Origin: Oscillatoriales cyanobacterium CG2_30_44_21
GTDB taxonomy: Bacteria > Cyanobacteriota > Cyanobacteriia > Pseudanabaenales > Pseudanabaenaceae
DNA length: 49,062 nt
Assembly: GCA_001873375.1 (NCBI GenBank)
Contig: MNZA01000078.1
Coordinates: 1-49,062 of the forward strand
Reading direction: 5' to 3'
Shown: piece by piece, positions 1-49,062 of the stretch
Layout: every line of letters begins with the position of its first letter
Numbering within the stretch: the first letter of the stretch is position 1
Program-made: the position numbers and the translations under genes
Notes under the pieces: model-generated
What the model was told of the DNA's origin: nothing
Database searches by the model: none
The model's input: the letters and a program-made list of their open reading frames with translations, nothing else

Positions 1-236
1 GAGCTTTAAAAGAGCTTATGGATGGGTGAAAATAAAAAAACAATATTCACTCCTTGGGACACAGGGAGTCTGCCTCGAAGATAGGAAACTATCTTGCCAG
101 TTAGTACTCGGTGAGTAAAACCTGCGGATGCTGAGTAAGACCAAAACTAGGATCGCTTAGTCTAGGCTTCGGCAAATGAAAGAGGAAGCCCATACTCTAT
201 TTGTTTGCAAAATGAGTGTCGGGTATGTCACGCTAA
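1..236 (+). mobile_element. Probable right end of an IS200/IS605-type element with guide-RNA-like structure
   Basis: The first 236 bases hold no convincing gene but are highly structured: a 7-bp stem closed by a GAAA tetraloop (78-95), a TACTC/GAGTA stem just after it, and a GGCTTC/GAAGCC pairing before a final hairpin near 190-230 that begins GAAGCCCATAC and ends GGGTATGTCAC. A terminal hairpin introduced by GAAGCCC and finished by a short TCAC-like motif is how I remember the right ends of cyanobacterial tnpB-bearing elements, where an omega (re)RNA is made. The tnpB gene itself would lie left of the window. The reading frame open from base 2 to about 115 shows no recognisable TnpB motif, so it is not called. 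Another structured RNA remains possible. Confidence 0.4.
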
Positions 237-314
237 CCAATGCCTCGTAAAATTAAAGCACGCCCAAAGGTATGGGCTTTGCCGTATTTTTTAGAGCGTT
301 TAGAACATTGGTAG

Positions 315-1958
<1,644 letters not shown>

Positions 1959-1976
1959 CGCTTTGCGCTCAAAACC

Positions 1977-2035
1977 AAACCAAGAAACCTTTTGAAAACT
2001 TTGCTTCGCAAAGTTTTCAAAAGGTTTCTTGGTTT
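1977..2035. repeat. Perfect 28-bp hairpin, loop TTC
   Basis: Perfect inverted repeat with apex GC-TTC-GC, just after pgm. It is preceded by a CGCTTTGCGCT word (1959-1969), the recurring end module of the TACAG/CTGTA element. Confidence 0.9.
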
Positions 2036-2062
2036 AATCGATAATTGCTGTAAAGCTCAGCC

Positions 2063-2101
2063 AAATAAAAATGGCGGCGCGATGCGCCGCCATTTTTATT
2101 T
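2063..2101. repeat. 18-bp hairpin, loop GAT, overlapping a stop codon
   Basis: Perfect stem with apex GGCGC-GAT-GCGCC, flanked by A and T runs. It covers most of the TAA stop of the linker gene (2100-2102, minus strand) and could terminate transcription from both sides. Confidence 0.9.
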
Positions 2102-2834
2102 ATTTAGCGAGGGTGCGGAGAAGCGACTTCTGATTTTCATTCATGCTTTGTAAAACTTGCTTAGCATCGCTCTTTTGCAGCATTTGCAAAAGTTCTTCAA
2201 TCTCATCATTTACTGATCGCAAGATCATCGGCTCATTTGCTTCAGGATGGGTAGAGACGACTTTTGCGTCAGGCATGACACAGGTTCCCGTTTCACAATC
2301 CATGCCCAACTGCTGCCAATAAATCGTAGGGACAATCTTGCCGCGTTGACCAACGTGTTCATGTTGCAACAGATTAGTTTGCAGATAGTTGCGAGGAGAA
2401 TCGTAGAGCTTTGCCTCGCGGGCATAGGGAATTGTAAAACAACCAAAAGCCTTGCGATATTCTTCAGAGCCAAGGATTTCATGGAAGAAAACCGATACGC
2501 CTTCCATCATCAACAAATTCATATAAGTGGCAATTTCTTCACTGCCCTGAATGGCTCTACCAAGTAAGTGCTTGAAAGTCCATTCCACAAACTTCATATT
2601 TGAGCAGTCATAGTAAAAGCTGTTGAGATATACCGACGACATGACTAGCTCACCGATGAAATGACGAATACCGAGCTTACCTTTTAAAAAGTCTTTTTCT
2701 AGCTTGGCAAGTTCTTTGCGTTCGTATTCATAGGGCTGACGTTCCAAAATTTGAAAGTAGATCTGACGCAGGGCATTTTGACGATCTGCTTCTGTAGCCT
2801 TGCGGTCAATGGTAATGGGCTGGTGGTTATCCAT
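2100..2834 (-). CDS. Phycobilisome linker polypeptide domain protein (atypical)
   Basis: A single phycobilisome linker domain fills roughly residues 12-140 (for example RQIYFQILERQPYEYER, FIGELVMSSVYLNSFY, HEILGSEEYRKAFG, TIPYAR). Linkers of this family organise phycobiliprotein discs and tune energy transfer at the thylakoid surface. Size (244 residues) is like rod-core linkers, but the N-terminus is not CpcG-like and no C-terminal membrane helix is seen. The C-terminal third is unusual, with a Cys-rich turn DCETGTC and a Lys/Gln-rich helical tail. The ATG at 2834 is preferred because GGAG sits seven bases before it; an upstream in-frame ATG at 2870 lacks this. It lies downstream of a phycobiliprotein-like gene, probably in one operon. 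Exact position in the phycobilisome is unknown. Confidence 0.8.
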   Translation of the reverse strand: MDNHQPITIDRKATEADRQNALRQIYFQILERQPYEYERKELAKLEKDFLKGKLGIRHFIGELVMSSVYLNSFYYDCSNMKFVEWTFKHLLGRAIQGSEEIATYMNLLMMEGVSVFFHEILGSEEYRKAFGCFTIPYAREAKLYDSPRNYLQTNLLQHEHVGQRGKIVPTIYWQQLGMDCETGTCVMPDAKVVSTHPEANEPMILRSVNDEIEELLQMLQKSDAKQVLQSMNENQKSLLRTLAK

Positions 2835-2938
2835 GATCTTTCTCCGAAGATATCTTAAATAACAGATCACAAGATGGCTTTATAAATTTGTGATCTAAAA
2901 ATTCTGAATAGGTTTATCGCGGTTTTCGCATTCTGTGA

Positions 2939-2967
2939 TTATTTCTCCGCCAAAGGCAGAGAAATAA
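2939..2967. terminator. Intercistronic hairpin between the phycobiliprotein-like and linker genes
   Basis: TTATTTCTC pairs with GAGAAATAA, with an inner GCC-AAA-GGC stem. It lies just after the phycobiliprotein-like stop codon with no long T run, so partial termination or mRNA processing is more likely than full termination. Confidence 0.5.
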
Positions 2968-2985
2968 TCCTCTGTATCGCGCTCA

Positions 2986-3459
2986 TTAAGCATGAAGTAA
3001 AGCTGAGACTGCCATGTCTGTATATGGCTTGACCATCGCCGCACATTCAGCAGGCAAAAGTGAATCAACCGCAGTTTGCAATAGACGATAGGCAGTAGAA
3101 CATTCCTTAGCAATTTGATAGGAATTGATGATGTTTGCCAACCAATCCATTAACGTTTCCCGAAAGAAGAGTTCATCATCACGGAGAATGGAGATAGATG
3201 CATAACGAATCATGTTAGACATATCGTATTTGCAGCGTTGCAATTGCTTTTGCACAAGTTCAGGATACTGCTGTGCCAAAAGCTTGAGAGCTTGAATGGT
3301 GATTTCGTCTGCGCGATCGCGCAAGAGATTGTAAGTCCTGACTCTTACGGAAAAACTATTAGCAAAGCGTTCGAGGTTAACCAAGTCAGTATCAGTCAAA
3401 TAGATGCGGTCAACTTCGCCAACCTTCTCTTCCAAAACGCGATTCATTGTCGTCAACAT
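2986..3459 (-). CDS. Divergent phycobiliprotein (allophycocyanin/phycocyanin-like subunit)
   Basis: A 157-residue globin-like phycobiliprotein. The family signature around the chromophore cysteine survives as RCKYDMSNMIRYASISILRDD (shortened relative to the usual loop), giving a Cys and an Asp three residues later as in Cys82/Asp85 of allophycocyanin; the helix after it (RETLMDWLANIINSYQ) also fits. The segment normally reading PGGNAYTTRRYAAC is about ten residues shorter here, so this is not a standard ApcA, ApcB, ApcD, ApcF, CpcA or CpcB. It probably binds a bilin through the retained Cys, but this is inferred. No partner subunit is nearby; the downstream gene is a linker. A second ATG four codons in (MNRVLEEK) is an alternative start. 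Confidence 0.75.
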   Translation of the reverse strand: MLTTMNRVLEEKVGEVDRIYLTDTDLVNLERFANSFSVRVRTYNLLRDRADEITIQALKLLAQQYPELVQKQLQRCKYDMSNMIRYASISILRDDELFFRETLMDWLANIINSYQIAKECSTAYRLLQTAVDSLLPAECAAMVKPYTDMAVSALLHA

Positions 3460-3730
3460 GATCTTCTGCCCCTTAAATAAACTTAGTAAATATACTTATT
3501 CAACTTGTCTGAATTTAATTTTCTGTCTCATTCCTTTCCCCGATAAAATTAATAATAAAGCCCTATGGAAGTCCAGATTAACAATGCAATTAAAGTTTAC
3601 TTAACAAAATATTTCGACATATAAATAGCTAGTCACAATTCCATGTAAAAGCTTAAAAGCTTTGGCTGACAATACTTGTGGGCTAAAGCTTTCGTCTCTG
3701 TTTCCATTAGCACAAATCCTTAACAATTAA

Positions 3731-3789
3731 AAAGTCCAAACAACTTTAAAAGTGCGGTTACGCCGCACTTTTAAAGTTGTTTGGACTTT
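3731..3789. repeat. 27-bp hairpin, loop TTACG
   Basis: Perfect 27-bp arms around a five-base loop. It differs from the main hairpin class in not having a GC-NNN-GC apex. Confidence 0.9.
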
Positions 3790-3798
3790 ACAGCCCTT

Positions 3799-3847
3799 CA
3801 AGTATATTTACTTACTTACTAATGCAGTAAGTAAGTAAATATACTTG
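3799..3847. repeat. 22-bp hairpin built on a TTAC/GTAA tandem word, loop AATGC
   Basis: Perfect 22-bp arms; each arm contains the tetranucleotide TTAC (or GTAA) repeated in tandem. Confidence 0.9.
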
Positions 3848-3860
3848 GGCAAGATTGAGA

Positions 3861-3904
3861 TACAGCCTATTTTTGTGGGGTTTGAGCGATCGCCAAGCAC
3901 TGTA
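3861..3904 (+). repeat. Short TACAG...CTGTA element
   Basis: A 44-bp variant bounded by TACAGCC and CACTGTA, sharing the GGTTTGAG-like core with the longer copies at 8557, 9071 and 31233. Confidence 0.55.
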
Positions 3905-3905
3905 T

Positions 3906-3953
3906 GGTTTTTAATTCACAAAAGTGTAGTCACACTTTTGTGAATTAAAAACC
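3906..3953. repeat. 22-bp hairpin, loop AGTC; near-identical copy at 48844
   Basis: Perfect 22-bp arms. The inner 34 bases are identical to the hairpin at 48844-48879, at the other end of the window. Confidence 0.9.
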
Positions 3954-4042
3954 CAAAATTAGGAAGAGAGTATGCTGCGTAACAATTGGGAACAGCTATA
4001 AAATACAATGGTAAATCTGATAAACACTCTTCACTTCTTGCC

Positions 4043-5089
4043 ATGAGCTACTTTCGCCCTGCCATTGATGCCATGACTGGCTACGTTCCTGGGGAACAGC
4101 CCAAGTCTGGACTCAAGGTGATCAAATTAAACACTAATGAAAATCCATATCCACCTTCACCCAAGGCGATCGCGGCTTTGCAGCAGATTGATGGGGATGC
4201 GCTGAGACGTTACCCCGATCCGTTTGCCTATGAGTTTTGTCAAGCGGTCAGTGAGGTGCTAGATGTGCCGCCCAATTGGGTGATTGTCGGCAATGGCAGT
4301 GATGATGTCTTAAATATTTTGATCAGAGCTTGTGCAGAGGGACGCGATCGCAAAGTTGTTTACCCAAGCCCCACTTACGTTCTTTATCGCACCTTGTCGG
4401 CGATGCAACCTGCGGAAATTGTGGAAGTTGCCTATGATGATGATTTTCAGCTACCGATCACCGATCTAGTCGCCGCTAAGGGGTCGGTCACTTTTGTTGC
4501 TTCTCCTAATAGCCCATCTGGTCATCTTGTGCCGTTGGATGATTTACGCAAATTGGCGAGTCAAGTATCAGGGATTTTGGCGATCGATGAGGCATACGTG
4601 GATTTTGCGGAATATTCGGCAATTTCTCTGGTGCGCGAGTTTGACAATGTGATTGTGTTGCGAACTCTGTCTAAGGGTTACTCACTAGCAGGATTGCGTT
4701 TAGGCTTTGGTATTGCCAATCCCCAACTTTTGTCAGGTTTGTTTAAGGTTAAGGATAGCTACAACGTGGATGCGATCGCGATCGCGATGGGAACGGCAGC
4801 CATGCGCGATCAAGAATATAAAAATGCCACGGCGGAAAAAGTTAAGGTTTCTCGCCGCAGTCTTACTCAAGAACTAAAAAATATTGGCTTCAAGGTGCGG
4901 GAGTCTCACGGTAATTTTGTCTTGGCAACTCCTCCTCAGCCCAACGCCGAGGAACTTTACCTAAAGCTCAAAGATGCAGGGATTTTAGTGCGCTATTTCA
5001 ATCAATCAGGACTTTCTGATAAGCTCCGTATCACAGTCGGTACTGATGAGCAGAACCAAATTTTGATTGAATCGCTTATGAATTCCTAA
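4043..5089 (+). CDS. hisC: Histidinol-phosphate aminotransferase
   Basis: PLP-dependent fold-type I aminotransferase converting imidazole acetol phosphate and glutamate to histidinol phosphate in histidine synthesis. The substrate motif TNENPYPPSP is near the N-terminus, followed by VGNGSDDVLN, SPNSPSGH and DEAYVDFAE; the Schiff-base lysine is Lys211 in LSKGYSLAGLRLGFG, and the phosphate/carboxylate arginine lies in RITVGT near the end. 348 residues is usual for the family. The ATG at 4043 (MSYFRPAI) is preferred over an upstream in-frame TTG at 3986 because homologues begin here. Not linked to other his genes; hisE is at 21931. Confidence 0.95.
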   Translation: MSYFRPAIDAMTGYVPGEQPKSGLKVIKLNTNENPYPPSPKAIAALQQIDGDALRRYPDPFAYEFCQAVSEVLDVPPNWVIVGNGSDDVLNILIRACAEGRDRKVVYPSPTYVLYRTLSAMQPAEIVEVAYDDDFQLPITDLVAAKGSVTFVASPNSPSGHLVPLDDLRKLASQVSGILAIDEAYVDFAEYSAISLVREFDNVIVLRTLSKGYSLAGLRLGFGIANPQLLSGLFKVKDSYNVDAIAIAMGTAAMRDQEYKNATAEKVKVSRRSLTQELKNIGFKVRESHGNFVLATPPQPNAEELYLKLKDAGILVRYFNQSGLSDKLRITVGTDEQNQILIESLMNS

Positions 5090-5090
5090 G

Positions 5091-5166
5091 GAAACTTTTG
5101 AAAGTGTGGCAGAGCCGCGATGCACAAAAGTTTCTCTATACCACTCTAAGCCTCAATAATCTATAT
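5091..5166 (-). repeat. Degenerate reverse-oriented TACAG/CTGTA element with a decayed hairpin
   Basis: GAAACTTTTG (5091-5100) pairs with CAAAAGTTTC (5124-5133), but the inner stem is scrambled. The following TCTCTATACCACTCTAAGC matches the reverse complement of the element seen at 31233, with a damaged end. Confidence 0.5.
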
Positions 5167-5169
5167 TTC

Positions 5170-5421
5170 CCGATCAAGGATTATTGGCGATCAGCGCTAC
5201 TAGTCCTTAATCGGGAAGTGAATGGCGATCGCCATGTCTTACAAAAAAATATGAAGTCTCTATTTCCGATGTGATGATACGTTATAGCGCGATCGTTGAA
5301 GAATTTCTTGACGCAAGTTTCACAGGACAATCAATCTCAATCTTGATTCTGTTTTGAAGACAATGCTGGAACTCGCGAAGATGTAGATAAAAAAGGCGGC
5401 GCAAAGCGCCGCGCCATTCTA
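5170..5421. other. Intergenic sequence between convergent hisC and the VOC gene
   Basis: Contains an imperfect inverted repeat, TTCCCGATCAAGGA paired with TCCTTAATCGGGAA (about 5168-5217), then a GCGGCGC-AAA-GCGCCGC hairpin (5396-5412) right after the VOC gene stop. No gene is seen. Confidence 0.5.
5396..5412 (-). terminator. Short GC-rich hairpin after the VOC gene, loop AAA
   Basis: GCGGCGC-AAA-GCGCCGC lies about ten bases past the VOC gene stop on the minus strand and is followed, in the minus direction, by a T run; a plausible terminator of the GC-NNN-GC hairpin class. Confidence 0.6.
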
Positions 5422-5940
5422 TCAGCCAACTACTTCCGCGATTTCTATGACTTGACCATCAGGATCTTTGACTAGAAAGTTAAGAGGCTTCTCACTGCGA
5501 ACTTTATGCTTGATCCCCTTGATTTGAATCTGTAACAATACCTGCTCCACACAGTCGCGATTAAAGCAAATATGTCGCCCTCGATTTGGGTCGCTCATAC
5601 TCGCCCCTGGAACAATGTGCAGTTGAATATTTTTCTTTAACTGATACCAAGCGCCTTCCATATCGGCTGAATACTGCTGCTGCGATCGCCTCGCCTCCGC
5701 AGGAATATAAATTGGGTCGGCAGGTGCGCCCATGCCATATTCGTAGCCGTAATAATAATGTAGTGGTACATCGGCGATCGGCAATTTTAACTCTCCCTCA
5801 TAAAAATATCGCGCTTGATCAAGATCGGAAACCATGATCGTATGAACTTTGGGAGCGCTCGTAAGAAACATCCACATTGCCACGGCATATGCCCCTAGAA
5901 GCATAACCATAATGCCTTGAGTAGAAAAAATTGACTCCAT
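5422..5940 (-). CDS. Membrane-anchored glyoxalase/VOC-superfamily protein
   Basis: 172 residues. An N-terminal hydrophobic helix (about residues 8-27, MVMLLGAYAVAMWMFLTSA) is followed by one vicinal-oxygen-chelate fold: HTIMVSDLDQARYFYEGEL is the first beta-alpha unit and FLVKDPDGQVIEIAEV is the classic closing strand with its Asp-Pro-Asp-Gly turn and a metal-type glutamate. Such domains bind a divalent metal and act in isomerisation, dioxygenase or resistance chemistry; the substrate here cannot be told. A single membrane anchor on a VOC domain is uncommon; it could be held at the thylakoid or plasma membrane. Transcribed alone. Confidence 0.75.
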   Translation of the reverse strand: MESIFSTQGIMVMLLGAYAVAMWMFLTSAPKVHTIMVSDLDQARYFYEGELKLPIADVPLHYYYGYEYGMGAPADPIYIPAEARRSQQQYSADMEGAWYQLKKNIQLHIVPGASMSDPNRGRHICFNRDCVEQVLLQIQIKGIKHKVRSEKPLNFLVKDPDGQVIEIAEVVG

Positions 5941-6031
5941 CGTAATGCAGCTACATATTAAGTTAAGAGAATTAAAATTTAGTGTAACGCAACTGCCATA
6001 GCTTTACAGCAATTGCTAATCGATAAGACCT

Positions 6032-6082
6032 CAAGAAAAACTTTAAAAGCATTGCTTTGCAATGCTTTTAAAGTTTTTCTTG
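6032..6082. repeat. 24-bp hairpin, loop TTT
   Basis: Perfect arms with apex TTGC-TTT-GCAA, between the VOC gene start and the ndhF end. Confidence 0.9.
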
Positions 6083-6100
6083 TTTGGCATTACAAAAAAA

Positions 6101-6133
6101 TTAGTGCATCGCGGCTCTGCCGCGATGCACTAA
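6101..6133. repeat. 15-bp hairpin, loop TCT
   Basis: Perfect arms with apex GCGGC-TCT-GCCGC, about 40 bases past the ndhF stop; a possible ndhF terminator. Confidence 0.85.
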
Positions 6134-6173
6134 AAATTCGATAGGGTTTAAGTAAGCGCCAAGCGCTATAAAA

Positions 6174-8186
6174 CTAAATCGAAGTGGCAATCACAAAACC
6201 GAGAATACCGATGAAAATTACAAGCGCATAAAACTGTGCCTTGCCATTTTCAAAGTACTTCAGCCCCTCACCACTCACAACCGTGACAAAACCCGCAAGG
6301 TTGACCGCGCCATCCACGATCTTGGCATCAACTTCCAGAACCTGACGCGCCAAACGGCGAGAGCCAGTCACAAATACAGCATTGTAAAGTTCGTCAATGT
6401 ACCATTTGTTTTTGGAGAATAGATATAGCGGCTGAATGGATTTGGCGATCGCGCTAGGATCAATCTTCTTCTGCATATACATCAAGATTGCCAGCGAAAT
6501 GCCAATCAAGCCAATCCCGATCGAGCTACCACCCATTATTAAAAATTCAGGTGTAAAGCCTTCCGCAGGGACTTCGGTCATCACTTCAGAAGCAGGGTGA
6601 ATAAAGTACTCGAAGTAATTGCCCAAGGGTGTGCCGACTAAACCAACGGCGATCGAAGGAATTGCCAACATCATCAAAGGAAATGTCATCGAGATCGGAG
6701 ACTCATGAGGCTTGCTGGCATGATGATCGCTGTGAGCTTTTTCCTCGGATGGTTCTTTGCCCACGGAGTTCTCGGCTTTGACCATTGCCAAAAGCTTTTT
6801 ATCCGTGCCACGAAAATCGCCTTCAAAAGTGGTGAAGTACATACGGAACATATAAAAAGCGGTGATCCCCGCCGTCAGGAAGCCGATCGCCCACAATACG
6901 GGGTTAGCCGCATAGGTCGCGCCAAGGATCTCGTCCTTTGACCAGAAACCTGCAAAAGGAGGGATGCCACTGATTGCCAAAGTACCGATGAAGAAGGTAA
7001 TGGCAGTAATCGGCATATATTTTCTAAGTCCACCCATGACGCGCATATCTTGGGCAACGTCAGGATCATGTCCCACCACTTCTTCCATGCCATGAATGAC
7101 CGAACCAGAACCAAGAAACATCATCGCCTTGAAATAAGCATGGGTCATCAGATGAAATAGCCCTGCGCCATAGGCTCCCACACCCATCGCCATCACCATG
7201 TAACCCAATTGGGACACAGTGGAATAGGCAAGCCCTTTTTTAATATCGTTTTGGGTGATCGCGATACTCGCACCGAGAAAAGCGGTAAATGCGCCTGTCC
7301 AAGCGATCGTATTCATCACCGCAGGAATTTCTTCAAATACAGGGAACATCCGCGCAATCAAGAATACGCCCGCCGCAACCATTGTTGCTGCATGGATTAA
7401 TGCCGAAATCGGTGTAGGGCCTTCCATTGCGTCAGGTAGCCACACATGGAGGGGGAACTGTGCCGACTTAGCGGCAGGTCCCATGAATACGAGAATTGCA
7501 AACAGGGTCGCTAAACCAACGCTAATCGCGCCCGACTCGATCAATTCAGTGAGCCTTTCGCCCATTTCTACAAACTCAAATGTACCTGTTGCCCAATACA
7601 GACCAAGTAAGCCTAGTAATAGCCCAAAGTCACCTACGCGGTTAGTGACAAATGCTTTTTGGCAAGCATCGGCGGCTCCCTTGCGATCGAACCAGAACCC
7701 AATCAGCAGGTAAGAACACATCCCTACTAATTCCCAGAAAATATAGATCTGTACCAAGTTGGGGCTAACAACCAATCCCAACATAGAGGAGGTGAATAGA
7801 CTCAAGTAGGCATAAAATCTCACATAGCTGGGATCATGCGCCATGTAGCCATCGGTGTAGATCTGCACCAAGAAGGCAACGCTGGTAACAATCACCAACA
7901 TTAAGGCGGTTAAGTGATCGATCGTAAAGCCCATATTCAGATGGAAGCTACCCGCCTGCGCCCACTCAAAGGTATATAGGTAAGGCTCATGCCCTTGAAT
8001 CTGGCTCCAGAGTAAACTGCCAGACATCACCCCTGCGCCGCCCGTCGCGGAAACACTGAGGATCGACCAGAGCGATCGCAGTTTGTTGGTGGATTTGTTA
8101 AAGGTAATCAGTCCTGTGCCGATAATCACTGCTGCGACAAGGGGCAGCAAGGGGATCAGCCATGCGTATTGATATGCAAAGTCCAT
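6174..8186 (-). CDS. ndhF: NAD(P)H-quinone oxidoreductase subunit 5 (NdhF)
   Basis: Proton-pumping antiporter-like subunit of the thylakoid NDH-1 complex, which takes electrons from ferredoxin for respiration and cyclic flow around photosystem I. 670 residues with about 15-16 membrane helices. Core motifs are clear: NLVQIYIFWELVGMCSYLLIGFW, the loop with AFVTNRVGDFG, LPDAMEGPTPISALIHAATMV with its buried charged residues, and a C-terminal long amphipathic/transverse helix followed by a last membrane helix (FYALVIFIGILGFVIATSI). A His-rich loop (about residues 480-500, SDHHASKPH) faces solvent. NdhF1-type (respiratory/cyclic) rather than the CO2-uptake NdhF3 or F4 is my reading from sequence and the absence of ndhD3 and chp genes nearby. 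Confidence 0.95.
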   Translation of the reverse strand: MDFAYQYAWLIPLLPLVAAVIIGTGLITFNKSTNKLRSLWSILSVSATGGAGVMSGSLLWSQIQGHEPYLYTFEWAQAGSFHLNMGFTIDHLTALMLVIVTSVAFLVQIYTDGYMAHDPSYVRFYAYLSLFTSSMLGLVVSPNLVQIYIFWELVGMCSYLLIGFWFDRKGAADACQKAFVTNRVGDFGLLLGLLGLYWATGTFEFVEMGERLTELIESGAISVGLATLFAILVFMGPAAKSAQFPLHVWLPDAMEGPTPISALIHAATMVAAGVFLIARMFPVFEEIPAVMNTIAWTGAFTAFLGASIAITQNDIKKGLAYSTVSQLGYMVMAMGVGAYGAGLFHLMTHAYFKAMMFLGSGSVIHGMEEVVGHDPDVAQDMRVMGGLRKYMPITAITFFIGTLAISGIPPFAGFWSKDEILGATYAANPVLWAIGFLTAGITAFYMFRMYFTTFEGDFRGTDKKLLAMVKAENSVGKEPSEEKAHSDHHASKPHESPISMTFPLMMLAIPSIAVGLVGTPLGNYFEYFIHPASEVMTEVPAEGFTPEFLIMGGSSIGIGLIGISLAILMYMQKKIDPSAIAKSIQPLYLFSKNKWYIDELYNAVFVTGSRRLARQVLEVDAKIVDGAVNLAGFVTVVSGEGLKYFENGKAQFYALVIFIGILGFVIATSI

Positions 8187-8299
8187 AGGTCGCGTTGAAA
8201 CGCTAAGTTTACTGTAGAGACACTTTTTATCTAGTTAGTTTACTACAGTCAGATCATGGGTGATGTGTCAGCGATGAGCATTGTTACTCATTGAGGTGA

Positions 8300-8331
8300 G
8301 AAACTCAAAAAAATTAATTTTTTTGAGTTTC
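8300..8331. repeat. Loopless 32-bp perfect palindrome
   Basis: GAAACTC, an A run, AATT, a T run and GAGTTTC form a perfect 16+16 palindrome with no loop, upstream of ndhF. Confidence 0.85.
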
Positions 8332-8556
8332 TTGTTTAGGCGATCGCCAAGATAGATGATGATTAAGAAATCAATTAAAAAATACATTTAATATTGATGA
8401 AGCTCATCTTTGGAAGATAAATTATTGACGTGATTAAACTTGATTTAAAGTAAAAATTTACTATAATTTAACAAATATTATAATGATTAAATAATAAATA
8501 CTTTAGAAATATAAGTATGAATTAATTTGTAAAGAATCATCTAGTTACTACACAAA

Positions 8557-8617
8557 TACAGTCTATCGATGCTTTGAGGGGTATAGAGAAAGTTTTAAGT
8601 CAGCGCAAAGTGCTGTA
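8557..8617 (+). repeat. 61-bp TACAG...CTGTA element without hairpin insert
   Basis: Starts TACAGTCTAT and ends AAAGTGCTGTA, giving short terminal inverted repeats. Its interior (GCTTTGAGGGGTATAGAGAA then AGTTTTAAGTCAGCGC) is about 80 percent identical to the copy at 9071 and matches both flanks of the hairpin in the copy at 31233. Confidence 0.7.
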
Positions 8618-8711
8618 TGCAACGACAAAATCAGCTTTTACAACGGGAATAGCTACTTACGTTGGTTCTATTTTTGCGATAATGCAGAAAACAATGAATT
8701 AGTTAAAGACC

Positions 8712-9020
8712 ATGGCTATATTTGCGGCTGTGCAAGCCCCTGAAAGACTTAAAGATACTGTACGGGAAATCGTACGCAAGCCTTATCCCAAATATAAGGT
8801 CATTGTGCTGAATGATGATTTTAATACTTTTGAACATGTAGCTGATTGTTTGATGAAGTATATTCCCCAGATGACCGAGCAAACTGCTTGGGAATTAACT
8901 AAGCAAGTTGATGCTGAAGGATTTGCGATCGTTTGGGTCGGACCAATGGAACAAGCCGAGCTCTATCACGCGCAACTTCAGCAAGAGGGGCTGACTATGG
9001 CTCCAATTGAGTCCGAGTAA
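8712..9020 (+). CDS. clpS: ATP-dependent Clp protease adaptor ClpS
   Basis: Adaptor that binds N-degron substrates and delivers them to the ClpC-ClpP protease; clpC lies at 42127. 102 residues, the normal size. The ClpS core runs from PKYKVIVLNDDFNTFEHVAD, whose NDDFNTFEHV segment forms the substrate pocket, through LMKYIPQMTEQTAWELTKQV, with DAEGFAIVWVG closing the fold. The N-terminal extension that contacts the ClpC N-domain is short. Single gene, with a 15-bp hairpin five bases past its stop as probable terminator. Confidence 0.94.
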   Translation: MAIFAAVQAPERLKDTVREIVRKPYPKYKVIVLNDDFNTFEHVADCLMKYIPQMTEQTAWELTKQVDAEGFAIVWVGPMEQAELYHAQLQQEGLTMAPIESE

Positions 9021-9024
9021 TACC

Positions 9025-9057
9025 AAACAAAGAAATGGCTACGCCATTTCTTTGTTT
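9025..9057. terminator. 15-bp hairpin after clpS, loop TAC
   Basis: Perfect arms with apex TGGC-TAC-GCCA and a T-rich 3' arm, immediately after the clpS stop. Same stem family as 37816-37846 and 48905-48937. Confidence 0.8.
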
Positions 9058-9070
9058 CTTTGGCGTTGTA

Positions 9071-9129
9071 TACAGCCTATTTAGGATTTGAGGGGTACGG
9101 AGAAAGTTTTAAGTCATCGCAAAGCGCTG
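9071..9129 (+). repeat. TACAG-type element without hairpin insert, 3' end slightly decayed
   Basis: Begins TACAGCCTATTTAGGATTTG and continues GAGAAAGTTTTAAGTCATCG then CAAAGCGCTGA. It aligns end to end with 8557-8617. Confidence 0.65.
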
Positions 9130-9256
9130 AACTCGTTAGTAGGATGTGAGGCGCAAAGCGTTGTAAACAAGATTAAGTCATTTGCACTAAGCTGTAAAAA
9201 CGTAAATCGTTGTATGCTAATTACCTTAAACAACAAAATACTTGCATTTTGGCATC

Positions 9257-9811
9257 ATGCTTAATCGAGCGGCAGTAACTGTAGCTATTTCCCTATGTCC
9301 TGAAGAGGCTGTCTGCTACTTGGCAAGGGTTTACTCAACCTTAGTTGTTTTTGACCCTCCTGAATTTATCAAAACCTCTGCGGGGGAGCGCGTTTTAATT
9401 CATTCCCTTGGCTATCCTGACAATCCAGAATCTGCAAGAATCTGTCGGCAGCTTATGGATGAGTTTGGGTTTGATGTGGATACCTTCCCAGCTTTTGCTA
9501 TTCAAGGATTAGCGACGATCACCGCTATTTTTCCATGCGATCGCCGTGATGTGGAAACAGACTTTGAGCTAGATCAGCAGCTTGATATTGCGCCCACCAG
9601 CTTGATTGATATCCAGTCGCGGGTTGAAGATAGGGGGCAGTCGGCTTGGCTGATGCAATTAAAGGAAACCTACTTTTTGCAAGAACCGATTTACGATGTG
9701 TTGCCCCCGATGGGCAAGATGACGGGAGATATGTGGATGCCACAGCACCGATCGCATTTAGAAGATTTTTATCAGGCGTTGAGCCGCGATATTTCCACCA
9801 GTAAAGTTTAA
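9257..9811 (+). CDS. Conserved hypothetical protein, function unknown
   Basis: 184 residues from the ATG at 9257; an in-frame TTG at 9242 would add five. I do not recognise a family. The protein is soluble, with no signal peptide or membrane helix, acidic and rich in Asp/Glu/Pro in its second half (DRRDVETDFELDQQLDIAP, LPPMGKMTGDMWMPQHRSH). The alternating hydrophobic pattern of the first 100 residues suggests an alpha/beta fold. Codon use and GCGATCGC sites match the neighbours, so it does not look recently acquired. It stands alone between clpS and the convergent infB, followed by two back-to-back hairpins. Confidence 0.75.
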   Translation: MLNRAAVTVAISLCPEEAVCYLARVYSTLVVFDPPEFIKTSAGERVLIHSLGYPDNPESARICRQLMDEFGFDVDTFPAFAIQGLATITAIFPCDRRDVETDFELDQQLDIAPTSLIDIQSRVEDRGQSAWLMQLKETYFLQEPIYDVLPPMGKMTGDMWMPQHRSHLEDFYQALSRDISTSKV

Positions 9812-9823
9812 TCCCAATATGGG

Positions 9824-9880
9824 TTTAAGCCAAAAACATTAAAGGTGGGCAAAGCCCACCTTTAATGTTTTTGGCTTAAA
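9824..9880. repeat. 27-bp hairpin, loop AAA
   Basis: Perfect arms with apex GGGC-AAA-GCCC, between two convergent genes; shares its last bases with the next hairpin. Confidence 0.9.
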
Positions 9881-9914
9881 TAGAAAGCGCCCCAAGGGGC
9901 GCTTTCTATTTAAG
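9875..9914. terminator. 19-bp hairpin covering the infB stop, loop AA
   Basis: CCCC-AA-GGGG apex with an AT-rich base; it contains the infB TAA (9910-9912). Probable bidirectional terminator. Confidence 0.8.
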
Positions 9915-12900
9915 AAGTAGCTAGGGTACGGCGTTTGGTCACCATGCGGAAGGCTTCAATGATGTCACCTTCTTTCCATGTCGAGAACTTGGCAAGAGAG
10001 ATGCCACATTCAAATCCAGAGGCAACTTCCTTCGCATCATCCTTGACCCTTCGTAAAGAGTCGAGAACGGCTGAATGAACAATTTCATTGCCGCGCTTAA
10101 CTCGGACATTACAGTTCCGAATCAGCTTGCCATTTTGGACATAGCAACCCGCCACAGCCCCCTTACCAATCGTAAAGATGGCGCGAACTTCGGCTTGACC
10201 GAGATATTCTTCCACCATTTCAGGATCGAGCAAGCCTTCCATCGCATCTTGAATATCTTCCAAGAGCTTGTAAATAACATTGTAATCGCGGAAGTCAACG
10301 CCCATCTCGTCAGCCGCCTGTCTTGCGCCAGGAGCCATCGTGGTATTGAAGCCGAGGACAACTGCCGAACTGGCTGCGGCAAGACTGATATCGTTTTCCG
10401 TGATTTCTCCAGGAGCAGATAGGAGAATGCGGAGCTGGACTTCGCGCTGTGGCAATTGAGCAAGGGAGCCAAGAATTGCTTCGAGAGAACCCTGTACGTC
10501 CGCCTTGAGAATGATATTGAGCTCCTTAAGCGCACCTTCTTTGACTTTTTCAGATAGGGTTCCCAGGGTGACGCGGCGAGAAGCCATCGCTTGAATCAGG
10601 CGAGCTTGTCGCTGATCCATCGTGCGTTGATCAGCGATCGCGCGGGCTACTTTTTCATCAAGATAGACTTCAAACTCATCACCCGCCGCAGGTACGTCAC
10701 CTAAGCCGAGAACTTCCACTGCAAAGGATGGCGATGCTTTGTCCACACGAGCGCCGCGATCGTCAACCATGGCGCGAACCTTACCAAAGGCAGCACCTGC
10801 GACAAAAATGTCACCAACGCGCAATGTCCCATTTTGGACAAGTAAAGTCGCCACAGGCCCCTTAGCTTTATCAAGGTGAGCTTCAATGACCGTACCCTTG
10901 GCAGTACGATTGGGGTTGGCTTGCAAGTCTTCAACTTCCGCAACTAGCAAGATCATTTCTAGCAAGGTATCAAGATTTTCACGCTTGATCGCACTTACAG
11001 GAACCATGATCGTGTCACCGCCCCATTCTTCAGCTACAAGTGCGTATTCGGTCAACTCTTGACGAATGCGATCGGGCTGAGCCTCAATCTTGTCCACTTT
11101 GTTAATAGCAACCACAATTGGCACCTTGGCGGCGCGGGCGTGGCTAATCGCTTCGATGGTTTGTGGTTGCACACCATCATCAGCCGCCACTACTAGTACC
11201 GCAATGTCAGTAACCTTAGTTCCTCTAGCCCGCATGGCAGTAAAGGCTTCGTGTCCAGGAGTGTCTAGGAAGACAATCTGTTGTTTGACACCATTGTGCT
11301 CCACATCAACATGATACGCACCAATGTGCTGAGTGATACCACCCGCTTCACCTTGGGCAACTTTACTCTTACGGATCGCATCAAGTAATGTGGTTTTACC
11401 ATGGTCAACGTGACCCATAATCGTGACTACAGGCGGACGACGTTGCAACTTATCAAGGTCGCCAACATCGATCATTTCTGTCTTCAGGGCTAGCTCGACT
11501 ACTTCAGGCGCATGGACTTCATAGCCCAATTCGGTTGACACCATTTTGGCAGTGCCGACATCAAGGGTTTGGTTGATATTTGCCATGATCCCCTTCATAA
11601 ACAGGGTGCGAATCACCTCAGTTTCTGAAAGTGCCAACCGCTTAGCAAGTACCGCCACGGTCATGCCTTCTTCGATTTCCACAGATGTAGGTTTTTCAGG
11701 GATGACTTCGATCTGTTGGTTGTGGCGGCGATCGCGGCTAGGTGAAGATTTCTTCGACTTTTGCGTAGGCTTGATATCAGCCGCCATCGTAGGCTTAGCG
11801 GGAACAGTTACAGCCTTGGGTCTTGCTGTGGGACGAGCCAAAGATAGACTGATCTGCGCTAGCTCATTAGCGGCATCAAGATCGCCATCCTCATCTTCAT
11901 CTTCAAAATCACGCAAATATCGCTTGGGCTTGTTGAGGCGATTCTTTTCTTTGAGTTCGAGGAGATCCTTTTCTTCTTCTTCCTTAGACTTGCCTTTCCG
12001 CTTGCTTGCCTTTCCAGGAAGAGTTGGCTTTGCGAGTAAATCTGGCAATACGGGAGGTGCAAACCCGTTGGAAGGTTCGGGCTTCTTGGCATTGCGATCG
12101 GCAATGACGGGCTTTTCGGGAGCGCGCATCAAGGTCGGCATCGGTGGACGCAAGTTGTGGGGCGGCTCGGTTGGAGCCGTGATACCACGCTCAATTAGTA
12201 CCGAATCCTTAACCAACTTAGGTCCACGGCTCTGAGGTCTAGCTCCCGCAGGGGCAGGCTGTGACACTGGTGGCTCAGTGGGTTTGTTGAGTTTAGGGCG
12301 CTCAGGCTTGGAAGGTTTGGGGGGTTCCTGTTTAGGAGCAGAGGTGACATCACCTGACTTGTTTTGAACTGTCCCATTTGGCTGCTGTGCCTTGCCATTG
12401 CTGACAACCTCTTCTGTTGGTCTAGCGTTTGGTGGCTTGGGAGCCACAATGACACTGGCTTTGGGTGCGACTGGAGCCGTCGGTTTATTTGGCTTTACGG
12501 CGGGGGGAGAGACACTCATCAGGGACTGCTTGACCGTAGGTGGGCGCTCAACCTTGGGCGATTCTTTACGAGGTGGTTGCTCTTTGACTTCCTGTGGGCT
12601 TCTGGTAATGTCTTTAGGAATTACGGCTTTAGGGCTAACGACCTGATTCGACTCCTTGGCTGGTTGAATAGTCGCCTTGTCGATCGCCTGATTAGGTCGC
12701 TCAGGGGCTTTGGGAGGGGCAACTAATTTTGTCTCTGGTTGAACAGCAGCAGTAGCTGGCTCAGTTTTCTTAGGTTCGGGAATAGAAATATTTGTATTTG
12801 TTGACGGAGCTAATGAAGTCAATGCCGCTTCTGATGGCAATTCCGTATGGTTTGCAGTGCTTTGAGAAGAATCGCTGGACTTGGTAGTAGGACGGCTGGG

Positions 12901-13353
12901 CGGTTTAACGAGAGATGAGACAGGGGGCATTGGCGACAGGGGAGGGTTAACAGTGACAGATGGGATAGTTTCTGGTTTCTTTTCAGGATCTTGACTAGGT
13001 GTACGCTGCGGCACTTCAGTCGAATCGGCTTCTGAAATTTCAGAAATGGGTGGCGAGGTAAGCCGAATTGTAGGCTTGCTAACTGCAAGAATTTGTTGCT
13101 TAGCAGTACGAGCCTCAGCCTCTTTGGGTTTGGCGATCGCCACAGCTTTTTTTTCGGAGACCTTCGTTTCCTGATTCTTTACTTGTGGCTGAGGTGCATT
13201 GGTGCGTACCAAGGCTGCCTCTGATTTTGTAATTGTACTACTATGACTTTTAACCACAATATTTAGCTGCTCACACACCGCGATTACATCTTTGGTGTCA
13301 AGCTCTAATTCTCGTGAAAGTTCATAGAGTCGCACTCGATTGCTTGTAGTCAT
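9910..13353 (-). CDS. infB: Translation initiation factor IF-2
   Basis: GTPase that places initiator fMet-tRNA on the 30S subunit and promotes subunit joining. 1147 residues: an N-terminal IF2N module ([23 protein letters not shown]), about 450 residues of Pro/Lys/Thr/Ser-rich disordered linker, a second IF2N-like module ([22 protein letters not shown]), then the G domain with P-loop GHVDHGKTT near residue 646, DTPGHEAF and NKVDK, followed by domains II-IV. The long linker is typical of cyanobacterial IF-2. The usual companions nusA and ylxR are not upstream; instead the gene is divergent from lepA across about 600 bases. Its stop codon lies inside a hairpin. Confidence 0.97.
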
Positions 13354-13970
13354 TGCTTACTCTGCCCTGCGAAACTATTGGGTGGGACGAAATTGGATTT
13401 ACATAGAAGTTGCTTCCTATATTTTGCTAGGTTGAATTACATTAACTGAATTACATTGACCATAGTTAATCTTAGAAGCCTCTAGTTGTTTCTCATTTGA
13501 GAGAAAAGCTAGAAAAAGTTTTAAGTTTCTTTAAAACATAGTGGTCTGGCTTAGGAAGCGAAACCACCATAACCATTATTACCCACGAAAATGAGTAATA
13601 GCAGCATCAAATTAACTTGACAGCCAAAACTTGGCAAAATTTTATTCAGTTTACTAGCTCTAGTACCTTAGCGTAATTTTCGATTAAGTTATCTAAACGA
13701 TTTTAATTTTGCAGATACTTTACTGACTTGAAATACCAAGTATCTCAACTAGTACTTGAAGCCTGATAGTTCGCCAAAAGATTTTCCCTGTATTCAATTG
13801 GGCTTTGTAAGAATCCAACGCTTGCAAAAAAGATTCTGTAAACTTTGAGACGAGAATCGAAAATTATCTAATGGAACCAAGTGGGGATCTTTACAGATAT
13901 TTACATTAGTTTACTTTAGTATAATATCGAGTAGTGTTCTAATGCTTTGCCTTCAACTGTTTTGAGATCT
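13354..13970. other. Divergent infB-lepA regulatory gap
   Basis: No gene is seen. Besides the HLR1-like repeat and -10 box near lepA, there is a GGT...ACC pairing around 13540-13570 and an ATTAC...GTAAT pairing around 13576-13600. A TTGACA box at 13618 points toward lepA but has no well-spaced -10. Confidence 0.5.
13890..13925 (+). promoter_or_regulatory. HLR1-like direct repeat overlapping a lepA promoter
   Basis: TTTACA at 13890 and 13900 and TTTACT at 13910 are spaced exactly 10 bp apart, close to the HLR1 site bound by the response regulator RpaB (two KTTACAWW halves with a 2-bp gap). A consensus -10, TATAAT, follows at 13920-13925, so the site would overlap the -35 region, the arrangement associated with repression. 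Binding is inferred. Confidence 0.5.
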
Positions 13971-15782
13971 ATGACTAATGTACCCGTCTCTCGTATCCGC
14001 AACTTTTCGATCATTGCCCACATTGATCATGGGAAGTCTACACTCGCCGATCGCCTGTTGCAATTTACGGGTACGGTGGCAGACCGCGATATGAAAGCAC
14101 AGTTCCTCGACAACATGGATTTGGAGCGAGAACGGGGAATTACGATCAAGCTGCAAGCCGCCAGAATGAAATATCAGGCCCTGGACGGTGAAGAATACAC
14201 GATTAATTTAATTGATACTCCTGGACACGTAGATTTTTCTTACGAAGTGTCTCGTAGCTTAGCGGCTTGTGAAGGGGCTTTGTTGGTAGTCGACGCGTCT
14301 CAGGGGGTGGAAGCCCAAACTCTAGCCAATGTCTACTTAGCTCTAGCTAATGACTTAGAAATTGTACCTGTACTCAATAAAATTGACTTGCCTGGGGCGG
14401 ATCCAGAGAGAATCTCACGGGAGATTGAGGAGTTGATCGGGCTGGACTGTGTGGACGCAATTCATGCATCGGCTAAAGAAGGGATCGGGATTCGGGAAAT
14501 CCTTGAGTCGATTGTGTCGAAAGTGCCACCTCCCCAAGATACGGTTGATCAACCTTTGCGAGCTTTGATTTTTGATAGTTACTACGATGCCTATCGCGGC
14601 GTGATTGTTTATTTTCGCGTTATGGATGGCACGGTCAAAAAAGGCGATCGCGTTAAATTTATGGCTTCGGCACAGGAGTATGTAATTGATGAGCTAGGAG
14701 TACTCGCGCCCAGCCAGATCCAAGTTGATGAACTGCACGCCGGGGAAGTTGGTTACTTAGCCGCCGCCATTAAGACAGTCGCCCATGCCCGAGTTGGGGA
14801 CACGATTACCAGTGCGATCGACTCTGCTCCTGAGCCTTTTCCTGGATATGAAGAAGCAAAACCCATGGTTTTTTGCGGAATGTTTCCCACTGATGCTGAT
14901 CAATTTGAAGATTTGCGCGAAGCTTTGACTAAGCTCAAACTCAATGACGCTGCCTTAAATTATGAACCAGAAACATCGAATGCGATGGGATTTGGCTTCC
15001 GTTGCGGATTTTTGGGGATGCTGCATATGGAAATTGTGCAGGAACGTCTGGAACGAGAATATAACCTTGATTTGATTGTGACTGCACCCTCGGTGATCTA
15101 TCGCGTTACCACTAATTCTGGCGAAATTTTGATGGTGGACAACCCCAGCGAATTGCCACCACCCAATTCAAGACAATCCATCGAAGAACCCTATGTCAAG
15201 CTGGAGATTATGACTCCGCAGAGTTACATCGGTACATTGATGGAGCTATGTGTGGCGAGACGGGGAGTATTTGTGGACACCAAGTACATCACCACCGAAC
15301 GGGCAACTTTGATCTATGAACTGCCGCTAGCAGAAATGGTTACTGATTTCTTTGACCAAATGAAGTCACGGACTAAGGGCTACGCCAGTATGGAATATCA
15401 AGTGATCGGCTACCGTCCCAATGATTTGGTGCTAGTTGATATTCTCGTTAATGAAGAGCCTGTGGATGCTTTGGCTTGTATTGTTCATCGCGACAAATCC
15501 TATAACGTTGGTCGTGCCTTGGTTTCTAAGCTGAGAGAATTAATTCCTAAGCAGCAGTTCCAAATTCCGATTCAAGCGGCGATCGGCACTAAGATTTTGG
15601 CGCGAGAAAATATCTCGGCTTTACGCAAGAATGTGTTGAGTAAGTGTTACGGTGGCGATATTTCGCGGAAGAAAAAACTGTTGGAAAAGCAGAAAAAGGG
15701 CAAAAAACGCATGAAGTCAATTGGTACAGTGGAAGTCCCCCAAGCCGCGTTTATGGCAATCTTGCAGCTTAACGGCGATTAA
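13971..15782 (+). CDS. lepA: Elongation factor 4 (LepA), translational GTPase
   Basis: Ribosome-associated GTPase, homologous to EF-G, acting on stalled or mistranslocated ribosomes and in initiation. From the ATG at 13971 ([20 protein letters not shown]) it has 603 residues, the standard LepA length; an upstream in-frame TTG (13947) would add eight. P-loop HIDHGKST, switch [10 protein letters not shown], and NKIDLPGA are intact. The LepA-specific C-terminal domain is present, including [19 protein letters not shown] and the basic tail ([16 protein letters not shown]). A 20-bp hairpin follows its stop at once. Confidence 0.97.
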
Positions 15783-15825
15783 ATAAAAAAGGGGATTGGC
15801 GCACAGCGCCAATCCCCTTTTTTAT
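15783..15825. terminator. Bidirectional terminator, 20-bp hairpin, loop ACA
   Basis: Perfect stem with GC-rich core and A/T tracts at both feet, squeezed between convergent lepA and the secreted-protein gene; it includes the latter's stop codon (15822-15824). Confidence 0.9.
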
Positions 15826-16367
15826 ATCTTTTCCAGCCCGTGATCTAAAACTTGGTAGTACAAAGGCAAGTATCCCGACTTAATGCCACTGTCTTCTTTG
15901 ACTTTATCGAGGCTGCCCCGCAAAGTATGGCTGTTGTGAACACTGTAAATTTCATAGCGATCGCCTATAAATACATAGTCCGCCACGTCAGTAAATTCTT
16001 CACCTTTGACTAACTGCCAGCGATCATTTACATAGACAAAGTGATAATCCGCCAAATCTGGGCTAGAGGATGGACGCTCAACCGCCGCCGAAATTTCGGC
16101 TGTGTAATGGGGATTGCTGTTGTTAGGCGGAATGACCTTACTAGTGACATTGCGGTAAAAACAAGTTTCGTTGTTGCAGAAACGCAGTTTCGCCATTTTG
16201 TTTTTAATGTTTTCAAAACGCTCGACAATCTGGCTAGAAGGTAAATCCGACCCAACGACGACATCCGCCGAGACATTAGCAACATTTGTGTTTATAAAAG
16301 TAATCGCTAGACAAACTATGCAAGCAAAGAATATTTGAAGAAGCGATCGCCACTGTGTTTTGTCCAT
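15822..16367 (-). CDS. Hypothetical secreted or periplasmic protein
   Basis: 181 residues with a signal peptide: Lys/Arg start, hydrophobic core LLQIFFACIVCLAITFI, and a likely cleavage after VANVSA near residue 34. The mature part is beta-rich (YHFVYVNDRWQLVKGEEF, DVADYVFIGDRYEIYSV) with two cysteines four residues apart (CNNETC) that could form a disulfide. I do not recognise a named family; it resembles conserved cyanobacterial proteins of unknown function. It is divergent from the MnmC-like gene, with two hairpins in the shared promoter gap. Confidence 0.75.
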   Translation of the reverse strand: MDKTQWRSLLQIFFACIVCLAITFINTNVANVSADVVVGSDLPSSQIVERFENIKNKMAKLRFCNNETCFYRNVTSKVIPPNNSNPHYTAEISAAVERPSSSPDLADYHFVYVNDRWQLVKGEEFTDVADYVFIGDRYEIYSVHNSHTLRGSLDKVKEDSGIKSGYLPLYYQVLDHGLEKI

Positions 16368-16418
16368 AAATTTTGGAGCTATAAAATTTGATTAATATTC
16401 TCTAAGTTTATCGTGAAC

Positions 16419-16461
16419 CAGAGGATGAGTGGCGGCGCATCGCGCCGCCACTCATCCTCTG
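16419..16461. repeat. 20-bp hairpin in a divergent gap, loop ATC
   Basis: Perfect arms with apex GGCGC-ATC-GCGCC between two divergent gene starts, so it is not positioned as a terminator. Confidence 0.9.
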
Positions 16462-16493
16462 ATTTAATGTCATTCAACAGTTGTCGATTAAAC

Positions 16494-16547
16494 CAAAGCC
16501 AAGAATAATGTTGCAAAGCAACGCTTTCAACATTATTCTTGGCTTTG
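16494..16547. repeat. 20-bp hairpin with a partly deleted apex
   Basis: The outer 20 bp pair perfectly, but the 14-base loop CAAAGCAACGCTTT retains only one arm of the GAAAGCGTTGC-type inner stem found in other copies. It ends 10 bases before the MnmC-like start codon at 16558. Confidence 0.8.
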
Positions 16548-16557
16548 AGACTAAAAC

Positions 16558-17409
16558 ATGGATCTACTTTCGAGCTTTCCTACTGAAGACGGATCAGTTA
16601 CTTTTTGGTCAGAAACTTACCAAGAGACTTTTCATAGCGCCCACGGAGCCAAAAATGAGGCTGAGGCTAAATTTGTTATTCCTGCCAAAATTGCCGAAAA
16701 AGCTCAAACTCAGGATCAAGTCAATATTTTAGATGTTTGCTACGGTTTGGGCTACAACAGTGCCGCCGCGATCGCTGCTGTTTTTGCATTGCCAGAAGCT
16801 AACTTGCCTCTTAATATCATCGCCTTAGAAAATAATCTTGACGTACCACAACAGGCGATCGCGCTGGGATTAGTTGATATTTGGCAACCAGCGATCGCGC
16901 AAATATTAACCACAGCCGCCGAATTTCAATATGCCCAGTCCGCCAATATCTCTTTAAAGTTATTAATTGGCGATGCTAGAAACACTGTTCGCCAAGTTCC
17001 TCGGCGATGGGCAGATGCAATTTTTTTAGACCCCTTCTCACCTCCCCACTGTCCGCAGCTATGGACAGTCGAATTTATCAAGCTTTTGGCTAACTGCCTC
17101 AAAACTGACGGATACCTAGTTACTTATTCATCCTCGGCGGCTGTCCGCGCCGCCATGCTTGAAGCAGGCTTACAGTTTGGGGCGATCGCTCCTGTTGGAC
17201 GCAAATCCCCAAGTACAATCGCCGCCTTTGCGCCTACGCCGTTACCAACAATTTCTGACACCGAGGCAGCTTTTTTAAAAACTCGGGCGGCTATCCCCTA
17301 TCGCGATCGCACGCTCACGGCGACAGCCTCAGAAATTCTCGAAGCCCGCCAAGCTGAACAAGCCAACAGTCAACTTGCCCCAAGCTCTAGCCTTCGCAAA
17401 ACTAAATAA
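16558..17409 (+). CDS. MnmC-like tRNA methyltransferase domain protein (stand-alone MnmD type)
   Basis: SAM-dependent methyltransferase similar to the N-terminal half of MnmC, which makes mnm5(s2)U at the tRNA wobble position. The SAM loop is ILDVCYGLGYNSAAA (about residues 58-72); LIGDARN follows; the family signature DPFSPPHCPQLWTVEF replaces the usual DGFAPAKNPDMW. N-terminal SVTFWSETYQETFHSAHGA matches the family's substrate-side segment. At 283 residues it lacks the FAD-dependent oxidoreductase half of MnmC. tRNA is the expected substrate, but some relatives have uncertain targets. The C-terminal tail is Ser/Ala/Gln-rich. Its TAA lies inside a 27-bp hairpin. Confidence 0.85.
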   Translation: MDLLSSFPTEDGSVTFWSETYQETFHSAHGAKNEAEAKFVIPAKIAEKAQTQDQVNILDVCYGLGYNSAAAIAAVFALPEANLPLNIIALENNLDVPQQAIALGLVDIWQPAIAQILTTAAEFQYAQSANISLKLLIGDARNTVRQVPRRWADAIFLDPFSPPHCPQLWTVEFIKLLANCLKTDGYLVTYSSSAAVRAAMLEAGLQFGAIAPVGRKSPSTIAAFAPTPLPTISDTEAAFLKTRAAIPYRDRTLTATASEILEARQAEQANSQLAPSSSLRKTK

Positions 17410-17459
17410 TGACCCATAGCAACTGTCGCTTTGCGACAGTTGCTATGGGTCATTATTTA
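17403..17459. repeat. 27-bp hairpin containing a stop codon, loop TTT
   Basis: Perfect arms with apex GTCGC-TTT-GCGAC; contains the MnmC-like gene's TAA (17407-17409). Confidence 0.9.
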
Positions 17460-17533
17460 ATCGTTAGGCGTGAGAAGCGAATCCGTACAAACCTAATTCT
17501 TCCCCAGCTTAAAGTAAACATCAAACCCAAAGG

Positions 17534-17568
17534 ATTAGCGGTGCAGCGCAATGCGCTGCACCGCTAAT
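17534..17568. repeat. 16-bp hairpin, loop AAT
   Basis: Perfect arms with apex GCGC-AAT-GCGC and a short T run after it, upstream of rplS. Confidence 0.85.
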
Positions 17569-17692
17569 TTTTGAGTGGGAAGGAAGTAACGATTAAGACA
17601 TGGATTGTAATTTTGCAAAAAATTACAAAAAACATAGACACCAGATCACTAATGCCCTAACATAGATGATCGCGACTTTTTTGGCATTCCTT

Positions 17693-18055
17693 ATGAACGC
17701 TTCTGAAATCATCCGCTCAATTGAAGCGGAATACATCAAAACAGATCTCCCCAAAATCTATGTGGGTGACACTGTCAAGGTTGGCGTAAGGATCAAAGAG
17801 GGCGGCAAAGAACGTACTCAGCCATACGAAGGCGTGATCATCGCTATGCGTGGTTCAGGCATTAACTCTGTCTTTACTGTGCGCCGCGTATTTCAAGGAG
17901 TTGGAGTAGAGCGAGCCTTCTTGCTACATTCTCCCCAAATTGAAAGCGTCAAAGTAATTCGTCGTGGCAAGGTGCGTCGCGCCAAGCTCTATTACTTACG
18001 TGACCTAGTTGGTAAAGCAACTCGTCTAAAACAACGTTTTGATCGCCCCTTATAA
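17693..18055 (+). CDS. rplS: 50S ribosomal protein L19
   Basis: L19 sits at the 30S-50S interface. The sequence from [20 protein letters not shown] through [36 protein letters not shown] and [13 protein letters not shown] is diagnostic. The ATG at 17693 gives 120 residues, the family norm; an in-frame ATG at 17666 would add nine hydrophobic residues that L19 lacks. It begins a run of translation and export genes in the same direction, followed about 115 bases later by tRNA-Trp. Confidence 0.97.
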
Positions 18056-18169
18056 AACCATTTATAGGTATACTAATTTATAAGTAGTTTTGAATGGCTA
18101 ATGGTCATTCGTAAGCGAATTGATAGATTAGTTACTTAGGTAAGCTATCAAAACTTGTTTCAGCTACGT

Positions 18170-18242
18170 GCGTCCTTAGTTCAGTTGGTAGAACGCAGGT
18201 CTCCAAAACCTGATGTCGGAGGTTCGAGTCCTCCAGGGCGCG
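18170..18242 (+). tRNA. trnW: tRNA-Trp (CCA anticodon)
   Basis: 73 bases folding as a full cloverleaf. The acceptor stem GCGTCCT pairs with AGGGCGC (one G-T pair), with discriminator G. The anticodon stem CAGGT/ACCTG encloses loop CTCCAAA, giving anticodon CCA. The T arm is GGAGGTTCGAGTCCTCC. No CCA is encoded, so the 3' end must be added after transcription, which ties in with the two CCA-adding-family genes. It sits between rplS and secE. Confidence 0.97.
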
Positions 18243-18335
18243 CTTTACCATCTATCTCTATATTTTTTAAAGTAGGCATTCTGCTTACACATCGTACTTA
18301 TGTAAAGTTGCAAAAGGATCGCAAGAGTTGCTGCC

Positions 18336-18587
18336 ATGACCAAAAACGAACTGAAAGAGCAACCTAAAGAAGAAACTAAATTGTCATCGGATTCCACTTT
18401 TGAGTCCAGTGGCATTGTGAAGCTTTTTACGGAATCCAAAGCTGAATTTGGCAAAATTGTTTGGCCAAATCGTCAACAATTGATTAGCGAATCTGCATCA
18501 GTTCTTCTGATGATCGTTGCTGTGGCTACTTTTGTATATCTGATTGATGCTCTGTTTAAGGCGATCGCATTGCAGGTGTTTCAATAA
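18336..18587 (+). CDS. secE: Preprotein translocase subunit SecE
   Basis: Small essential clamp of the SecYEG channel in the plasma and thylakoid membranes. 83 residues in the short single-helix form: a polar N-terminus, the amphipathic conserved segment FTESKAEFGKIVWPNRQQLI, then one membrane helix (SVLLMIVAVATFVYLIDALF). Its TAA overlaps the nusG start by one base (TAATG), so the two are probably translationally coupled, in the usual bacterial secE-nusG order. Confidence 0.95.
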   Translation: MTKNELKEQPKEETKLSSDSTFESSGIVKLFTESKAEFGKIVWPNRQQLISESASVLLMIVAVATFVYLIDALFKAIALQVFQ

Positions 18588-19228
18588 TGTTTACCGAAGA
18601 CGAGCGTTCAATTAGCATCTATGACGAGTCTGAAATCCTGTTCCAATGGTACGCGGTTCAGATTGCCTCAGGATGCGAGAAAAAGGTTAAATCAAGCTTA
18701 GAGCAACGCATCAAGACCCTTGATGTCGAAGACAAAATCAAGCAAATTGAAATCCCTCAAACGCCAACAGTCAAGCTTAGAAAAGATGGGAGTCGTCTTA
18801 GCTCCGAAGAGAAGATTTTCCCTGGCTATGTCTTAATTCAAATTAAAACGGTCAGGAACGAAATTGGACAATTAGAAGTTGACGATGACGCTTGGCTAGC
18901 TGTCAAAAGCACACCCCATGTCATCAACTTTGTCGGCACAGAGCAGAAGCGCCACTATGGTCGTGGTAGAGGTCATGTTAAACCTCGTCCTTTGACTGAA
19001 AAGGAAGTTGAAAGAATCTTCCGTGTCGCAGTTGAGCAAGAGCCAGTTCTCAAAATCAACATGGTTCAAGGCGACAAAATCAAGGTGCTTAATGGTCCTT
19101 TCAAGGATTTTGAAGGCGAAGTGGTTGAAGTTAGTCCTGAACGGAGCAAACTGAAGGCATTGCTTTCCATCTTTGGAAGAGACACGCCTGTAGAACTAGA
19201 GTTCAATCAGGTTCAGAAGCAAAACTAA
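18587..19228 (+). CDS. nusG: Transcription termination/antitermination factor NusG
   Basis: Binds the RNA polymerase clamp and couples it to ribosomes. 213 residues: an NGN domain from WYAVQIASGCEKKVKSSLEQ to about residue 140 with FPGYVLIQI, then a KOW domain (VQGDKIKVLNGPFKDFEGEV). An insertion in the NGN domain (KIKQIEIPQTPTVKLRKDGS region) is typical of cyanobacterial NusG. Part of the secE-nusG-rplK-rplA run. Confidence 0.96.
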   Translation: MFTEDERSISIYDESEILFQWYAVQIASGCEKKVKSSLEQRIKTLDVEDKIKQIEIPQTPTVKLRKDGSRLSSEEKIFPGYVLIQIKTVRNEIGQLEVDDDAWLAVKSTPHVINFVGTEQKRHYGRGRGHVKPRPLTEKEVERIFRVAVEQEPVLKINMVQGDKIKVLNGPFKDFEGEVVEVSPERSKLKALLSIFGRDTPVELEFNQVQKQN

Positions 19229-19273
19229 CTCACTCAAACGCAGGTTTGTAGATTTTTTTAACGGCTAAAACCA

Positions 19274-19699
19274 ATGGCTAAGAAAGTTACAGCAATTATT
19301 AAATTGGCACTGAATGCTGGAAAAGCCACCCCGACTCCACCTGTCGGGCCTGCTTTAGGTCAGCATGGTGTCAATATCATGATGTTTTGTAAGGAATACA
19401 ATGCTCGTACTGCTGATCAAGCAGGTATGGTCATTCCTGTAGAAATATCTGTATATGAAGATAGAAGTTTTACCTTCATTCTCAAAACTCCTCCTGCATC
19501 AGTTTTGATTCAGAAAGCGGCTGGAATCTCTTCTGGCTCTGCTGAACCAAACCGTAAGAAAGTTGGCTCTATTACTAGGGATCAGCTTCGTCAGATCGCT
19601 GAGACTAAGATGCCTGACATTAATGCCAATGACATTGATGCTGCGATGAAAATTATCGAAGGCACTGCGAAGAATATGGGCGTTACTATTAACGCTTAA
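19274..19699 (+). CDS. rplK: 50S ribosomal protein L11
   Basis: 141 residues, the standard length. It binds the GTPase-associated 23S rRNA region with L10 and L12. The N-terminal domain has the proline-rich motif [19 protein letters not shown]; the C-terminal RNA-binding domain has [17 protein letters not shown] and [17 protein letters not shown]. Forty-five bases after nusG. Confidence 0.98.
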
Positions 19700-19777
19700 C
19701 TCTTCAGTTAAACAGTTCATAAAAAATTAGCAGGGGGAGGAAATAATTTTTTCCGATCGCACCCCACAGGAGTAAAT

Positions 19778-20491
19778 ATGGCAAAGAAAGTATCGAAGCG
19801 TCTGAGAGAAGCTCAGAGCAAGGTTGAGGAGCGTCCTTATCCTCCTTTAGAAGCGTTGGAGCTTGCAAAAGCAACTGCAACCGCAAAGTTCCCTGAATCA
19901 GTGGAAGCTCACGTCAGACTAGGAATCGATCCTAAATATGCTGACCAACAGTTGAGAACTACTGTTGCGTTGCCAAAGGGAACTGGACAGACTATCCGCG
20001 TAGCCGTGATTGCTCGTGGCGAAAAGGTCGCTGAAGCTGCTGCCGCAGGTGCGGACATTTCTGGTTCGGAAGAATTGATTGACGAGATCATCAAAGGTCG
20101 CATGGACTTTGATCTTCTGATCGCAACGCCTGACATGATGCCTCAAGTGGCAAAGCTCGGTAAATTACTTGGACCCCGTGGATTGATGCCTTCTCCTAAA
20201 GGTGGCACAGTAACTACCGACTTGGGTGGAGCCATCAATGAGTTCAAAGCTGGTAAACTAGAATTCCGTGCGGATCGCACAGGAATTGTGCATATCCAAT
20301 TTGGGAAAGCTGCTTTCCCTTCGGAAGACTTACTGATCAACCTCAAAGCATTGCAGGAAACGATTGATCGCAATCGTCCTTCTGGTGCGAAGGGTCGGTA
20401 TTGGAGGTCGGTCTATGTTTCTGCAACGATGGGACCCGCGATCGAAGTTGACATAACTGCTTTGCGCGATCTCAAGTTAGGCGAATCGTAA
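19778..20491 (+). CDS. rplA: 50S ribosomal protein L1
   Basis: Forms the mobile L1 stalk at the E site; often a translational repressor of its own operon. 237 residues with the conserved [18 protein letters not shown] and [18 protein letters not shown] segments. A good Shine-Dalgarno (AGGAG) precedes the ATG. Followed by a 302-base gap carrying the L10 leader. Confidence 0.98.
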
Positions 20492-20587
20492 GCAAATAAA
20501 GCCTCTTTAAAGTTAAAGCTATTCATAAAAAAGCTGAGTCTAATCGTCTTAACAAGCCTATAGCGAATTTATTTTCAACTAAATAGC

Positions 20588-20695
20588 TCCAAAGACAGCA
20601 GGTGTCAATCGCTTAATTTCCTGCCGAGGTGTTCTAGAAAGTATCTTTTAAGGTGCTTCTGCCTCGGTCTATGAATGGACGAGGCTTTTTTAATG
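20588..20695 (+). promoter_or_regulatory. L10 leader: ribosomal-protein autoregulatory attenuator
   Basis: Matches the known L10(L12)4-binding leader: AGACAGCAGG (20593-20602) pairs with CCTGC (20620-20624) around an internal TTAAT element. Two exclusive structures can be drawn. CCGAGG (624-629) can pair with CCTCGG (662-667), or GCCTCG (661-666) can pair with CGAGGC (680-685) to give a terminator followed by a run of T. Free L10-L12 complex is expected to favour termination and so limit rplJL. Confidence 0.85.
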
Positions 20696-20705
20696 GCTTT
20701 ATACC

Positions 20706-20757
20706 AAATCAAGCAATGGTTATGCCATTCTTTGATTTAAAAAACCCAATTGGGTTT
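20706..20757. repeat. Imperfect hairpin plus loopless palindrome before rplJ
   Basis: AAATCAAGCAATGG pairs imperfectly with CCATTCTTTGATTT (20706-20738), a decayed relative of the AAAGAAATGGC-type hairpins. AAACCCAATTGGGTTT (20742-20757) is a perfect palindrome. Both are in the 5' untranslated region of rplJ. Confidence 0.6.
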
Positions 20758-20793
20758 GGCTTTTAGTTCAAAACACAAGGAGGTGAAAACCAT

Positions 20794-21321
20794 ATGGGTA
20801 AGACCCTAGATCAAAAAAAGGCGCTAGTTGGTGAAATGGCTGAAGAGTTTGAAGGAACTCAAATGGTCATGGTTATCGACTATGCAACCTTATCAGTAGC
20901 TGAAATTACTAAGCTGCGTTGCTCACTCCGTCCTACAGGTACGGTGTGCAGAACCACTAAAAACACCTTGCTCAAACAGGCTATTTCCGATGCACCTCAG
21001 TGGAAACCCCTTGAAAGTTTCCTAGTTGGTCCCTCAGCTTGCTTATTTGTCAAAGAAGACATTGGTGGTGCGGTCAAAGCATACCAAGCTTTCCAAAAGG
21101 AGTCTAAGAAAACCGAACTTCGCGGCGGTGTCTTAGAGGGACGCGCACTGTCGGCTAAGGACTTGCAAGCGATCGCCGACTTACCTTCCAAGGAAGTACT
21201 AATCGCCCAAATCGCTGGTGCAATCAATGCTGTCACCGCCAAGATCGCGATCGGGATCAAAGAGGTTCCTCAATCTCTGGGACGCGCTATCAAAGCTGTT
21301 TCTGAAAAAGAAGCTGCTTAG
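20794..21321 (+). CDS. rplJ: 50S ribosomal protein L10
   Basis: Base of the L7/L12 stalk; also the repressor acting on the leader upstream. 175 residues with N-terminal KKALVGEMAEEFEGTQMVMV and the RNA-binding region CRTTKNTLLKQAI; the C-terminal helix binds L12 dimers. The start is preceded by AAGGAGGTGA, the strongest Shine-Dalgarno noticed in the window, consistent with very high expression. Confidence 0.97.
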   Translation: MGKTLDQKKALVGEMAEEFEGTQMVMVIDYATLSVAEITKLRCSLRPTGTVCRTTKNTLLKQAISDAPQWKPLESFLVGPSACLFVKEDIGGAVKAYQAFQKESKKTELRGGVLEGRALSAKDLQAIADLPSKEVLIAQIAGAINAVTAKIAIGIKEVPQSLGRAIKAVSEKEAA

Positions 21322-21390
21322 ATTGCCACTGCTGGCTAATAGCCAAAATCTCAAAAACATCAACAACTAATCTAACTAAAGAGAAAAATT

Positions 21391-21783
21391 ATGTCTGCAA
21401 AAATCGATAGCATCATTGAAGAACTAAAGTCTTTGAGCCTTCTTGAAGCTTCTGAGTTGGTTAAAGCAATTGAAGAAACTTTTGGAGTTTCGGCTGCTGC
21501 TCCTGTTGGTGGCATGATGATGGCTGCCCCTGGTGCTGGCGCTGCTGCTGCTGAAGAAGTCGAAGAAAAGACTGCTTTTGACCTAGTACTTGACGAAGTG
21601 CCTGCCGACAAGAAGATTGCTGTTCTCAAGATCGTTCGCGAGATCACTGGCTTGGGCTTGAAGGATGCTAAGGAAATGGTTGAATCTGCTCCCAAGACCG
21701 TCAAGGAAGGTATGGCTAAGGCTGATGCTGAAGCTGCTAAGAAGCAAATCGAGGAAGCTGGCGGTAAAGTTAGTATCAAGTAA
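21391..21783 (+). CDS. rplL: 50S ribosomal protein L7/L12
   Basis: Stalk protein recruiting translational GTPases. 130 residues: N-terminal dimerisation domain ([20 protein letters not shown]), an Ala/Gly-rich hinge ([13 protein letters not shown]), and the C-terminal factor-binding domain with [20 protein letters not shown]. Followed by two hairpins. Confidence 0.98.
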
Positions 21784-21786
21784 CTG

Positions 21787-21820
21787 TTAATTAGCCGTTT
21801 GACTTTAAACGGCTAATTAA
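21787..21820 (+). terminator. 14-bp hairpin after rplL
   Basis: TTAATTAGCCGTTT pairs perfectly with AAACGGCTAATTAA around a GACTTT loop, four bases past the rplL stop. It is a gene-specific terminator rather than one of the GC-NNN-GC repeats. Confidence 0.75.
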
Positions 21821-21827
21821 AAACCAG

Positions 21828-21874
21828 AAAAACTTTTGAGCATCGGCGCTTTGCGCCGATGCTCAAAAGTTTTT
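21828..21874. repeat. 22-bp hairpin, loop TTT
   Basis: Perfect arms with apex GGCGC-TTT-GCGCC and A/T feet; second possible terminator after rplL. Confidence 0.9.
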
Positions 21875-21930
21875 ATATTAAAAATGTTCGTGAAGCCATA
21901 CAGCTTTATTTGCAAACGTAAAAACTCAAT

Positions 21931-22209
21931 ATGAATGATCCTCTATCAGAATTATTTGCGGTGATTGTCGATCGCCGCGAAAACCCTCAAGAAACTTCTT
22001 ATACTTGCAAACTATTTGCAGGTGGTGATAATAGAATTTTAAAAAAAATTGGCGAGGAGTCGGCGGAAGTGGTGATGGCTTGTAAGGATGATGATCCTGA
22101 TGCGATCGCCTCTGAAGTTGCCGATTTGTTTTATCACACACTCGTGGCGATCGCGCATCACCATGTTGACTTGCAGTTGGTGTATGACAAACTCGCGCAA
22201 CGCCGCTAA
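21931..22209 (+). CDS. hisE: Phosphoribosyl-ATP pyrophosphatase, stand-alone HisE
   Basis: Second step of histidine synthesis, hydrolysing PR-ATP to PR-AMP. 92 residues matching the all-alpha HisE/MazG-like fold: KIGEESAEVVMACKDDDPDA carries the metal-binding Glu-Glu and Asp residues, and EVADLFYHTLVAIAHH completes the site. Many bacteria fuse HisI to this domain; here no HisI domain precedes it, so the cyclohydrolase must be encoded elsewhere. It is a full HisE length, not a truncation. Confidence 0.92.
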   Translation: MNDPLSELFAVIVDRRENPQETSYTCKLFAGGDNRILKKIGEESAEVVMACKDDDPDAIASEVADLFYHTLVAIAHHHVDLQLVYDKLAQRR

Positions 22210-22215
22210 AAGCCT

Positions 22216-22252
22216 AAAAATTAAGGTCATGCCAAGTAACATCTTAATTTTT
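22216..22252 (+). terminator. Possible hisE terminator
   Basis: AAAAATTAAG pairs with CTTAATTTTT, ending in a T run, just after hisE. The loop is 17 bases, so the stem is modest. Confidence 0.5.
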
Positions 22253-22316
22253 TTAGTACTCAACATTTAATTAATGCAGTAAGATGACCTATGAATTGAA
22301 CAAAGGGTAGATTGCA

Positions 22317-24248
22317 GTGGCATCGAATAGTGTGGAACGCTCAAGTTCGCTTGCAGGAAGTATTCTGAGAGGTACTCTCAAAGCTGTTGGTGGTACATTG
22401 CTAGGCGTAATCATGATTGGCGGTGCAGCCGTTGCTGGGGGACTGGTCGGGTTAGCTATTAGCTTTCGAGATCTGCCTGATGTCCGAGTTTTGAAAGGCT
22501 ATGTCCCTGTCGAAACAACTTATATCTATGACATTAACGGCGGGCTGATCGCCAGACTGCATGGTGATGTCAATCGTGAAGTTGTCACCCTCGATCGCAT
22601 ATCTCCCCATTTAAAGCGATCGGTTCTGGCAATGGAAGATGCTTATTTTTATACTCACAAGGGCATCGATCCCAGTGGTATTGGTAGGGCGGTGTTGGCT
22701 AACTTTAACGCTGGCGGAACTGTCGAAGGTGGCTCGACCTTGACGCAACAGCTAGTCAAAAACTTATTTTTATCGAATGAACGGAGTCTTAACCGCAAAG
22801 TTGCGGAAGCCGTTTTAGCGATGCGTGTTGAGCAGGTTTTTACTAAGGAACAGATCCTTGAGATGTATCTCAATCAAGTTTTCTGGGGTAAAAATACCAA
22901 CGGTGCAGAAACAGCATCGCAGAATTACTTTGGCAAATCGGCGGCGGATCTGACCCTTGGCGAATCGGCGATCCTCGCAGGGACAATTCAAGCACCCTCA
23001 GTATTTAACCCTGTTGATAACTACAGTGAAGCCAAGAAAAGGCAAGGATTAGTATTAGATAGACTGCTCGAACTGGGATGGGCGACATCCGCCGAGATTA
23101 AGGCGGCGAAGGCGCAAAAAATTACTATTAAAAAGCAAGGTATCTCTTACGAAGTTAGCCGTGTTCCCTATGTGTCACAGGCGGTAACTGCGGAGTTAGA
23201 AGAAAAGTTTGGGCGCGATGTGGTTTTGCAAGGTGGGCTGAGGGTGCAGACGACCATTGATATTAAATTGCAACGTATTGCTGAGGAAACTGCGGCGGAG
23301 GGGCATAAGGATCTGGTCGATCGCGGTGCTTACGCGGATCAATTGTCTCTAGTTGCCGTTGATCCCCGCACTGGCTTTGTGAAGGCGCTGGTGGGCGGTG
23401 TGGGCGACTTTGACAAAAATCAATTTAACCGTGCAGTTTTGGCGAGACGGCAGCTAGGTTCTTCATTTAAGCCCTTTGTTTACTATGCGGCTTTTGCAAC
23501 GGGCAACTATACCCCTGACTCAACTATTGATGATAGTCCGATGACTATTCCTGATGGGGACGAACCCTATATGCCGAGAAATTATGACAATACTTTTTCG
23601 GGGCCGATTAGTATTCGTCAGGCGATCGCCGTTTCTCGCAATATTCCTGCGATTAAGCTCGGTATAGAAGTTGGTAATGAAAATGTGGTGGCGATCTGTC
23701 GCAAGTTAGGTATTAATAGTCCAATTTTGCCCGTGGTTTCTTTGCCTCTCGGTGCGGCGGATGTGACACCGATGGAGGTGGCGGGAGCCTACGCGGTGTT
23801 TGCTAGTGGTGGCTATAAATCGAAAACAACATTGATTGCTCGTGTGACCGATCGCCATGGCAATTTAATCCTTGACAATACTTCTAAGCCCGAATTGATT
23901 CTCGATCCGATCGCGGTTTCCTATCTGACTGACACCCTGCGGGGTGTGATCACTAACGGTACGGCGACCGAAGCGCAACTTGGGGATGGGCGACCTGTTG
24001 CTGGCAAGACAGGGACAACTTCTGATTTTCGTGATGCTTGGTTTGTGGGCTATGTGCCGCAGCTATCGGTGGCGATCTGGATTGGCAATGATGATTATTC
24101 GCCGATGGCTAATGGGGTCACGGGTGGGGTGTTTGTAGCTCCGATTTGGCGCAGGTTTATGGAAAGGGCAATGGCTGGTCAGGCGATTGAGCAGTTTCCT
24201 GTGCCTAGTGAGATTCAAGAAAAGGAAGATGGTAAAAAGAAAAATTAG
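22317..24248 (+). CDS. Class A penicillin-binding protein (PBP1A family)
   Basis: Bifunctional peptidoglycan synthase anchored in the plasma membrane. 643 residues from a GTG start: cytosolic tail, one membrane helix about residues 23-45 (LLGVIMIGGAAVAGGLVGLA), a GT51 transglycosylase domain with EDAYFYTHKGID and the GGSTLTQQLVKN motif, then a transpeptidase domain with SSFK (nucleophile Ser382), SRN near residue 440 and KTGTT at Lys564. All catalytic motifs are intact. The C-terminus is a short Lys/Glu-rich tail with no accessory domain. Confidence 0.95.
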   Translation: MASNSVERSSSLAGSILRGTLKAVGGTLLGVIMIGGAAVAGGLVGLAISFRDLPDVRVLKGYVPVETTYIYDINGGLIARLHGDVNREVVTLDRISPHLKRSVLAMEDAYFYTHKGIDPSGIGRAVLANFNAGGTVEGGSTLTQQLVKNLFLSNERSLNRKVAEAVLAMRVEQVFTKEQILEMYLNQVFWGKNTNGAETASQNYFGKSAADLTLGESAILAGTIQAPSVFNPVDNYSEAKKRQGLVLDRLLELGWATSAEIKAAKAQKITIKKQGISYEVSRVPYVSQAVTAELEEKFGRDVVLQGGLRVQTTIDIKLQRIAEETAAEGHKDLVDRGAYADQLSLVAVDPRTGFVKALVGGVGDFDKNQFNRAVLARRQLGSSFKPFVYYAAFATGNYTPDSTIDDSPMTIPDGDEPYMPRNYDNTFSGPISIRQAIAVSRNIPAIKLGIEVGNENVVAICRKLGINSPILPVVSLPLGAADVTPMEVAGAYAVFASGGYKSKTTLIARVTDRHGNLILDNTSKPELILDPIAVSYLTDTLRGVITNGTATEAQLGDGRPVAGKTGTTSDFRDAWFVGYVPQLSVAIWIGNDDYSPMANGVTGGVFVAPIWRRFMERAMAGQAIEQFPVPSEIQEKEDGKKKN

Positions 24249-24253
24249 AAACC

Positions 24254-24292
24254 CAAATTTTAATGGCACGGCGAAGCCGCGCTATTAAAATT
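24254..24292. repeat. 18-bp imperfect hairpin, loop GAA
   Basis: AAATTTTAAT...CGGC-GAA-GCCG...ATTAAAATTT with one mismatch and one wobble; between the PBP and the small membrane protein. Confidence 0.8.
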
Positions 24293-24310
24293 TCATCCCT
24301 TAAAAATTAA

Positions 24311-24517
24311 ATGTCAACTCAAATTTTTTCTAATCTTGTATTTGTGGGTCGCTTACTGCTTTATTCGGCGATCGCTTCGGCGGTGATTAAGTATGTTTTA
24401 CCGAATTGGAATTTGCTAGCTAGGGGAATAAGCGAAGAAGCGATGAATCTGATTTCGATATCGTTAATTACTTTGCCCGTAGGATTTTTTGCTTTTGTCC
24501 TGTGGCTCAAAAGATAA
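24311..24517 (+). CDS. Small two-helix membrane protein, unknown function
   Basis: 68 residues with two predicted helices: FVGRLLLYSAIASAVIKYVL and ISISLITLPVGFFAFVLWL, joined by a short polar loop containing NWNLLARGISEEAMN. It ends in basic residues (LKR), suggesting both ends are cytosolic. Coding potential is supported by normal composition and the lack of a longer frame on either strand. Function is not recognised; small proteins of this kind are common and conserved in cyanobacteria. Confidence 0.7.
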   Translation: MSTQIFSNLVFVGRLLLYSAIASAVIKYVLPNWNLLARGISEEAMNLISISLITLPVGFFAFVLWLKR

Positions 24518-24520
24518 TGT

Positions 24521-24541
24521 TGAAAGCGCAAAGCGCTTTCA
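24521..24541. repeat. 9-bp hairpin, loop AAA
   Basis: TGAAAGCGC-AAA-GCGCTTTCA, directly after the small membrane protein gene. Confidence 0.8.
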
Positions 24542-24546
24542 TACAG

Positions 24547-24581
24547 AGAGTAATGGCGGCGCTTCGCGCCGCCATTACTCT
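24547..24581. repeat. 16-bp hairpin overlapping the anti-sigma stop, loop TTC
   Basis: Perfect arms with apex GGCGC-TTC-GCGCC; covers two bases of the minus-strand TAG at 24580-24582. Convergent gap. Confidence 0.9.
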
Positions 24582-25038
24582 AAAATTTTTTAATCATTAC
24601 GAAGCAGTTGCGCTCATCAATGCGATCGTAATTAATTTCATCGGCAATGGTTTTGGCAATATGTAGCCCGCGCCCACCCGTGGGTAAATCATCAATATTG
24701 TTGGGGCTGTTGCTAAATTCTTTGTTCTTTTCAACTTCCATTGAGGCGCGTTCAATTTCTTTGCTGAGATCAAATGGCTCGCCGTGATCCCAGATTTTTA
24801 GTTGCAGCCATCTCTCGCTGGTATTTATATTAAGCTCGATATCGATGGGTGTCTCTTCTGGTAATTTTTCGTGGGCGTAGGACACAACATTTGTGAAAAC
24901 TTCAACAAGTACCAAGTTGCATTGCATCCAAGCTTGCTTTGGTAATAAATTTTGAAATTGCTGAAACCACCCTTGCAACTTTGAAAGGGTATAAATGTCG
25001 CTGTTAAGCTGGATCTGATATTTCTGGATCACTGACAA
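24580..25038 (-). CDS. RsbW-like anti-sigma regulatory kinase (HATPase domain)
   Basis: 152 residues forming one GHKL ATPase domain of the RsbW/SpoIIAB type, which bind sigma factors or phosphorylate anti-sigma antagonists. The N box is LVLVEVFTNVVSYAHEK (catalytic Glu and Mg-binding Asn), the G1 box IWDHGEPFDL and the G2 box TGGRGLHIAKTIADE. No histidine phosphoacceptor domain is attached. It starts 31 bases after yvcK and probably shares its transcript. Target unknown. Confidence 0.88.
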   Translation of the reverse strand: MSVIQKYQIQLNSDIYTLSKLQGWFQQFQNLLPKQAWMQCNLVLVEVFTNVVSYAHEKLPEETPIDIELNINTSERWLQLKIWDHGEPFDLSKEIERASMEVEKNKEFSNSPNNIDDLPTGGRGLHIAKTIADEINYDRIDERNCFVMIKKF

Positions 25039-25069
25039 ATCTATCTGAAGTTTAGAAGACTTGGGCAGA

Positions 25070-26413
25070 CTACTGACGGTTATACCAACGCATAATCACC
25101 CCTGCTAGTTTTTCGGAGTCATGGCAGACAGTGCCGTTACTTTTTTCTAGCATTACATTTGCGGTCAAGATTGGACAGTTCATCGTTGCCAAATTATGGC
25201 GATCTAGCTCTGTAAAGTGCGATCCAAAAGATGCGTAATGATTTAGAGATCGCTCTGAAGGTTGATCTCTCTGCACTAAGACCACATCAAACAATCGGAT
25301 TCCTGCTAAATCATCTAAGACTTTTACATAGTCAGATACGGCATAACCATCAGTTTCGCCCACTTGACTCATGATATTACAAAGGTAGATTGATGGCACA
25401 GTGCGATCGCATAATGCTTGGAGAATTTCGGGTACTAGCAAGTTGGGAATAATGCTTGTATAGAGGCTTCCAGGACCAATCACGATTAAGTCTGCTTCTT
25501 TAATATCTTCGATCGCTTGGGGTAATCCTTTGGGATTGTCAGGCTTAGAGCCAAAGTATTTGATTTTACCCCGCGCTTCAGGAATATTTGACTCGCCTTC
25601 CACATAGCGACCATCCTCAAATTCTGCCCATAGCACCATGTGGTCTAAGGTGGCGGGTAATACTCGTCCGCGCACTGCTAGTACTTGAGAGCTAGCGGCG
25701 ATCGCCTTTTCGAGATCCCCTGTCACCTCGCTCATCGCGGTTAGAAATAAATTACCAAAGCTATGCCCTGTTAGCCCTTCACCTGTTTTAAAGCGATATT
25801 GGAATAGCTCGGTGACTAATTTTTCTTCGTCGGCGAGCGCCGCGAGACAATTGCGAATGTCGCCTGGGGGCAGCACCCCATATTCGCGGCGCAAGCGACC
25901 CGAGGAGCCGCCATCATCAGCCACAGTGACGATCGCCGTAATATTGGCACTGTATTTTTTTAGTCCTCGCAACAGGTTCGATAAGCCCGTGCCGCCGCCG
26001 ACAGTGACGATGCGGGGGCCGCGATTTAGCTTGCGATGGGAAACTAATAGGTCAAGTAGTTCTTTGTCTTGATCGGGCATTAAAACTTGCGTGATCGAGC
26101 CGAGGGCGCGTTTTTGTCCGAGCCACAGTAACCCAACTCCAAAAATGAGGGCGATCGGTCCACTCATATTGCGGGGCATAATCGCAACTAGAGTGTCGAT
26201 CGCGGTACTAATTAAACGAGATATAAATAAAACTGGGGTTAGCCTTGCGGAAATGGCAATGCCCAATACGATTAGCACGATCCCAACAATGCTGACAAAT
26301 AGCCAACGCTTGACAAATAATCCAGGTAAAAGCCACTGAAAACCCCGCAGCCATTTTTTGCGATTGTGCGCTGTATGGGGTCGATTAGATCGTGTTTTTT
26401 TTAATGACTTCAT
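25070..26413 (-). CDS. yvcK: YvcK/CofD-family protein (gluconeogenesis factor homologue)
   Basis: 447 residues. N-terminal basic segment and two hydrophobic helices (about residues 37-60 and 70-120) place it at the membrane, then a CofD-like Rossmann domain begins at [19 protein letters not shown], with [39 protein letters not shown] and [16 protein letters not shown], all diagnostic. In Firmicutes YvcK binds UDP-GlcNAc and is needed for wall synthesis on gluconeogenic carbon. The membrane anchor is usual in cyanobacterial members. Confidence 0.92.
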
Positions 26414-26440
26414 CCAAATACAGCTCGTTGAGTAATTTCT

Positions 26441-26474
26441 ATAAGTGAGCGCGGCTTTGCCGCGATGAACTTAT
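26441..26474. repeat. Decayed hairpin, loop TTT
   Basis: CGCGGC-TTT-GCCGCG core intact; outer ATAAGT/ACTTAT still pairs but the middle has drifted. Lies between yjbQ and yvcK. Confidence 0.65.
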
Positions 26475-26502
26475 GGGGGTAAGTCAGCGCCAATCGCTGC
26501 GG

Positions 26503-26916
26503 CTAGCATCCTGTGATGTGAACCAAGACTTCGCGAGTATGCCCAAGGTTGCGATGCTCCCAAACAAATATTCCTTGCCAAGTGCCGAGGGCAAGTTTAC
26601 CATTGGAAATCGGGATAGTTTCTGAGGTTTTCGTTAGGGCGCTGCGGATATGAGAGGGCATATCATCGACACCTTCGAAAGTGTGGCGATATTGACTGGC
26701 ATCTTCGGGGATCAGTTTTGAAAAGAATGTTTCAAGGTCAGCCAATACATCGGGATCAGCATTTTCTTGGATGATTAAACTAGCCGATGTGTGACGCAAA
26801 AATACATTGCACAGCCCTGTGGTGATCCCAGACTGTGCCAAAACTGCGGATACTTGACTGGTGATATTGTGCAGCTTTTTACCACTCGTCCTGAGGGCGA
26901 TGGTCTGTTGCCGCAT
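26503..26916 (-). CDS. yjbQ: YjbQ family protein (UPF0047)
   Basis: Small trimeric family with weak thiamine-phosphate synthase-like activity reported for some members; physiological role unsettled. The core motifs are GLCNVFLRHTSASLIIQENADPDV (conserved His-Thr-Ser), YRHTFEGVDDMPSHIRSAL and LALGTWQGIFVWEHR. The ATG at 26916 (MRQQTIALRTSG) is preferred because homologues begin at this strand; upstream in-frame ATGs exist at 26958 and 26979. Any of these starts overlaps the 3' end of rsmE, by 38 bases for the preferred one, implying coupling. Confidence 0.88.
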   Translation of the reverse strand: MRQQTIALRTSGKKLHNITSQVSAVLAQSGITTGLCNVFLRHTSASLIIQENADPDVLADLETFFSKLIPEDASQYRHTFEGVDDMPSHIRSALTKTSETIPISNGKLALGTWQGIFVWEHRNLGHTREVLVHITGC

Positions 26917-27751
26917 CAGGGAAACTTGCGACTGAATTTGGGTTTGATTCGTATTCATGCGTATCGAGGTAAGCGCCAACTATGGACAATGCTACCACTG
27001 GCGCTGTTACCGCAGACAACACCCGATCGCCCAGAGACACAGGCATAAATCCCGCCGCGATCGCCATTGCTTCTTCGCGCTCTGTCCAGCCGCCTTCGCA
27101 ACCAGTGGCGATCGCGATGGGTAAGATTTCTGATTTTAAATATTTTTGTAAGCAGGTTAACAAGTGGGGCGCGTCAGGCTTGGTGACGGCAATAAAACCA
27201 ATAGATTTTTGCTGCTGCGGCACAGCCTCGCCAAAAATATTCAGCCAAGTTTCTAAAGTTTTGGGAGTATGCACTTTAGGAATATGCGTACGCATCGACA
27301 ACTCGGCAGCTTCTTCGGCGATGCGTTGCCAGCGATCGCGCTTTTGGTTGCCGATTTCTGTACCCGATTTGATGATCGTGCGATCGCTAAATAAAGGCAT
27401 AATCTGCTCTATGCCTAGCTCGGTGGTCTGGCGAATTACATCCTCAATGTGATTGCCCTTGGGCATGGCAATACCAAGGGTAATGGGAGCAATTAGCTCA
27501 GAATTATTTTCTAATTTGCCGATAATTTTGGCGGCTCTACCATGATCGATTAGTTGGGCTAGCCACCAACCACCGCTCCGATCAAGGGCAATAAACTTTG
27601 ACCCTGTTTCCAGTCGCAGGACATTGCCTAGATAATTGCTCTGCTCGGGAAGGAGGGCGATCGCTTGATCTACCTGTAAAGCGATCGCCACTTGATCGGC
27701 TTTTAAGGTCACTCTTTGCAATCTGCGTCCTTTATTTGGGGGAAGTAGCAT
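26879..27751 (-). CDS. rsmE: 16S rRNA (uracil-1498-N3)-methyltransferase RsmE
   Basis: SPOUT-class enzyme methylating U1498 of 16S rRNA. From the ATG at 27751 it has 290 residues: an N-terminal PUA-like domain (RRLQRVTLKADQ, GSKFIALDRSGGWW) and a trefoil-knot SAM domain with IATGCEGGWTEREEAMA and LGDRVLSAVTAPVVALS. The frame is open further upstream to 27934, but that stretch is hairpin repeat and is not credible coding sequence. About 25 C-terminal residues after IVGAYLD are extra and are encoded in the overlap with yjbQ. Confidence 0.93.
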   Translation of the reverse strand: MLLPPNKGRRLQRVTLKADQVAIALQVDQAIALLPEQSNYLGNVLRLETGSKFIALDRSGGWWLAQLIDHGRAAKIIGKLENNSELIAPITLGIAMPKGNHIEDVIRQTTELGIEQIMPLFSDRTIIKSGTEIGNQKRDRWQRIAEEAAELSMRTHIPKVHTPKTLETWLNIFGEAVPQQQKSIGFIAVTKPDAPHLLTCLQKYLKSEILPIAIATGCEGGWTEREEAMAIAAGFMPVSLGDRVLSAVTAPVVALSIVGAYLDTHEYESNPNSVASFPDAATDHRPQDEW

Positions 27752-27773
27752 GATGGGTTTTATGAGAATTATA

Positions 27774-27804
27774 TTTATTAGCGCGGCTTCGCCGCGCCAA
27801 TAAA
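27774..27804. repeat. 14-bp hairpin, loop TTC, one mismatch
   Basis: GCGCGGC-TTC-GCCGCGC core with TTTATT/AATAAA feet, upstream of rsmE. Confidence 0.85.
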
Positions 27805-27856
27805 CCACAATAATTTTGAAAGCGTTGCATTGCAACGCTTTCAAAATTATTGTGGT
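27804..27856. repeat. 25-bp hairpin, loop ATT
   Basis: Perfect arms with apex TTGC-ATT-GCAA, abutting the previous hairpin. The GAAAGCGTTGC arm word recurs at 37575 and, in part, at 16494 and 39378. Confidence 0.9.
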
Positions 27857-27881
27857 CTGAGCGCCACTCGCTTTTTGGGAA

Positions 27882-29051
27882 TTATTTGGGACTAAATAGC
27901 CATCCTTTTTTCCAGAAGAAAAATAGCAGCCCACCAGATATGCAACTAATCAAAACCCAAAACATGGGATAGCCAAGGGGCATGGTCAACTCGGGCATAT
28001 TTCCAGGAATACTGGTATCGAAGTTCATTCCATACACTCCCGATACAAAGGTAAGCGGAATGAATACTGTCGAAATCACGGTTAAAAAGCGCATCACCTC
28101 GTTGGTGCTATTACTCAAAGATGATAGATAAATATCCATCAAGTTAGCCGCCAGTTCACGGTAAGTCTCGACCATGTCCATCACCTGTACGGTGTGGTCA
28201 TAGCAGTCACGTAAAAACACGCGCACTTCCCGATCAATTAAAGGGCTTTCTTCGCGAATCAAACTATTAATCGCATCCCGTTGTGGCCAGATAGCTCGCC
28301 GTAATAGTAAAAGTTCCCGTTTAATTTTATGAATTTTGTCTAAAGTCTGTCTGGTGGGCTTATCCACAACCTCATCTTGGAGATCTTCAAGGCGTTCGCC
28401 GTAATCTTCGAGAACTGGGAAAAAGCCATCCACGATCGCATCGATGAGGGTATAGGCAAGGTAATCGGACTTTTGCGATCGGATCACCCCACGATTGCGA
28501 TGTATTCTTTGACGAATTGGCTCAAACACATCATTTTCAGGTTCTTCTTGAACTGTCAAGATATAGTTTTTTCCCAAAATTAAACTTACTTGTTCGTCAT
28601 AAAACCCGATGCCATCATCACGGCTGGTCACCATGTGCAGAATAATTAGTTCTTGATCTTCAAAACTTTCCACCTTGGGACGTTGCGGAATATTCACAAT
28701 GTCTTCTAGCACCAACTCATGCAAGCCAAACACATTTCCCAAACGCTTGAGGACATCTTCTGACCCTAAACCCTGCACATCAACCCACGAAACTGATTGA
28801 CTATCAAGATAGGGAATACATTCTTCAGGCGTAGCCAGCTGAATCCCCAGCGCTTCTTCGGCATTGTAATCAATCAAGAAAATATTGGGAATACTGGCAT
28901 CTTCATCAATGATTAGTGTTCCAGGAGGGCTGCCAGGCTCTGGCTCATTAAAGTCATAAACTTCCAACTCCTCTTCATTCTCTTCAGAGTCGTCTTCGAT
29001 TGGGCTAGGCTTAAATCGGGTGGGGTTGTGAAGCATAGTGAAGAGCGCCAT
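27882..29051 (-). CDS. corA: CorA-family magnesium/cobalt transporter
   Basis: Pentameric divalent-cation channel. 389 residues: an acidic disordered start (DDSEENEEELEVYDFNEPEP), a soluble alpha/beta funnel domain, a long stalk helix, then two membrane helices near the C-terminus. The selectivity motif appears as SGVYGMNFD between TLTFVSG-type helix 1 (VISTVFIPLTFVSG) and helix 2 (MFWVLISCISGGLLFFFW). The short basic tail is normal. First gene of the minus-strand series toward the anti-sigma factor. Confidence 0.95.
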   Translation of the reverse strand: MALFTMLHNPTRFKPSPIEDDSEENEEELEVYDFNEPEPGSPPGTLIIDEDASIPNIFLIDYNAEEALGIQLATPEECIPYLDSQSVSWVDVQGLGSEDVLKRLGNVFGLHELVLEDIVNIPQRPKVESFEDQELIILHMVTSRDDGIGFYDEQVSLILGKNYILTVQEEPENDVFEPIRQRIHRNRGVIRSQKSDYLAYTLIDAIVDGFFPVLEDYGERLEDLQDEVVDKPTRQTLDKIHKIKRELLLLRRAIWPQRDAINSLIREESPLIDREVRVFLRDCYDHTVQVMDMVETYRELAANLMDIYLSSLSNSTNEVMRFLTVISTVFIPLTFVSGVYGMNFDTSIPGNMPELTMPLGYPMFWVLISCISGGLLFFFWKKGWLFSPK

Positions 29052-29219
29052 GAAATACAGTTGTCAGTGTGCCACATTATTACAGCGCTTTGGGCTGACT
29101 GAGTGAGGCTATTAAGTAATTTTTTAAAATGGCAGGAAGCGCTACTTTTAAGAATTACTCAAGGTTACGGCAAAGTTACGCCATCACAAATTCGTACTAG
29201 CAAAGAAAAATTAGATTTT

Positions 29220-30854
29220 ATGAAATACCTAAAATACTCGAACAAATTTAGTGAAGAACTAGATTTTTGGTGGCGTGGCAAAGCCGCGCCACCAAAAATC
29301 AGTTCTCTTGCCCTATATTTGCCGATCGCCTGTCTTTGTTTTTTTAGTCCGATGATTGTCCTCAAGGCAATGGCGGGCGACTTGCCCAGCAAAAATCTAT
29401 GGGGAAATCCTAGTTGTGATGTCAGTAAAAATGCAGAAATTTTGCAAAAACATGAACTGCGAAAGCTGGCTTTGATTAAGGAACCGAGTAATCTTTCAGC
29501 GCGATCGCAATATCAAGCCATATTGCAAAAACATAAATCAGAATTACAAGCTTGCCGCGATCGCAACTTTCCGCAAACGCAAGCAACTTGGGTGCGGCTT
29601 TATCCCAATGATGCTAAGGCTGGCGTATTAGAAGATGTGTTTGATAAAGTTGCCAATCGTGGTTACAACCAAGTTTTTATTGAAGCTTTTTATGATGGTC
29701 GGGTCTTGCTGCCTGTGGCGGATAATCCTACACCTTGGCGATCGGTGATGGAAGAGGCGGTCAACAAAGGGGAAGTGGCTGCCGATTATGACCTATTACA
29801 AAAGGCGATCGCCTTGGGCAGAGAACGCGGTATCAAGGTTTATGGCTGGACTTTTGCGATGAACTTTGGCTATGGCTATAGCGAAATCAGTGGTAAGGCA
29901 GCGGCTTTGGCAATTAATGTCGATGGTGAAAATAGCATAGCTAAAACCAATTTTGATCGCGCTCAAGTCAGCAATGGTCGTGCTTTTTATGAAGATGCCT
30001 ACGAAGCAGATCACCTATTTATCGATCCTTACAGCGCGATCGCCAGAAATGACCTGACCAACTTGGTCAAAGCCCTCATGAAACGCCAACCTGACGGAAT
30101 GGTGTTTGACTATGTGCGCTATCCCACCACGCCGACAGGAGCCTTGATTGATAACGTTAAACAACTTTGGATCTATGGACAATCTTCAAAAGCGGCGCTT
30201 TTAAATAGCATCGGCGATCGCCATGTAAGGGAGCTTATGGCAATTTATCTGGAAAATGGCAAAATTACCGCCGATGATATTGTCCAAACCGAACAGAAAT
30301 TAACCGCCACCGCCAAAGTACCGCCCACCAATATCAAAAATTTACCCAAGACCTTGGCGATCGCCCAAAACTTGCTGTGGAACATTGCCACCAACCACGC
30401 TTATCAAGGTGTACTTAGCTTTGTTGATACCGTAACCGCCCCACTTCAGCAAAATAATATTCCCATCGGCACAGTCTTTTTCCCCGCAGGAAACCGTAGT
30501 GAGTCGGGCAAATACGATCCCAAAATGCAACCTTGGGATCGTTTTCCTAAGTTCATGGAGCGCCATGCGATGACCTATGCTATTTGTGATGATGGCAAAT
30601 GCGTCGCCGATCAAGTTGCCGAAGTTGTGCGCCAGTCTGCGCCCGAAACTTTAGTTTGTCCAATTTTGGCAGGTACTTGGGGGCAGAGTTTTGATAGTCA
30701 CGCCAGTTTTGAGATCCAAACTCAAGCCATCCTTGCCAAGCAGCCCAAACTTAAATGTCTGAGTCATTTTGTCTTTTCGTGGATGGAACCCGAAAGCGAT
30801 CGCCTCCGCAAAGCAGGTAAAGCCACAGGACTAGAAAATGCGACAACCCAATGA
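29220..30854 (+). CDS. Secreted GHL10-type (family 10 glycosylhydrolase-like) protein
   Basis: Glycosyl-hydrolase-like TIM barrel (GHL10/DUF187 class), acting outside the cytosol, probably on wall or envelope polysaccharide. From the ATG at 29220 it has 544 residues; a GTG at 29103 could add 39. A membrane-targeting segment (SLALYLPIACLCFFSPMIVL) ends near AMA-GD, a likely signal peptidase site. The barrel begins TQATWVRLYPNDAKAG and includes YNQVFIEAFYDGRVLLP, RGIKVYGWTFAMNFGYGY and PDGMVFDYVRYP. Oddity: residues just before the signal helix (DFWWRGKAAPPKI) are encoded by an 18-bp palindrome of the intergenic hairpin class. Confidence 0.85.
   Translation: MKYLKYSNKFSEELDFWWRGKAAPPKISSLALYLPIACLCFFSPMIVLKAMAGDLPSKNLWGNPSCDVSKNAEILQKHELRKLALIKEPSNLSARSQYQAILQKHKSELQACRDRNFPQTQATWVRLYPNDAKAGVLEDVFDKVANRGYNQVFIEAFYDGRVLLPVADNPTPWRSVMEEAVNKGEVAADYDLLQKAIALGRERGIKVYGWTFAMNFGYGYSEISGKAAALAINVDGENSIAKTNFDRAQVSNGRAFYEDAYEADHLFIDPYSAIARNDLTNLVKALMKRQPDGMVFDYVRYPTTPTGALIDNVKQLWIYGQSSKAALLNSIGDRHVRELMAIYLENGKITADDIVQTEQKLTATAKVPPTNIKNLPKTLAIAQNLLWNIATNHAYQGVLSFVDTVTAPLQQNNIPIGTVFFPAGNRSESGKYDPKMQPWDRFPKFMERHAMTYAICDDGKCVADQVAEVVRQSAPETLVCPILAGTWGQSFDSHASFEIQTQAILAKQPKLKCLSHFVFSWMEPESDRLRKAGKATGLENATTQ
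29262..29300. repeat. 18-bp hairpin inside a coding region, loop AAA
   Basis: GATTTTTGGTGGCG arms with apex GGC-AAA-GCC and one T/G wobble, lying in frame within the 5' part of the GHL10 gene. Confidence 0.85.
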
Positions 30855-30856
30855 AG

Positions 30857-30923
30857 TAATGGCGCTTTGCGCCATTATTAGCACAATGATAGAGAGGTGG
30901 CGCATCGCGCGCCACTCTATCAT
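30857..30923. repeat. Two hairpins after the GHL10 gene
   Basis: TAATGGCGC-TTT-GCGCCATTA (30857-30877) begins two bases past the stop. A second, slightly scrambled one with apex GCGC-ATC-GCGC and ATGATAGAG feet spans 30886-30923. Confidence 0.8.
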
Positions 30924-30947
30924 GACTAAAAACAACTGATTAGCCCT

Positions 30948-31175
30948 ATGCAAGAACTAACCCACGAAAAATTTCAACTCGCTAGCGAATACATTACTTT
31001 GGGCAACTTATTAAAAATTTGCGGTGTGGCGGATACAGGCGGCGTTGCCAAACTGATGATCATCGATGGGGAGATAGAGGTGGATGGTCGGATTGAGACG
31101 CGCCGAGGCTGCAAGATTCGCGTGGGGCAGCGCGTCAGCGGCTATGGATTTATTATTGATGTGATCGAAGCCTAA
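30948..31175 (+). CDS. S4 RNA-binding domain protein (YbcJ/RqcP-like size class)
   Basis: 75 residues making a single S4 fold: YITLGNLLKICGVADTGGVAK forms the helix-turn with the RNA-binding face, and IIDGEIEVDGRIETRRGCKI the beta hairpin with basic residues, closing with VRVGQRV-like IRVGQRVSGYGF. Stand-alone S4 proteins bind structured RNA, such as tRNA or rRNA, on the ribosome. The precise partner cannot be told from sequence. Single gene between hairpin-rich gaps. Confidence 0.85.
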   Translation: MQELTHEKFQLASEYITLGNLLKICGVADTGGVAKLMIIDGEIEVDGRIETRRGCKIRVGQRVSGYGFIIDVIEA

Positions 31176-31232
31176 AGACCAATCCATGGTTATAGGTAAT
31201 GCAAGTGGACAAACGCAAGTTGTTCATGCTGT

Positions 31233-31337
31233 TACAGTCTATTGAGGCTTTGAGTAGTATAGAGAAATTTTTGAAAGCGGCGCGGAGCGCCGCTTTCAAA
31301 AATTTCTCTGGGTTCTAATTAAGCGCAAAGCGCTGTA
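31233..31337 (+). repeat. 105-bp composite element: TACAG...CTGTA ends with an internal 23-bp hairpin
   Basis: Starts TACAGTCTATTGAGGCTTTG and ends AAGCGCAAAGCGCTGTA. Between GTAT and GGGTTC sits a perfect 23-bp hairpin (31261-31309) with apex GGCGC-GGA-GCGCC. The flanks match the 61-bp element at 8557, which has no such hairpin. Confidence 0.75.
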
Positions 31338-31389
31338 TTTAGTACAGGATTTAATGGTTTATCGCGTAAAGGGCAGAGGAGCTAAATAG

Positions 31390-31596
31390 ATGACACAAGA
31401 TGACTTTCAAAAACAGGTCTTAGACCGATTGGACAAAATTGATGCTGATGTTGGACAGGTTGCTAAAGACAATGAAAGGTTTAATGATCGGTTTACCAAT
31501 TATCAACAAGCGACACAATCATTAGTTAGCTTGGCTTTTGGCTTAATTGCCAGTGCTACGGTGATCACAGTTGTCTCATCAGTATTCAAACGATAG
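31390..31596 (+). CDS. Small coiled-coil/transmembrane protein, unknown function
   Basis: 68 residues. The first 45 form a charged heptad-like helix (DFQKQVLDRLDKIDADVGQV, then DNERFNDRFTNYQQ), followed by one membrane helix (LVSLAFGLIASATVITVVSS) and a basic end (VFKR). The layout resembles small haemolysin XhlA-like or tail-anchored proteins, but I see no specific family motif. A stretch AGAGGAG lies 10-16 bases before the ATG, a good ribosome binding site. It converges on radC with 13 bases between. Confidence 0.75.
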   Translation: MTQDDFQKQVLDRLDKIDADVGQVAKDNERFNDRFTNYQQATQSLVSLAFGLIASATVITVVSSVFKR

Positions 31597-31609
31597 ATTT
31601 ATCTTGGTA

Positions 31610-32344
31610 TTACTCTGCTTGAGGAATTTCTTCCCAGAGTGTTGACAATTCGCGAATGCTTGAAAAACTACCATTACCCAAAATTAAATGATCTATCAAC
31701 GGAAGATTTAGCATTCTTGCGGCTTCGAGGAGTTGGCGGGTGAGCTTCAAATCTTCGGGGCTAGGATTGGTATTGCCCGAGGGGTGGTTGTGCGCCAAGA
31801 TTAGCCGCACCGCGCCACATTTTAAAACTTCGCGAAAAATATCGCGGGGGTGAGCAAGGGTTTCTGTCGCCGTGCCAATCGTGATAATTCTTTGGGCAAT
31901 GATGCGATTTTTATTGTCCATCATCACCACCGCCAGCCGCTCCTGCGACTGCCACATCAGGTCTTGACTCAAGGCGGCGGCGGCAACCGATGGGGCAGTT
32001 ACTTCCGTCAAATCAGGGGGCTTGGCATAGAGGGCGCGTTTACCCAACTCGATCGCCGCCAAAATTGCTGTCGCCTTCGCGGGTCCCACCCCCTCGATTT
32101 GCATCAACTCTTGCGGTGATATGCTCTGCAAAGCTGCCACAGGATCACTGGTGCGATCTTTGCCAATGGTTTGTAAAATTAATTGTCCCAAACCCACCGC
32201 CGACAGTTTGCCTGCCCCCTGTCCTGTCCCCAACAAGATCGCAATTAATTCCGCATTAGATAGACTGCGGACACCTTGGCTCAGCAAGCGCTCACGCGGG
32301 CGATCGCTTTCCACCATATCGGCGATTCTGAGGGAATAAGTCAT
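31610..32344 (-). CDS. radC: RadC family JAB/MPN-domain protein
   Basis: 244 residues: N-terminal helix-hairpin-helix region ([35 protein letters not shown]) and a C-terminal JAMM metalloprotease-like domain with the zinc motif [14 protein letters not shown]. Despite the name, a role in DNA repair is doubtful in characterised bacteria; the JAMM site suggests a zinc-dependent hydrolase. It starts three bases after the stop of the 598-residue membrane protein, so the two are almost certainly co-transcribed and translationally coupled. Confidence 0.93.
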
Positions 32345-32347
32345 ATT

Positions 32348-34123
32348 TTACAAATCCCAATAATAGGCGCAGAGATAACCAGTCAGATTGTTAACCGTTA
32401 AGCCCAATCTTTGTGCCTCGGTGCTAGAAATCTCAGGCTGCAAGATTGTCGAACAACGCTTTAAGAAATTTTCTTTGCCTGATGGATCGGATTTGAGTTG
32501 TTGAATTTGCGTGGCGATCGCAGGGCGGATATCACCCGCGATCGATTCGGCTCTGACCTGAATATCGACCCACTTACCAATCTGGACGAGTTCAGCGCGA
32601 TAGGTTTTTAGACGAGTTTGCGCTTGGGCATACATAGAAGACTCAGGATCAATGGACTCAAGAGCTTTAATTGCCTCTTGACGCTTTGCCTGAGCTGATT
32701 TCCATACCTCAGAAGTATGTGGTGGACTTTGTACCATCAGGGCTGCGTCTAGAGTGCTTTTCTTTGCCAACTCCAAGTTGCTATTTGCGGCATATTCGAT
32801 GGTGACGCGGCGATCAAAGGCGACTAACTTAGGCTTGAGATTCTTAATTTCAACTTGAGCTTCGCTATACAGCGATGCAGGGCGATCGGGGATCAACTCC
32901 AACTGGGCGATCGCACTCTGAATTTTATTGCGCGTATCGGCTAGCACCGAAGGAATTTTGATTTTTTGAGGATCAAGGCTGAGGTTTTCGAGGTCACGCG
33001 CATCCGCCAAATAGCGCTGCTGCACCGAGCGATCCCACACTAGCCATGCACAGATCCCCAACACAGAAACCATGACCATACCGACAGCAAGCGATACTGT
33101 ATTGATCCGAATGGGATTGGCTAATTTGATCCGCTTAGGGCGAGAATCATTGATCTTGTCGTTTTTTTGACTATTGTTTTGAGCAACTTGCTCGGCTTTG
33201 TCAGTCACCTTCCGTCTGGTGGGTGGTGGTGGCGGCATGGGGACATAATAATTCGCGACAGTCGGTGCGCTAATACTAAAGTCATCACTGATGATTTCCA
33301 CACTTGGCACTGCTACTTGCTCTGGCGATTTCAAGCTAGCAGGATCAAGCGTCACCACTGAGAAACTATTAAAATCTGGGCTATGCAGATCAAATTCTGC
33401 ATCTTGGCTCGCCTTCGCCCCCTGCATATTGCTAATGGCGGCACTGATTGATTCAAAGCTTTCTCCATCATCATTGGCGATCGCCAAGCTATCCAAGTCC
33501 ATCTCTTCTAAGTCGCTATCAAAATTAGTCAGCAGATCTTCTTCTAGTTTTTTATATTCATCGCTAAACTCTTCACTTAAATTTTCTGGGAGATCTTCTT
33601 CCAAGTCTTCTTGCAGAGCAGCCTGTATATTTTCTTTATTGCTTAACTTAAATGCTTCTTCTTGGCTCACCATTCCATTGGCAGCCCTAAGATCTTCTTC
33701 AAGACTGGCTTTGAGGCTGCTATACTCATTGCTAAATTCAACCTCAGGCTTGTTGCCTTGCAGCAAAGTTTCATCTTCGGTAATGGAGATCGCCTGATCG
33801 CCCCTTTCCCTTCTGATGTCTTCCAACTCATCAAGGTCTAGCTCTATCAGAGGCAAAGGCAGTTTTATTTCGGCGGATTTTTGCCATTCGGGATGCCGAT
33901 CGCCAGTCAATCGACCGTAAACCACTAATTCACTCGCGCCTGCGATCGCTAGTTCATCGATACGACGTTTCACAATACTATAGAGAGAGTCGTAATCACA
34001 TTCGGTATTTTCATCCCGCGTTACCAGAACGTGCAGTTGAGAACCTTTGCGGCGGATCTGGGTTTTTACGTTGTAGTCTTTCAGCCCATCCTGTAGCGCA
34101 TTGATAATGCTAGCCTCATCCAT
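32348..34123 (-). CDS. Large acidic single-pass membrane protein, cyanobacterial unknown
   Basis: 591 residues from the ATG at 34123 (MDEASIINALQDGLKDYNVK), preceded by a GAGGAT box; an upstream in-frame ATG would add 11. Layout: a folded N-terminal alpha/beta domain of about 85 residues (QLHVLVTRDENTECDYDSLY, ELVVYGRLTGDRHPEW), about 200 residues of very acidic, low-complexity sequence (Glu/Asp/Leu/Ser), a Pro-rich patch, one membrane helix (SLAVGMVMVSVLGICAWLVW) and a C-terminal helical domain of two similar units (each with SEAQVEIKNLKPKL- or AQAQTRLKTYRAEL-like helices). I know no function. Divergent from nblS, upstream partner of radC. Confidence 0.8.
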   Translation of the reverse strand: MDEASIINALQDGLKDYNVKTQIRRKGSQLHVLVTRDENTECDYDSLYSIVKRRIDELAIAGASELVVYGRLTGDRHPEWQKSAEIKLPLPLIELDLDELEDIRRERGDQAISITEDETLLQGNKPEVEFSNEYSSLKASLEEDLRAANGMVSQEEAFKLSNKENIQAALQEDLEEDLPENLSEEFSDEYKKLEEDLLTNFDSDLEEMDLDSLAIANDDGESFESISAAISNMQGAKASQDAEFDLHSPDFNSFSVVTLDPASLKSPEQVAVPSVEIISDDFSISAPTVANYYVPMPPPPPTRRKVTDKAEQVAQNNSQKNDKINDSRPKRIKLANPIRINTVSLAVGMVMVSVLGICAWLVWDRSVQQRYLADARDLENLSLDPQKIKIPSVLADTRNKIQSAIAQLELIPDRPASLYSEAQVEIKNLKPKLVAFDRRVTIEYAANSNLELAKKSTLDAALMVQSPPHTSEVWKSAQAKRQEAIKALESIDPESSMYAQAQTRLKTYRAELVQIGKWVDIQVRAESIAGDIRPAIATQIQQLKSDPSGKENFLKRCSTILQPEISSTEAQRLGLTVNNLTGYLCAYYWDL

Positions 34124-34205
34124 CTTGAGATCCTCATCCTTGCGTTTCGATCGCACATATTAAACGATAAATCATCCAAATAACCAAACAAATGCCAACA
34201 AAAAG

Positions 34206-36197
34206 ATGAACTTTTTGCCTCAAATTTATAACATCCCCAAGCGCTGGTGGACAGAGTTCTCATTGCAAACAAAGCTGATGGCTTTGATTACTCTGTTGGT
34301 ATCTTTGCTCATGAGTGCGGTCACGTTTTGGGCAGTCAATGATATTCAGACCGATGCTCGCCTCAATGATACGCGCTTTGGTAAAGATTTGGGACTGCTT
34401 CTTGCTGCCAATGTTGCCCCCTTAGTTGCCAAAAACGATCTAGGGGAGTTAACCCGTTTATCTAGGGAGTTTTATGACAGTAGCTCCAGCATTCGTTACA
34501 TTCTTTTTGCCGATGTAGATGGGGAGATTTTTTACGGCATTCCCTTTACCTCCAATGAGGTGCAAAACTCCCTGAGCATCAGGCGGCGCATCCAACTCCC
34601 CGAAGACCCGATGTCTCGTCCCGATCGCCCTCTGGTGCGCCAACACATCACGCCACAGGGCGAAGTTACCGATATTTTTGTGAATTTACAGTCTGAGGGC
34701 AAGGCTTTGGGGATCGTGGCGATCGGAATTAACCCCAATCCCACCGCTGTCGCTTCATCGAGCCTGACCTTAGATGTAACTACGGCAGTATTTGTGTCAA
34801 TTTGGGCAATGGTGATCTTGGGAGCCGCTTCAAATTCGGTGACGATCACCAGACCACTACGGGAATTGGTGGCAGGGGTGCAAAATATCGCTAGCGGTAA
34901 CTTTAAGCAAAGAATTGATTTGCCCTTTGGCGGCGAATTAGGGGAGTTAATTCGCAGTTTTAACGAGATGGCGCAACGTCTCAAAAAATATGAAGAGCAG
35001 AATATTGAAGAATTAACCGCTCAAAAGGCAAAGCTAGAAACCTTAGTTTCCACGATCGCCGATGGCGCTTTGTTACTTGATTCGGAGATGCAAGTTGTAC
35101 TGGCTAATCCTGCGGCGATCAAGATCATGGGCTGGGAACAGGACTGGGAAGCCAATAGTGTTAAGGGTAAGAGCATCTTAAATATTCTGCCCGAACGACT
35201 CAGTGAAGATTTGGGGCGATCGCTGATGCAGATTGCCATGGGTGAGCGGGAAGGCGGCGAATTTAGGATTATGGCTTCGGGGGATAAGGACTCTGTACTT
35301 GCCCATGCTTTTAGGATTTGGATTACCAGTGTGTTGAGTTCTAGTAATGCAATTAAGGGCATCGCGATTACGATTCAGGATATAACTCGCGAAGTTGAGT
35401 TAAACGCCGCCCAAAGTCGCTTTATTAGTAATGTTAGTCATGAATTGCGGACACCGTTATTTAATATCAAGTCATTTATCGAAACTCTGCATGAATATGG
35501 GGACGAACTGAGCGAAGACCAGAAAAAAGAATTTTTGGAGACGGCAAATAATGAAACCGATCGCCTCACGCGCTTAGTAAATGATGTCCTTGATCTATCG
35601 CGCTTAGAGTCGGGTCGTCAATATCACTTCACGGCGATTGATTTGTCCGAAACCATCGAGCAGACCATCCGTACTTACAAGCTCAATGCTTCTTCTAAAG
35701 GCATTGAACTAACCTATGAGGTGGTTACGGGCATCGAAAGAATTTGGGGCAATTACGATCTGATTTTGCAGGTTTTATATAATTTGGTTGGCAATGCGCT
35801 CAAATTCACCGAGTCAGGTGGCAAGGTCATCATTCGCGCCTACCCCTATCAAGATCAAACTACGACCCAACCCCATCGCATTGTCAACTATGTGCGAGTC
35901 GAGGTTGAGGATACGGGCTATGGCATCCCTGCGGAAGATTGCGATCGCATTTTTGACCGATTTTTCCGTGTCGAAGATAAGGTGCATACCCTTGAGGGCA
36001 CTGGGCTAGGGCTATCGATCGTCCGCAATATTATTGAGAAGCATCACAGTGCTGTAAATATCAAAAGTGAAGTTGGCGTAGGCAGTACTTTTTGGTTCGA
36101 CCTCAGCGTTTACCAAGATCGCTGTGAGTTGCCTAGCTCTGAAGAAGGGAAAGATCAACAAAGCAATGTTATAGAATCACTAGCCGTTAGCGTGTAA
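34206..36197 (+). CDS. nblS: Sensor histidine kinase NblS/Hik33 (DspA) type
   Basis: Membrane kinase that controls high-light, nutrient and phycobilisome-degradation responses, signalling to RpaB. 663 residues: membrane helix 1 about residues 22-44 (LMALITLLVSLLMSAVTFWA), an extracytoplasmic sensor region, helix 2 about 190-210, a HAMP domain (ITRPLRELVAGVQNIASGNF), a PAS domain (about 275-395), then HisKA with phosphoacceptor His412 in SNVSHELRTPLFNIKSFIE, and HATPase boxes VLYNLVGNALKFTESGG, VEDTGYGIPAED and GTGLGLSIV. Layout and sequence match the one NblS per cyanobacterial genome. A possible RpaB site is seen at lepA in this window. Confidence 0.92.
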   Translation: MNFLPQIYNIPKRWWTEFSLQTKLMALITLLVSLLMSAVTFWAVNDIQTDARLNDTRFGKDLGLLLAANVAPLVAKNDLGELTRLSREFYDSSSSIRYILFADVDGEIFYGIPFTSNEVQNSLSIRRRIQLPEDPMSRPDRPLVRQHITPQGEVTDIFVNLQSEGKALGIVAIGINPNPTAVASSSLTLDVTTAVFVSIWAMVILGAASNSVTITRPLRELVAGVQNIASGNFKQRIDLPFGGELGELIRSFNEMAQRLKKYEEQNIEELTAQKAKLETLVSTIADGALLLDSEMQVVLANPAAIKIMGWEQDWEANSVKGKSILNILPERLSEDLGRSLMQIAMGEREGGEFRIMASGDKDSVLAHAFRIWITSVLSSSNAIKGIAITIQDITREVELNAAQSRFISNVSHELRTPLFNIKSFIETLHEYGDELSEDQKKEFLETANNETDRLTRLVNDVLDLSRLESGRQYHFTAIDLSETIEQTIRTYKLNASSKGIELTYEVVTGIERIWGNYDLILQVLYNLVGNALKFTESGGKVIIRAYPYQDQTTTQPHRIVNYVRVEVEDTGYGIPAEDCDRIFDRFFRVEDKVHTLEGTGLGLSIVRNIIEKHHSAVNIKSEVGVGSTFWFDLSVYQDRCELPSSEEGKDQQSNVIESLAVSV

Positions 36198-36253
36198 TCT
36201 CCAAAAGGCTGATTCGCCCGTTTCGCGTGCGAATCAGCCTTTTGGCTTTCTGT

Positions 36254-37375
36254 TTACGCTGAAGGTAAATACAAGGTGAACTTAGTTCCTACATTGACTT
36301 CACTCTCGACCTCGATTTTGCCATGATGAGCTTCCACAGCTTGCTTAACAATATATAAACCCATCCCTAGTCCTTTGACATTTCCCACATTCTCCGCCCT
36401 CAAAAATGGCAGGAATAAATTATTGAGATATTCAGGAGGAATGCCAATGCCATGATCACAAATATTTAAAGTTAAATGTTCCTGATCACACTTTACTTCT
36501 ACATCGATCGCGCCGCCTTCATAGGAATATTTAATCGCATTAGATACTAGGTTCATGAGAATATGCCATAGCAACTTTTTGTCAATTTTTAGGGACTTAC
36601 ATTGACCATGACTATGAAAACTAATGCGACATTTACGGGTTTGACCATCAGTTTGTAATCCCTCAATAAGCTGCTGGCAATAGGTAATCACATCAAGCTG
36701 TTCAGGGTGAAAGGGAAATTCCCCAGATTCAGAACAGGAAATAAATTTTACTTCTTCCAGCAGCCAATTAATATCTTTGATTGCCGATTGGATAGAGGCA
36801 AGATTTTTAGCTCGACTCTCCTTAGTAATCTGATCTTCAAAATTTTGTAATTTCCAAACTAATAGTCTAATTACTGACATTGGCGTGGAAAATTCATGGG
36901 ATGCCATTGCCAATATTCTTGACTTGAGTATGTGTAATTCTTTTTCCTTGTCTAAGGCTTCTTTAAGGATTTTATTCTCATGATATTTTCTCAAAGCCAA
37001 GATAATCGCCATGTTTACCTCGGTGTAACGTAGAGGCTTGGTGAGGTAGCCATAGGGCGAAGAGGCGATCGCCTCCTCTAATGTGTCTGGATCATTAAAA
37101 GCGGTCAAATAAATTATGGGTACTGAGGAGATTTTGTGAATCTCATACGCTGCTGCAATACCACTGCTTTCTCCCCTTAATTTAATATCCATTAACACAA
37201 CATCAGGTACTTGACCATGAATTAAGGCGATCGCGTCATGACTACTATCAGCAATGTCTAGCACTTCATAACCCATATCTGTAAGCCCGTCTGAGAGTGC
37301 ATTTGCCGCCACTAGCTCATCTTCTACAATCAGGACTTTGGTTATGGGTTTGGTGGCTATGCTCATAGTTTTCAC
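36254..37375 (-). CDS. Hybrid response regulator-histidine kinase (REC-HisKA-HATPase)
   Basis: 373 residues, no membrane segment. An N-terminal receiver (about residues 12-130) carries VLIVEDE, phosphoacceptor Asp in VVLMDIKLRG, the switch Thr in IYLTAF and KPLRY. A HisKA dimerisation helix follows with H-box MASHEFSTPMSVIR, then an HATPase domain with ILMNLVSNAIKYSYEGG, ICDHGIGIPPEY and GLGMGLYIVKQ. The receiver at the front suggests a kinase controlled by phosphorylation from a partner kinase. It converges on nblS and could link to it, though pairing is only inferred from position. Confidence 0.92.
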   Translation of the reverse strand: MKTMSIATKPITKVLIVEDELVAANALSDGLTDMGYEVLDIADSSHDAIALIHGQVPDVVLMDIKLRGESSGIAAAYEIHKISSVPIIYLTAFNDPDTLEEAIASSPYGYLTKPLRYTEVNMAIILALRKYHENKILKEALDKEKELHILKSRILAMASHEFSTPMSVIRLLVWKLQNFEDQITKESRAKNLASIQSAIKDINWLLEEVKFISCSESGEFPFHPEQLDVITYCQQLIEGLQTDGQTRKCRISFHSHGQCKSLKIDKKLLWHILMNLVSNAIKYSYEGGAIDVEVKCDQEHLTLNICDHGIGIPPEYLNNLFLPFLRAENVGNVKGLGMGLYIVKQAVEAHHGKIEVESEVNVGTKFTLYLPSA

Positions 37376-37574
37376 TGAGAAATTACTTATTTTTTAATGC
37401 GCTTTAAATTCTATTTTATATCATTTATCTTAGATTATGCCCTAGCAATATGATGATTATGCAGAATATTTTTACGCGCTAGCCTTCTACTTGTATTAAT
37501 TTGCGAAAGTGGCAAAGTAATTTTTTTAGAATATATATTTCTACGCCTTATGCGCTTACTTACAACATTTGTCA

Positions 37575-37631
37575 AACCAATAATAAATATGAAAGCGTTG
37601 CGAAGCAACGCTTTCATATTTATTATTGGTT
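37575..37631. repeat. 27-bp hairpin, loop GAA
   Basis: Perfect arms with apex TTGC-GAA-GCAA; followed by GCGCAAAGCGCTGTA (37641-37655), the end module of the TACAG element. Confidence 0.9.
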
Positions 37632-37697
37632 CGGGTTTAGGCGCAAAGCGCTGTAATCCCAATTCACAAACAATGTAAGTAGCTAGGCATAAGTAAC

Positions 37698-37754
37698 CTA
37701 AAAACCAGAGGTGGTTCTGCTCGCGTAGCGAGCAGAACCACCTCTGGTTTTTAG
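37698..37754. repeat. 27-bp hairpin, loop GTA
   Basis: Perfect arms with apex CTCGC-GTA-GCGAG; followed by another GCGCAAAGCGCTGT. Confidence 0.9.
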
Positions 37755-37815
37755 AATGGCGCAAAGCGCTGTCAAACGTTTGTGTATTGAAAGCCAAACC
37801 CAGTAAAGGTTTTTT

Positions 37816-37846
37816 AATAAAGAAATGGCGGAGCCATTTCTTTATT
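37816..37846. repeat. 14-bp hairpin, loop GGA
   Basis: AATAAAGAAATGGC-GGA-GCCATTTCTTTATT; same stem as the copy at 48905, different loop. Confidence 0.9.
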
Positions 37847-37950
37847 TGGTACTAACTAGAAATATCCGCTACAAAGCGATACAATCGTTAATCCTTGCTT
37901 CAAATTTCCATAAAAAAGAAGCCTAACCAAGCCCGTAAGGAACTAACAAA

Positions 37951-38325
37951 ATGACTGTCAAACGTTTGTACGAAACCATGTATATCCTGCGCCCTGACCT
38001 TCCCGATCAGGAAGCAGATGCGGCGATCGCCAAATACCAAGAATTTTTGGTACAGCAAGAAGCTGAAGACATTACCATTCAACATCGCGGTCGCAGAAGA
38101 CTTGCCTATGACATCAAGGGACATCGCGAAGGTATCTATATTCAGTTAAACTACTCGGCAACTCCCAGCACCATTGAAAGCCTAGAAAAGAGTATGCGTC
38201 TTGCTGACGATGTAATTCGTTACATGACCCTCAAGCTAGAGCCTGAAGTTGTCGAAGCAGAAGATGCAGAAGATATTCCTGATGCCGAAGCCCCTATCGA
38301 AGAAGTCGCAGCGGCGGTTGAGTAA
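37951..38325 (+). CDS. rpsF: 30S ribosomal protein S6
   Basis: Binds 16S rRNA with S18 on the platform. 124 residues: ferredoxin-like fold with [39 protein letters not shown] and YMTLKLEPE, then an acidic Glu/Ala tail of about 28 residues, longer than in many S6 proteins. No ssb or rpsR follows, unlike the proteobacterial operon. The first codons contain a 15-base word that also occurs about 185 bases upstream. Confidence 0.96.
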
Positions 38326-38330
38326 TTCCC

Positions 38331-38373
38331 AAAAATAGCAATGGCGGCGCGATGCGCCGCCATTGCTATTTTT
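38331..38373. terminator. 20-bp hairpin after rpsF, loop GAT
   Basis: Perfect stem with apex GGCGC-GAT-GCGCC and a seven-base T run after it; a good rpsF terminator, 16 bases before the cpcT-like start. Confidence 0.85.
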
Positions 38374-38388
38374 TTGAGGTCACACATT

Positions 38389-38979
38389 ATGAGTAACCAA
38401 CTTTTACAGCTTACATCTTGGCTATCGGGAGAATTTAGCAACCGTCAGCAATCCCTTGATGAACCTGCTTGGTTTGTAAACTTAGTTTGGTGGCAGCGTC
38501 CTATCCCTTGGGCTGTCTTAAATAGCGTGGCTCTATTTGCGGAACAGGCAAATGCGTTAGATCGCGATCGCGCCTATCGTCAGCGTATTTTGCAATTTGT
38601 GGAAACTGATGGCAAGATTCAGGTTAAGTATTGGGGTTTTAAAGAGCCAAGTGCGTGGGTCGGGGCTGGCAAAAATCGCGATCGCCTTAATCAGATTGCC
38701 AGCAATGACCTTGAACCGCTCAGTGGTTGTCTGTTAAATGTAAATTTTGAGAATGGCAGTTACAAGGCGACTATGCCTGAAGATGCTAATTGCTACTTTC
38801 AGTATATGAATGAAATGAGGCAGGTGGTTCTAGGCTTTGAGGTTACAGAAAATAGCTTTTGGAGTGGCGATCGCGGCGTAAATCCTGATACTGGTGCAGC
38901 AATTTGGGGCGCAATTATGGGCTTTTATCAGTTCCAAAAAGTACAAGATTTTAGTCAAGAAATTTTACTAGCGCAATAG
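38389..38979 (+). CDS. CpcT/CpeT-family phycobiliprotein chromophore lyase
   Basis: Attaches phycocyanobilin (or phycoerythrobilin) to the beta-subunit Cys153/155-type site of phycobiliproteins. 196 residues with the family's features: LTSWLSGEFSNRQQSLDEP near the N-terminus, YRQRILQFVETDGKIQVKYW, LSGCLLNVNFENGSYKATMP and GFEVTENSFWSGDRGVNPDTG. The ATG at 38389 follows a GAGGT box; an earlier in-frame ATG at 38341 lies inside the rpsF terminator and is not credible. CpcT and CpeT cannot be told apart here. Its stop lies inside a hairpin. Confidence 0.92.
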   Translation: MSNQLLQLTSWLSGEFSNRQQSLDEPAWFVNLVWWQRPIPWAVLNSVALFAEQANALDRDRAYRQRILQFVETDGKIQVKYWGFKEPSAWVGAGKNRDRLNQIASNDLEPLSGCLLNVNFENGSYKATMPEDANCYFQYMNEMRQVVLGFEVTENSFWSGDRGVNPDTGAAIWGAIMGFYQFQKVQDFSQEILLAQ

Positions 38980-38999
38980 TGAGCGCCGCTCACTATTGC
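38973..38999. repeat. 12-bp hairpin containing the cpcT-like stop, loop GCC
   Basis: GCAATAGTGAGC-GCC-GCTCACTATTGC; the TAG at 38977-38979 is in its left arm. Confidence 0.85.
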
Positions 39000-39032
39000 A
39001 AAAGTCCTGTAGCTATCTAAAACGAAAAAATA

Positions 39033-39332
39033 ATGCGGGTCAAAATTGATAACGAGGTTTTATTTATCCATCGCGAAGATGTCCCCAAATACAATAAGCA
39101 AGGCTCAATTGTCAGAAATAGTTATTTTTGGGCTTTGAGGGCGATCGCGGGTCGCGCCAGCTCTCGTTACGATTGGGAGTTTGAGTCTGAGGTGTGGATT
39201 GCTTTGCAGAGAATGTTGATTTCCTTCGGTGAATCAGGATATTTACCAACCAAGGAAACACTCTTAGAATTTGATGAATCAACGGATGCGATCCCCTCAG
39301 AATTGAGATTAGTTTCCACCAGAGTTGAATAA
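39033..39332 (+). CDS. Small soluble protein of unknown function
   Basis: 99 residues beginning MRVKIDNEVLFIHREDVPKY. No membrane helix or signal peptide. A beta hairpin-like start is followed by Arg-rich and aromatic helices (YFWALRAIAGRASSRYDWEF, EVWIALQRMLISFGES). I recognise no family. It follows the cpcT-like gene by 53 bases in the same direction and may share its transcript, though a hairpin lies between. A GC-NNN-GC hairpin begins at the last base of its stop. Confidence 0.65.
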   Translation: MRVKIDNEVLFIHREDVPKYNKQGSIVRNSYFWALRAIAGRASSRYDWEFESEVWIALQRMLISFGESGYLPTKETLLEFDESTDAIPSELRLVSTRVE

Positions 39333-39356
39333 ATGGCGGCGCGATGCGCCGCCATT
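39332..39356. repeat. 11-bp hairpin abutting a stop codon, loop GAT
   Basis: AATGGCGGCGC-GAT-GCGCCGCCATT begins on the last base of the preceding TAA. Confidence 0.85.
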
Positions 39357-39377
39357 ACAAAGCTTTTCGCTTAATCA

Positions 39378-39436
39378 AAACCGAGAGAAATTTTAAAAGC
39401 GTTGCGAAGCAACGCTTTTAAAATTTCTCTCGGTTT
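39378..39436. repeat. 28-bp hairpin, loop GAA
   Basis: Perfect arms with apex TTGC-GAA-GCAA; convergent gap; the longest stem class along with 1977-2035. Confidence 0.9.
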
Positions 39437-39439
39437 GGG

Positions 39440-39943
39440 TTAAGGGGCAATATATCCTTGGATATTTTCAGGACGCAATGGACGCATAATTTGATTAGCG
39501 CGAACCACTTGCTGATCAGTGCCTTGGACAACAATCAAATATTTACCTTCATCAAGGCGATTACGCAGTGGCACAGAGTCGCTGCTAGTCGCCACGCCAA
39601 CGCCGCCGCCCACAAAAATACTACCCATCGCGCCGCCAAAGGCTCCCAATAAACCACCAATCGCATGGTTGCCGATCGCCCCTGCCCAAGCAAAGGTATG
39701 TAAATCAGTGACGAGGCTAAATCCAACTCCTGAGAAAAATCCAAAGGGAACCAGCCAATAGGACATCAAAAAAGCTTGCTTACGTCCTTGGACAATCGGA
39801 TCAATGAAGCCAAATTCTTCAGCACTTTTGTAGCCCTTTCCTAGAATAGAAATAGCTTCCATCGGAAATTTTTCTGACTCTAGGCGCGTGTAAACTTCCT
39901 CAGCCTTCATGCGATCGCTCCAAACACTGACTAAATAGTTCAT
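39440..39943 (-). CDS. Membrane protein with YflT/GS17M-like N-terminus and glycine-rich helices
   Basis: 167 residues from the ATG at 39943 (MNYLVSVWSDRMKAEEVYTR); an upstream ATG adds seven. The N-terminal 40 residues resemble the short alpha/beta stress-protein fold found in YflT/general stress protein 17M (sensing a strand, a helix with VYTRLESEKFP, then AISILGKGY). Then come two or three hydrophobic stretches rich in Gly and Ala (AIGGLLGAFGGAMGSIFVGG), a glycine-zipper pattern typical of tightly packed membrane helices, and a soluble end (EGKYLIVVQGTDQQVVRANQ). A stress role is only a suggestion. Confidence 0.7.
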   Translation of the reverse strand: MNYLVSVWSDRMKAEEVYTRLESEKFPMEAISILGKGYKSAEEFGFIDPIVQGRKQAFLMSYWLVPFGFFSGVGFSLVTDLHTFAWAGAIGNHAIGGLLGAFGGAMGSIFVGGGVGVATSSDSVPLRNRLDEGKYLIVVQGTDQQVVRANQIMRPLRPENIQGYIAP

Positions 39944-40000
39944 ATAATTTCTAAATCCAAGCAATTTCTAGTCATATCGTAAGGGCTGTGCCGTAAAATA

Positions 40001-40053
40001 AGGAACCGATTTTTGAGGGAGCGGCTTCGCCGCTCCCTCAAAAATCGGTTCCT
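40001..40053. repeat. 25-bp hairpin in a divergent gap, loop TTC
   Basis: Perfect arms with apex GCGGC-TTC-GCCGC, 42 bases before the first CCA-adding-family gene. Confidence 0.9.
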
Positions 40054-40094
40054 AGCGCTAACTTAAACCGCTCAAAATCATTACTTAGACCGCT

Positions 40095-41438
40095 ATGTAC
40101 TTAACCAACTTTGAGCGTTTTTTTAGTCCTTTGCAATGGCAGGTAATTTTAACAATTACCGATATTGCAAGGGATCTAAACTTGCGAGCCTTTGCAGTGG
40201 GGGGAATAGTCCGTGATGCGATTTTGAGCCAACAGAGAAATCAAATTAAAGCTCCACAAAATTCTTTTCCCAAGGATCTTGACTTAGTTTTTGATGGAGC
40301 CGTAGGCGCAGGAATTAAAGTGGCGATCGCTTTGCACCAACTTTTCCCAGAGACAAAATTACAAATCCATGAAAAATTTCAAACTGCGGAAATCCATTGG
40401 CAAGCATCCGCAACTGACCATGAATTTGCGATCGACTTAGCCACAGCGCGTCGCGAAGTCTATGCCTATGCTGGCGCAAATCCGCAGGTAGAAGCAACCA
40501 CCATTGATCAAGATCTCTATCGGCGCGACTTTACGATCAATGCCCTTGCAGTACAGCTAGACCGAGAGCAAGGAACAAAGAGTGAAGTGATCGATCAATT
40601 TGATGGCTTAGGCGACCTCGCCCGCCGACAAGTACGCGCCATTCGTCAAGGCAGCTTTATCGAAGATCCGCGCCGCCTCTTTCGGGTAGTCAGGTTTGCA
40701 GTGCGCCTGGATTTGGCGATCGCCCCTGAAACTTACGCAGACATTATCGCCACAACCTCCAGTGGAGTCCATGACGCGATCGGCGGAGCGCGATTACGTT
40801 CCGAACTGCTCTATATCCTTGCAGAACCTAAGTCCGCCCAAATGTTTGAAACCTTACAAAAATTAGATATTTTGCGCTGCATCGATCCCAGTTTGCAGTT
40901 GCCAAACGATCCCGCTGACAGCTTTAAACACCAATTGCGGCGATCGCAATATTGGCTAAAATCTCTCAAGCGCCAAAATCCCAAAAACTATGGGGCAATA
41001 TCCCCACTAACTTTGGGGCTAGAACTTTTGCTGTCCTATCTAAATCCTGCGATCGCGCTTCAAATCGACTTGGGATTGACAACTGAACAAAAAATTAGAC
41101 TTACCAAACTTGCTGAACTCTTGGAAAGCTTCCCCAAATTTTTAAAAGCTCATCCCCCAACCTCGGAAATATGCCAACACCTCGAAAAATTTGATAACCA
41201 GACCTTAATCCTCGCCGCCGCAAAACTTGATCGAGACTATTGGCGCAGCATTGGAAAATATCTCACTCATTGGCAAATGATCAAATCTCCCTTAACAGGA
41301 TCAGATCTTAAAAATCTGGGCTACCCATCAGGCAAACAAATGGGGGAAATATTGCAAAATTTGCGCCTTGCCAAACTTAATGGAATGATCAGCAATCGTG
41401 ACAGTGCGATCGCTTACTTAGACCTCAAAAGTCCATAG
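40095..41438 (+). CDS. CCA-adding family nucleotidyltransferase (copy 1)
   Basis: Class II tRNA nucleotidyltransferase/poly(A) polymerase family, acting on tRNA 3' ends. 447 residues. Motif A: FAVGGIVRDAIL with catalytic acidic pair in KDLDLVFDG; motif B: DLYRRDFTINALAVQL; motif C/D: RQGSFIEDPRRLFRVVRFAV, which includes the EDxxR nucleotide-selecting element. The helical C-terminal half is less conserved and lacks an HD domain. A second, shorter family member lies at 47587, so this may be either the CC-adding or A-adding enzyme. The stop is inside a hairpin. Confidence 0.88.
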   Translation: MYLTNFERFFSPLQWQVILTITDIARDLNLRAFAVGGIVRDAILSQQRNQIKAPQNSFPKDLDLVFDGAVGAGIKVAIALHQLFPETKLQIHEKFQTAEIHWQASATDHEFAIDLATARREVYAYAGANPQVEATTIDQDLYRRDFTINALAVQLDREQGTKSEVIDQFDGLGDLARRQVRAIRQGSFIEDPRRLFRVVRFAVRLDLAIAPETYADIIATTSSGVHDAIGGARLRSELLYILAEPKSAQMFETLQKLDILRCIDPSLQLPNDPADSFKHQLRRSQYWLKSLKRQNPKNYGAISPLTLGLELLLSYLNPAIALQIDLGLTTEQKIRLTKLAELLESFPKFLKAHPPTSEICQHLEKFDNQTLILAAAKLDRDYWRSIGKYLTHWQMIKSPLTGSDLKNLGYPSGKQMGEILQNLRLAKLNGMISNRDSAIAYLDLKSP

Positions 41439-41466
41439 AAGCGATGCTAAGCATCGCTTCTATGGA
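41432..41466. terminator. 16-bp hairpin containing the copy 1 CCA gene stop, loop TAA
   Basis: TCCATAGAAGCGATGC-TAA-GCATCGCTTCTATGGA; the TAG at 41436-41438 is in the left arm. Confidence 0.8.
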
Positions 41467-41502
41467 TTAGCGCCAAGCGTAGCTACTAATCTGCTGGCAA
41501 GT

Positions 41503-41694
41503 TTACTTTGCCCTCATAATAAATTCAAATCCCATTTTGAACCTTTGCTTAGATGTATCAATCTCATAAGCTCTGAACTCAGACTGCAAAAACTTTTTCA
41601 TCAGAGGTTGCTTAGACAAACTTAGCAATTCTTTTAATTCATCTTCCGAAAAATCGGCTGCTAGCCTTTTTGCATAAGCATCTTGGGATTGTTT
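41503..41694 (-). pseudogene. 3' remnant of a gene (DUF2059-like C-terminus)
   Basis: An open minus-strand stretch of 63 codons reads as a protein C-terminus (DAYAKRLAADFSEDELKELL, then KQPLMKKFLQSEF and FKMGFEFIMRAK, then stop). FSEDELKELL followed by a PLMKKF-type segment recalls the end of DUF2059 proteins. There is no start codon at its head; a stop codon and then a TACAG/CTGTA element (41699-41794) replace the 5' part. It is probably a gene truncated by that element or by a deletion beside it. Family match is tentative. Confidence 0.5.
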
Positions 41695-41698
41695 CTAC

Positions 41699-41794
41699 TT
41701 GCGCTTAATTAAAACCCAAAGAAATTGTGGGAAGCGGTGCGGAGCGCCGCTTCCCACAATTTCTCTGTACCACTCAAAGCCTCAACAGGCTGTA
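41699..41794 (-). repeat. Reverse-oriented TACAG/CTGTA element with an internal 21-bp hairpin
   Basis: Reads TTGCGCTTAATTAAAACCCA, then a hairpin (41720-41764, apex GC-GGA-GC, one wobble), then TGTACCACTCAAAGCCTCAA and GGCTGTA. It is the reverse complement of the 31233 layout with one end shortened. Confidence 0.7.
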
Positions 41795-42126
41795 TTGCCG
41801 CGCTTTGCGCTGCAATAACAATTCTTGGGCGCGTCAGGCATCCTGTCTGACCTACAAAATTTCAAATTCTCACATCGTGGCGCGGGCATCCTGCCCGATT
41901 AGAGATTCTGGATTTGCCTTACAGCAAAGCGTTCTTCTAAATCAGTTGCATAGGCAACAAAATCCTAAAAATATGAAGCTAAATAGCCAGTGAAAATTAA
42001 AGATTATTCCTAAGACATATCTTTAAGTTTTGGTTAAAAAGGAGTGAGATCCGTACACACAGAATGCTGCTATGGCTGTGCTAGTATTAACCTTAACCAG
42101 AACGCAGCAAAGTATGGGGTAATGCC
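41795..42126. other. clpC upstream region with GCATCCTGC-type repeats
   Basis: Contains two related inverted repeats, GTCAGGCATCCTGTCTGAC (41833-41851) and CGGGCATCCTGCCCG (41883-41897). No gene is seen. The clpC promoter should lie in its last 100 bases; TAGTAT at 42082-42087 is a possible -10. Confidence 0.5.
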
Positions 42127-44616
42127 ATGTTTGAACGCTTTACAGAAAAAGCAATTAAAGTAATCATGCTGGCTCAAGAGGAAGCTCGCCGCCTCGGTCA
42201 TAACTTTGTCGGCACAGAGCAAATCCTGTTGGGTCTAATCGGAGAAGGAACTGGCGTTGCCGCCAAAGTACTCAAGTCCATGGGTGTAAACCTCAAAGAC
42301 GCTCGCATTGAGGTTGAAAAGATCATCGGACGCGGCTCTGGTTTTGTCGCCGTCGAAATTCCTTTCACTCCTCGCGCCAAGAGAGTCCTAGAGTTGTCCT
42401 TAGAAGAAGCTCGCCAGTTAGGACACAACTATATCGGTACTGAGCATTTGTTGCTAGGACTAATTCGCGAAGGCGAAGGTGTAGCGGCTAGAGTTTTAGA
42501 AAACCTCGGCGTAGACCTATCCAAGGTTCGCACCCAAGTAATTAGGATGCTGGGCGAAACTGCCGAAGTATCCGCAGGTGGTGGTAGCGGTGGACGCACC
42601 AAAACGCCAACCCTTGATGAATTTGGGTCTAATTTGACCCAGCTTGCTCAAGATGGCAAGCTCGATCCAGTCGTGGGTCGTGAGAAAGAAATTGAGCGCG
42701 TGATCCAAATTCTTGGTCGCCGCACCAAGAACAATCCAGTCCTCATTGGTGAACCTGGGGTGGGTAAAACCGCGATCGCCGAAGGTTTAGCCCAACGCAT
42801 TATTAACAGTGACATCCCTGACATTTTGCAAGAAAAGCGGGTGGTCACCCTAGATGTCGGCTTGCTTGTAGCAGGTACAAAATACCGTGGTGAGTTTGAG
42901 GAACGCCTCAAAAAGATCATGGAAGAAGTGCGTACCGCAGGCAATGTGATCTTGGTAATCGATGAAGTACATACCTTGATCGGTGCAGGTGCTGCGGAAG
43001 GCGCGATCGATGCTGCGAATATTCTCAAGCCAGCCCTTGCCCGTGGTGAACTGCAATGCATCGGCGCAACCACCCTCGATGAATACCGTAAGCACATTGA
43101 GCGCGATGCTGCCCTAGAACGGCGCTTCCAACCCGTCATGGTCGGTGAGCCTAGCGTCGAAGAAACCATCGAAATTTTGATCGGTTTGCGTCAGCGCTAC
43201 GAAGAACACCACAAGCTCAAGATTGATGACGAAGCGCTAGTTGCCGCCGCTAAGTTAGCTGATCGCTACATCAGCGATCGCTTCTTACCCGATAAGGCAA
43301 TCGACTTGATGGATGAAGCTGGTTCACGCGTGCGCCTGATCAACTCACAGCTTCCCCCTGCGGCAAAGGAACTTGACAAAGAATTGCGTCAAGCCCTAAA
43401 AGATAAGGATGATGCCGTCCGCAAGCAAGACTTTGACAAGGCTGCGGAACTGCGTGACAAGGAAATCGACCTCAAGCAAAAGATTCGCGCCCTTAGCCAA
43501 ACTAAGAAAGCCGAAGCACCCCTTGAAGATGCGCCTGAAATTCGCGTCACCGAAGAAGACATTGCCTACATCGTCAGTTCTTGGACAGGTGTACCTGTTC
43601 TCAAGATTACCGAATCTGAGTCAGCCAAGCTCATGCAAATGGAGGAAACCCTGCATGGTCGTGTGATTGGTCAAGATGAAGCCGTTAAAGCAATTTCGCG
43701 AGCTATTCGTCGCGCTCGTGTCGGTCTCAAGAGTCCCGATCGCCCGATCGCTAGCTTTATCTTCTCAGGACCTACAGGTGTTGGTAAGACCGAGTTAACC
43801 AAGGCTCTCGCCGCTTACTTCTTCGGTTCCGAAGATGCGATGATCCGCCTCGATATGTCGGAATACATGGAGCGCCACACCGTATCCAAGTTGATCGGCT
43901 CACCTCCTGGCTATGTCGGCTACAACGAGGGTGGTCAGCTTACCGAAGCTGTGCGCCGCAGACCCTACACTGTCGTGCTGTTCGATGAAATCGAAAAAGC
44001 TCACCCCGATGTCTTCAACTTGCTATTGCAAGTCCTAGAAGATGGACGCTTGACTGACTCGAAGGGTCGCACCGTGGACTTCAAAAACACCCTTTTGATC
44101 ATGACCTCCAACGTTGGTTCTAAGGTTATCGAAAAAGGTGGCGGTGGACTTGGCTTTGACTTTGCGGCAAGCCAAGAAGATGGGTTGTATACCCGCATTA
44201 GGTCACTGGTTAACGAAGAACTAAAACAATACTTCCGTCCAGAGTTCTTGAATCGCTTGGATGAAATCATCGTCTTCCGTCAATTGACCAAGCCCGAAGT
44301 CAAGGAAATCGCTGACCTCATGCTCAACGAGTTCTTCAAGCGGATGCTTGCCAAGGATATCGTCTTGACCGTGACCGAACGCTTCAAGGATCTTCTAGTC
44401 CAAGAAGGTTACAACCCTAGCTACGGAGCGCGTCCATTACGCCGTGCGATTATGCGTCTTCTCGAAGACTCCCTTGCTGAAGAAATACTCACAGGTAAAG
44501 TGCGCGAAGGTGCATCGGTAACTGTTGATGTTGATGACGATGGCAAAGTTCGGGTAATCGAGCAAGAATCCATTAGTGGTTCCGAAAACAACCTTCAGTT
44601 GTTACCCTCCGCGTAA
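42127..44616 (+). CDS. clpC: ATP-dependent Clp protease ATP-binding subunit ClpC
   Basis: HSP100 unfoldase partner of ClpP/ClpR, guided by ClpS and other adaptors. 829 residues: two N-terminal Clp_N repeats (residues 1-150: [15 protein letters not shown] and [15 protein letters not shown]), first AAA+ module with Walker A GEPGVGKT at 208-215 and [12 protein letters not shown], a UVR/middle coiled coil ([20 protein letters not shown]), second AAA+ module with GPTGVGKT at 548-555 and a C-terminal D2-small domain. The ClpP-docking region is present. Essential in cyanobacteria and normally the most conserved Clp ATPase. Confidence 0.98.
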
Positions 44617-44671
44617 ACTGCATTTTCAGACAATAGGTTTTAGATCATTGTCCAAAAATGCCTTGTCAAAG

Positions 44672-44702
44672 GCTATTGGTAGCGCTCTGCGCCGCCAATA
44701 GC
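44672..44702. repeat. 14-bp imperfect hairpin, loop TCT
   Basis: GCTATTGG...GCGC-TCT-GCGC...CCAATAGC with one mismatch and one wobble; followed by a T run, between clpC and minC. Confidence 0.75.
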
Positions 44703-44736
44703 TATATTTTTTGAGATTTTTTAGAAAACAAGCTTC

Positions 44737-45813
44737 ATGAATGTAAATGAGCGTGTCACAGCCGTTAAAAGCAATCCTCCGCCGCTGTCTAGGAATCAGC
44801 CAAGTGCGGGGGATTTGTCGTATGCGGAAATGCCTGAAGTTGTGGTTACTCCATCGAATGACGACCCCACTGGTAATGTCCCTGCGCCCTTGACGATCGC
44901 CGATGTTGAAGGTGGTGAACTCCAGCCATTGAAGGCAGCCCTAAAAGATGCTTTGCAGTCCCAGCCGACTGAACCTGAAGTATCTCAAGTTCGGTTTAAA
45001 ACTTTACAAGGTAAGCTCAATTTGATTCTGCCATTGGAACCGAAAACACAACGAGAATTTGGTCAACATCAAAGTAGTCCTAAAGCGGAGCAAGAAGAAG
45101 TTACTAAATTAATCCAGATGTTTGGCAATGCTGAGCAAACTGCTAGTAATTCTGATCAGGGCTTGATGGCTCTGACATGGACAGAAATCTTGACGCAGCT
45201 TGAGCAGCGTGTGTCAGCAAGTGGTAATGAATGGAAGCCCCGTACTCAGGTGTATTTGCAAGCTGGCGATCGCCTCCTCGATAGTCGCCAACTTCAAGAA
45301 ATATCTGAGTCATTACAAAATCACCAACTCTTACTACATTCAGTTGTAACTAACCGCCGCCAAACCGCGATTAATGCCGCCAGCATGGGGCTGTGCGTCG
45401 AGCAAGGAACCGTATTTCGAGAACTGTTCGGCTTCAACCCCATTCCTAACGCACTGATCGACGACCCTCTATACATTAAGATGACTGTGAGATCTGGTGT
45501 CGAAATTAGACATTCAGGCAGTATTATTGTGTTCGGTGATGTCAATGCTGGTGCAGAGCTAATTTCTGAAGGCGACATTATTGTCTGCGGCAAACTAAAG
45601 GGCATGGCTCATGCTGGATCCAGAGGAAATGCCCAGTCAATTGTCTTAGCTTCTCACCTAGATGCTACTCAAATTAGAATCGCTAGTTTGATCGCCCGTG
45701 TGGAAAGCCCTAGCACTTACTTTTCTCCAGAAGTAGCTTTTGTCAGTCAGCAAGGTACGCCTGTGATTCAGATTGTCCAAGTTGTTGACTACTACTCAAG
45801 AAATAAAAGTTAG
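44737..45813 (+). CDS. minC: Septum site-determining protein MinC
   Basis: FtsZ polymerisation inhibitor positioned by MinD. 358 residues: about 85 low-complexity N-terminal residues (Pro/Ser/Thr/Glu-rich), a MinC_N-type domain (VRFKTLQGKLNLILPLE, TWTEILTQLEQR), and the C-terminal right-handed beta helix (VRSGVEIRHSGSIIVFGDVN, GDIIVCGKLKGMAHAG, SIVLASHLDATQIRIA) that binds MinD and FtsZ. The disordered extension makes it longer than well-studied MinC proteins. First gene of minC-minD-minE; 61 bases before minD. Confidence 0.94.
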   Translation: MNVNERVTAVKSNPPPLSRNQPSAGDLSYAEMPEVVVTPSNDDPTGNVPAPLTIADVEGGELQPLKAALKDALQSQPTEPEVSQVRFKTLQGKLNLILPLEPKTQREFGQHQSSPKAEQEEVTKLIQMFGNAEQTASNSDQGLMALTWTEILTQLEQRVSASGNEWKPRTQVYLQAGDRLLDSRQLQEISESLQNHQLLLHSVVTNRRQTAINAASMGLCVEQGTVFRELFGFNPIPNALIDDPLYIKMTVRSGVEIRHSGSIIVFGDVNAGAELISEGDIIVCGKLKGMAHAGSRGNAQSIVLASHLDATQIRIASLIARVESPSTYFSPEVAFVSQQGTPVIQIVQVVDYYSRNKS

Positions 45814-45874
45814 TACTGTCAAATTTTCCCCAATCTTTAAAATGTTATTCCCTTCTAATCAGTAATTCGTAAAC

Positions 45875-46678
45875 ATGAGTCGCATTATCGTTGTTACCTC
45901 TGGTAAAGGTGGTGTCGGCAAGACCACATCTTCAGCAAATCTCGGCATGGCGCTGGCGAAACTCGGTCGCAAAGTTGTCTTAGTTGATGCTGACTTTGGT
46001 CTGCGAAATCTTGACCTGCTATTGGGCTTAGAAAATCGTATTGTCTACACGGCTCTCGAAGTAATTGCTAGAGAATGTAAGCTCGATCAAGCTTTGGTTA
46101 AAGATAAGCGTCAGCCGAATTTATCGTTGTTAGCGGCTCCTCAAACTCGCAATAAAACGGTGATAACTGCCGCACATATGAAAGCCCTTGTGGAAGTTTT
46201 GGGCAGATATTTTGACTATGTGCTGATTGATTGCCCTGCGGGAATTGAATCGGGATTTCAAAATGCGATCGCGGGGGCAAAGGAAGCCATTGTGGTCACA
46301 ACCCCTGAAATATCGGCAGTCCGCGATGCTGACCGTGTAGTCGGTTTGCTTGAAGCCAATCGGATTACTGACATTAAGTTGATACTTAATCGGATTCGCC
46401 CAGCTATGGTCAAAAACAACGACATGATGAGCGTTGAAGATGTGCTGGATATTCTGTCAGTTAAACTGATTGGCGTAATTCCTGATGATGAACAGGTGAT
46501 CGTTTCCACCAATAAAGGGGAACCATTGGTGTTGTCAGAAAAACTGTCTCAGGCTGGAATTGCCTATGAAAACGTAGCCAAGCGTCTTGAAGGTAAAGAT
46601 GTTGAGTTTTTACAACTTGAAGCTCCGCCTAAAGGTTTTTTTGCTAAGCTAACAGGCTGGATTACGGGTAACTCTTGA
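45875..46678 (+). CDS. minD: Septum site-determining protein MinD
   Basis: Membrane-associated ParA/MinD ATPase that recruits MinC. 267 residues with the deviant Walker A SGKGGVGKTT (signature Lys11, P-loop Lys16), DADFGLRNLD, LIDCPAGIE and LILNRIRP. The C-terminal amphipathic membrane-targeting helix is FFAKLTGWI. minE starts eight bases after its stop. Confidence 0.98.
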   Translation: MSRIIVVTSGKGGVGKTTSSANLGMALAKLGRKVVLVDADFGLRNLDLLLGLENRIVYTALEVIARECKLDQALVKDKRQPNLSLLAAPQTRNKTVITAAHMKALVEVLGRYFDYVLIDCPAGIESGFQNAIAGAKEAIVVTTPEISAVRDADRVVGLLEANRITDIKLILNRIRPAMVKNNDMMSVEDVLDILSVKLIGVIPDDEQVIVSTNKGEPLVLSEKLSQAGIAYENVAKRLEGKDVEFLQLEAPPKGFFAKLTGWITGNS

Positions 46679-46686
46679 GGTTTGAG

Positions 46687-47418
46687 ATGATTTCCACACT
46701 GCTTGATCGTCTATTTCAGAGAAGTAATGTTCCCAGTGGCACGAAAGTTAGGCAGCGTCTAAAATTTATTCTTGCCCATGATCGCGCGGCGATCGAGCCG
46801 CAGGTTTTTGACAATATGCGCCATGAGATTATGCGCGTGGTGTCACGTTACGTGGAGCTTGACGAAGGCTCATTGGATATTCGCCTTGAGTCGGACAAGC
46901 GGATGACTGCTCTAATCGCTAATTTGCCAATTCGGATGGTGCGGGAGCAGTTGCCTGATCTGATCTCTTTATTTGATGAACCTAGTGATGAGGAGATAGG
47001 TCAGCGCGATTCTTCAGCATTAGAGATGGACTTGTCGGCGGAAGCGGCGCTGGATGCGATCGCTGCTAAGGAAAAAACTGAAGTTATTGGCGAAAAGATT
47101 TCTCAAGTTACCTTAGAAAGTACGGAGACGGTTGAGGAAAGAACTTTAGAAGTCGCTAATAAGCTAAGGACAGTCGCCAATAAGTCTCAAAGCGATCAAG
47201 TTAATCAGCCTAGTACAGTCATCGCTAGCAATCCATCGGAACCTAATCCAGAATTAGTAACTGCACCAGTTGAAGAGGCTGATTTGGTTGACAATAGCTC
47301 ACAGCCAACCGACCCGCCTTGTGACGATACACAAGATCAAGGCGATCAATTAGAGTTGTCCCTTGATATTCCCACCTCGCTGGAAGCTCAAGAAGTCGTA
47401 ATTTATCCTGAGCAGTAG
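46687..47418 (+). CDS. minE: MinE topological specificity factor with a long C-terminal extension
   Basis: Stimulates MinD ATPase and drives Min patterning. From the ATG at 46687 (MISTLLDRLF, membrane-binding helix) it has 243 residues. The conserved part ends near residue 97: TKVRQRLKFILAHDRAAIEP contains the anti-MinCD beta strand/helix, and DIRLESDKRMTALIANLPIR is the dimerisation sheet. About 145 extra residues follow, acidic, Ser/Thr/Glu/Gln-rich and probably disordered. Usual MinE length is about 90-110 residues. A GAGG box overlaps the minD end, nine bases before the ATG. The MinE domain itself looks functional. Confidence 0.93.
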   Translation: MISTLLDRLFQRSNVPSGTKVRQRLKFILAHDRAAIEPQVFDNMRHEIMRVVSRYVELDEGSLDIRLESDKRMTALIANLPIRMVREQLPDLISLFDEPSDEEIGQRDSSALEMDLSAEAALDAIAAKEKTEVIGEKISQVTLESTETVEERTLEVANKLRTVANKSQSDQVNQPSTVIASNPSEPNPELVTAPVEEADLVDNSSQPTDPPCDDTQDQGDQLELSLDIPTSLEAQEVVIYPEQ

Positions 47419-47452
47419 GCAAATCTATCCTTATCCAGTCTTTTTAGGACAC

Positions 47453-47506
47453 AAAACCCAAGGGTGAGTGGCGGCGCGAAGCGCCGTCACTCACCTCTTG
47501 GGTTTT
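47453..47506. repeat. 25-bp hairpin after minE, loop GAA
   Basis: AAAACCCAAG...GGCGC-GAA-GCGCC...CTTGGGTTTT with one bulge and one wobble; probable end of the min operon. A decayed fragment follows near 47527-47555. Confidence 0.85.
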
Positions 47507-47586
47507 ACTCCCTTCCCTGCATAAAATTAGCGGTGCGGTGTTTCGCGCCGCCATTTGTACTTTAGTAATTACCTAGTAAATAGATT

Positions 47587-48816
47587 TTGCAGCGATTTCC
47601 CTTTGACTTTAATGATTTACCGACACCGACCTATCTTGTGGGGGGATGGGTAAGAGATCGCCTTTTACATCGGCAGGGCAAATATCTCGATCTGGATTTT
47701 GTACTGCCTGAAAAGGCGGTTGCCACGGCGCGGGCGATCGCTAGTAAATATAAGGCAGGATTTGTGGTGCTAGATGCGGAGCGTCAGATTGCACGAGTTG
47801 TATTTCCCGACGGCACGGCAGATTTCGCGCAGCAGATGGGTAATAGCTTAGTTGCGGACTTGGGGCGGCGCGACTTTTGTATGAATGCGATCGCGATCGC
47901 ATCTCATCAGTTAGAGCAAACTGCGCCTGAGTTTTTATCTGAACAAAATTGCATTGATCCTTTTGGGGGCATCGATGACTTAAAAGCTCAGCGGATTAGA
48001 ATGGTCAATCCTGAAAATTTGGCTGAAGATCCCCTACGAATATTGCGTGGATATCGCCAGTCGGCACAATTGGGCTTTGAGATAGAAGGTTTAACTCGAC
48101 AGGTGTTAATCAAGCTTGCTCCAAGGCTGAAGTCGGTCGCGGCTGAGCGCGTGCGGACGGAGCTAGGCTATCTGCTTGCTGTTCCTAATAGCAGTAAATG
48201 GATCATGGAAATGATCGGCGATCGTATTTTGGAAAGTTGGCTACCAAGTCAGCACTTGAATTTGCCGCGATTTAGCAAAATCGAAAATGTAATGGCGCGA
48301 TTGTTAATCCAATTTCCTCATTTAGACCTATTTGTTACCAAAAATATCTCAGGCGATCGCCAAGCTCTGGAAGTGATCAAACTAGCGGCTCTAGCGGACA
48401 GCGCCACTACGCTAGAACCCTTGGGTTTAAGTCGCGCTGAGCATCGTTGGCTAGTGGGGATTTTGCGTTATTTACCGCAGTTTATAAAATTATTAGACTG
48501 CGAATCGGCAACGGCTCAATATAAATTTTTTCAAACCACCTTAGAATTTTTTCCTGCGATCGCGGCTTTGGCGATCGCGGAAGGGCAACCTGTAGAGCTA
48601 ATTTATCCTTGGCTACAGCGTTGGCTCGATCCTAACGATGCGATCGCCTATCCAGTGACCCTAGTTACAGGGAATGATTTGCAGAATGAGTTGGGAATTG
48701 CCCCCAGTCCTAAAATTGGTGAATTATTGGAAACTGTAAAGATTGCCCAAGTTGAAGGCAAAGTCAAAACTAAAGAAGAGGCTCTGTTTCTAGTTGCAGG
48801 ACTTACGCAAAAATAA
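47587..48816 (+). CDS. CCA-adding family nucleotidyltransferase (copy 2)
   Basis: 409 residues of the same class II tRNA nucleotidyltransferase family as 40095. Motif A is YLVGGWVRDRLL with YLDLDFVLPE (acidic pair), motif B GRRDFCMNAIAI, and the EDxxR element is NLAEDPLRILRGYRQ. The start must be the TTG at 47587: an in-frame stop lies two codons before it and the conserved motif begins about 17 residues in, with no ATG between. Its EDPLRILRGYR segment differs clearly from copy 1 (EDPRRLFRVVR). Probably one half of a split CC-adding/A-adding pair. Confidence 0.88.
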   Translation: MQRFPFDFNDLPTPTYLVGGWVRDRLLHRQGKYLDLDFVLPEKAVATARAIASKYKAGFVVLDAERQIARVVFPDGTADFAQQMGNSLVADLGRRDFCMNAIAIASHQLEQTAPEFLSEQNCIDPFGGIDDLKAQRIRMVNPENLAEDPLRILRGYRQSAQLGFEIEGLTRQVLIKLAPRLKSVAAERVRTELGYLLAVPNSSKWIMEMIGDRILESWLPSQHLNLPRFSKIENVMARLLIQFPHLDLFVTKNISGDRQALEVIKLAALADSATTLEPLGLSRAEHRWLVGILRYLPQFIKLLDCESATAQYKFFQTTLEFFPAIAALAIAEGQPVELIYPWLQRWLDPNDAIAYPVTLVTGNDLQNELGIAPSPKIGELLETVKIAQVEGKVKTKEEALFLVAGLTQK

Positions 48817-48843
48817 CTTAAAAGCCGCAAAGCATTGTAATAC

Positions 48844-48879
48844 CAATTCACAAAAGTGTAGTCACACTTTTGTGAATTG
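48844..48879. repeat. 16-bp hairpin, loop AGTC; near-identical copy of 3906-3953
   Basis: CAATTCACAAAAGTGT-AGTC-ACACTTTTGTGAATTG, preceded by GCCGCAAAGCATTGTA, a decayed TACAG-element end. Confidence 0.9.
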
Positions 48880-48904
48880 AAAACCAAATCCAATAAGGGT
48901 TCTT

Positions 48905-48937
48905 AAATAAAGAAATGGCGTAGCCATTTCTTTATTT
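48905..48937. repeat. 15-bp hairpin, loop GTA
   Basis: AAATAAAGAAATGGC-GTA-GCCATTTCTTTATTT; stem shared with 37816 and 9025, loop different in each. Confidence 0.9.
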
Positions 48938-48940
48938 GGT

Positions 48941-48968
48941 GTAAGGGCAATTCATGAATTGCCCTTAC
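48941..48968. repeat. 28-bp perfect palindrome without loop
   Basis: GTAAGGGCAATTCA followed by its exact reverse complement. Confidence 0.9.
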
Positions 48969-49062
48969 AATGCTTTGCGGCTAAATTAGTCAGAACATAA
49001 AAGCAAACCTTAGATTGCGCGGCAGAGCCGCCTTACCCAATAAATAGCGGTGCGCGGCAAAG

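Follow-up and report, generated by a model that had tools for sequence, protein, structure and literature searches.

The window, a contig of 49,062 nucleotides (C116 of the source genome, G000; G-numbers denote the genomes compared), carries a gene whose predicted product resembles the glycosyl hydrolase-like 10 (GHL10) family (PF02638, E=1e-4, 22 bits). Because this Pfam match lies under the cut-off of 27.9, the GHL10 name can serve only as a lead, and we call the gene GHL10-like. Near its 5' end lies a hairpin with 18-nt arms (29262-29279 and 29283-29300) around an AAA tip and a single mismatch that would be a G.T wobble in RNA. Its 39 nt are codons 15-27 of the open reading frame (ORF) from ATG 29220 and translate as DFWWRGKAAPPKI. 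The features of the locus are collected in Table 1.

Table 1. Features of the GHL10-like gene, its insert and a related copy in the window
Feature	Position	Strand	Remarks
Gene with weak GHL10 match	29220..30854	+	start ATG 29220
Putative inserted element, decayed copy	29235..29315	+	81 nt, 27 codons counting one TA; ends TA.../...CCCTA; matches dispersed element
Whole predicted stem-loop of the element	29251..29311	+	28 pairs, one bulge each side (RNA folding)
Hairpin core	29262..29300	+	39 nt, codes for DFWWRGKAAPPKI
Hydrophobic part, putative signal peptide up to AMA/GD	29319..29375	+	outside the insert; by eye from N-terminus alignment
Sibling copy of the element, between genes	39976..40053	-	81% identical over 78 nt to the G010 gene copy (BLAST)

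The whole stem-loop is predicted to fold at -40.7 kcal/mol (z = -8.6), a stability equalled by none of 200 shuffles, and the window contains 32 hairpins of this class against none in each of five first-order Markov shuffles; a second script counted 28 of the GC-NNN-GC class. These comparisons rule out a chance hairpin and, together with the arms and the frame, confirm what a sequence-only reading of the window had recognized, a real hairpin inside a coding region. That reading described the element as an 18-bp GC-AAA-GC hairpin, which holds for the hairpin itself apart from the mismatch but not for its extent: the inserted unit would be about 81 nt long (29235-29315), not 39 nt.

Start codon and age of the insert

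Searching 38 genomes, 23 of them Pseudanabaena, yielded 20 close orthologues of the GHL10-like gene, the window's own copy included; the other 19 are 72-89% identical to it, and three genus genomes have only a distant paralogue. When the N-termini were aligned, as the sequence-only reading had proposed, 19 of the 20 began with Met-Lys and one with Met-Ile, and in the window this start is ATG 29220, upstream of the hairpin at 29262-29300. The extra residues are absent from 18 orthologues, including that of the sister outgroup G001, and present only in G000 and G010; no hairpin-free genome encoding the same peptide was found among the 20. In the tree, G000 and G010 are sisters (support 100/99), and the insert-free G001, on a long branch, joins them (99/98). 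Since only these two sisters carry the insert, it entered once, in their common ancestor. Removal of the 81 nt at 29235-29315 leaves MKYLKY/LPIAC in G000 (the slash marks the junction), of the same length as MIRRKW/LPIAT in G001. The conserved upstream start, the insert-free orthologues and the length restored on removal therefore indicate that the gene starts 5' of the hairpin and has gained about 27 codons after its start and ahead of the hydrophobic signal-peptide segment, as delimited by eye. Of the two options that the sequence-only reading had left side by side, these data and the presence of the repeat elsewhere favor an insertion that lengthened the n-region of the signal peptide over a true start further downstream.

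The copy in the gene is worn. In G000, its 5' end reads TACTCGAAC where TAGGGTTCTG would be expected and some 3' bases are also gone, while in G010 bases have been lost at the right junction as well. Given the decayed 5' end, the bounds and target duplication of this copy are what we infer rather than read directly. The loop is AAA in both species, with predicted fold stabilities of -40.7 and -44 kcal/mol, and the frame has stayed open in both despite indels with a net difference of 6 nt (101 and 107 nt from the ATG to GCCGATCGCC).

Between G000 and G010, the body of the GHL10-like gene has a dN of 0.045 and a dS of 0.69, which points to strong purifying selection; the gene would still work, as far as selection shows. 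The 27 inserted codons, with a dN of 0.24 and a dS of 0.36 from only 18 differences, appear to evolve nearly neutrally. The insert is best described as a decayed copy of a MITE-like palindrome, either domesticated or merely tolerated as coding sequence.

A dispersed palindromic repeat in Pseudanabaena

The BLAST match of the G010 gene copy to the intergenic sibling in the window extends beyond the hairpin over 78 nt. Aligned copies from several genomes define a repeat of about 100 bp that consists of TA, GGGTTCTGCRATTTAATAARGAAC, a central hairpin, GTTCYTTATTTTACNGYRYGTCCC and TA; its inverted-repeat ends read GGGTTCTGC.../...GYRYGTCCC, its hairpin core has a GC-NNN-GC tip, and it is too short for a transposase gene. 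The core pattern occurs in 24 of the 26 genus genomes, as does the left-end pattern (281 matches at up to 3 mismatches), and the reversed control of each gave 0. A TA lies within 1 nt of the end at 26 of 32 5' ends and 25 of 30 3' ends, as tallied by eye from tetranucleotides with loci fetched by a TA-bearing pattern excluded. As to a target duplication, TA adjoins most ends, but the empty site is a reconstructed one at the GHL10-like gene and is blurred at the second gene described below.

The element ends are absent from the eight DDE_3 (IS630-type) loci of G000, and in G005, where two ends face each other at a distance of 1 kb, there is no transposase between them. Matches to Y1_Tnp, the RAYT type (PF01797), number 0 in G000 and occur in 22 of the 26 genus genomes; a RAYT-driven REP was rejected for lack of a RAYT in G000. 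No autonomous transposon with the same ends was found in these searches, and we therefore call this dispersed palindromic repeat MITE-like.

The sequence-only reading also held that such elements can enter genes and not only gaps, and a second in-frame copy bears this out. A peptide search found the element in contig C175 of G000, where it lies in frame in the gene for a Reg_prop propeller protein of 412 aa. It spans approximately residues 64-95, past the signal peptide, and a downstream start cannot explain it. In the G010 orthologue, which has no element, the stretches that match residues 3-63 and 108-412 are 6 nt apart; in the DNA alignment the linker differs in length too, so that the site is not perfectly clean. 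Among the other propeller orthologues listed, the readable N-termini lack the insert peptide. The element is thus in frame in two G000 genes, one of which also carries it in G010. Such copies are rare: over 1.48 Mb from 11 genomes, of which ORFs cover 82%, 13 of 378 perfect GC-NNN-GC hairpins lie within an ORF of at least 120 aa. These ORFs are mechanical, and most of the 13 are near a 5' end, where they may precede the true start. Owing to its mismatch, the hairpin at 29262-29300 does not belong to this set.

Two further candidates, in a 400-aa ORF of G000 (C94; L036:1627-2829) and a 681-aa ORF of G010 (C1), were rejected as in-gene copies, the element preceding the likely start in each. The former is an annotation trap, in that the element upstream of a gene that we take to be sbtA-like stretches the mechanical ORF to 400 aa. 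A separate observation concerns what is, presumably from its sequence, an RluA-like gene of G011 and G005 (L088:12413-14092, minus strand, and G005:C149 at about 43860-45587), which has hairpins inserted in frame into the same linker in both genomes, but different ones in each.

Several known systems invite comparison. The Rickettsia palindromic elements (RPEs) of Ogata (2000, 2002) reportedly lie in frame in protein genes and are read as protein. The Pseudanabaena element resembles them as a palindromic repeat that forms part of a protein, but differs in lineage and sequence and in the rarity of in-gene copies, which are frequent among RPEs. In Nostoc, small dispersed repeats (SDRs) are reported to be mobile, 21-27 nt long and marked by compensatory stem changes (Elhai, 2008); they are likewise short mobile repeats of a cyanobacterium with such changes, but of that smaller size and in another host. 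Elements of the IS630/Tc1 type target TA. By eye, no GTAG or CGTC tag stands out at the stem foot in the consensus of the element. Bacterial MITEs of the IS630/Tc1 type share with it a size of about 100 bp, inverted-repeat ends, flanking TA, dispersal and the want of a transposase of their own (PMC10969869), whereas the Pseudanabaena element is a near-complete palindrome around a strong central hairpin, and no parent was found for it in the searches above. Intragenic REPs are small dispersed palindromes located mostly between genes, with some inside ORFs, often near the N-terminus (PMC3733652), a distribution like that of the element; REPs are, however, tagged GTAG or CGTC and tied to a RAYT, and G000 has no Y1_Tnp match. 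In-frame palindromes as such are known from Rickettsia (PMC10969869), and the Pseudanabaena family appears to be a new member of a kind already represented by RPEs and intragenic REPs. Among the open-licence full texts searched, we found none on such a Pseudanabaena repeat or its remodelling.

Paired arm changes and loop inversion

Orthologous hairpins were compared between close species in 63 comparisons, which remained after 60 rows had been dropped (25 were reciprocals, 19 had a gap in the hairpin and 16 an insertion in it). Among 1085 stem pairs, 34 show Watson-Crick double changes, where arms evolving independently would give 3.8, and one-sided changes number 58 against 120 expected, singles still outnumbering doubles. 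The loop is the same in 18 comparisons, exactly inverted in 16 and otherwise changed in 29. For the 16 inversions among 45 changed loops, permutation gave a mean of 2.2 and a maximum of 9 in 20,000, a value that overstates certainty in that the comparisons share loci and genomes and are not independent. Divergence amounts to 49% in loops, 5.9% in stems and 7.6% in flanks. Before rows were dropped, 123 comparisons (reciprocals included; one partner without a hairpin) gave 73 Watson-Crick double and 167 single changes, with 33 loops the same, 24 inverted and 65 otherwise changed.

Other counts concern the element and individual hairpins. Among the core sites listed with two mismatches, 59 of 60 have matched changes in both arms by eye, and five sites are listed with one mismatch; the listed sites are a subset of the total. 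Across 53 distinct element copies, Watson-Crick pairing is found at the sixth, tenth and eleventh pair, counted outward from the tip, in 50, 51 and 50 copies, against shuffle means of 35.8, 30.3 and 20.9. One hairpin, CGTAAACCCAAGATCT..., shows paired changes between G007 and G019 together with an inverted loop; no second copy of it at up to 3 mismatches occurs in G007, G018 or G019, and G016 holds two related one-arm matches.

That the arms of the genus hairpins change in matched pairs while their loops invert exactly fits template switching, from which, according to Monttinen and Loytynoja (2022), several compensatory changes and complete inversion of the loop are expected (PMC8794818). Both are seen in the mobile DNA hairpins of this one genus of bacteria, whereas theirs are in RNA genes. 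Stepwise selection for RNA pairing does not predict inverted loops. Upkeep by template switching is supported for the genus hairpins as a class and is presumed for the copy in the GHL10-like gene. We lean slightly toward a broader reading, in which the GC-NNN-GC hairpins would make up a large class of palindromic DNA that template switching keeps rewriting, their arms copied from each other and their trinucleotide loops flipped or replaced several-fold faster than the flanks diverge (49% against 7.6%); covariation would then be a footprint of replication and no proof of RNA function, even in a coding hairpin. Paired changes alone should accordingly not be taken as proof of a functional RNA, and the wider set lets comparative genomics test bacterial template switching. 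At position 172512 of a G002 stretch, the gap shared with G020 contains an unrelated hairpin in each of the two species, which are about 93% identical nearby, as if one had replaced the other; synteny in this comparison is patchy.

History of the insert and competing explanations

We consider it highly probable that a MITE-like element transposed once into the GHL10-like gene of the G000/G010 ancestor, was translated as an extension of the n-region and had its hairpin later kept by template switching. A TA-flanked palindrome of about 100 bp would have entered codon 5-6, a place tolerant of extra residues, where it would be read as part of the signal peptide, and the protein bearing it would be translated and exported. 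Since G000 has no Y1 match and its eight DDE_3 loci lack the element ends, it is by inference that we ascribe the movement to a TA-targeting transposase (IS630/Tc1-like) supplied in trans. At replication, one arm would probably template the other, which would hold the hairpin self-complementary and allow the loop to flip. The locus would then be a cyanobacterial case, seen in two species, of a mobile palindrome that became coding sequence; the gene around it is conserved, and the outgroup has no insert.

It is very unlikely, in our judgment, that the element instead lies upstream of the true coding region, with translation from TTG 29319 or ATG 29352 and an accidentally open frame through the hairpin. 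Intragenic REPs at the 5' ends of ORFs are often so placed (PMC3733652), and the copies in contigs C94 of G000 and C1 of G010 are of this type by their likely starts. However, both codons, which are the in-frame starts available between the insert and the cleavage motif, fall within the hydrophobic stretch and would leave no charged n-region, the upstream ATG is common to orthologues without the element, and the frame is open in G000 and G010 in spite of the net 6-nt difference. The very stable fold near the start (-40.7 and -44 kcal/mol) and the paired changes could also suggest a regulatory RNA, such as an attenuator or translational brake, whose pairing selection maintains, and the genus hairpins are indeed denser in convergent than in divergent gaps (1.65 against 0.65 per kb). 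Such a role is nevertheless improbable, considering that the hairpin has no Rfam match, that a T-rich tract adjoins the stem in only 28 of the 378 genus hairpins, which also led us to reject an intrinsic terminator as the general role, that exact loop inversion is not expected from selection on pairing, and that the structure arrived with a mobile repeat.

Alternatively, the paired arm changes could stem from gene conversion in which other members of the family, and not the hairpin's own arms, are the donors. Copies are many (281 end matches in the 26 genomes searched), and a palindrome can be converted in both orientations, so that such conversion is possible for multi-copy hairpins. As a general account it seems doubtful, as the hairpin CGTAAACCCAAGATCT... 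is single-copy in G007, G018 and G019 yet has paired changes and an inverted loop, albeit at one locus. Template switching within the hairpin is the reading that we prefer.

The only Rfam matches in the window, which left no family to assign to the element, are an ordinary tRNA (18170-18242) and an L10 leader RNA (20571-20700). Other families with GC-NNN-GC tips, for example at 1974-2038, 27802-27858, 31261-31309, 37573-37633 and 39368-39446, have long, near-perfect and very different arms and are mostly intergenic. At 9820-9914 and 27774-27858, adjacent hairpins overlap or have an arm in common, so that two alternative stems compete.
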